A stretch of DNA of 34,705 bases, taken from assembly GCA_012517095.1 (NCBI GenBank), contig JAAYVQ010000270.1:1-34705 (forward strand). The letters run 5' to 3'. Source of the stretch: Phycisphaerae bacterium. GTDB lineage: Bacteria; Planctomycetota; Phycisphaerae; Sedimentisphaerales; Anaerohalosphaeraceae. The notes under the pieces are model-generated. The model was not told where the DNA came from and did no database searches. It saw only the letters and a program-made list of their open reading frames with translations. Shown piece by piece: positions 1-34,705 of this stretch. Positions within the stretch are counted from its first letter, which is position 1. Each line of letters begins with the position of its first letter. A program made the position numbers and the translations under genes.

Positions 1-699
1 CGGCGTGATCCGGATGTTTCGATAGGCCACCGGACCGTGATTGCCCTGGAACATGATGGGGCCGGTCGCGGCTTCCTTTCCCGTCACGCCGCCGGGGGTA
101 ACACCCTTCATTTCCAGATTCTCGTGCAGAACCTTGCCGTTGAGCTCGACGCGGAGAAATTTGGCATTGGCGGTTTTATTCCCAGCCGCATCGAACTTCG
201 GCGCCTGAAAGTCAATCACGAATTTCTGCCACTGGCCGGGTTGCCTGCTGGCATTAATGGACGGGGCCGCCGCACCATAGATCGCCCCGATATCGCCGGG
301 TCCCATCTTTTCCCGCCCAAAACTGTCCAGAACCTGGATTTCATACTCGCCCATCACATAGACACCGGAATTGGAATCCTTGGGAACCATCAATTCCAAT
401 TCGATATGACAATCGCCGAACTTGGCCTCCGAATAGAGATCCACCCCTTCGCCGAACTTGGAAGGCGCATTGACCATTTCCAAGCCGCCCTTCTCAACGA
501 CCAGCAACTTGGGATCGATCGTACTGACCACGGCCTTGCCGACAGACCACTTGCTTTGGGCCGGATCACCGGCAACCTTCCAGCCGGTCAGATCTTTGCC
601 ATTGAAAGGCGTCGTGATCTTCTCCACACTCGCGCACCCTGTAAACACTGCCGTTGCTGCAAGGATTGTAATCCATCCCATTCCTGTTCGCATTACCAT
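1..699 (-). CDS. DUF1080 / 3-keto-disaccharide hydrolase family lipoprotein (3' end cut by window edge)
   Basis: Not in the ORF track because no stop lies inside the window; I translated the minus strand by hand. The 233 visible codons start at ATG 699 behind AAGGAAG. The N-terminus is a lipoprotein signal (ILAATAVFTGC, lipid Cys about residue 22). It is followed by TPFNGKDLTGWKV, then NSGVYVMGEYEIQVLDS, PGQWQKFVIDF and GPVAYRNIRI, the usual blocks of the PF06439 beta-sandwich in order. The last block normally closes this fold, so only a few residues should be missing. Family members are exported or surface proteins linked to sugar hydrolysis and are greatly expanded in Planctomycetota. The substrate cannot be told. 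It is the third gene of a minus-strand run after tsaD and a small lipoprotein (50 bp gap). Confidence 0.88.
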   Translation of the reverse strand, partial: MVMRTGMGWITILAATAVFTGCASVEKITTPFNGKDLTGWKVAGDPAQSKWSVGKAVVSTIDPKLLVVEKGGLEMVNAPSKFGEGVDLYSEAKFGDCHIELELMVPKDSNSGVYVMGEYEIQVLDSFGREKMGPGDIGAIYGAAAPSINASRQPGQWQKFVIDFQAPKFDAAGNKTANAKFLRVELNGKVLHENLEMKGVTPGGVTGKEAATGPIMFQGNHGPVAYRNIRITP

Positions 700-749
700 G
701 TGTCTTCCTTTCGATTGTCAGTCCATTGGATTGTAATCGTATAAACATG

Positions 750-1331
750 TCATTTCTTATCAGACGCCTCTCGCGGCCGTTTGATCTCCGGCGTAATCTT
801 AGCCTTGTCGATCAGGATCAGGTAGGGTTCGTCGGCAAACAAACGGATCCGGATAGTAATCTCAAACGGTTTGGGCTCGACCTCCGGATTCGGATCTCCC
901 TCGGCCTTGACATTAATCTCGGTCGAACGATACTCCTGCGAAGTATCCGCCAGCGCCTTTTGCATTCGAACAAAATCTGTTACCCCATCGTTCGTCAGTT
1001 TCCAGGTAGTCTCGCCGATAACCTTCTGCTTTCGCCATCCCTCCCGGCGTTCCGTCCGCTCGATAATCTCGGCCGGAAACCGGAACCTATCCACCTGGTC
1101 ATTGATCCGCGTATTGATCACATTCACCTCCGCAGTCTTCAGATTGTCGCTCATCTGGCCCGGAAGGACGATCTGAACCCGCAGATCGTTGGGGTCAATC
1201 TTATGCAGATCCTCGATTCCGAAATCCCGCATCCGCCACATCGTTGAAAGTGGTATCGAAGAACATCCGACAACGACAATCGCCGTCACAAGAATCAACA
1301 GCCCATTCGTTATCCGAATAATCCCGCTCAC
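750..1331 (-). CDS. Small lipoprotein of unknown function
   Basis: A 193-residue protein with a GTG start; GGAG lies about 10 nt upstream. Residues 1-23 form a lipoprotein signal (LLILVTAIVVVGC), so the mature protein is predicted to be anchored by Cys23. The rest is charged and soluble, with a predicted beta-rich C-terminal half (PFEITIRIRLFADEPYLILIDKA) and a lysine-rich tail. I do not recognise a domain. It starts 42 bp after the tsaD stop and is followed 50 bp later by the DUF1080 gene, so it probably shares the tsaD transcript, though a weak promoter of its own cannot be excluded. Confidence 0.75.
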   Translation of the reverse strand: MSGIIRITNGLLILVTAIVVVGCSSIPLSTMWRMRDFGIEDLHKIDPNDLRVQIVLPGQMSDNLKTAEVNVINTRINDQVDRFRFPAEIIERTERREGWRKQKVIGETTWKLTNDGVTDFVRMQKALADTSQEYRSTEINVKAEGDPNPEVEPKPFEITIRIRLFADEPYLILIDKAKITPEIKRPREASDKK

Positions 1332-1373
1332 GGTTGTCTGTCTCCGCTGAAAATCCGATCTTCATCTTTTAAG

Positions 1374-2405
1374 TTATTCCGCCGACGAGGCCGGCTCAAG
1401 GGATAAATCCGCAAATCGCCCTGCCTGAAAGAGCGGATACGCCAACGATGCGACCATCACGGCGTTGTCCGTACACAACGGCTTGGGCGCCACCAACAGG
1501 ATCAGGCCACTTTCATTACATGCCTTTTGCATCGCCTCCCGTAGCGCCGTGTTGGCCGCCACGCCTCCGCCGAGCACGACCGTTCGCGCCCCAATACGGT
1601 CGGCCGCCCGCATCGTCTTGGTCACCAGCACCTCCACCACCGCCGCCTGGAACGACGCGGCGATGTCGGCAATCTCCTGAGGACTCATCGAACTGACGCG
1701 GCTCTCGCCCTTCATGTCCTGACCGCGACAATGATACAGCACCGCGGTTTTAAGGCCGCTAAAGGAAAAATCCAGCGAATCCGGTCCGAGTAAAGAACGA
1801 GGAAAGTCAATCGCCTTGGGGTTTCCCGACCGTGCGGCCTTTTCAATACTCGGCCCCCCGGGATACGGCAGATTGAGGATCGAAGCCACTTTGTCAAACG
1901 CCTCGCCCGCCGCGTCGTCCATCGTCCGACCCAGCAGTCGCAGATCCACCGCACTGCGACACGCATAAAGATTGGAATGTCCACCGGAAACGATCAGCGC
2001 CACGGCCGGCAACAATGGCTCCGGCTGCGACAACAGCGCGGCCTGCAAATGGGCATGAACATGATTGACGGCGATCAGGGGCTTGTCCCAGACCATGGCC
2101 AGCGTCTTGGCCGCCGTAACCCCGACCATCAGGGCCACCGTCAATCCCGGCCGATTGGCAACCGCGATCGCCGCCAGATCTTCAGGCCGAAGGGCCGCAT
2201 CGTTCATCGTCTTGGCCAAAACAGGATAAATCCTTTCGATATGCGCCCGCGAGGCGATCTCGGGAACGACTCCGCCATACCGATCATGAAGGTCATGCTG
2301 GGAGGCAACAACAGAGGATTTAACGATCCGACCGTCGGTTACCACCGCCGCGGCCGTCTCGTCGCAACTGGTCTCGATTCCCAGAATATTGATTTCCGTC
2401 GCCAT
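1374..2405 (-). CDS. tsaD: tRNA N6-threonylcarbamoyladenosine (t6A) transferase subunit TsaD
   Basis: TsaD (Kae1/Gcp, ASKHA fold) transfers the threonylcarbamoyl group to A37 of ANN-decoding tRNAs in the cytoplasm, together with TsaB and TsaE. Visible landmarks are GIETSCDET near the N-terminus, the metal-binding NHVHAH (His about 115 and 119), VSGGHSN, GEAFDKVA with LPYPGGP, SGLKTAVL, VLGGGVAAN and the C-terminal CTDNAVM. At 343 residues it has normal full length. The ORF track starts at 2423, but that ATG sits almost on the predicted transcription start. I prefer the ATG at 2405 (MATEINILGIETS), preceded by GGGAG and matching the usual N-terminus; 2408 is also possible. It is the first gene of a minus-strand run. 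Confidence 0.95.
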   Translation of the reverse strand: MATEINILGIETSCDETAAAVVTDGRIVKSSVVASQHDLHDRYGGVVPEIASRAHIERIYPVLAKTMNDAALRPEDLAAIAVANRPGLTVALMVGVTAAKTLAMVWDKPLIAVNHVHAHLQAALLSQPEPLLPAVALIVSGGHSNLYACRSAVDLRLLGRTMDDAAGEAFDKVASILNLPYPGGPSIEKAARSGNPKAIDFPRSLLGPDSLDFSFSGLKTAVLYHCRGQDMKGESRVSSMSPQEIADIAASFQAAVVEVLVTKTMRAADRIGARTVVLGGGVAANTALREAMQKACNESGLILLVAPKPLCTDNAVMVASLAYPLFQAGRFADLSLEPASSAE

Positions 2406-2428
2406 CATTCTCCCGATACCCATAAACC

Positions 2429-2457
2429 ATGATATCCCCCGGCCTCCTCGCCGTCAA
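2429..2457 (-). promoter_or_regulatory. Sigma70-type promoter for tsaD
   Basis: On the minus strand TTGACG (2457-2452) and TATCAT (2434-2429) are separated by exactly 17 bp. The predicted start of transcription is near 2422, giving a 5' UTR of about 17 nt to the preferred tsaD start. It is back to back with the tRNA-Leu promoter, whose -35 box is 43 bp away. Called by consensus match only. Confidence 0.6.
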
Positions 2458-2500
2458 TCGCGGCATAGAGCGATTTGATCCGCTTTTCCGACAAGAACCA

Positions 2501-2529
2501 TTGACAAGATCATGTCATCCGGTCATAAT
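2501..2529 (+). promoter_or_regulatory. Sigma70-type promoter for tRNA-Leu
   Basis: A perfect -35 TTGACA (2501-2506) and CATAAT (2524-2529) are separated by 17 bp. The predicted start is about 2536, only a few bases before the mature tRNA 5' end at 2540. The same TTGACA-N17-CATAAT pair occurs in front of the trp operon. Confidence 0.75.
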
Positions 2530-2539
2530 ACCCTCTATC

Positions 2540-2625
2540 GCCGGAGTGGCGGAATTGGCAGACGCGCGGGATTCAAAATCCCGAGGGGCTTAAGCCCCGT
2601 GTGGGTTCGACTCCCACCCCCGGCA
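2540..2625 (+). tRNA. tRNA-Leu (anticodon CAA)
   Basis: An 86-nt class II tRNA. The anticodon stem CGGGA/TCCCG encloses loop TTCAAAA, giving anticodon CAA. The long variable arm is GGGGC-TTAA-GCCCC, and the T arm is GTGGG-TTCGACT-CCCAC. The acceptor GCCGGAG/CCCCGGC pairs except for an A6 x C67 mismatch, where U67 would be expected. The discriminator is A, and the 3' CCA is not encoded. It has its own promoter and no clear terminator before the next gene. Confidence 0.96.
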
Positions 2626-2629
2626 TTTG

Positions 2630-2657
2630 ATTTTCAATTTCCAATTTTCGATTTTCA
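2630..2657 (+). repeat. Heptanucleotide tandem repeat (4 x ATTTYCR)
   Basis: Four head-to-tail 7-bp units, ATTTTCA, ATTTCCA, ATTTTCG and ATTTTCA, begin 4 nt after the 3' end of tRNA-Leu. The first three units match the three-unit array after carB (6731-6751, minus strand) at all but the R positions, in the same orientation relative to the preceding gene. No stable hairpin is evident. Confidence 0.7.
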
Positions 2658-2727
2658 ACGATTGCTTTGTTCGTGGGGGTTTGTCGACCCGAATTGAGTT
2701 TTCCAACTCGTCTTTCATCAGAGGGTT

Positions 2728-4542
2728 ATGATGCGTACGATTTCCTTGACGATCTTCTGTGCCATCGGTGTGGCTATCGCAGCCAAACAGCCCATTTCCA
2801 ACCCTGCGATCAAACTCTGGCCGCAGATCACACCGGGCATTTACAACCACGCCAATATCCTGGCCATGAAATGCGAAGTGGCCTCTGACGGCCTGACGGT
2901 CACCGACAACGCATGGGACTCCTATCAGGTCCCCGGCTTTGCCAAGCGTTGGACCCTGAACATGGGCGCACCGATGGAAGTCCCGCTCGAAAACTTCCGG
3001 TTCCCCGCCGAATTCGCCGGCCTGCCGATCCATCTGACCGTTGAATTCTACAATGCCGAAAAGCCCTGGGAGGTCAAAGAAAACTATCAGGAGATCCTTC
3101 AGTTGGGCGGCAACTCCAATATCGGTCTGCCCGATTGGTTTCATATCCCAACCCAGCGTCTGGCCTACGACTTTGACGAGGGAAACTGGTTTCCGTCAGG
3201 TTGGACTTTACCGAACGGAAAATATGCCCTCTGGCAAGGCGCCGCCAAGGCCCGTCAGCAGGACCGCAATGGCCAATGCCCTATGTACGACTTCGGTTTC
3301 ACCCATGTCTCGCCGATCGCCATGACCCCCGGCGGTGCCACCGGGACCCGGAATCACCGCGGGCATCTCTTTACCGACAATGAGTGGATTCCCTTCGATG
3401 GATCCAAAGACGGTTTTTCCGCCGATCCAACCAATCCGGCCAATTGGAACATCGAAACCTTCCACCACTACGCCGACACCTGTTCGATCATCATCCCCGA
3501 CTTCGAGGCCCCGCTCTACCATACCTGGAAGGATTCCCAATATCAGGCCTTTGCCAATCTCATCGGCGATGTCCGTTCCCGCAAACCGGATCTCCTCATC
3601 GGTTGCTGGGGTGTTGGGGTGTTGAAATCCTCCTTCCGAATCTTCGACAGCTTCTACGAAGGCAAACCCACCGGCGTGATCGACCTCAACGGGGCCAAGC
3701 AGTGGCGCGACAAATATGACCACCCCGCCGACGACCTGCACCCGGTCTTCAATCGCTGCAATCTCAATTTCGGCAATCCCTCCGTCTATTGGATCAATAA
3801 TTCCAAACCATCACAACTATATGCTTTTCTTCAGGAATGGGAACAGGGAAAACTCGCCCGGCCGGATGTTCTCAATGTCTTGTCCACCTGGATTCAGGTG
3901 GAGTTCGTGGACGGCTACCCGCTTTCCCAATACCGGTTCACGGATTCACGCGGCAAAACGCGCCTGGAAACTATCAAGCATCAGGTTCCCGCTTCCTGCA
4001 CCTATGCTCTGTCGTTGTTCGGCCATTGCGTCATGGACGGTCTGCAATGCTGGGAAATCGGCGCCCGCTACTCCGAGGACCTTGCCGATTATGCCGACTG
4101 GCGGGTTCGCGAATCGGCTCCGAAACACACGATCAACGGCATGGAAACACCTGTTTATTACTACCTGAAATATTTCGGATTTTACAATTTCCATGTTCTG
4201 GGCATGTGGCAGGCAGCACAGAACAAAGACATCATCGAGGCCGCCACGAAGTGGGAGATGCCCGAACTCCAAACCTCCCCCAACAACATCTGGCGCACCG
4301 GCAACGAGCGCTATCCCAGCTATGTGAATTTCTACAAGGAACCCCTGGTCCGCGTCAAACTCTCAGCCGACGGAAAAACCCTGCTCGTGATCGCTTGCAA
4401 TCCCCACAACAAAAGCGTGGAAAAAGTCCGCATCCGCCGCCCCGGAGGGACCGAGGAATTTGAATTCCAACTGGTGGGCGACTTCCCGATTATCCAGCGT
4501 TATCCCGTCGCGCAAACCTCGAAGGTTACCGGAAAAGATTGA
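2728..4542 (+). CDS. Exported protein of unknown function, possible glycoside hydrolase
   Basis: A 604-residue protein starting ATGATG behind GAGGG (the second ATG, 2731, has the better spacing). A short hydrophobic signal (residues 3-19, SLTIFCAIGVAIAA) suggests export, with no lipobox. The body is rich in aromatic residues, as in carbohydrate-active enzymes. A strand ending IIIPDFEAP (Asp about 258, Glu about 260) and another ending LIGCWGVGV look like beta-strand ends of a TIM barrel. The C-terminal 80 residues (VRVKLSADGKTLLVIACNP) resemble a small beta domain. I do not recognise a numbered GH family, so the catalytic role is an inference supported mainly by the GH27 enzyme just downstream. 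No clear promoter was found; read-through from tRNA-Leu is possible. Confidence 0.75.
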   Translation: MMRTISLTIFCAIGVAIAAKQPISNPAIKLWPQITPGIYNHANILAMKCEVASDGLTVTDNAWDSYQVPGFAKRWTLNMGAPMEVPLENFRFPAEFAGLPIHLTVEFYNAEKPWEVKENYQEILQLGGNSNIGLPDWFHIPTQRLAYDFDEGNWFPSGWTLPNGKYALWQGAAKARQQDRNGQCPMYDFGFTHVSPIAMTPGGATGTRNHRGHLFTDNEWIPFDGSKDGFSADPTNPANWNIETFHHYADTCSIIIPDFEAPLYHTWKDSQYQAFANLIGDVRSRKPDLLIGCWGVGVLKSSFRIFDSFYEGKPTGVIDLNGAKQWRDKYDHPADDLHPVFNRCNLNFGNPSVYWINNSKPSQLYAFLQEWEQGKLARPDVLNVLSTWIQVEFVDGYPLSQYRFTDSRGKTRLETIKHQVPASCTYALSLFGHCVMDGLQCWEIGARYSEDLADYADWRVRESAPKHTINGMETPVYYYLKYFGFYNFHVLGMWQAAQNKDIIEAATKWEMPELQTSPNNIWRTGNERYPSYVNFYKEPLVRVKLSADGKTLLVIACNPHNKSVEKVRIRRPGGTEEFEFQLVGDFPIIQRYPVAQTSKVTGKD

Positions 4543-4544
4543 CA

Positions 4545-4571
4545 CGGAATTTTCTCTCTCGGAATTTTCTC
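4545..4571 (+). repeat. 12-bp direct repeat upstream of the GH27 promoter
   Basis: CGGAATTTTCTC occurs at 4545-4556 and again at 4560-4571 (period 15). The second copy ends 6 bp before the -35 box of the GH27 promoter. The placement would suit a regulator binding site, but the function is inferred only from position. Confidence 0.5.
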
Positions 4572-4577
4572 CGCGAC

Positions 4578-4606
4578 TTGTCCTGACTCCTCCAATACGG
4601 TACAAT
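4578..4606 (+). promoter_or_regulatory. Sigma70-type promoter for the GH27 alpha-galactosidase gene
   Basis: TTGTCC (4578-4583) and TACAAT (4601-4606) are separated by 17 bp. The predicted start is near 4613, leaving a 5' UTR of about 39 nt that ends in GAGGA before ATG 4652. A 12-bp direct repeat lies just upstream. Confidence 0.55.
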
Positions 4607-4651
4607 CAAATTTCCCAATCAAATGAACCGATTTACCGATGTGAGGACCGT

Positions 4652-6661
4652 ATGAACACAACGCGAACTGGAATGATGGGCTTTGGGCTCCTGACGGCGA
4701 TCCTATTAATAACCGGCATCGCTTTTGCGGCCGACTCTTCCGCCGAAAATCACACCGTTTGGTTATCCGGCCTGGACCTGTCGAAGATGACGGCCGGATG
4801 GGGTAAGCCGCAGCCCGATCTGTCCATCCAGTCCAAACCCCTGACCATCGGCGGCAAGAAATTCGACAAGGGCGTCGGGACACACGCCGACAGCGTCCTC
4901 TATGTGGACCTTCGCGGAACCACCGAACGATTCTCCGCCTCCGTCGGCGTCGATGACGAAGTCGCCGGCCAGCCGGCATCTATCCGTTTTCGTATCATTG
5001 GCGACGACCAGGAACTGTGGAACAGCGGCCCGATGAAAGCCGGCGAACCGGCCAAGTCCGTCGATGTCAGCGTCAAGGGACTGAAGGTCCTGATCCTTTC
5101 TGTCGATCCGACCAGTGACGGCGTCGCGTATGACCATGCCGACTGGGCCGACGCCCGTTTCCTCACCGCCGCCGACAACCCGCGGGCCATCGATCCGCCC
5201 GCCGAACCCGAAACCATCCTCACTCCCGCCCCGGCCCCGATGCCGAGGATCAATGGACCCAAGGTGTACGGCGTTCGACCCAACTCTCCATTCCTCTATC
5301 GTATCCCGTGTACCGGCACTCGCCCGATGGAATTTGCCGCCGAGAATCTGCCCGCAGGCCTTTCCTTGGATGGCAAAACGGGCATCGTCACCGGCAAGAT
5401 CGCTCAGGCCGGTACGACTATAGCCGTCCTGATCGCCAAAAACGCCCAGGGCCAGGACCGCCGCGAATTCCGCATCGTTGTCGGTGACACGCTGGCCTTG
5501 ACGCCGCCCATGGGCTGGAACAGTTGGTACATCCATTACAACCGCGTAACCGACGCGATCATGCGCCAGTCCGCGGATGTGATGATTGCCAGCGGCATGG
5601 CCGACTTCGGCTACTCGTATGTCAACATCGACGACTGTTGGATGGTCAAAGTCAACTCGACTGATCCGGAAATCGGCGGCCCCACCCGCGACGACAAAGG
5701 CCGACTCATCGGCAACAAACGCTTCCCCGACATGAAGGCCATGACCGACTACATTCACGCCAAGGGTCTCAAGGCCGGCATCTACATCTCGCCCGGCCCG
5801 CGAACCTGCGCCGGATACGAAGGCAGCTTCGGCCACGAAGCCCTTGACGCCAAGACCTTCGCCGACTGGGGCTTCGACTTCCTCAAGTACGACTGGTGCT
5901 CCTACGGCGAAAAGGCCGGCGGCGACAAACTCGAAGACTTCATGAAGCCCTATCAGGTCATGTACGCCGAACTGCTCAAGCAGGACCGCGACATCGTGCT
6001 CAACCTGTGCCAGTACGGCATGGGCGATGTCTGGAAATGGGGAGCTCAGGTCGGCCACTGCTGGCGGACCACCGGCGATCTGGGCCTGGAAAAGGCCGGT
6101 AACTTGCCCGGCTTCTACAGCATCGGTTTCAGTAACGCCAAGCACTTCGAATTCGCCAAACCCGGCGGCTGGAACGACCCCGACTACATCCTCATCGGCT
6201 GGGTCGGCAGCGCCTTCACCGGCGGCGAAGGCGAAAAGACGACCCTGACTGCAAACGAACAGTATTCCTACATGTCCATGTGGTCCCTGATGGCCGCGCC
6301 CCTGATCTTCAGTGGCGATATGGCCAAGCTCGACGCCTTCGCCCTCAATATCCTCTGCAACGCCGAGGTCATCGACATCGATCAGGACCCGCTCGGCAAG
6401 CAGGCGAAAATCCTCCGCCAGACCGACCGCGAGTTTGTCCTGGTCAAGGACCTCGAAGACGGATCGAAAGCCGTGGGACTATTCAATTTGGATATCGTCT
6501 CCCAGCCCCTGGCCGTCTCCTGGCAGGATCTGGGCCTCACCGGCAAGCAGCGCGTCCGCGACCTCTGGCAACAAAAAGACCTCGGTGTTCTCGACGGTGA
6601 ATACAAAACCTCCGTCCCCCGCCACGGAGTATCACTCGTCCGTTTATTCCCGAATCTATAA
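4652..6661 (+). CDS. Exported alpha-galactosidase, NPCBM + Ig-like + GH27 domains
   Basis: The ORF track opens at 4460 inside the previous gene. The real start is ATG 4652, preceded by GAGGA and followed by a signal peptide (FGLLTAILLITGIAFA, residues 11-26). Domains in order: NPCBM carbohydrate-binding module (about 30-150, with KGVGTHADSVLYVDL), an Ig-like module (about 205-280, with LPAGLSLDGKTGIVTG), the GH27 barrel from LTPPMGWNSW (about residue 285), and a C-terminal beta domain. GH27 motifs are IDDCW (Asp327-328), KYDWC (Asp414, expected nucleophile), WRTTGD (Asp476, expected acid/base), GGWNDPD and WSLMAAPLIFSGDM. It should release terminal alpha-galactose, or a related sugar, outside the cytoplasm. 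GH27 also contains alpha-N-acetylgalactosaminidases and beta-L-arabinopyranosidases, so the sugar is not certain. Length is 669 residues. Confidence 0.92.
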   Translation: MNTTRTGMMGFGLLTAILLITGIAFAADSSAENHTVWLSGLDLSKMTAGWGKPQPDLSIQSKPLTIGGKKFDKGVGTHADSVLYVDLRGTTERFSASVGVDDEVAGQPASIRFRIIGDDQELWNSGPMKAGEPAKSVDVSVKGLKVLILSVDPTSDGVAYDHADWADARFLTAADNPRAIDPPAEPETILTPAPAPMPRINGPKVYGVRPNSPFLYRIPCTGTRPMEFAAENLPAGLSLDGKTGIVTGKIAQAGTTIAVLIAKNAQGQDRREFRIVVGDTLALTPPMGWNSWYIHYNRVTDAIMRQSADVMIASGMADFGYSYVNIDDCWMVKVNSTDPEIGGPTRDDKGRLIGNKRFPDMKAMTDYIHAKGLKAGIYISPGPRTCAGYEGSFGHEALDAKTFADWGFDFLKYDWCSYGEKAGGDKLEDFMKPYQVMYAELLKQDRDIVLNLCQYGMGDVWKWGAQVGHCWRTTGDLGLEKAGNLPGFYSIGFSNAKHFEFAKPGGWNDPDYILIGWVGSAFTGGEGEKTTLTANEQYSYMSMWSLMAAPLIFSGDMAKLDAFALNILCNAEVIDIDQDPLGKQAKILRQTDREFVLVKDLEDGSKAVGLFNLDIVSQPLAVSWQDLGLTGKQRVRDLWQQKDLGVLDGEYKTSVPRHGVSLVRLFPNL

Positions 6662-6687
6662 CGGGATTCTTATTCCTGAACTAAACA

Positions 6688-6719
6688 CAGAAGGCAACCA
6701 GTTTTCTGATTGCCTTCTG
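6688..6719. terminator. Perfect 10-bp hairpin between convergent genes
   Basis: CAGAAGGCAA (6688-6697) pairs with TTGCCTTCTG (6710-6719) around a 12-nt loop, in the 89-bp gap where the GH27 gene and carB converge. It lacks a strong T-run on either side, with only TGTTTAGTT following on the minus strand. It may be a weak bidirectional terminator or a 3'-end stabilising stem. Confidence 0.45.
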
Positions 6720-6730
6720 AAATTGCACCT

Positions 6731-6751
6731 CGAAAATCGGAAATCGAAAAT
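6731..6751 (-). repeat. Heptanucleotide tandem repeat (3 units) abutting the carB stop
   Basis: On the minus strand, ATTTTCG, ATTTCCG and ATTTTCG follow head to tail, the first base being the last base of the carB stop codon. It matches the array after tRNA-Leu (2630-2657) at 20 of 22 positions, in the same orientation relative to the gene it follows. Confidence 0.7.
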
Positions 6752-9700
6752 TACTTGATATTCGCGTGGTATTCCTGCAGCGAGTGCAGTACTCCGCGTC
6801 CGCGACGGAACGCCGCGATGCCTTCGGCCGCCGCCCATGCCGCCGCCAGCGTCGTGATATACGGCACCCGGTACTTGATCGCCGACTTACGGATATACGA
6901 ATCATCTTCCTGACTGAGCTTGCCCACCGGCGTATTGACCACCAATTGAATCTGCCCGTTGGTGATCGCATCTGCAATGTTCGGCCGCCCTTCGCTGAGC
7001 TTGAAAATCCGCTCGGCCGCGATTCCATTTTCCACCAAAAACGCCTGCGTGCCTTCGGTCGCCACAATTTTAAAGCCCAACTCCGCGAATCGCTTGGCGG
7101 GCTTGACCAGCGAACCGCGGTCCTTTCGCGACACCGAGATCAGCACCGTCCCCGACAGCGGCAGAAAGCTCTTGGCCCCTTCCTGCGCCTTGTAAAAGGC
7201 CAGCCCGAACGATTCGGCCATCCCCAGCACCTCGCCGGTCGAACGCATCTCCGGCCCCAGGATCGGATCGACCTCCGGGAACATGTTGAACGGGAATACC
7301 GACTCCTTGACGCCGAAGTGCGGAATCCGGCGATTCGACAGCTTTTGCTCGGCGAGCGTGCCGCCCATCATCAGCCGCGTGGCGATCGGCACCATCGCGA
7401 TAGCGCACACCTTCGAGACCAGCGGCACCGTGCGGCTGGCCCGCGGGTTGGCCTCCAGACAATACAGCTTGTCGTCGCAGATGGCGTACTGCATGTTCAT
7501 CACGCCGACGACCTTCAGCGCCTGCGCGATCCTGGTCGTATAGTCGCGGATCGTCGCCAGATGCTTTTCCGGAATCGTGATCGGCGGAATCACGCACGCC
7601 GAATCACCGGAGTGGATTCCCGCCTGCTCGATGTGCTCCATGATCGCCGGGATATACACGGCGGTGCTGTCGGCGATGGCGTCGGTCTCGCACTCAGTCG
7701 CGTCTTCCAGAAACTTGTCGATCAGGATCGGCCGTTCCGGCGTGACATCCACCGCCGCCGCCATGTACCGCCGCAGCATCGATTCGTCATAGACCACCTC
7801 CATACCCCGCCCACCCAGCACATAGGACGGCCGTACCATCAGAGGGTAGCCGATGGCGCTGGCCACCTCGATGGCCTGTTCGACCGTCGTCGCCATGCCG
7901 CTGGCCGGCATCGGAATATTCAGCTTGTCCATCATTTTGCGGAATCGGTCACGGTCTTCGGCCAAGTCGATCGCATCGACGCTGGTCCCGAGGATCTTGA
8001 CTCCCTGCTGCTCCAGCGAGGCCGCGATATTCAGCGGCGTTTGCCCGCCGAACTGCACGATCGCGCCGACCGGCTTTTCCTTCTGGTAGATGCTCAGTAC
8101 ATCCTCCACCGTCAGCGGCTCAAAGTACAGCTTGTCCGAGGTGTCGTAATCCGTCGATACCGTCTCCGGATTACAGTTAATCATGATCGTCTCAAACCCA
8201 AGTGCCCTCAGCGAAAACGCCGCATGGACGCAGCAGTAGTCAAACTCGATTCCCTGCCCGATCCGGTTGGGTCCGCCGCCGAGGATCAGCACCTTCTTGC
8301 GGTCGCTCACCGGCACACGATCCGGCGCATTGTAGGTCGAATAATAATAGCTGGCATTCTCCACACCGCTGATTCGGATGGCGTCCCACGCCTCGACGAC
8401 GCCCAGCTTGGTTCGCTGCTTGCGGATTTCTGTCTCGTCAATCCCCAGAAGCTTGGCCAGATAGCGATCGGCAAATCCGTCCTTTTTGGCTCTGACCAGT
8501 AGATCATCCGGGATCATCCGGCCTTTGTGCTTAAGGATCGTCTGCTCCAGTTCAACCATCTCCTTCATCTGCGAGAGGAAGTATGGCTTAATGTAGGTCT
8601 GCGCATACAGCGCATCGACCAATGCGCCCTTGCGAAGGGCTTCATACAGGAGGAAATACCGCTCGCTGCTGGGCTCGCGCAACCGTTCCAACAACTGATC
8701 CAGCGTCATCTCGTTGAAGTTTTTGGCAAATCCCAGTCCGTGCCGCCCCGACTCCAGCGACCGGATCGCCTTCTGAAAGGCCTCCTTGAAATTTTTGCCG
8801 ATGCTCATCACCTCGCCCACCGCCCGCATCTGCGTGCCCAACTTGTCCTGGGCGTCGCGGAATTTCTCGAACGCCCAGCGCGAGAACTTGACCACCACAT
8901 AATCGCCCGAAGGCGTGTATTTTTCCAGCGTCCCGTCGCGCCAGTACGGAATCTCGTCCAGCGTCAATCCCGCCGCCAGCTTGGCCGACACCTGCGCAAT
9001 CGGAAATCCCGTCGCCTTGCTGGCCAGGGCCGAACTGCGGCTGGTGCGCGGGTTGATCTCGATGACGACCACGCGGCCCGTCCGCGGATTGTGGGCAAAC
9101 TGGATATTGGTCCCCCCGATTACCTCGATCGCATCGACGATGTCGTATGAATGTTTCTGCAGCCGCTGTTGAAGCTTGCTATCAATCGTCAGCATCGGCG
9201 CCGTACAGAACGAATCCCCCGTGTGCACACCCATGGCGTCCACATTCTCGATAAAGCAAACCGTGATCTTCTGCCCCTTGGCGTCGCGGACGACCTCCAG
9301 CTCCAGCTCTTCCCACCCCAGCACCGACTCCTCGACCAGGATCTGCCCGACGATGCTGGCCGCAATGCCCCGGCTGGCCACCACGCGGAGTTCCTCGACA
9401 TTATAGACCAGCCCGCCGCCGGTCCCGCCCATCGTATAGGCCGGCCGGATAACGACCGGATATCCCAGCTTGGCCGCAATCTTCTCGGCCTCCTCGACCG
9501 AATACACCACCTCGCTTTGCGGCATGTCGATACCCAGCGAAGTCATCGTCTTCTTGAACGCCAGCCGGTCCTCGCCCCGCTCGATCGCGTCGAGCTTGAC
9601 GCCGATAACCTTGACGCCGTATTGATCCAACACGCCCGCCTTGCCCAGCTCGCTGGTCAGATTGAGTCCCGTCTGCCCGCCGAGGTTCGGCAGCACGCCA

Positions 9701-9951
9701 TCCGGCCGTTCCTTGCGAATAATCTCCGTCAGTGCCCCGACCGTCAGCGGCTCGATATAGGTCACCGTCGCCATCCCCGGATCAGTCATGATCGTCGCAG
9801 GGTTGGAGTTGACCAGCACCGTCTCATACCCCAGCGACCGTAGCGCTTTACACGCCTGCGTCCCGGAGTAGTCGAACTCGCAGGCCTGCCCGATCACGAT
9901 CGGACCGGAACCGATAATCAAAACCTTGTGGATATCATTGCGTCGCGGCAT
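6751..9951 (-). CDS. carB: Carbamoyl-phosphate synthase large subunit
   Basis: CarB makes carbamoyl phosphate from bicarbonate, ATP and ammonia channelled from CarA, feeding pyrimidine and arginine synthesis in the cytoplasm. At 1066 residues it has the standard bacterial length. Both synthetase halves are present. The N-terminal half opens with KVLIIGSGPIVIGQACEFDYSG and contains IRPAYTMGGTGGG and EINPRTSRSSALASKATG. The C-terminal half opens with KVLILGGGPNRIGQGIEFDYCC and contains VRPSYVLGGRGMEVVY and EANPRASRTVPLVSK. The final 130 residues form the MGS-like regulatory domain (LVVNTPVG). The start ATG is preceded by GGGAG. No carA or other pyr/arg gene is next to it, so the small subunit is encoded elsewhere. 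It is divergent from the epimerase gene and has a long 5' leader. Confidence 0.98.
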   Translation of the reverse strand: MPRRNDIHKVLIIGSGPIVIGQACEFDYSGTQACKALRSLGYETVLVNSNPATIMTDPGMATVTYIEPLTVGALTEIIRKERPDGVLPNLGGQTGLNLTSELGKAGVLDQYGVKVIGVKLDAIERGEDRLAFKKTMTSLGIDMPQSEVVYSVEEAEKIAAKLGYPVVIRPAYTMGGTGGGLVYNVEELRVVASRGIAASIVGQILVEESVLGWEELELEVVRDAKGQKITVCFIENVDAMGVHTGDSFCTAPMLTIDSKLQQRLQKHSYDIVDAIEVIGGTNIQFAHNPRTGRVVVIEINPRTSRSSALASKATGFPIAQVSAKLAAGLTLDEIPYWRDGTLEKYTPSGDYVVVKFSRWAFEKFRDAQDKLGTQMRAVGEVMSIGKNFKEAFQKAIRSLESGRHGLGFAKNFNEMTLDQLLERLREPSSERYFLLYEALRKGALVDALYAQTYIKPYFLSQMKEMVELEQTILKHKGRMIPDDLLVRAKKDGFADRYLAKLLGIDETEIRKQRTKLGVVEAWDAIRISGVENASYYYSTYNAPDRVPVSDRKKVLILGGGPNRIGQGIEFDYCCVHAAFSLRALGFETIMINCNPETVSTDYDTSDKLYFEPLTVEDVLSIYQKEKPVGAIVQFGGQTPLNIAASLEQQGVKILGTSVDAIDLAEDRDRFRKMMDKLNIPMPASGMATTVEQAIEVASAIGYPLMVRPSYVLGGRGMEVVYDESMLRRYMAAAVDVTPERPILIDKFLEDATECETDAIADSTAVYIPAIMEHIEQAGIHSGDSACVIPPITIPEKHLATIRDYTTRIAQALKVVGVMNMQYAICDDKLYCLEANPRASRTVPLVSKVCAIAMVPIATRLMMGGTLAEQKLSNRRIPHFGVKESVFPFNMFPEVDPILGPEMRSTGEVLGMAESFGLAFYKAQEGAKSFLPLSGTVLISVSRKDRGSLVKPAKRFAELGFKIVATEGTQAFLVENGIAAERIFKLSEGRPNIADAITNGQIQLVVNTPVGKLSQEDDSYIRKSAIKYRVPYITTLAAAWAAAEGIAAFRRGRGVLHSLQEYHANIK

Positions 9952-10160
9952 AGGGCTCCCTTTCGAAGCTCAAGTGGTATCGGAAATCGGAGGATTCAAT
10001 CGGAAAGCCCCCACCTGTTCGGCCGGAAAGACCCTCTCCCATCGGCAGATTGTCCTCCTCCTGCCGGACGGGGGCCCAAAATGGCATGGATGCTTCCCTG
10101 ATTTTCAAACGGTCTTTTCCCTGGTCTCAAGCCGGCACGGAATCCCGGCCGCACCGGTAA
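9952..10160 (-). other. Predicted long 5' leader of carB
   Basis: About 208 nt separate the predicted carB transcription start from the ATG. The region (part of a 373-bp divergent gap) has no supported gene. On the minus strand it contains GCCGG/CCGGC and CGGCAG/CTGCCG stems and purine-rich runs, but I see no complete terminator with a T-run and match it to no known riboswitch by eye. A role in pyrimidine- or arginine-responsive control is possible but unproven. Confidence 0.35.
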
Positions 10161-10166
10161 CGCGAC

Positions 10167-10195
10167 AGAATACGCCAATCCTTCTTACCTGTCAA
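10167..10195 (-). promoter_or_regulatory. Sigma70-type promoter for carB
   Basis: On the minus strand a perfect TTGACA (10195-10190) and TATTCT (10172-10167) are separated by 17 bp. The predicted start is near 10160, well upstream of carB. It is the only near-consensus promoter I found in this divergent gap on that strand. Confidence 0.6.
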
Positions 10196-10262
10196 GTCCG
10201 CAGCACCAGATTCGCCCCAACCTTCATAAACCCCGCTAATACTACTAATAATCGAATCCAAT

Positions 10263-10283
10263 ATTCATGATTCACGATTCAAT
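10263..10283 (+). repeat. Heptanucleotide tandem repeat (ATTCATG, ATTCACG, ATTCAAT)
   Basis: Three 7-bp units lie head to tail in the carB/epimerase intergenic gap, ending 4 bp before the possible -35 box of the epimerase promoter. The unit differs from the ATTTTCG arrays but has the same 7-bp period and ATT start. Confidence 0.5.
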
Positions 10284-10287
10284 TCCC

Positions 10288-10316
10288 TTGCCTGGGCTTC
10301 CTCTCTCGATTACCAT
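10288..10316 (+). promoter_or_regulatory. Possible promoter for the epimerase gene
   Basis: TTGCCT (10288-10293) and TACCAT (10311-10316) are separated by 17 bp. The predicted start would be at or within a few bases of ATG 10325, implying a leaderless or nearly leaderless message. That agrees with the lack of any Shine-Dalgarno sequence there. The match is moderate. Confidence 0.35.
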
Positions 10317-10324
10317 ATATTCCT

Positions 10325-11467
10325 ATGAAAATACGAAAATCAGCTCAAAAGTCCTTTATTAAAACCGTAAGGGTTTGCATCCTTGAAACGCCGTTGATCC
10401 ATCCCTTTCGCATTTCCACCGGCCAACACGACTCCCTTCATAATGTGTTGCTGATCCTCCGCCTAAACGATGGTACCTGCGGTTTCGGAGAAGCTGCAAT
10501 CGCCACGCACATCACCGGCGAGACCGTTGAATCGACTATCGCCTTGCTTCGCCGTGTCGCTCCCCATCTCAAGGGCCGTTTCATCGGCGATTATCATCGC
10601 ATCCTCACCGAACTGGGTTCTGATCTTGACGCGATTCCCTCGGCCCGCACAGCCGTTGAAATGGCGTTACTGGATGCGCTGACACAAACCTTGAATATTC
10701 CTCTATGGCGATTCTTCGGGACCCGTGCCGAACGATTATCCACTGACATCACGCTGGTCATCGCCGACGCCGAACAAACCCATGACTCCGTCCGGGGTTT
10801 TGTCCGCGCCGGTTTCCGCCGCTTCAAGATCAAAGTGGGCCTCGATCCCGCATCCGACCTCGACCGTGTCCGCATCGTCCACGCCGCCGCTCCTCGCGCC
10901 GGCATTATCCTCGACGCAAACCAGGGTTTCTCCGCGCCGGCCGCACTGAAGTTTCTTCAGCGCCTGGCTCGCTTCGGTATCCGCCCCATCCTCGTCGAGC
11001 AGCCGGTGCACCGCAACGACTGGGACGCAATGCGGTGGATCACCCGCCGTTCACCGTCGCCGGTCTGCGCCGATGAATCCCTGCAATCGGTGGCCGATGT
11101 CGTCCGTATCATCCAGCTCGGCGCCGCCCACGCCATTAACATCAAGCTGGCCAAGTTCGGTTTCCTCCAGTCCATCCAGATGGCCGCCCTCGCCCGTGCC
11201 TCCGACCTGTCGCTGATGATCGGCAGCATGATGGAGACCAACCTGTCGGCCACGGCCGCCGCACACTTCGCCGCAGGTATCGGCGGATTTGACTTCGTGG
11301 ACCTCGATACGCCCTTCTTCATTCCCGACCATGCCGACCAAAATCCGTATCTTTCTCCCAACGGCATCTATGACCTCGTCAAATGTGCCTCCGGTATCGG
11401 TATTCAGAAGGTCTCATCCGGCCTTCGTCTTCGGTATTTCGGCATACCGAGAAATATTCCCTCTTGA
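10325..11467 (+). CDS. Enolase-superfamily dipeptide epimerase (L-Ala-D/L-Glu epimerase type)
   Basis: A 380-residue member of the muconate-lactonising subgroup of the enolase superfamily. Catalytic landmarks are FKIKVG (Lys168/Lys170), LDANQG (Asp197), LVEQPV (Glu225) and CADES (Asp250) for the metal, and NIKLAKFG (Lys274) on the opposite face. A DLD motif about 326-328 (FVDLDTPFF) is typical of dipeptide epimerases, where it binds the substrate alpha-ammonium group. The likely reaction is epimerisation of L-Ala-D-Glu or another dipeptide, as in murein peptide recycling; o-succinylbenzoate synthase is a less likely alternative. The C-terminus after the DLD motif is about 50 residues. The ATG has no visible ribosome-binding site. 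It is divergent from carB and has no obvious metabolic partner nearby. Confidence 0.85.
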   Translation: MKIRKSAQKSFIKTVRVCILETPLIHPFRISTGQHDSLHNVLLILRLNDGTCGFGEAAIATHITGETVESTIALLRRVAPHLKGRFIGDYHRILTELGSDLDAIPSARTAVEMALLDALTQTLNIPLWRFFGTRAERLSTDITLVIADAEQTHDSVRGFVRAGFRRFKIKVGLDPASDLDRVRIVHAAAPRAGIILDANQGFSAPAALKFLQRLARFGIRPILVEQPVHRNDWDAMRWITRRSPSPVCADESLQSVADVVRIIQLGAAHAINIKLAKFGFLQSIQMAALARASDLSLMIGSMMETNLSATAAAHFAAGIGGFDFVDLDTPFFIPDHADQNPYLSPNGIYDLVKCASGIGIQKVSSGLRLRYFGIPRNIPS

Positions 11468-11558
11468 CCAGACAGCTCGGATACGGTATTTTGTTTCGAT
11501 TCTTGGCGGTATAAAAGTGAATAGATGGTATAGACGAAGCATAGTAATTCTGCCGGAT

Positions 11559-11587
11559 TTCATTCAGAAACCTGTGAATGCTATAAT
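11559..11587 (+). promoter_or_regulatory. Extended -10 promoter upstream of tRNA-Arg and pta
   Basis: A perfect TATAAT (11582-11587) is preceded by TGc, making an extended -10 element. A weak -35 (TTCATT, 11559-11564) sits 17 bp upstream. The predicted start near 11594 would give an 85-nt 5' part before tRNA-Arg. It lies in a 211-bp gap with no other recognisable content. Confidence 0.5.
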
Positions 11588-11678
11588 CGGCCGGAGCCAG
11601 GGTTGATTAACCATGGGCAAGGCCTTCGTTAAACCGGCTCGAATTCTATCGCCGTTATTTGTTTCAATTTCAGGAAAT

Positions 11679-11752
<74 letters not shown>

Positions 11753-11797
11753 GTCGTTGTCATCGATTCATCGGGAACCCCTATCAGGAATCCAGGC

Positions 11798-12790
11798 ATG
11801 GCAGATTTTTTGACCACAATATTGGCAAAAGCGGCATCGAACCTCAAGACGATCGTATTGCCGGAAGGCCACGATCCCCGAACCTTGCAGGCGGCCCAGG
11901 TGATCGTCGAAAAGAAAATCGCCAAACTGATCATTCTCGGCGATCCGGATGAGATGGCGCCTAAGCTCGGGCCGGAGCTCAAAAGCGGACGGATCGAACT
12001 GATGAAGCCGACTCATCACCCCCTGAAAAAAGAACTGGCCGAAAAGCTTTACGAGATCCGCAAGCACAAGGGCATGACGACGATGCAGGCCGAGGTGGTC
12101 ATCGCCGACGAAATGTATTTTGGAACGATGCTGGTCAAGACCGGCCGGGCCGATGGGCTGGTGTCCGGGGCGACGCATTCGACGGCCGACACGGTTCGGC
12201 CTGCGCTGCAGATCATCAAACCTGCCGAGGGGAACAAGACTGTATCGAGTATGTTCTTCATGTGTTTTCCGGAGGTGACATACCTGTTCGCCGACTGCGG
12301 ATTGGTACAGGATCCCAACGAATCCGAGCTAGCGGATATCGCGGTTTCGACGGCCAAGACCGCCTTTCAGTTCGGTTTTGAGCCGCGAATTGCGATGCTG
12401 TCGTATTCGACCAAAGGTTCGGCCAAGGGCGACGGGGCCGCCAAGGTCGTGATGGCGACCGAGCGAGCCAAGGCGACTTTGGATGCGATATACGGGGGTA
12501 AGGTCGTTATTGACGGAGAGCTTCAATTCGACGCCGCTTTTGTCCCGGATATTGCCGCCAAGAAATGCCCGAACAGCCCCCTGAAAGGTCAAGCCAATAC
12601 ATTTATCTTTCCCGATCTGGGCGCTGGAAATATCTGCTATAAGGCGACTCAACGGTTGGCCAAGGCGGAGGCCTATGGTCCGGTTTTGCAGGGACTGGCC
12701 AAACCGGTGAATGACTTGTCGCGGGGATGCAACAGCGACGATATCGTCGCGACGGTGGCCGTAACGGCCATACAGGCGATGGATGTATAA
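11798..12790 (+). CDS. pta: Phosphate acetyltransferase
   Basis: Pta interconverts acetyl-CoA plus phosphate and acetyl phosphate plus CoA in the cytoplasm, normally paired with acetate kinase for acetate formation or use. The ORF track starts at 11726, inside tRNA-Arg. The real start is ATG 11798 (MADFLTTILAKAA), giving 330 residues, the length of the short single-domain Pta. Family blocks are IVLPEGHDPR, SGATHSTADTVRPALQ, SYSTKGSAKGD, DAAFVPDIAAKKCP, ANTFIFPDLGAGNICYK and PVNDLSRGC. No ackA is adjacent. Two small DNA-repair-like genes follow 21 bp downstream and probably share the transcript. Confidence 0.96.
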   Translation: MADFLTTILAKAASNLKTIVLPEGHDPRTLQAAQVIVEKKIAKLIILGDPDEMAPKLGPELKSGRIELMKPTHHPLKKELAEKLYEIRKHKGMTTMQAEVVIADEMYFGTMLVKTGRADGLVSGATHSTADTVRPALQIIKPAEGNKTVSSMFFMCFPEVTYLFADCGLVQDPNESELADIAVSTAKTAFQFGFEPRIAMLSYSTKGSAKGDGAAKVVMATERAKATLDAIYGGKVVIDGELQFDAAFVPDIAAKKCPNSPLKGQANTFIFPDLGAGNICYKATQRLAKAEAYGPVLQGLAKPVNDLSRGCNSDDIVATVAVTAIQAMDV

Positions 12791-12811
12791 CGATCCTTCG
12801 AAAGGGATTGT

Positions 12812-13285
12812 ATGGGAGGGGTTAAAAAAAGCTGGCGGGATAACAAGGACCTGCCGAAAGTCGAAACAATCACCCCCAAGATGAGCCAGCGATGGGGGAC
12901 GGGAACAGTGGTGATCCCGGCGCCGAAGGAGGTGGACTCCGTGATGAAACGGGTCCCCAGAGGCAAGGTGATTACCATCAACGAGATTCGACAGGTTCTG
13001 GCCAGGAAATATCACGCCACAATCGGATGTCCCCTGACCACGGGGATCTTCGCCTGGATCGCCGCTCACGTCGCCGACGAAGAGGAAAAGGCCGGAAAAA
13101 CGAAGATCACTCCCTTGTGGAGGACCCTGAAGGCCGGAGGAATGCTCAACGAGAAGTACCCGGGTGGAGCTTCGGAGCAGAAACGGCGACTCCAAGCCGA
13201 AGGACATCGGGTTGTACATAAAGGACGGAGCCGGAACTGGATTGTCGAAAATTTTGAGGACCGTCTGTGTCGCCCCGAAGATTAG
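12812..13285 (+). CDS. MGMT-fold, alkyltransferase-like (ATL-type) protein
   Basis: A 157-residue protein whose core (about 35-135) resembles the DNA-binding domain of O6-alkylguanine transferases. VPRGKVITINEIRQVLARK gives the winged-helix start, IGCPLTTGIFAWIA the region of the recognition helix, and TPLWRTLKAGG the position where MGMT has its PCHR active site. The acceptor Cys is absent there and Trp103 lies in its place, as in ATL proteins. These bind alkylated or bulky guanine lesions and hand them to repair rather than removing the alkyl group. Start ATG 12812 follows AAGGGAT. It overlaps the next gene by 19 bp, suggesting translational coupling with a LigD phosphoesterase-like protein. 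The assignment is by motif only. Confidence 0.7.
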   Translation: MGGVKKSWRDNKDLPKVETITPKMSQRWGTGTVVIPAPKEVDSVMKRVPRGKVITINEIRQVLARKYHATIGCPLTTGIFAWIAAHVADEEEKAGKTKITPLWRTLKAGGMLNEKYPGGASEQKRRLQAEGHRVVHKGRSRNWIVENFEDRLCRPED

Positions 13286-13647
13286 TCGGCATTCCGCGTT
13301 TCGTCATCCACCAGCACCAAACCCCGGATGGTGTCCATTGGGATTTCATGATGCAGGAAGGACATCGACTTCTCACCTGGCGGTTGCCGGTCCGACCGGA
13401 ACACATTGACAACCAAGCGATCGAGACGGAGATGATCTTCGACCATCCTCTGCGGTTTTTGACTTATGAAGGCCCGGTCCAGAATCAAACCGGAAATGTT
13501 CAGATCGTGGATCGGGGGACTTACACCCTTCTGAAACGCGATGGGAGTCACTTCCTGATGGAATTGGCCGGGGATATCCTCAGGGGACGGTTTCACATCA
13601 TTCATCACTCACTGAACGATTGGATATTTCAGCGTGTCGTCGAGTAA
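13267..13647 (+). CDS. Stand-alone LigD 3'-phosphoesterase-like domain protein
   Basis: A 126-residue protein with a GTG start inside the previous gene. RFVIHQH, HWDFMMQEG, LLTWRLPVRP, DHPLRFLTYEG and GNVQIVDRGTYTLL match, in order, the blocks of the phosphoesterase domain (PF13298) found at the N-terminus of bacterial LigD. LigD heals 3' ends in double-strand break repair. The metal and catalytic histidines (His17, His24, His60) and Asp26 are retained. The positions of the conserved Arg after HxD and the Tyr after DHPL are Met28 and Phe64. It has no ligase or polymerase part. Overlap with the ATL-like gene points to a joint role in DNA damage handling; activity is uncertain. Confidence 0.8.
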   Translation: MSPRRLVGIPRFVIHQHQTPDGVHWDFMMQEGHRLLTWRLPVRPEHIDNQAIETEMIFDHPLRFLTYEGPVQNQTGNVQIVDRGTYTLLKRDGSHFLMELAGDILRGRFHIIHHSLNDWIFQRVVE

Positions 13648-13665
13648 TGCGGGGATGAGGTTCAA

Positions 13666-15021
13666 TCACCGGCCGCAGAACTTCATAACTTGATCCAGAT
13701 ACTTCTGTGCCGACTCCGGTGAAGAGGCCTCCACGATTGCCCGCATAACCGGCTCGGTGTTGCTGGTACGGAGGTGGATCCAGCCGTCGGGCAAATCGAA
13801 ACGAAGGCCGTCGCGGGAATCGATGCGGGCGGAAGAAAAAAAGGTTCGTGCCTTTTCAAGAACGGTCCGGGCCAGTTGTTGGTCGGCGGAGAATTTGGTC
13901 TTGAGCATGGTATATCGCGGAATCCTCGCAACCAGTTCGGATAATGAAAGATTCGTCTCCGCCATGAGTTGCAGAACGATCGCCATCGAGACTAAGCTAT
14001 CCCGAACCGGACCGATGCGAAGGTCGATCACGCCGCCGTTGCCTTCACCGCCGATGACACAGTGGTTGGCGATCATGGCCTGGGCCACATGCGCTTCGCC
14101 GACCGGCGTGCGGAGAACGGAACATCCCGCAGCAGAGGCAATGTCGTCGATCATCCGCGAAGTCGAGAGGTTCGTCGCAGCGGAACCCTTTTTGTGCCCG
14201 AACACCCACTGAGCACAGAGGGCCAGTGTATATTCTTCGCCGATGTAACGGCCCTGTTCATCGACGATGGCCAGTCGGTCGGCATCCGGATCCTGGGCGA
14301 AACCGAGATCGGCTCCGGATTGACGTACTGTCCCGCAAAGCCCCTGCAGATTCTCCGCAATCGGTTCGGGCGTGTGAACAAACAGGCCAGTCGGTTCCAG
14401 ATTCATTGGGATCACTTCACAACCAAGCCGCTCCAACAGAGATCGGCCGGGTCGGCCACCGGCACCGTTGACGCTGTCCAGTACGACTTTGCGGCGTCGG
14501 GAAGCAATACGATCCGGTTCGACGATCGATACGACTTTATCGATGTGAACCTGATCGGGTTGATCATAGACGCTCGTCCGACCACAACGGACCGAATCGA
14601 CATACTGAATCGATCTGGCAAAGTAAATCGAACGAATCTGCTCGGCCAGAGGAGCCGGCGGGGCAATCCCATTGTCCAGGAGCAATTTGATCCCGTTGTA
14701 TTCGATTGGATTGTGCGAGGCGGTGATGACAATACCGCCTGCGGCGCCGAGATGGCGTACGAGAATGCCGACGGTGGGCGTCGTTACAATGCCCAGATCA
14801 ACGACGCCCAGGCCAACCGCCGTGACACCGGCCGAGATCGCGGCAGCCAGCATCGGACCCGAGGGACGGCTATCGCGACCGAGAACCACCGAGCCCGACT
14901 TGCCTGTGCTTTTGAGAAAAGTACCGAAGGCGGCGCCGTATGCCGCCGCAAGGTCCGGGGTTAAATTTTCGCCGATGATCCCTCGCATTCCGCTGATGCT
15001 GATGATAAGTTCCCGCGCCAT
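13666..15021 (-). CDS. Phosphoglucosamine mutase / phosphomannomutase family enzyme
   Basis: An alpha-D-phosphohexomutase of 451 residues, the normal length. Landmarks are SGMRGIIGENLTP at the N-terminus, the phosphoserine loop TASHNP (Ser102), the metal loop DPDADR (about 244-249), the sugar-binding GEGNGGV and the phosphate-binding RTSNTEPVMR near the C-terminus. The GEGNGG form and GlmM-like opening favour phosphoglucosamine mutase (GlcN-6-P to GlcN-1-P for UDP-GlcNAc), but archaeal-type GlmM/PMM enzymes look alike, so I leave the symbol blank. It starts 6 bp after the topoisomerase VI B stop and is the last gene of a minus-strand run. It converges with the phosphoesterase gene across 18 bp, with no obvious terminator. 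Confidence 0.9.
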   Translation of the reverse strand: MARELIISISGMRGIIGENLTPDLAAAYGAAFGTFLKSTGKSGSVVLGRDSRPSGPMLAAAISAGVTAVGLGVVDLGIVTTPTVGILVRHLGAAGGIVITASHNPIEYNGIKLLLDNGIAPPAPLAEQIRSIYFARSIQYVDSVRCGRTSVYDQPDQVHIDKVVSIVEPDRIASRRRKVVLDSVNGAGGRPGRSLLERLGCEVIPMNLEPTGLFVHTPEPIAENLQGLCGTVRQSGADLGFAQDPDADRLAIVDEQGRYIGEEYTLALCAQWVFGHKKGSAATNLSTSRMIDDIASAAGCSVLRTPVGEAHVAQAMIANHCVIGGEGNGGVIDLRIGPVRDSLVSMAIVLQLMAETNLSLSELVARIPRYTMLKTKFSADQQLARTVLEKARTFFSSARIDSRDGLRFDLPDGWIHLRTSNTEPVMRAIVEASSPESAQKYLDQVMKFCGR

Positions 15022-15027
15022 ATGTCC

Positions 15028-16836
15028 TCAGAGTTTGCGTGTTTTTTCGAGCGTGACTTTTAGCCGATCAACGACGGTGTCAACCTGCTTGTCTTTCAGA
15101 GCGAGAATGTCACGGAGGGCCTCGCCAATCGGAGGAAGATAGGTTTCGATATACCCGCGTTTTTTCATTTCGTCATGAATGCGACGCTGTCGTCGGAGGA
15201 ACATGCCAAGCTTGCGTCCGCACTCCTGAATCGCCAGCTTGATTTCCTTGATGATTTCCGGGTAATGAGCGATGGCCTCCTTGCTTTCCGAAGTGAAGGG
15301 AACCCAGACGGAAGCCATATGAATCATGAGCATGGCCGGTCCCCCGGGCAAGGCGCCCTTGCTCTGGCTGAGACCATAGTTGCGCCAGTTGATTTCCATC
15401 ACGGATTTATAAAATGCACAGGCCGATTGTTGATAAAGCAGAGGCACACGGTTGGCAAATCGCGTCAACCGCAGAAGGGGTTCTCTGTCGGATTCGGAAG
15501 CGGTCTGATTTGCGCTCTCCGGTTCATCCTTGTCACGGAAGCCGTAGGCCATGGCGGCCTCGATCAGGAAAGGATTCCCGCGATAGACGGCAGGTTTGCG
15601 AGTACATGCGGAATAGAATTCGGCCTCGACAACCCGTTTCAGACCTTCTATCAGTTTCTCTTCGCCAATGGGGCCGATACAATCCGTCGGCGGGGCCATT
15701 AACTTGGTGGAATTGATGGCCTCATGAAGTCGTTCCGCATCCTTCAACGTCATCTTGCCGGGATGAAGCCGGACGGACAACTTGGCCTTCTGTGCGATAT
15801 CGGAAGCCAGTCGCGGACTGACACGGGAGAATTCCGAACGGAGAAACTCGACAAGCGTTTTACTGGAACTCTGGCGTCCCATCTTGAAGAGAATGCCGAT
15901 TTCAACTCCATAGGGATGGGGTTTGATCTCGACGGGCAGGAATGGCATTTCGTTATTCCGGCGCGCGTACTCGTACCGATTACCGTCCGGAGCGTTGTAA
16001 ATCAGGGTTGCGTGAGGATTGGCGATCGCCGTCTGGGCAACATATTCATCAACGGATTGACGGCCCTTCTGATAGCGACCTTCGAGAGAAATCGTGACAA
16101 TGGTACCCGTCGGAAGATCAAACTCGCATTCCTCATCAAGGATGACCTCCGGCCGGTTCCGGGTAGTATCAATCTGGACATGATAGTGGCAGGCGCTCTT
16201 TTTCGGGCTGGTCCGAGAGATAATCTGCACGGGTTCGCCTGTCGTTAAAAGCCCGTACATGCCCGCGGCGCTGATGCCGATACCCTGCTGACCCCGGCTC
16301 ATCTTCAGCGTATGAAACTTGCTGCCATAAAGAAGTCGAGCGAAGATATTGGGCACCTGTTGTTTTACAATCCCGGGGCCGTTGTCCTTAACCGTGATGG
16401 TAAATTTGTTTTCGGTATTCGCTACCGGGCGGATATCAATGGTGATATCCGGCAAAATGTGGGCCTCTTCGCAGGCGTCAAGCGAATTGTCCACGGCCTC
16501 CTTGACCGCCGTCAGAAGGGCTTTTCGAGGATTGTCAAAACCCAGCAAGTGGCGGTTTTTTGCGAAAAATTCGCTGACGGAGATATCCCGTTGCTTGGCG
16601 GCCATCGATTCGGCCGTAGCGGCTTGATGACGCGATTTACGACGGGGAAAGTCGCCGGCCCGAGACGAGGATTCGTCCCGGGCCGGTTCATCTTGCGGTT
16701 CGATTGACGCGGCGGTATCCACGGGCGACCGATCCATCACGGCCGCAACGGTCGGGGTTGTGACCGATTTTTGCGACGGAGCGTCTTCAAAAGCAAAACT
16801 TAACTGGTTTCCTTTTGAAACCTTCCTTGCTGACAT
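15028..16836 (-). CDS. top6B: DNA topoisomerase VI subunit B
   Basis: TopoVI-B is the GHKL ATPase half of the type IIB topoisomerase that relaxes and decatenates DNA; it acts with the cleaving A subunit (Spo11-like). Bergerat-fold motifs are EAVDNSLDAC (Glu113), DNGPGI (151-156) and GQQGIGISAAGMYG (182-195). The transducer follows, with QSKGALPGGPAMLMIHMASVW and FTSESKEAI. The conserved fold starts at about residue 80. Before it lies an 80-residue low-complexity extension that opens with GNQLSFAFED. Total length is 602, against about 530 for archaeal proteins. ATG 16836 follows GGAG with 8-nt spacing. The usual neighbour top6A is not here: upstream is serA and downstream the hexose-phosphate mutase. 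Topo VI is mainly archaeal and patchy in bacteria. Confidence 0.95.
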   Translation of the reverse strand: MSARKVSKGNQLSFAFEDAPSQKSVTTPTVAAVMDRSPVDTAASIEPQDEPARDESSSRAGDFPRRKSRHQAATAESMAAKQRDISVSEFFAKNRHLLGFDNPRKALLTAVKEAVDNSLDACEEAHILPDITIDIRPVANTENKFTITVKDNGPGIVKQQVPNIFARLLYGSKFHTLKMSRGQQGIGISAAGMYGLLTTGEPVQIISRTSPKKSACHYHVQIDTTRNRPEVILDEECEFDLPTGTIVTISLEGRYQKGRQSVDEYVAQTAIANPHATLIYNAPDGNRYEYARRNNEMPFLPVEIKPHPYGVEIGILFKMGRQSSSKTLVEFLRSEFSRVSPRLASDIAQKAKLSVRLHPGKMTLKDAERLHEAINSTKLMAPPTDCIGPIGEEKLIEGLKRVVEAEFYSACTRKPAVYRGNPFLIEAAMAYGFRDKDEPESANQTASESDREPLLRLTRFANRVPLLYQQSACAFYKSVMEINWRNYGLSQSKGALPGGPAMLMIHMASVWVPFTSESKEAIAHYPEIIKEIKLAIQECGRKLGMFLRRQRRIHDEMKKRGYIETYLPPIGEALRDILALKDKQVDTVVDRLKVTLEKTRKL

Positions 16837-16917
16837 TTCACGAACTCCATTTCCTTACGCCGACCGTCAGCGGGATCGCCGCTGCGGCGCCAATGTTTCA
16901 AAGAGCCAACCGATTCA

Positions 16918-18504
16918 TTAATCCAGATTACAGTGATAAACCTCATTGACAAAATCCAGATCTTTGAGTTCCTTGAGGACGGCCTCGCCCGGGGCCTTAT
17001 CGAGACTGACGGCCAGAATGGCCTTGCCCTGATCAAGTTTCTGGCCGACACCCATGGTGCTGATGTTGATTTTGTGACGACCCATAATGGTACCGACATG
17101 GCCGATTACGCCGGGTTTGTCGTCGTTGAAGATCACGGCCAGCGTACCCTTGGGCGTCACCTCGACATTGAATCCGTCGATCTCCAGGATCCGGAAGATT
17201 TTGTCTCCGAAGATCGTGCCTCGGACATACCGAGTAACCTTATCGGTGGAAACCGTCGCGGAGAAGCTGGACGCGACATCCTGGGCCTCGGGATTTTTGA
17301 CTTCGTCGATTGTAATTCCGCACTCCTTGGCCAGAAGTGCGGCATTGACGATATTCACGGGAGCATCGCTGTGCGGCTGCATCAGACCAATGGTGAAAGC
17401 GGTCGTAACGGCAGTCAGGGGCTTGGAGGCGATTTCCCCTCGATATTCAATACGAACGCTTTTAATGCGACCATGGGCAATCGTTGCCAAGACCGTCCCG
17501 ATACGACGAGACAACTCGGCATATTGGGACACCATCGGCGGAAGAGAAGCCATCGAGGGGGCATTGACCGCATTGCGGATCGGTCCGCCCTTAAGAGCAT
17601 CCACCAGAATCTGCGCCGCTTCCACGGCGACTTCGATCTGGGCTTCGTGTGTACTGGCCCCCAAATGCGGGGTCACTATGCAGTTGGGCAATTCCTTGAA
17701 TCCCCAATTCTCCGGCGGTTCCTTGGCGAAGACATCCAGCGCCGCGCCGGCGATGGTATTGACTTTCAAAGCTTCAAATAGATCGTTTTCGTTGATCACG
17801 CCGCCGCGGGCGCAATTGACGATGATCGCGGACGGCTTCATCATCTTCAGTTGCGGGGCGGCGATCATATTCAGCGTCTGCTCATTTTTGGGGACATGTA
17901 AGCTGATATAATCGGATTCGCGGAAGATCCGCTCGAGATTGTCGGTGACCTCGATGCCCAGTTCTTCGGCGGCTTTGGGGGTAGCCAGCGGATCGTATCC
18001 CAGGACCTTCATGTCAAAACCCAGAGCCATCTTGGCGACGGCCTGACCAATACGGCCCAGACCGATCAATCCGAGAACTTTGTGATTGAGCTGATTACCC
18101 GTGAATGACTTGCGGTCCCAGTTTCCCGCCTTCAGACTGACACAGGCGGGCACGACCTTGCGGGAAATCGCCAACATCAGGGCCATCGTGTGTTCCGCGG
18201 CGCTAAGGGTATTTCCGCCGGGAGTGTTCATGACGATAATCCCTCGCTTGGTGGCTTCCTTGACATCGACATTGTCAATACCGACGCCCGCGCGGGCAAT
18301 TCCGCGAAGCTTGGCACAATGGCCAAGAACCTTGGCCGTTACTTTGGTGTCGCTGCGGATGATCAGACCGTCGAATTCCCCGATAATTTTAATGAGGTCG
18401 TCTTCGCTCAGTCCGGTCTTAATGACCGGCTCGACGCCTTCCATGTTCTTCAAAAGTTCGATACCTTCTTTGGCCAGCTTGTCGCTGATAAGAATTTTCA
18501 ACAT
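16918..18504 (-). CDS. serA: D-3-phosphoglycerate dehydrogenase
   Basis: SerA oxidises 3-phosphoglycerate to 3-phosphohydroxypyruvate with NAD+, the first step of serine synthesis. The ORF track starts at 18630 inside the upstream gene. ATG 18504 (MLKILISDKLA) has AGGAAGGAG upstream and gives 528 residues, the length of the long type I enzyme. The NAD-binding loop GLIGLGRIGQAVA, NCARGGVINE and the HLGASTHEAQ catalytic-His block are present. An intervening (ASB) domain and a C-terminal ACT domain (LAVIFNDDKPGVIGHVGTIM) follow. The ACT domain is where serine feedback acts in many relatives. It follows a lipoprotein gene by 19 bp. Confidence 0.97.
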   Translation of the reverse strand: MLKILISDKLAKEGIELLKNMEGVEPVIKTGLSEDDLIKIIGEFDGLIIRSDTKVTAKVLGHCAKLRGIARAGVGIDNVDVKEATKRGIIVMNTPGGNTLSAAEHTMALMLAISRKVVPACVSLKAGNWDRKSFTGNQLNHKVLGLIGLGRIGQAVAKMALGFDMKVLGYDPLATPKAAEELGIEVTDNLERIFRESDYISLHVPKNEQTLNMIAAPQLKMMKPSAIIVNCARGGVINENDLFEALKVNTIAGAALDVFAKEPPENWGFKELPNCIVTPHLGASTHEAQIEVAVEAAQILVDALKGGPIRNAVNAPSMASLPPMVSQYAELSRRIGTVLATIAHGRIKSVRIEYRGEIASKPLTAVTTAFTIGLMQPHSDAPVNIVNAALLAKECGITIDEVKNPEAQDVASSFSATVSTDKVTRYVRGTIFGDKIFRILEIDGFNVEVTPKGTLAVIFNDDKPGVIGHVGTIMGRHKINISTMGVGQKLDQGKAILAVSLDKAPGEAVLKELKDLDFVNEVYHCNLD

Positions 18505-18523
18505 GGCAAACGACTCCTTCCTA

Positions 18524-19204
18524 TCAATCCCAGTATTCTTCTTTGGTATAATCAATCTCTTCGAATTTCGTATTAAAGTTCGTTTTGGGACAATTGTACA
18601 TATATCGGCTGATACAATGAGTTGTTGCATCGATCAGATCCATCCGGGTCGCATCGGAACCTTTCGTATTCACCTCCACCCGAGTACGAATCAATCGACC
18701 GGAAGATTCTGGCGGCCATAGCTGCGTCCCCCCATCGTCGAAAATCATGCTTCGTGTCATAAGATGACCCGTAAAATATCCTTCTCTGTGAAGCTGCGTC
18801 ATCTGAAACTCTTCGATCCGGACATACAGGATAGTTCCAGCGCCCCCTTCGCGGGCAATCTGACTGGGCGACAACAATCGGAAGTCAATCGGAGATTTCG
18901 CCCTCGCGGGCGACGCCTCCCCGGAAACAAAAAGAAAATCGCTCTGGATAGAGGCCTTCTTGATCAACTCGGCTCGGATGGCCGCAGCCAGCTCGGAGTT
19001 GAGCGACGGGCTGGCAGCCGACCAGGTTGATTCCACAAAAACGGCAATTCGTTTGTCGCTTCGTTGTTTCAACTCGAACTCCGCCGGCACTTTAATATCG
19101 TACGCTGCGGGACTGCCCAGAATCGGAATCAGCAGGCAGCCGCCGGCGATGCCGGCAATCGCCGGGAGGAGAAAAACCATGATTGTTCGTTGCGCGGTGG
19201 CCAT
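18524..19204 (-). CDS. Lipoprotein of unknown function
   Basis: The ORF runs from 19267, but the better start is ATG 19204, which places a lipoprotein signal at the N-terminus (MVFLLPAIAGIAGGC, lipid Cys about 23). About 226 residues. The opening of the mature part (KRIAVFVESTWSAASPSLNSELAAAIRAELIKKA) resembles the first strand and helix of CsgG/TolB-like outer-membrane-associated lipoproteins, followed by GTILYVRIEEFQM. This resemblance is only by eye. No strong ribosome-binding site precedes the start. It is encoded between a DUF2752 gene and serA, 19 bp from the latter. Confidence 0.7.
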   Translation of the reverse strand: MATAQRTIMVFLLPAIAGIAGGCLLIPILGSPAAYDIKVPAEFELKQRSDKRIAVFVESTWSAASPSLNSELAAAIRAELIKKASIQSDFLFVSGEASPARAKSPIDFRLLSPSQIAREGGAGTILYVRIEEFQMTQLHREGYFTGHLMTRSMIFDDGGTQLWPPESSGRLIRTRVEVNTKGSDATRMDLIDATTHCISRYMYNCPKTNFNTKFEEIDYTKEEYWD

Positions 19205-19274
19205 CCATTTACTTTCGCAAGGGATCAACGCCCAGGGTATCACGATTCGTGGATATTGGATACCCATATTTCTG

Positions 19275-19745
19275 TTACGCTATTTCCACTTCCAGAATCG
19301 TCCGAATCACTTCAAGAATCCATGCGGCTAAAACCAACCCTCCCCAGACAGCCGCCGCTTTCCAGAAAAATCTCTTCGAACGAAACCTGTTTAGAAAGGC
19401 GAACTGTACCCCAAACAGACTGGAAAGTAAAGCAAAAAACGCGACCGCCACAGCCACTCCACAGGATACCGCCGCCGCGGGTTGTATATTAAACGACCGG
19501 AGAATGTGTCCCGTAACGAATGCCTGACCGGCTCGGGTCCAATAGCATCCCAGACAAGGAAGGCCGGTCCGCTGCCGAAATCCACAAACCCCCAGTAACG
19601 AGACGGTATCCATCCAACCCTTTTCGGCGGCCAACAAGAATGAGAATATCCCCCCGATCATCAAGAATACGGTAAACGCAAGCCACCTCTGGCGGGAGGT
19701 GACCTGTGTAAAAATCCGGTTCGATGATCGTTGGCAGGTATTCAT
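19275..19745 (-). CDS. DUF2752 family membrane protein
   Basis: The ORF opens at a TTG (19769); the ATG at 19745 (MNTCQRSS) is a more likely start and gives 156 residues. Three hydrophobic segments are visible (about 22-38, 79-103 and 125-145). Between the first two is CGFRQRTGLPCLGCYWTRAGQAFVTGH, the DUF2752 signature (Cys pair, TGLPCxGC, TRA, then a helix into NP/IQP). The function of the family is unknown; the paired cysteines suggest a redox or metal role, which is speculative. It is the first gene of the minus-strand run leading to serA, starting from a promoter shared with the divergent suhB-like gene. Confidence 0.85.
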   Translation of the reverse strand: MNTCQRSSNRIFTQVTSRQRWLAFTVFLMIGGIFSFLLAAEKGWMDTVSLLGVCGFRQRTGLPCLGCYWTRAGQAFVTGHILRSFNIQPAAAVSCGVAVAVAFFALLSSLFGVQFAFLNRFRSKRFFWKAAAVWGGLVLAAWILEVIRTILEVEIA

Positions 19746-19782
19746 GATTTTGGTACAATAGTCGTTCAATCTTGATTGTCAA
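19731..19782. promoter_or_regulatory. Divergent promoter pair sharing one -10 region
   Basis: Plus strand: TTGGCA (19731-19736), 17 bp, TACAAT (19754-19759), start near 19766 for the inositol-monophosphatase-family gene. Minus strand: TTGACA (19782-19777), 16 bp, TATTGT (19760-19755), start near 19750 for the DUF2752 gene. The two -10 boxes overlap by five bases, so only one polymerase could open the site at a time. Confidence 0.55.
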
Positions 19783-19799
19783 GCGGAAAGGAACGGCAA

Positions 19800-20615
19800 G
19801 TGAATCATACGGATATCCGGGATATGCTGGAAACGGCCGTAGTGGCGTCTCGATTGGCCGGGCAACGGGCAATGGAGGAAATTCGTTATGTCAAATCTTC
19901 CATCAAAGACGGCCGGGAAATGGTCACGCAAGCCGACGGTATTTGTCAGAAAATCATTATAGACCGAATCAAGGAATCTTATCCCGATCATGGATTTCTT
20001 GGGGAAGAAGGCGGTTCTCAGGGTATTTTTCGCCAGCCGCCCCGCGGAGCCGATGACATCTGGTGGGTTATCGACCCTATCGACGGCACCAACAACTATG
20101 CCCACGGATTGCTGTGTTTTGCCGTCAGCGTCGCGGCCTTCTGGAAAGGCAAACCCATCGTCGCCGTGATCTTCGATCCTGCCACGGAGTCAATGTACAC
20201 AGCCACGGAGGATACCGGTGCCCAGCGGAACGACTCGGAGATTCGTGTCAATGACGAACCCCTGAGCCGTTTTTCCAGCTTTGGCATTGACAGCCACTTC
20301 CGATCGGAAATGGCCGGCGCAATCCAAAGGATGATAAAAAATACTCGTTTTCGAAATCTCGGCGCCACGGCTCTGCACCTGGCCTATGTCGCCAAAGGTT
20401 CGATGATCGGAACGATCACCACGGACGCCAAACTTTGGGATATCGCCGCGGGCGTTTTTCTGATCGAGACTGCGGGCGGAATCGTAACGGACCTGCAGGG
20501 TAAAAGAATCTTTCCCCTCGATGTGGCGGCTTATACCGGCCAGACTATCGTGATGATCTCGGCCAATCGCAAAAATCACCCCGATCTCCTCAAGCTGTTT
20601 TCCAGCGGCAGTTGA
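19800..20615 (+). CDS. Inositol monophosphatase family protein (SuhB-like)
   Basis: A member of the lithium-sensitive sugar-phosphatase family, which hydrolyses inositol 1-phosphate or related phosphomonoesters with Mg2+. The ORF opens at TTG 19776. GTG 19800 (VNHTDIRDML) is preferred because GGAAAGGA lies 7 nt before it. Motifs in order: LGEEGG (metal Glu), WVIDPIDGTNNYAHG (metal Asp pair) and TTDAKLWDIAAG (third metal Asp). At 271 residues it has the normal length. The true substrate in this family is hard to tell from sequence; fructose-1,6-bisphosphatase or 3'-phosphoadenosine-phosphate activity is possible. Confidence 0.92.
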   Translation: MNHTDIRDMLETAVVASRLAGQRAMEEIRYVKSSIKDGREMVTQADGICQKIIIDRIKESYPDHGFLGEEGGSQGIFRQPPRGADDIWWVIDPIDGTNNYAHGLLCFAVSVAAFWKGKPIVAVIFDPATESMYTATEDTGAQRNDSEIRVNDEPLSRFSSFGIDSHFRSEMAGAIQRMIKNTRFRNLGATALHLAYVAKGSMIGTITTDAKLWDIAAGVFLIETAGGIVTDLQGKRIFPLDVAAYTGQTIVMISANRKNHPDLLKLFSSGS

Positions 20616-20640
20616 TCATTCCTTTGATTCATGATATGCT
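20612..20640 (+). promoter_or_regulatory. Possible promoter for the exported protein at 20701
   Basis: TTGATC (20612-20617) and TATGCT (20635-20640) are separated by 17 bp, starting within the stop codon of the preceding gene. The predicted start is near 20647, 54 nt before ATG 20701. Confidence 0.4.
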
Positions 20641-20700
20641 GTGATTGAATTCGGATTTCCAAACACGAAGGCAGAGATATTCAGAAACAGGGAGACACCC

Positions 20701-22248
20701 ATGCAAAGATGGTATCGTTGGAGCGGACTGGCCATCATCCTGGTCCTGGCGATCGCTCTGGAACTCTATGCTGAATCTCAGGTCGGCAGCGCGGAGATCG
20801 GCCGCGATACGATGAAGATGTATCGCCAGAAACAGACGGGGCAAACGGAACTCAAACCGCGACGAGTACAATCCTCCGCGGCACCGAAACGGATATTTCA
20901 GGAACAGCAAGCCATAGCCGAAGCGGCAGCCAAGCCCCCCCAGGATACGCAACCGGCACCCACTGCGGGCACGACAGAACAACCAATCCCGGCTGTTGCC
21001 GAACCCGCAATCACAGAGCCAATACCCGCCGAGACTTCCACGGTACCTCCTGCGACAACGGCGCAACCGAAACCAACCGCTGTCTCCGGGGATCAGACGA
21101 CCAAAGACGAATTACTCGCCCTGTTACCCGATTCGATGATCGCCTGTGTTCGGGTCAACAACCTGGATTATACACTGGCGCTGATTGATCAATACTTAAT
21201 GGGTCTGTCGCCCATTCCGATGGTTGCAACGATCGGTGTTCGGACAGGATTGGCCCAGGTTACGCAAGACCAGAACCTACAGGCCATCAACACCGGAGGA
21301 AACCTTGCCCTCGTCGTCCTTCCTCCTCCGACGGGACAGGGCGACCCGTTAGCGGGGCTTCTGTCGCCTTTCAAGGGCCCCGACTCCGCTGAGGCATTGA
21401 AAGCTGCCAATGTCGTGCCTTTATCAAATCCGGCTTTCGGATGGAAATCGTTATCTCCGGATCAACCGGCGCCTGACCTTTCCAAAAGTAAACCCCTTCA
21501 ACCGTCGTTGACGGCCAAGCAATTGGATGATACGGCGACCTCACCGATCTGGCTGTTCGTGAACCTGCCGAAAGCAGTGGAGTATGCAGCTCCGGTCGCA
21601 GAAGCCAAGCTGCAAGAACAAGCGGCGGCCAACCCTCAACTGAAGTCAGCTCTGGACCAAACCGAGCAGATCAAACAAATCGGTAAGGAAATTCAATGTC
21701 TCAGCGCCAGCGTCTATCCAAGTGGACCGATGTTGACCCTCGATATGGATCTGATCCCCGTACCCGGTTCCAAATTCGCATCCTCCCTGAACAAAGAGAT
21801 GTTCAAGCTCCAGCCGACGCCGGAAATGGATCCGGTCACCCGCGGAATGGTAACGATGATGCAAGCTTTGAAAGTTAAGGACACCTCGACGACCAAGGAT
21901 GAGGCCATCATCGGGATTCGGAATCCGGATAAGGCCGACTTTGTAGGGGTTTTCTCTATCCCGGAACTCATTGGAAACATGGTCCAGATCGCATCCCAGC
22001 TACCGGGCCAAGAACAATCGGCGATGCAATTGATGATGGTCGCGGAGATGGCACAACAGATCGGATCACAGGTTAAAAGCAAGATGGCCATGGCCTTTAC
22101 GGTCCAGGAAAAGGCCTTGAATATCCAGATCGCGATCCCGAAAAAGCATGTTGTCGAAATGGTTCAGGTAATCCAGACACTGCAACAATCCGGTATGACG
22201 CAACCGCAGACAATGCCGGCCCCCACTCAAACCGATGGATCGCAATGA
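20701..22248 (+). CDS. Exported protein with proline-rich linker, function unknown
   Basis: The ORF opens at 20641, but ATG 20701 has GGGAG upstream and starts a signal or anchor segment (WSGLAIILVLAIALELYA), giving 515 residues. Residues about 60-145 are a low-complexity Pro/Ala/Thr linker (TEPIPAETSTVPPATTAQPKP). The C-terminal region (about 150-490) begins ELLALLPDSMIACVRVNNLDYTLALID. This resembles the opening of DUF3352-type planctomycete proteins, where a similar strand-helix unit recurs; WLFVNLPKAVEYAAPV could be a second such unit. The tail is Pro/Thr/Gln-rich. No catalytic motif is seen. The linker suggests a domain held away from the membrane. A strong terminator follows. Confidence 0.75.
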   Translation: MQRWYRWSGLAIILVLAIALELYAESQVGSAEIGRDTMKMYRQKQTGQTELKPRRVQSSAAPKRIFQEQQAIAEAAAKPPQDTQPAPTAGTTEQPIPAVAEPAITEPIPAETSTVPPATTAQPKPTAVSGDQTTKDELLALLPDSMIACVRVNNLDYTLALIDQYLMGLSPIPMVATIGVRTGLAQVTQDQNLQAINTGGNLALVVLPPPTGQGDPLAGLLSPFKGPDSAEALKAANVVPLSNPAFGWKSLSPDQPAPDLSKSKPLQPSLTAKQLDDTATSPIWLFVNLPKAVEYAAPVAEAKLQEQAAANPQLKSALDQTEQIKQIGKEIQCLSASVYPSGPMLTLDMDLIPVPGSKFASSLNKEMFKLQPTPEMDPVTRGMVTMMQALKVKDTSTTKDEAIIGIRNPDKADFVGVFSIPELIGNMVQIASQLPGQEQSAMQLMMVAEMAQQIGSQVKSKMAMAFTVQEKALNIQIAIPKKHVVEMVQVIQTLQQSGMTQPQTMPAPTQTDGSQ

Positions 22249-22289
22249 GGGTCCCATAAGAATCCTCTTCTTCCCGATTTGATTCGCCT

Positions 22290-22325
22290 AAACCCCTTGC
22301 CGGACACCGGAAAGGGGTTTTCTTT
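22290..22325 (+). terminator. Intrinsic terminator after the exported-protein gene
   Basis: AACCCCTT (22291-22298) pairs with AAGGGGTT (22312-22319), with an inner CCGG/CCGG pairing in the loop and TTTTCTTTT following. It isolates the trp promoter from upstream transcription. Confidence 0.85.
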
Positions 22326-22362
22326 TGCGCTGTGCGGACCAAAAAATATTTTATTTTCCCCG

Positions 22363-22391
22363 TTGACATTGTCGCCGAGATATGGCATAAT
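22363..22391 (+). promoter_or_regulatory. trp operon promoter
   Basis: TTGACA (22363-22368, perfect) and CATAAT (22386-22391) are separated by 17 bp. The predicted start is 22397-22399, at or next to the ATG of the leader peptide (22399). No Trp-repressor-like operator is recognised by eye. Confidence 0.8.
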
Positions 22392-22398
22392 TGTTTCT

Positions 22399-22464
22399 AT
22401 GAAAAGAAACAACTCATCCAACTTGTTGTGGTGGTGGCGGCCTGTCGGATTCCTCGACAGGTAG
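22399..22464 (+). CDS. trpL: trp operon leader peptide with three tandem Trp codons
   Basis: A 21-residue ORF (MKRNNSSNLLWWWRPV...) with TGG TGG TGG at codons 11-13 (22429-22437) and stop TAG at 22462-22464. It sits directly between the trp promoter and the attenuator. No Shine-Dalgarno sequence precedes it, and the predicted transcript starts at or within two bases of the ATG, so translation would be leaderless or nearly so. The three Trp codons end 3 nt before the first pairing segment, and the stop codon touches the end of the second. This is the geometry needed for ribosome-stalling control: the peptide itself is presumably only a sensor of charged tRNA-Trp. Confidence 0.92.
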   Translation: MKRNNSSNLLWWWRPVGFLDR

Positions 22465-22531
22465 GGGATGGTTTCCGTTACCGGATGAGAAATCTTCCTG
22501 GGCCTGTCGTATAAAGCGACAGGCCTTTTTT
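22439..22531 (+). promoter_or_regulatory. Ribosome-mediated transcription attenuator of the trp operon
   Basis: Four segments built from the same sequence: 1, GGCCTGTCG (22439-22447); 2, CGACAGG (22455-22461); 3, GGCCTGTCG (22501-22509); 4, CGACAGGCC (22517-22525). 1:2 forms a 7-bp pause hairpin, 2:3 a 7-bp antiterminator and 3:4 a 9-bp terminator with six T. A ribosome stalled on the Trp codons covers segment 1, freeing 2 to pair with 3 (read-through). A ribosome reaching the stop codon covers segment 2, so 3:4 forms (termination). All pairings are perfect over the stated length. Confidence 0.92.
22501..22531 (+). terminator. Attenuator terminator hairpin (3:4)
   Basis: GGCCTGTCG-TATAAAG-CGACAGGCC followed by TTTTTT, located 32 nt before the trpE start codon. 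It is the terminator arm of the trp attenuator. Confidence 0.93.
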
Positions 22532-22563
22532 ATTTATATCAAGTAGAATGCAGGGAATAGAAC

Positions 22564-24189
22564 ATGAGCGTATCTGTGGATCACCCGATTGAACATGCGA
22601 TTCAACAGGCCGGGACCGGCGAGATTGTCCCGTTGGTTCGCGAAATTCCAATGACCTGTCCGGTGGACTTCTTCGCACGACTGAGCGACTATGGACGAAC
22701 CGTCCATAGTTGCCTGTTCGAATCCCGCGACCAGCGTGCCGACAGTGACGCCGGGGAACTGACCTTTGGAACCGCCCGACCCGCCCTCTATCTGACCGGC
22801 CGGGGCGCAGACTTTCGCATCGAGGCCCTTACCGAGACCGGATGTCGGATGATCCGCTTCCTGGCCGCCCGGTCCCAACGGTTTCCCCGATGCAGTCGGT
22901 TTCGCATTTCTGAAAATCGCATCGAAGGCGCCGTTGAAACCTCCTCCGGAATCCTGGATGAGCAGAGCCGCCTCAAACGCCCCGGACAAATGGACATCCT
23001 CCGGGCCGTCGCGTATGGCTTCCGAATGGCTCACTCCCCCTTTCGGGTCACCTGCGGTCTTCTCGGAGCCATCAGTTATGACTTTATCGATCAGTTCGAA
23101 CGACTGCCCGCCAGTCCCGCCGACCTGCTCCGAAATCCCGACTATGAATTATATTTCGCCGACAATATCTTCTTGATGGACCACAAGTCCGGCAAATCCT
23201 TCGTGATCGTCAACGCCATGATTACCGACGATGACCGCGATGAAATCGCCGGCCAGGTTCATGAATGTTTCCAGTCCTATTTTGACGCCTTGAAAATGCC
23301 GGCCCCAGCCGGCCGGAAGATTGCATCGCCTCTGAATGCGCCCACCACGGACACCTCCAAAGAACAATATATTCGGATGGTCGAAAAGGCCCAACAACAT
23401 ATTGTGGACGGGGATATCTTCCAGGTGGTCCTGAGTCGAACTCTGATGGAACCCTGTCCCGATGAACCGCTGGATGTCTATCGCCGTCTTCGCAAACTCA
23501 ATCCGTCCCCGTATATGTTCTTTCTGAACACCCCCGGGGCCGTTCTTACCGGGTCCAGCCCTGAATTGAATCTTCGGGTCACCGGCAACCAACAAAGGTC
23601 CATCGAGATCCGACCAATCGCAGGAACCAAACCCCGCGGCAAAGTGAAGGGCCGAATTGATCCCGATACGGATTTCCGGTACGAGGCCGAACTGAAACTG
23701 GATCTCAAGGAACTGGCCGAACACATGATGCTCGTGGACCTGGCACGGAATGATATCGCCCGGGTATCCCAGCCGGGATCACGGGTCGTCAGCGAAATGC
23801 TGGCGGTGGAAAAATACGAATCCGTCATGCATCTGGTCAGCAATGTCAAAGGGATTCTGCGGGATGATCTGGACGCTCTCAGCGCGTACCTCGCAACGAT
23901 GAATATGGGGACTCTCACTGGAGCTCCGAAGATTGAAGCCATGAAGATTATCCGCCAATTGGAGGCCAGTAAACGAGGATACTATGGCGGTGCGGTCCTG
24001 TACCTGACGGTTGACGGACAGTTCGACAGTTGTATCACGATCCGCAGTATTCAGATCCGCGACCGCGTGGCATATATCCGTGCCGGCGCCGGGATCGTCT
24101 ACGACAGCGTCCCGACAACGGAATTCGATGAAACCGAATTCAAAGCCCAGTCCTGTTTGCGGGCCATCCGAAACGGAGAAACCCAATGA
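22564..24189 (+). CDS. trpE: Anthranilate synthase component I
   Basis: TrpE converts chorismate, with ammonia from TrpG, to anthranilate: the committed step of tryptophan synthesis. It has 541 residues, normal length to slightly long. Chorismate-binding blocks are DIFQVVLSRT, SPYMFFLNTPGAVLTGSSPE, RPIAGTKPRGK, AEHMMLVDLARNDIARV, NMGTLTGAPKIEAMKII and IRAGAGIVYDSVP. Near the N-terminus CLFES (about 50-54) matches the LLES element whose Ser takes part in Trp feedback binding, so the enzyme is probably feedback-inhibited too. ATG 22564 follows AGGGA. It is the first structural gene after the attenuator and overlaps trpG by 4 bp (ATGA). Confidence 0.97.
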   Translation: MSVSVDHPIEHAIQQAGTGEIVPLVREIPMTCPVDFFARLSDYGRTVHSCLFESRDQRADSDAGELTFGTARPALYLTGRGADFRIEALTETGCRMIRFLAARSQRFPRCSRFRISENRIEGAVETSSGILDEQSRLKRPGQMDILRAVAYGFRMAHSPFRVTCGLLGAISYDFIDQFERLPASPADLLRNPDYELYFADNIFLMDHKSGKSFVIVNAMITDDDRDEIAGQVHECFQSYFDALKMPAPAGRKIASPLNAPTTDTSKEQYIRMVEKAQQHIVDGDIFQVVLSRTLMEPCPDEPLDVYRRLRKLNPSPYMFFLNTPGAVLTGSSPELNLRVTGNQQRSIEIRPIAGTKPRGKVKGRIDPDTDFRYEAELKLDLKELAEHMMLVDLARNDIARVSQPGSRVVSEMLAVEKYESVMHLVSNVKGILRDDLDALSAYLATMNMGTLTGAPKIEAMKIIRQLEASKRGYYGGAVLYLTVDGQFDSCITIRSIQIRDRVAYIRAGAGIVYDSVPTTEFDETEFKAQSCLRAIRNGETQ

Positions 24190-24806
24190 ATGATTCAGCA
24201 ATGAATGTCCTGTTTATCGACAATTTCGACTCGTTCACTTACAACCTCGTCGATGAATTTGAAAAGCGGGGATGCCGCGTGCTGGTCTATCGTGCCGATA
24301 CGATTTTGGATGACTTGATTGGAGCCGCAGACACATTCTCTCCGGATTTGATCGTTCTGTCGCCGGGACCGGGGAATCCCGATACGGCCGGAGTGACATT
24401 AGCGGCAATTGGTCATTATCACGACAAACTTCCGATCTTCGGCGTATGTCTTGGCCATCAGGCGATTGTGCAGTATTTCGGCGGAAAAATCATTCACGCC
24501 CCTCAGGCCATGCATGGCAAGGCCTCGCGGATTTCACATCATCAAAAGGGAATCTTTCGTGGGATAGAAAATCCCCTGCAGGCCGGACGGTATCACAGTT
24601 TGTGCGCAATGCAAGTGCCGGAGTGTCTGGAGACGGTGGCCGAATATGAATCGATCGTCATGGCCGTCCAGCACACGACGCTGCCGATTTATGGCGTTCA
24701 GTTTCATCCGGAAAGCATCTTGACCCCCACGGGTGGAAGATTAATCGAGAATCTAATCGAAACGGCTCGACAGACCCGATCTTCTCAAATTCCCCAAACG
24801 GCATAG
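24186..24806 (+). CDS. trpG: Anthranilate synthase component II (glutamine amidotransferase)
   Basis: A class I amidotransferase that supplies ammonia from glutamine to TrpE. The catalytic triad is visible as GVCLGHQ (Cys88) and QFHPES (His174, Glu176). IDNFDSFTYNL and LSPGPGNPD are typical of TrpG/PabA. At 206 residues it is a single domain, with no PRT fusion. The start overlaps the trpE stop (ATGA), with GGAG 8 nt upstream; ATG 24201 is a possible alternative. Because no pabA is visible here, it may also serve folate synthesis, as in Bacillus, which the sequence cannot decide. Confidence 0.96.
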   Translation: MNDSAMNVLFIDNFDSFTYNLVDEFEKRGCRVLVYRADTILDDLIGAADTFSPDLIVLSPGPGNPDTAGVTLAAIGHYHDKLPIFGVCLGHQAIVQYFGGKIIHAPQAMHGKASRISHHQKGIFRGIENPLQAGRYHSLCAMQVPECLETVAEYESIVMAVQHTTLPIYGVQFHPESILTPTGGRLIENLIETARQTRSSQIPQTA

Positions 24807-24815
24807 GAGATTACG

Positions 24816-25856
24816 ATGGCGAAGATTTCCCAGTATCTGGATATCATTCTGGAAGGCAAAGACCTGTCGTTCGATCAAGCCAAGGCCTTGCTCGATATCA
24901 TTTTCGAGGGCGGCGTTGCCGAGGTCCAGATTGCGGCATTTCTGGCAGCTATGCGGGTCAAAAAGGCCGCCGTTTCCGAGATGGCCGGATTGGCCGCTTC
25001 CCTCCGGGAACATGCCGTAAAGGTTGAAACGGGTCTCGATAATCTGGTCGATACCTGTGGAACGGGCGGGGCTTCCGTCAAGACCTTCAATATCTCGACG
25101 GCCTCGGCCCTCGTCGCCGCCGGCGCGGGGGTCTATGTGGCCAAACATGGAAATCGCGGAATCACCAGTCGGTGCGGTTCGGCGGATGTGCTGACGGAAC
25201 TGGGAGTCAATATCGCGCCGGGACCGGAGATTGTCGCTCAGTGTATTCGACAGGCCCGCATCGGTTTTATGTTTGCGCCGAAATTTCATCCGGCCATGAA
25301 ACATGTCCAGCCGATCCGTCAAAGTCTGGATTTCAGGACCGCTTTTAATATCCTAGGACCGCTGGCCAATCCGGCCGGTGCGGCCGCCCAGGTGATGGGT
25401 GTTCCCGAAGAAAGTCTGATGGGACGAATTGCCGAGACGCTGAAACGACTGGGAGTGCGGAGAGCTATGGTTGTTCATAGCAACGGCCTGGACGAGATCA
25501 GCACGATGGGTCCGAGTTTAATTATGGAATTACGCGATGGCTGGATTAAAAACAGGGAAATCTATCCGACCGATTACGGAATCGAGATTGCCGATTATGA
25601 ATCTCTCCGAGGCGACGATGCCGCAACGAATGCCGGGATCATTCGACAGATCCTGGCCGGAAGGGAAACGGGACCCAAAAAAGATATCGTAGTACTCAAC
25701 GCAGCCGCCGCTATAATAGTGGCCGGTTTGGCGGAGGATTTTCCCGACGCAGTCGAGAAAGCCGAGGAATCGATTCGTCTGGGCAAAGCCCAATGGTCGC
25801 TCGATCAGCTTGTCCGGATATCCAACAGCCAAACGGAGACGACAAAAACGGCATGA
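24816..25856 (+). CDS. trpD: Anthranilate phosphoribosyltransferase
   Basis: TrpD joins anthranilate and PRPP to N-phosphoribosyl-anthranilate. At 346 residues it has the normal length. The PRPP/anthranilate-binding elements are DTCGTGG, TFNISTASALVAAGAG, VAKHGNR and CGSADVLTELG, with FMFAPKFHPAMKHV following. The start is preceded by AGGAG. The gene is 9 bp after trpG and overlaps trpF by 4 bp. No trpC is fused to it or placed after it. Confidence 0.97.
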   Translation: MAKISQYLDIILEGKDLSFDQAKALLDIIFEGGVAEVQIAAFLAAMRVKKAAVSEMAGLAASLREHAVKVETGLDNLVDTCGTGGASVKTFNISTASALVAAGAGVYVAKHGNRGITSRCGSADVLTELGVNIAPGPEIVAQCIRQARIGFMFAPKFHPAMKHVQPIRQSLDFRTAFNILGPLANPAGAAAQVMGVPEESLMGRIAETLKRLGVRRAMVVHSNGLDEISTMGPSLIMELRDGWIKNREIYPTDYGIEIADYESLRGDDAATNAGIIRQILAGRETGPKKDIVVLNAAAAIIVAGLAEDFPDAVEKAEESIRLGKAQWSLDQLVRISNSQTETTKTA

Positions 25857-26476
25857 TGCGGGTTAAGGTCAAAATTTGCGGACTCACGAATCTCGAAGAC
25901 GCCCTGATGGCGGTCGATATGGGCGCGGATATGGTCGGATTTAATTTTTATCCCCGCAGTCAGCGCTATATCGGTATCGCCCAGGCCCTCGATATCATCA
26001 ATAAAATCCCGACCTTTGTGGACACCGTCGGCATTTTCGTTAATCCGACCATCGAGGATATCCGGGATGTGGCCGAACAGGGCTTCCTCAACTGGATTCA
26101 ACTGCATGGGGATGAGACGGTCGAGTTCTGCGACTCGCTTCGATGGATGACCACGCGAACGATTAAGGCGATCCGGGTGAAAGATCGCCGCGATATCGAA
26201 ACGGCGAAGGCCTATTTCACAGACGCGGTTTTGTTCGACACCTTTGTGGACGGGGCCTATGGCGGAACAGGACAACGGTTCGACTGGCGGCAGATCGATC
26301 CATCGTATCGGAGGGTGTTTCTGGCCGGGGGAATCACTCCGGAAAATGTCGCTCAGGCGGTCGAAATGGGTACCTACGCCATTGATGTCTGCAGCGGAAT
26401 CGAGTCCAAGCCCGGCAAAAAAGACTACCTGATGATGCGACAACTCTTCGAAAACATCCGGCATATTCGGGGGTGA
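25853..26476 (+). CDS. trpF: Phosphoribosylanthranilate isomerase
   Basis: TrpF carries out the Amadori rearrangement of phosphoribosylanthranilate to CdRP. The ORF track opens at 25793, inside trpD. The start used here is the ATG that overlaps the trpD stop (ATGA), giving 207 residues. The catalytic Cys lies in VKICGLT (Cys9) and the catalytic Asp in DTFVDGAYGGTG. GFNFYPRSQRYI and FLAGGITPENV, with the phosphate-binding IDVCSGIES, complete the (beta/alpha)8 signature. It is not fused to TrpC. It is followed by trpB after 56 bp. Confidence 0.96.
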   Translation: MMRVKVKICGLTNLEDALMAVDMGADMVGFNFYPRSQRYIGIAQALDIINKIPTFVDTVGIFVNPTIEDIRDVAEQGFLNWIQLHGDETVEFCDSLRWMTTRTIKAIRVKDRRDIETAKAYFTDAVLFDTFVDGAYGGTGQRFDWRQIDPSYRRVFLAGGITPENVAQAVEMGTYAIDVCSGIESKPGKKDYLMMRQLFENIRHIRG

Positions 26477-26532
26477 TTTCTGCCGAGGATGTGCCGACTG
26501 CGATTCAATCAACTGACCAACAGGAACCTGCC

Positions 26533-27720
26533 ATGAAACACAAAGGACGATTCGGAACCTTCGGGGGCTTTTATGTGCCGGAGGTCTTGATTCCGGCGCT
26601 GGAAGAGATCGAAGCCGCGTTTGACCGTTACTCGACCGATCCGCGGTTCATTTCGGAATTGGATGACCTCTATCGGAACTATGCCGGACGACCGACGCCT
26701 CTGTATCATGCGCGACGATTCAGCCAGCAGGTTGGCTTCCAAGTCTATATCAAGCGGGAGGATCTGTTGCATGGCGGGGCCCACAAAGTCAACAACACGC
26801 TGGGCCAGGGATTGCTGGCCCAATACATGGGCAAGACCAAACTGATCGCTGAAACCGGGGCCGGACAGCACGGCCTGGCGACTGCCATGATCGGGGCCTT
26901 GTTCGGTATGGAGACCAAGATCTTTATGGGCGTCACCGATGTCCGCCGCCAAAATGTGAATGTCCACAAGATGCGGCTGTGCGGTGCCGAAGTCGTCTCC
27001 GTGTCGGGCGGAACGGGAACTCTGAAAGACGCCATCAATGACGCGCTTCGATACTGGACGGCCCATGTACAGGATACTTTCTATCTATTCGGTACCGCCG
27101 GAGGACCGCATCCGTATCCGACCATTGTCAAACATTTCCAGAAACCCATCGGCGTTGAGGCCAGAGCCCAGTGTTTGAGTCAATTCGGTCGGCTTCCGGA
27201 TGTGGTAACCGCCTGTGTCGGCGGCGGTTCAAACGCCATCGGCATCTTCAGCGGATTCGTCAATGACCCTCAGGTTCGCATCGTCGGCGTCGAAGGCGGC
27301 GGCAAAGGACTGGCTACCGGCCAGCACTGTGCCACCCTGACCGTGGGGACAGTCGGCGTTCTGCATGGAGCGCAAACCTACATCCTCCAGGACGAAAACG
27401 GCCAGATCCACGAAACTGAGTGTATCAGCGCCGGTCTCGATTATCCCGGCGTCGGCCCCGAACACGCCTGGCTCAAAGACACCGGCCGCGTGGAATACCT
27501 GTGTGTGGAGGATGAGGCCGTTCTCGATGCCTTTGAATGGTTCACCCGTACTGAAGGTATCCTTCCGGCTCTTGAAAGTTCGCACGCTCTGGCCTGGGTC
27601 ATGCGGCAAAAAGGAAAACTTTCGCCGGACACGGTCGTCCTGGTCAATCTCTCCGGCCGGGGCGACAAGGATATCGGGATCGTCGAAGAACATCGACCCC
27701 TCAAGGAGATGCCAGCATGA
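26533..27720 (+). CDS. trpB: Tryptophan synthase beta subunit
   Basis: The PLP enzyme joins indole, channelled from TrpA, to serine. Two starts are possible. The GTG at 26473 overlaps the trpF stop but adds 20 residues that look unlike TrpB. ATG 26533 (MKHKGRFGTFGGFYVPE) follows AGGA and gives the family's usual 395 residues, so it is preferred. The PLP lysine is in HKVNNT (Lys85); GAGQHG, GTAGGPHPYP, the phosphate loop GGGSNAIG and ALESSHA are all present. This is the TrpB1 type that pairs with TrpA, which overlaps it by 4 bp. Confidence 0.97.
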   Translation: MKHKGRFGTFGGFYVPEVLIPALEEIEAAFDRYSTDPRFISELDDLYRNYAGRPTPLYHARRFSQQVGFQVYIKREDLLHGGAHKVNNTLGQGLLAQYMGKTKLIAETGAGQHGLATAMIGALFGMETKIFMGVTDVRRQNVNVHKMRLCGAEVVSVSGGTGTLKDAINDALRYWTAHVQDTFYLFGTAGGPHPYPTIVKHFQKPIGVEARAQCLSQFGRLPDVVTACVGGGSNAIGIFSGFVNDPQVRIVGVEGGGKGLATGQHCATLTVGTVGVLHGAQTYILQDENGQIHETECISAGLDYPGVGPEHAWLKDTGRVEYLCVEDEAVLDAFEWFTRTEGILPALESSHALAWVMRQKGKLSPDTVVLVNLSGRGDKDIGIVEEHRPLKEMPA

Positions 27721-28508
27721 CCGATTACCGACAAATCTTCGCTTCGCTGAAACGATCGGCCCTGATCCCCTTTTTCGTCCTCGGTGATCCGGATTCAGCG
27801 ACCAGTCTGGAACTGATCAAGACTGCCATCGACGCCGGAGCGGATATTCTGGAACTTGGAATCCCATTTTCGGACCCAATCGCGGACGGCCCAACCATCC
27901 AAAAGGCCGACCTACGGGCATTGGCCAAGAAGATTACGCCCGCACAGGCCCTCGACCTGATTGCCCAAGCCACTCGCTACAAACCGATCCCCGTGGGCCT
28001 GTTAGTCTATTACAACCTCGTCGTCCAATACGGCCGGGAGAAATTCTTCCGCGACTTCAAGTCCGCCGGCGGCTGCTCGGTCCTGGTCGCCGACCTGAGT
28101 ATCGATGACGCCGATGAGATCGCCCCGGCTGCAAAAGCCGCCGGATTGGACACCGTCTTCATGGCTACACCCAATACCTCCGATGATCGTCTTCAACGGA
28201 TCGCCGATATGACCACGGGTTTTCTCTATACGGTTTCGACCCTCGGAGTCACCGGAGCGCGGGACACGGTCTCCGATCTCATCGAGCCCCTCATCCGCCG
28301 GATCAAAGCTATCACGAAAGTGCCGGTCTGCGTGGGCTTCGGCATAAGTAACGCCCGACAAGCCCGCCAGGTCGCAGATGCCGGAGCCGATGGCGTGATC
28401 ATCGGTTCGGCTATTGTTAAAATCATCGAGCAGAACCTGGACAACCGGCCGAAAATGCGATCCGAGGTTCGGCAGTTCATTGCGGAGATTCGCAAGGCCC
28501 TCGAATAA
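27717..28508 (+). CDS. trpA: Tryptophan synthase alpha subunit
   Basis: TrpA cleaves indole-3-glycerol phosphate to indole and glyceraldehyde 3-phosphate. The 263-residue (beta/alpha)8 protein has ELGIPFSDP (catalytic Glu47), ADGPTIQ (catalytic Asp57), PVGLLVYYN, TVSTLGVTGAR and VCVGFGIS with ADGVIIGSAIV (phosphate site). Its ATG overlaps the trpB stop, so the two subunits are translationally coupled. It is the last gene of the trp operon; no terminator is obvious before the next promoter 10 bp downstream. Its substrate requires TrpC, whose gene is not in this operon. Confidence 0.97.
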   Translation: MTDYRQIFASLKRSALIPFFVLGDPDSATSLELIKTAIDAGADILELGIPFSDPIADGPTIQKADLRALAKKITPAQALDLIAQATRYKPIPVGLLVYYNLVVQYGREKFFRDFKSAGGCSVLVADLSIDDADEIAPAAKAAGLDTVFMATPNTSDDRLQRIADMTTGFLYTVSTLGVTGARDTVSDLIEPLIRRIKAITKVPVCVGFGISNARQARQVADAGADGVIIGSAIVKIIEQNLDNRPKMRSEVRQFIAEIRKALE

Positions 28509-28517
28509 ATCAAACCG

Positions 28518-28546
28518 TTGCCAAGCCGGGAATTCGCCGTTATAAT
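28518..28546 (+). promoter_or_regulatory. Sigma70-type promoter for the nucleoside-hydrolase-family gene
   Basis: TTGCCA (28518-28523) and a perfect TATAAT (28541-28546) are separated by 17 bp. The start is predicted near 28553, 25 nt before ATG 28578, whose UTR contains AAAGGA. The ORF-track start at 28518 lies inside this promoter and is rejected. Confidence 0.7.
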
Positions 28547-28577
28547 CCGGCCTTTCATTCAATCGAAAGGATCGGAT

Positions 28578-29582
28578 ATGGTGGATCGTCTTCGAATCTG
28601 TTTTACATTCTTGGTTGTCGGCATTCTCGTCCTTTTTGCCTTGGGTTGTGGGCAGGCCGTTCAATCCGCCCGGGCAAAAATCCCCGTCATCCTCGATACC
28701 GACATCGGCGATGATATCGACGACACCTGGGCCCTGACAATGTTGCTTAAAAGCCCGGAACTGGATCTTAAACTGGTCGTCGGCGATAACTACAAATCCA
28801 TCTACCGGGCGAAACTGCTGGCCAAGCTGCTCACCGTAGCTGGACGGACAGATGTAGCCGTAGGGATCGGCATGGGCAATCGGAATGGCGATGGCCGGCA
28901 ATCTGACTGGGTCAAGGATTACGACCTCAAGTCGTACCGCGGCAAGGTCCACGAGGATGGCGTGGCGGCAATGATTGAAGAAATCGAAAAATCTCCGCAA
29001 AAGGTCACGCTGATCGCCATTGGTCCGGTGCAAAACCTGGCCGAGATGTTGAAACGAAAACCTGCGATCGTCGAGAAGGTCCACTTTGTCGGTATGCACG
29101 GCAGCGTCCGACGCGGTTACGGCGGCAAAGCTCAGATCGATGCCGAGTACAATGTTCGGGAGGATGCCAAGGCCTGTCAGGCGGTTTTCAAGGCCGGTTG
29201 GGACATGATCATCACGCCGTTGGATACTTGCGGATTGATCCAACTCAAGGGTGACAAATACAAAACCATTGTGGAAAGTGCCGACCCATTAACCCGAGCG
29301 TTGATCGATAACTATCGCATCTGGCGTCGGGAAAAACCCGCCGATCCCCTTCGGCAGGATGAAACAGAAAGTAGCACTCTCTTTGACACCGTGGCCGTAT
29401 ATCTGGCCTTCTCTGACGCTTTAACGAAGATTGAAGAACTGCCGATTATTGTGGATGATCATGGATTTACCCGGATTGACCCGGCCGGAAAGAAGATGGA
29501 AGTGGCCACCGAGTGGAAGGATCTGGCCGCTTATGAAGACCTGCTTGTCAAGCGGGTCACGGCACCCACGGTCAAACGCTGA
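28578..29582 (+). CDS. Nucleoside hydrolase (IUNH) family lipoprotein
   Basis: A 334-residue protein with a lipoprotein signal (FLVVGILVLFALGC, lipid Cys24). The IUNH fold follows: ILDTDIGDDIDDTWAL (calcium and ribose-binding Asp cluster, about 39-52), TLIAIGPVQNLAEML, GMHGSVRRGYGGKAQIDAEYN and FDTVAVYLAF near the C-terminus (calcium Asp). Classical members cleave the N-glycosidic bond of nucleosides. Here the His that often precedes the last Asp is replaced by Phe, so the leaving group may differ. An exported, lipid-anchored member suggests scavenging of ribosides or another sugar outside the cytoplasm. It has its own promoter and is followed by a VOC gene 38 bp later. Confidence 0.87.
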   Translation: MVDRLRICFTFLVVGILVLFALGCGQAVQSARAKIPVILDTDIGDDIDDTWALTMLLKSPELDLKLVVGDNYKSIYRAKLLAKLLTVAGRTDVAVGIGMGNRNGDGRQSDWVKDYDLKSYRGKVHEDGVAAMIEEIEKSPQKVTLIAIGPVQNLAEMLKRKPAIVEKVHFVGMHGSVRRGYGGKAQIDAEYNVREDAKACQAVFKAGWDMIITPLDTCGLIQLKGDKYKTIVESADPLTRALIDNYRIWRREKPADPLRQDETESSTLFDTVAVYLAFSDALTKIEELPIIVDDHGFTRIDPAGKKMEVATEWKDLAAYEDLLVKRVTAPTVKR

Positions 29583-29620
29583 CAGGATCGGTCTCGGTTC
29601 GAATACACGAAAGGGTGAAA

Positions 29621-30004
29621 ATGATCTTTGAACATTTCGGCATCAATGTTCCTGATGCCAGGGCTATGGCCGACTGGTATATCGGGAATCTGAATATGCG
29701 GGCGATGGTTGCGAACTCTCAACCGCCGTATGCCCATTTCCTCGCCGATTCGTCCGGCCGAGTGACCATGGAGATTTACAGCAATCCTGCCGACCCAATC
29801 CCGGATTATTCCACCCAACACCATCTGCGATTTCATTTTGCCTTTGCCGTCGCCGATCCGTACAAAGAAAAAGATCGGCTCCTGAGGGCCGGTGCTCGAT
29901 TCGTGGTGGAAGACCGTACCCCCGACGGCTCAATCATTATCACTCTCCGCGATCCCTGGAATATTCCGCTTCAGTTGGCTCGACGCGCAAAACCGATAAC
30001 CTGA
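29621..30004 (+). CDS. Glyoxalase-fold (VOC superfamily) protein
   Basis: A 127-residue single VOC unit pair. FEHFGINVPDARAMADWYIGNL opens the first beta-alpha-beta module, and HLRFHFAFAVADPYKEKDRLLRAGA the second. The ending ITLRDPWNIPLQLARR is typical. ATG 29621 follows AGGG with good spacing; the track start 29615 is a GTG with poorer spacing. Metal ligands may be His8, Glu54 (VTMEIYSN) and His72, but the end-of-fold Glu is replaced by Gln (PLQL). Reaction unknown: glyoxalases, dioxygenases and resistance proteins share this fold. It lies 38 bp after the nucleoside-hydrolase-family gene and converges with the membrane protease gene. Confidence 0.8.
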   Translation: MIFEHFGINVPDARAMADWYIGNLNMRAMVANSQPPYAHFLADSSGRVTMEIYSNPADPIPDYSTQHHLRFHFAFAVADPYKEKDRLLRAGARFVVEDRTPDGSIIITLRDPWNIPLQLARRAKPIT

Positions 30005-30010
30005 TCGATT

Positions 30011-30643
30011 TCAAAAATTGTTCATTATCAGCAGGATGGATACGATGATGGCCAGATCGGCCATTTCATGGGCGAACCATACCGTTCCCAATCCCCGTAG
30101 AGAATGTTTCAGATACCGCATCATCCAACCGAAGAGAACCAATCCGATAAAAAACAAGAGTACCCAATACCATTGGGCTACCATCCACAAAACCAGGACA
30201 TGATAACCGGCAAAGAAGATGTCCCCACCGCTCAATCGGTGAGGATTGGATTGAAAACACCCTCTCCAGAACAATTCTTCAACGGCTGCGTTAATAAGCA
30301 AGGCAATCACGCAAAACAAGATCCCCGCCCTTCCGTCAAGATCATACCGGCTGAATAGTTCCTCAAGAGAAACATCCGTTCGCTGAACTTGATTCCACAG
30401 AATCATCGCCCCGATAACAATCGCAATCATCATTCCGATCGACAGGGCTGCCCATTTCCAGCTCCATCCGGAACCGATCAAATCCTGAGATCGAATTCCC
30501 AGCCGTTTGGAAATCAAGATTACCGTGCCACAATAATACAACCCCACGGCAACCCATGCGTTTTGAAATCCATAAATTCCGATCAGGATCGCCAAATAGG
30601 GGATCATAACCGGAAGATTCGTTGAATTGAGCATCCGACTCAT
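30011..30643 (-). CDS. CPBP-family (CAAX-type) intramembrane protease
   Basis: A 210-residue polytopic membrane protein with about six to seven hydrophobic segments. The family's three motifs are present: EELFWRG (Glu122, Glu123, Arg127), a His in FAGYHVLVLW, and WFAHEMADLAI near the C-terminus. Members of PF02517 include CAAX prenyl endopeptidase Rce1 and many bacterial proteins of unknown substrate. The start ATG lacks a strong ribosome-binding site. It is 30 bp behind the debranching-enzyme gene and is probably the last gene of that run, though no functional link to glucan metabolism is evident. Confidence 0.85.
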   Translation of the reverse strand: MSRMLNSTNLPVMIPYLAILIGIYGFQNAWVAVGLYYCGTVILISKRLGIRSQDLIGSGWSWKWAALSIGMMIAIVIGAMILWNQVQRTDVSLEELFSRYDLDGRAGILFCVIALLINAAVEELFWRGCFQSNPHRLSGGDIFFAGYHVLVLWMVAQWYWVLLFFIGLVLFGWMMRYLKHSLRGLGTVWFAHEMADLAIIVSILLIMNNF

Positions 30644-30673
30644 CGGATACCATCATGGAACGGGAATTCAGTT

Positions 30674-32695
30674 TTACTTGGATACAAGGCAATACGCCCG
30701 TAACACCTCAGCCACGCTCCAGGCCTGGGCAAAGCAGCCACGCGGGGCGTGAGGTTCATCGCCTTCGAAGATTTCGGATATACTCCCCAGGCATCCGCTT
30801 CCCGTCAGGTGATCCAGCAGCGGCTGGAGAAACTCTCTGGCCTCAATGCGGCTGATTCGATCGAAATGATTAACCCGGAGGAAGGCCTCAATGAATGGAC
30901 CCATTAAATGCGACCAGACGGTGCCCTGGTGATAGGCCCCGTCGCGACTCATCTGGTCGCCTTCGTAGCGGCCACGATAGCGCGGATCGTGAGGACTCAG
31001 CGTACGAAGTCCATAGGGGGTAAGAAGTTCTTTCTCGACGACATCCACGACTTTCTGCTGCCAGTTCGAAGCCAGCGGAGAATGCGATAAACTGACGGCA
31101 TAGATCTGGTTTGGCCGCAAGCTGCTGTCCGCTGAACCATCCGGCAAAATGCAGTCATTCAGATATCCCAGCTTTTGATTGCAGAAAACCTGGCGGAAAC
31201 TAATGGCCACTCGGCCGGCAAAATGGCCGAAATATTCAGCTTCGTCGGCGTTCCGGCCGCGATAATAGTCGGCCAGATGACACAGGTTGTGATACCAGAG
31301 AGCGTTGACCTCCACCGCTTTGCCGTAACGAGGCGTGAATGTCACGCCGCAACATTTGGCGTCCATCCAGGTTAATTGCGTCGCCGCATCGCCGCCGGTA
31401 ATGAGACCATCTCCATCGGCATGGATCCCAAACCGCGTGCCCCGGCGATAGGCCTCAATGATATTGCGAATCGCCGGCAATAGTTTGGATTCAAAGGTGG
31501 AATGGTCTTTCGATACTCGCAGGTATTCAAAACACGCGTGGACAAACCACATCGATGCGTCGATACTGTTGTAATGAGGATTCCCGCCGTAGTCATCAAA
31601 GCAATTGGGCACCATTCCCTCGCTGACGAATCGGGCAAAGGTCGTCAGGACTCCGGCCGCTTCTTCAAATCTTCGGGGGCACAACAATAACCCCGGCAAG
31701 GCGATCATCGCATCCCGACCCCAATCGAGAAACCACGGGTACCCCGCCACAATCGTCGGGCTCAATCGCCCCTGAATCCGACGCTCCGTCACCAATTGAC
31801 CGGCGGCCACGCATAAACGCTGTGCCGCCGGATCCGCCGCCAGGTTTTCCGGAACCAGTTCCTTTTCGCGAAGCCGCAGCGCATCGATCACCGTATCCAA
31901 ATCATACGAATCGTGCCGAATCTCGGCTTCGGGAGCCAATAAACTCGCCCACACGATCAACTGACACGGCCTGTCGATCCGTGCGTGATAGTGACCCGGC
32001 GACCAAAGATCCTCTACGCAATCCTGGCCTCTCTGTCGTTCAATCCGATAGTGAAAGTTATACCACCACTGGCCGTCCTGGACAAACTCCATCGGCTCGC
32101 CGAAGAGAACCAACTGGCCGGTGTAACCCGCCTCCGTCCGGACAACCCAGCGATCCTCTTTCCAAACCGCGACCAGCCGAGTCTGGGATTTCTGTAGGGC
32201 ATGAAAATCCCGCAATCCTACCAACGGCCGGATGCGAAGATCAAAGGATTTCTGGACAAAGGGAAATTGATAGACCAGAGCCACCGTGTCGTTGTCAGGG
32301 AGTAGATAGAGCGACTTGGCGAGGGTCGCCACTCCGAGATCGTAGTCCCAATGAACCCCGATATCTCGACGAAATCGGCTCACCGTCTTCATCCCCTGAA
32401 CGGCAAGATGATCGGGAAATTCGCAATTCGAAAGAATGATTTCATTTCCATCCACGGAAACGGATTCGTGGCAGAACGACAAGGCCATAATCCGGTTGGC
32501 CGGAGGCGTCAGGGTCCCCGTCAATAGACCGTGATAACGGCGGGTATTACACCCAATCACTGTCCCGGAAGAAAATCCTCCTCGACTGTTGGTCAAAAGC
32601 CACTCCCGTTCCAGCAGGGTATCGACGGGGGCTGAATCCATCTCAACGATTATTCCCTCCTGTGTCCGGAGGGCTTGCGGATTGGTTGTCAACAT
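30674..32695 (-). CDS. Glycogen debranching enzyme, archaeal/bacterial amylo-alpha-1,6-glucosidase type
   Basis: The ORF opens at 32836, overlapping GH57. ATG 32695 (MLTTNPQALRTQEG) has GGAAGG just upstream and gives 673 residues, normal for the family. The N-terminal domain (GDE_N, about 20-280) contains EWLLTNSRGGFSSGTVIGCNTRRYHGLL. The C-terminal (alpha/alpha)6 barrel (GDE_C) contains AGYPWFLDWGRDAMIALPGLL, YNSIDASMWFVHA, WMDAK, EVNALWYHNL and GTVWSHLMGPFIEA. It should hydrolyse alpha-1,6 branch glucose of glycogen or maltodextrin in the cytoplasm. It lies between GH57 (56 bp) and a CAAX-type protease in a minus-strand run that also has a GT4 gene. Confidence 0.94.
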   Translation of the reverse strand: MLTTNPQALRTQEGIIVEMDSAPVDTLLEREWLLTNSRGGFSSGTVIGCNTRRYHGLLTGTLTPPANRIMALSFCHESVSVDGNEIILSNCEFPDHLAVQGMKTVSRFRRDIGVHWDYDLGVATLAKSLYLLPDNDTVALVYQFPFVQKSFDLRIRPLVGLRDFHALQKSQTRLVAVWKEDRWVVRTEAGYTGQLVLFGEPMEFVQDGQWWYNFHYRIERQRGQDCVEDLWSPGHYHARIDRPCQLIVWASLLAPEAEIRHDSYDLDTVIDALRLREKELVPENLAADPAAQRLCVAAGQLVTERRIQGRLSPTIVAGYPWFLDWGRDAMIALPGLLLCPRRFEEAAGVLTTFARFVSEGMVPNCFDDYGGNPHYNSIDASMWFVHACFEYLRVSKDHSTFESKLLPAIRNIIEAYRRGTRFGIHADGDGLITGGDAATQLTWMDAKCCGVTFTPRYGKAVEVNALWYHNLCHLADYYRGRNADEAEYFGHFAGRVAISFRQVFCNQKLGYLNDCILPDGSADSSLRPNQIYAVSLSHSPLASNWQQKVVDVVEKELLTPYGLRTLSPHDPRYRGRYEGDQMSRDGAYHQGTVWSHLMGPFIEAFLRVNHFDRISRIEAREFLQPLLDHLTGSGCLGSISEIFEGDEPHAPRGCFAQAWSVAEVLRAYCLVSK

Positions 32696-32751
32696 GTTTT
32701 CCTTCCCTGGAAAATGACGGATCGCCGCAACTCGACGCTCAGAATCCCACA

Positions 32752-34002
32752 TTATACAACGCGGGTCGATGTTTCGCCGTGGGGTTGAGCGGCCTCGGTC
32801 TCGGCCCGAATCCTTTCCGTCAGGATTTGATTGCATCGGTGCTTAAGGTTGTTGAGCACATTCATGTAATTGATATAGGAATCGTAGGGGGAATCATAGG
32901 GATTGAAGTACTTGTGCACATCCCCATCCGAGAAATACTTGGTGCACATGTAGTAGAAATGGTCCGAAGTCTGCAACCGTCGCCAATCGGCGATCAGGTC
33001 CGGATCCCCGGCCTGTTTGACCAGCTTTTCCATCCGATAGACCTCGTGGAGGGCGTTGGACTGCATGGCATTGCCCATCCAGGCCGACAGATCCCGTTCG
33101 GTGTCGGCCCAACTGATGATATGCGGGACATCGACGGTATCGACGGCCGGATACTTGGCGACGACCTCGCTGGGCGTCAGAAAACTGTTATCCGGATGGC
33201 GAAGGATTTTATCCGGAAGGTCGGACATGAAATCGAAAATCCCCGTGTCTTCCCACTGATGCTCGCCAAAGGTTTCATAATCCATGAAAAGGTTGACCAC
33301 ATGACCGCTGCCATTGACGGCATCGATCCATTGGGTGAATTTGTCGGCCGTCAGCGGAAATTCTTTCCAATGGCGATTGGAAAACCGAAAGGCGATATCG
33401 TCGCTGAGACGGTAATTCTTCAGCAAAAGCTTGGTTTGCGAGCACAACGGGGGCCGATAGACAAAATTCGAATTGCGGAATCCGAGAATGTGATCGGCGC
33501 CCTCGGTCAGAATCGCGTCAAACAGTCCGGTACCTTCGATCGTCCGGGCCAGTTCGTTGTTGTAGATCAATTCCGTATTTCGGAACACCCGCGGCCGCTG
33601 GCCAAAAAGACGCTGGATAGCATCAATATGCAGGCGAATCTGCTCGACAAATTCGGCCCGGGAATAGAGGAAACTCAGACTGTGATAGTAAGTCTCCGCC
33701 AGGAACTCCACGCATCCCGTCTGGGCCAGGGCGTCAAAAGTACTGATCACCTCCGGACAGTATTTCTGAAACTGCTCAAGAAGGATCCCCGTAACGCTGT
33801 ACGATATGCGAAAACGCCCCTCATGCCGGCGAATCAGCTTCAGGAGAAGGCGGTTTGTCGGAAGATAACACTTGTTGGCAACTTTTCGGCAGATCGAGGC
33901 GTTTTTGAACTCATCAAAATAGGAATGCGATATGTCGAAAACCGTATAATGACGCAGCCGATGCGGTTGATGCACTTGAAAATAAAAACACACAGAAGGC
34001 AT
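32752..34002 (-). CDS. GH57 alpha-amylase / glucanotransferase family protein
   Basis: A 416-residue member of GH57, a retaining family acting on alpha-glucans. Conserved regions in order: YFQVHQPHR (region 1), FLAETYYHSLS (region 2), FRNTELIYNN (region 3, nucleophile Glu144), FMDYETFGEHQ (region 4, acid/base Asp241) and DLSAWMGNAMQ (region 5). AGAGGG precedes the ATG. The family holds alpha-amylases, 4-alpha-glucanotransferases and branching enzymes; the length is that of the short amylase type. It is 19 bp after a GT4 glycosyltransferase and 56 bp before the debranching enzyme, a set that implies intracellular glycogen turnover. Confidence 0.93.
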   Translation of the reverse strand: MPSVCFYFQVHQPHRLRHYTVFDISHSYFDEFKNASICRKVANKCYLPTNRLLLKLIRRHEGRFRISYSVTGILLEQFQKYCPEVISTFDALAQTGCVEFLAETYYHSLSFLYSRAEFVEQIRLHIDAIQRLFGQRPRVFRNTELIYNNELARTIEGTGLFDAILTEGADHILGFRNSNFVYRPPLCSQTKLLLKNYRLSDDIAFRFSNRHWKEFPLTADKFTQWIDAVNGSGHVVNLFMDYETFGEHQWEDTGIFDFMSDLPDKILRHPDNSFLTPSEVVAKYPAVDTVDVPHIISWADTERDLSAWMGNAMQSNALHEVYRMEKLVKQAGDPDLIADWRRLQTSDHFYYMCTKYFSDGDVHKYFNPYDSPYDSYINYMNVLNNLKHRCNQILTERIRAETEAAQPHGETSTRVV

Positions 34003-34021
34003 TGGACCCTCTCTCGGATTG

Positions 34022-34705
34022 TTAGACCTTCACGCGATTCGCCACATCCTGATACACTCGGATACATCGTTCGGCCGCATCCGCCCAACGGAGTTTGCGA
34101 ACCTCGAAGTTTCCGTGTTCCCGCAATGTCATCTGCAACGGCGGATACTTGAGAACGGCGACGATCTTGTTGGCCATCTCGACGACATCCCAGAAATCAA
34201 CCTTCAACACATGGGTCAGGACCTCCGAGACGCCGCTTTGCTTGCTAATCAGGACCGGCACATCATGATTCAGGGCCTCCAATGGCGCGATCCCGAACGG
34301 CTCCGAAACCGAAGGCATGACATACAAGTCGGCCATCTTATAGACCTTCTCGACATCGTCGCCCCGGAGAAATCCGGTAAAGAGAACCTTATTCCCAATC
34401 CCCATCTCGGCGGCCATTTCGATAATCCGCCTCATCATATCGCCGGAACCGGCCATCACAAATTTCACGTCCTCGATCTGTTCGAGAACCTTCTTGGCGG
34501 CCATCAGAAAATACTCGGGGCCCTTCTGCATGGTGATCCGGCCCAAAAACAGGACGATTTTCTCATCGCTTTTGATGCCCGACTGGGGGAAGGGGAAGGG
34601 ACTTCCGTTGCGTTCGACCCCGTTATACACCACTTCAACCTTGTCTCCAAGGATCCCGTAACGGCTCAAAATGATATTCCGGGTCAAATGGCTGACGGCG
34701 ATCAC
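34022..34705 (-). CDS. GT4 family glycosyltransferase (N-terminal part outside window)
   Basis: The C-terminal 227 residues of a GT-B enzyme; the reading frame is open to the window edge, so the true start lies beyond it. AVSHLTRNII and VVYNGVE link the two Rossmann domains. IVLFLGRITMQKGPEYFL opens the nucleotide-sugar-binding domain. MAGSGD, VLFTGFLRGDD and MPSVSEPFGIAPLEAL (the E-x7-E motif, phosphate and ribose contacts) follow. Its place before GH57 and a debranching enzyme makes a glycogen-synthase-like or maltodextrin-elongating role likely, but GT4 also includes sucrose- and lipid-linked sugar transferases. Confidence 0.9.
   Translation of the reverse strand: MIAVSHLTRNIILSRYGILGDKVEVVYNGVERNGSPFPFPQSGIKSDEKIVLFLGRITMQKGPEYFLMAAKKVLEQIEDVKFVMAGSGDMMRRIIEMAAEMGIGNKVLFTGFLRGDDVEKVYKMADLYVMPSVSEPFGIAPLEALNHDVPVLISKQSGVSEVLTHVLKVDFWDVVEMANKIVAVLKYPPLQMTLREHGNFEVRKLRWADAAERCIRVYQDVANRVKV

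Follow-up and report, generated by a model that had tools for sequence, protein, structure and literature searches.

In the trp leader of E. coli, tandem Trp codons are combined with four alternately pairing segments and an intrinsic terminator. Whether a switch of this kind also controls tryptophan biosynthesis in the Planctomycetota is the question raised by a short region upstream of trpE in a Phycisphaerae bacterium (assembly GCA_012517095.1, contig JAAYVQ010000270.1, positions 1 to 34,705 of the forward strand; this whole stretch of 34,705 nucleotides is called the window). An original prediction, made from the letters alone, had proposed a complete leader-peptide attenuator at 22399-22531 in a likely planctomycete. 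The host is indeed a Phycisphaerae genome, and its closest TrpE, 88% identical, is that of 'Phycisphaerales bacterium fen_1350'. From the sequence comparisons given here, we consider it highly probable that the region controls the trp operon by classical, ribosome-mediated transcription attenuation, with a leader ORF that would be read from a leaderless transcript.

The leader region and the trp operon

The region and the genes behind it contain the following features.

22363..22391, + strand: sigma-70-type promoter, TTGACA-N17-CATAAT with extended -10 (TG), 11/12 consensus
22399..22464, + strand: trpL leader ORF, 21 codons plus TAG (ATG at 22399, TAG at 22462-22464), peptide MKRNNSSNLLWWWRPVGFLDR, probably leaderless
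22429..22437, + strand: three tandem Trp codons (TGG, codons 11-13), the control codons (window sequence)
22441..22447, + strand: segment 1, CCTGTCG, within the leader ORF (sequence; 1:2 helix covariation)
22455..22461, + strand: segment 2, CGACAGG, its end at the stop codon; pairing partner of either segment 1 or segment 3
22503..22509, + strand: segment 3, CCTGTCG; antiterminator with segment 2, terminator with segment 4
22500..22531, + strand: 3:4 intrinsic terminator hairpin and T-run (terminator search; 3:4 helix covariation)
22517-22523, + strand: segment 4, CGACAGG, 3' arm of the 3:4 terminator
22526-22531, + strand: T-run (window sequence)
22564..24189, + strand: trpE, anthranilate synthase component I, the first controlled gene (NCBIfam NF010079, 489 bits; cut-off 471)
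24186..28508, + strand: trpG, trpD, trpF, trpB and trpA (TIGR00566, TIGR01245, NF002298, TIGR00263 and TIGR00262, over cut-off)

Coordinates and bases of the 21-codon ORF, the three Trp codons, the four CCTGTCG/CGACAGG copies and the T-run are exactly as predicted from the window sequence. The fourfold use of one 7-mer, which had been singled out as a notable compact design, is present, but it is a consequence of the pairing scheme, because one stretch must pair 1:2, 2:3 and 3:4. The leader region has a folding energy of -53.8 kcal/mol, compared with -37.9 +/- 3.8 kcal/mol for dinucleotide shuffles (z -4.2), and an equally low energy was reached in 0/200 of these shuffles. Between 22200 and 22620, there is no terminator-like site apart from the 3:4 hairpin, and leader and terminator lie directly 5' of trpEGDFBA, where the genes from trpG to trpA overlap or sit a few bases apart.

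The trpC gene is located outside the operon (G000 contig 351), and a Trp-rich leader was not seen in its upstream sequence that was inspected. A simple scan of the upstream regions of hisG and leuA found no comparable leader-peptide attenuators.

Conservation upstream of trpE

Relatives were gathered by TrpE similarity alone, not by the leader, and comprised 59 genomes with 80 named loci. Their labels are nearly all those of Planctomycetota or Phycisphaerae MAGs, several of them Sedimentisphaerales or Anaerohalosphaeraceae. Among 81 loci, two stop at contig edges and one is N-masked beside a visible WWWPAG, leaving 78 readable. We found a Trp-rich leader ORF in all 78, with at least two Trp codons in 77, and in the related loci the leader ATG lies 165-454 nt from the start of the TrpE match. 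The best matches of a covariance model comprise one strong match per genome in most relatives, located at trpE, while the others are weak. Thus, the search of related Phycisphaerae that had been proposed as a check revealed that an ORF with a TGG run and the alternating pairings are conserved upstream of trpE across the order.

An objection would be that a terminator and a chance ORF coincide, given that WW occurs in about 2% of nearby random 22-codon windows. We give the result of a strict scan, defined as an ATG ORF with WW or WxW, a good terminator after it and a promoter directly before it: it was passed by 69 of the 78 real loci, compared with 0/78 reverse complements and 0/390 mononucleotide shuffles. 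A coincidence is refuted by this conservation and by the helix covariation described below, and we assign it practically no chance.

The N-terminal part of the leader peptide is not conserved order-wide. The closest congener has two Trp codons only and a shorter 1:2 helix, and a single codon of the Trp run is left in clade g2 (L162, YWRRPQA). The loci L162, L101 and L106, which belong to one clade, have Trp runs down to one or two codons by changes of TGG to CGG or CGA with the RNA switch kept, and represent a natural series of weakening control codons.

Behind segment 2, part of the order has a conserved stretch, AGCGGTnnTTTGCT (alignment A1, columns 43-58, e.g. L063, L077 and L089). It is coding sequence in only some of the relatives, and it is absent from the window.

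Covariation of the three helices

The alignment contained 61 non-redundant, diverged sequences, with 4 of the 78 core loci excluded in which no good terminator was recognised. It was not fitted to a structure, and the helices were placed on it by eye. For the 1:2 helix, 81% of the cells are paired vs at most 42% when the helix is slid, and seven pairs have changed on both sides; the corresponding values are 91%, at most 47% and six pairs for 2:3, and 94%, at most 52% and eight pairs for 3:4. A shuffle control gave a clear result for the 1:2 and 3:4 helices and a weaker one for 2:3, the columns of which are constrained from both sides. Moreover, RNAalifold recovers 1:2 and 3:4 unaided. The four segments were expected to pair 1:2, 2:3 or 3:4, and both pairing and compensatory changes are seen for all three combinations. 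The alignment supports the view that mutually exclusive 1:2, 2:3 and 3:4 helices have been kept by compensatory change.

These pairings also bear on the possibility that the leader is a by-product, with trp control exerted mainly by a TrpR-type repressor and a constitutive terminator. The genome does possess a second trpB-like gene, next to which a TrpR-related protein is encoded (PF01371, 63.9 bits). However, a constitutive terminator would not preserve the 2:3 pairing or the Trp codons, and a PF01371 protein is present in only 25 of the 59 relatives, whereas the attenuator is found in nearly all. Control of this type is very unlikely to be the main one.

The TrpR-related protein is encoded directly 5' of the second trpB-like gene (L209, 1480-3154 of G000 contig 102). 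It is nearer to the TIGR01321 TrpR model than to YerC, under both cut-offs, and the gene order is reminiscent of chlamydial trpRBA.

Translation of the leader ORF and its probably leaderless transcript

For a synonymous test, we used single-base codon differences outside the Trp run between close leader pairs, with transitions and transversions treated separately. In 23 disjoint pairs, 34 synonymous changes were counted in the leader frame vs 21 expected. Over all pairs the numbers are 411 vs 265 expected, but all-pair counts are not independent and the disjoint set is the fair one. The two other frames had no synonymous excess, being at or below expectation. The in-frame excess indicates that the leader ORF is translated. 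Codon-position divergence across the whole order was uninformative.

The promoter at 22363-22391 is the best one in 22200-22620 and the sole good forward one, and it lies 7 nt 5' of the leader ATG. The promoters of the relatives match it in position and strength, mostly with 11/12, while random 60-mers mostly reach 5-8. Exceptions in the promoter table are mostly TTGACA-N17-TCTAAT, a form outside the criteria of the scan script. A trpE transcript start 3' of 22531 had been named as an observation that would speak against the prediction, and the promoter scan found no promoter-like site between the terminator and trpE in the window.

A start 6-8 nt past the -10 hexamer would fall at or beside the A of the leader ATG, so that there would be no room for a Shine-Dalgarno site. 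In nearly all related loci, too, 6-10 nt separate the end of the -10 hexamer from the ATG. The trpL mRNA is therefore probably leaderless, like that of Sinorhizobium meliloti, with its 5' end deduced here from the promoter. The leader-peptide attenuator layout of the original prediction was borne out, but the leaderless character that the promoter position suggests had been overlooked.

In S. meliloti, the 5' end of the leader RNA rnTrpL is the ATG, and the RNA combines a Trp run with attenuation of trpE(G) (PMC7298713). By analogy with rnTrpL/peTrpL, the short RNA described here, its leader peptide or both might also act in trans, besides the cis role. The RNA is probably leaderless, like rnTrpL (PMC7298713), the synonymous excess among close relatives concerns leader residues outside the Trp codons, and AGCGGTnnTTTGCT after segment 2 is conserved in part of the order and not coding in all. 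On the other hand, the N-terminal peptide is unconserved across the whole order, and the window is devoid of the AGCGG...TTTGCT stretch. We regard it as unlikely that the peptide or the terminated RNA of a leaderless trp leader mRNA also acts in trans and that selection outside the Trp codons maintains this additional function. If true, rnTrpL/peTrpL would have an independent counterpart in a different phylum.

Proposed mechanism and ribosome geometry

For the classical attenuator, we infer the start site, the stalling and the response to tryptophan from the DNA. RNA polymerase would start at the leader ATG or no more than about 3 nt from it, as the promoter suggests, and a ribosome would load on the 5'-terminal AUG and read MKRNNSSNLLWWW. 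When charged tRNA-Trp is scarce, the ribosome would stall on the Trp codons and mask segment 1, and the emerging segment 2 could pair with segment 3. Held by 2:3, segment 3 would be unavailable to segment 4, no terminator would form and trpEGDFBA would be transcribed. With plentiful Trp, a ribosome at the stop codon would mask segment 2, the 3:4 terminator would form and transcription would end near 22531.

We assumed a ribosome footprint of -12 to +16 from the P-site. With this footprint, a stall at the best-placed Trp codon masks all of segment 1 in 59 of the 61 sequences and leaves segment 2 unmasked in 61/61. A ribosome at the stop masks segment 2 in 59/61, in agreement with what had been claimed for the TAG, and segment 3 in 0/61; in two relatives the stop is too far 3' of segment 2 for masking. 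The claim that a stall at codons 11-13 covers segment 1 holds for codons 13 and 12 in the A site, which mask all or most of it, but at codon 11 only the first bases are masked (P-site +16).

The most frequent end of the Trp run in the relatives is W-W-W-P, which might indicate nascent-peptide arrest of the TnaC type in response to free tryptophan, the conserved Pro behind the Trp run contributing to the arrest signal. However, the Pro stems from the CC of segment 1, and shifts in register or base give Arg or Leu (WWRP, WWRL, WWWL) with the pairing kept. Moreover, measured from the start of segment 2, the position of the stop varies between 8 nt before and 25 nt after, and masking is nonetheless kept. 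An arrest of this type is thus highly improbable.

Folding agrees with attenuation by a translating ribosome. When RNA that ends shortly after segment 3 was folded under constraint, the 2:3 helix exceeded 0.5 in 58 of the 61 sequences in the stalled state and in 0/61 at the stop. The fold with masked segments, suggested earlier as a check, would thus switch 2:3 as classical attenuation requires, in nascent RNA ending past segment 3. With segment 4 included, an equilibrium calculation without kinetics favours 3:4 in most of the sequences whatever the state, stalled included. As 3:4 wins once all four segments are present, antitermination would rest on 2:3 forming first, and the outcome depends on the order in which the segments are made. 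Within the window, 22455-22511 folds as 2:3 (-27.2 kcal/mol) and 22450-22525 folds as 3:4; for the window RNA in its nascent state and without translation, 1:2 is weak (0.07).

Range across the order, the class and the phylum

The attenuator is found before the trp genes in nearly all sequenced members of the order. Members of the order whose trpE belongs to another lineage (families f4 and f5) have Trp-rich leaders too, some with a longer 5' region. In other orders of the class, the strict scan was passed by 0/24 genomes, two of them with little or no upstream sequence, and in other classes of the phylum by 1/50 (L195). A covariance-model search of 392 phylum genomes, with strong filters that lose weak matches, gave matches in the order only, plus L117. 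The attenuator is typical of one order of the Phycisphaerae, which is probably Sedimentisphaerales.

The exception in another class (L195, G113 contig 3) has a separate trp leader, MNINSSRFNGFTRLNHWWWYYINGRGG, with WWW and a TTGACA promoter near the ATG. Its terminator arms recur upstream, giving a terminator and antiterminator set GGTCGGGGTGGG/CCCATCCCGACC. This is probably an independent or a transferred attenuator.

Several other candidates were rejected. The match at L117 is a plain terminator on reading, loose WW-scan matches outside the order (L130, L133, L174 and others) are chance ORFs with neither promoter nor terminator, and L171, read by hand, has no terminator.

Two further loci depart from this pattern. 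In L192 (G068 contig 109), a Trp-rich, TTG-started ORF ending in SWGWWWRHSVIW is followed by a terminator 5' of trpE, and the 5' arm of this terminator is able to base-pair with the actual Trp codons. L149 comes from a complete order genome in which trpE is of another lineage (G037); the 780 nt upstream contain strong hairpins and no Trp leader, and its trp regulation probably differs.

Comparison with known systems

The Rfam model Trp_leader (RF00513) gave no match at the gathering score in the window, and at a lax threshold no trp leader was found up to E 5 in seven loci, namely the own trp leader and six related ones. The Rfam T-box model had no match in the window, where two tRNAs are the only Rfam matches.

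Naville and Gautheret reported in 2010 that leader-peptide systems were unknown beyond Proteobacteria and Actinobacteria, added histidine leaders in Firmicutes and made no mention of Planctomycetes (PMC2965389). A survey of leader-gene distances covers Planctomycetes and, in part of its text at least, describes no trp attenuator there (PMC4833913). The original prediction knew of no case described in this phylum, and our full-text literature searches found no leader-peptide attenuation in Planctomycetota either; a prediction may be contained in Vitreschak 2004, Merino 2008 or Lopatovskaya 2010. The system is a well-supported case of a classical mechanism, for which the phylum and the order-wide conservation are new as far as these searches reach.

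A compartmentalised cell organisation has been discussed for Planctomycetota. An order-wide, covarying trp attenuator implies that regulation in this phylum makes use of the coupling between translation and transcription. Moreover, the probably leaderless short ORF provides a test of leaderless initiation in Planctomycetota, and about 60 diverged attenuators form a data set for how such switches evolve.

In Corynebacterium and Streptomyces, leaders with double or triple UGG and terminators are located 5' of trp operons (PMC1262725). Terminator and antiterminator share the triple gGCC-rGCy-GGCC there, whereas the core is CCTG/CAGG here. With S. meliloti trpL-trpE(G), the system shares the Trp run, the proposed attenuation of trpE and probably the leaderless leader, the start site being deduced from the promoter here. 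Phylum and peptide differ, and here separate trpE and trpG genes belong to one trpEGDFBA operon. E. coli trpL (RF00513) is alike in its short tandem-Trp ORF, its 1:2/2:3/3:4 segments and its intrinsic terminator directly 5' of trpE. Unlike in E. coli, one core motif serves all segments here, the Trp codons stand just before segment 1, and there would be no room for a Shine-Dalgarno site.
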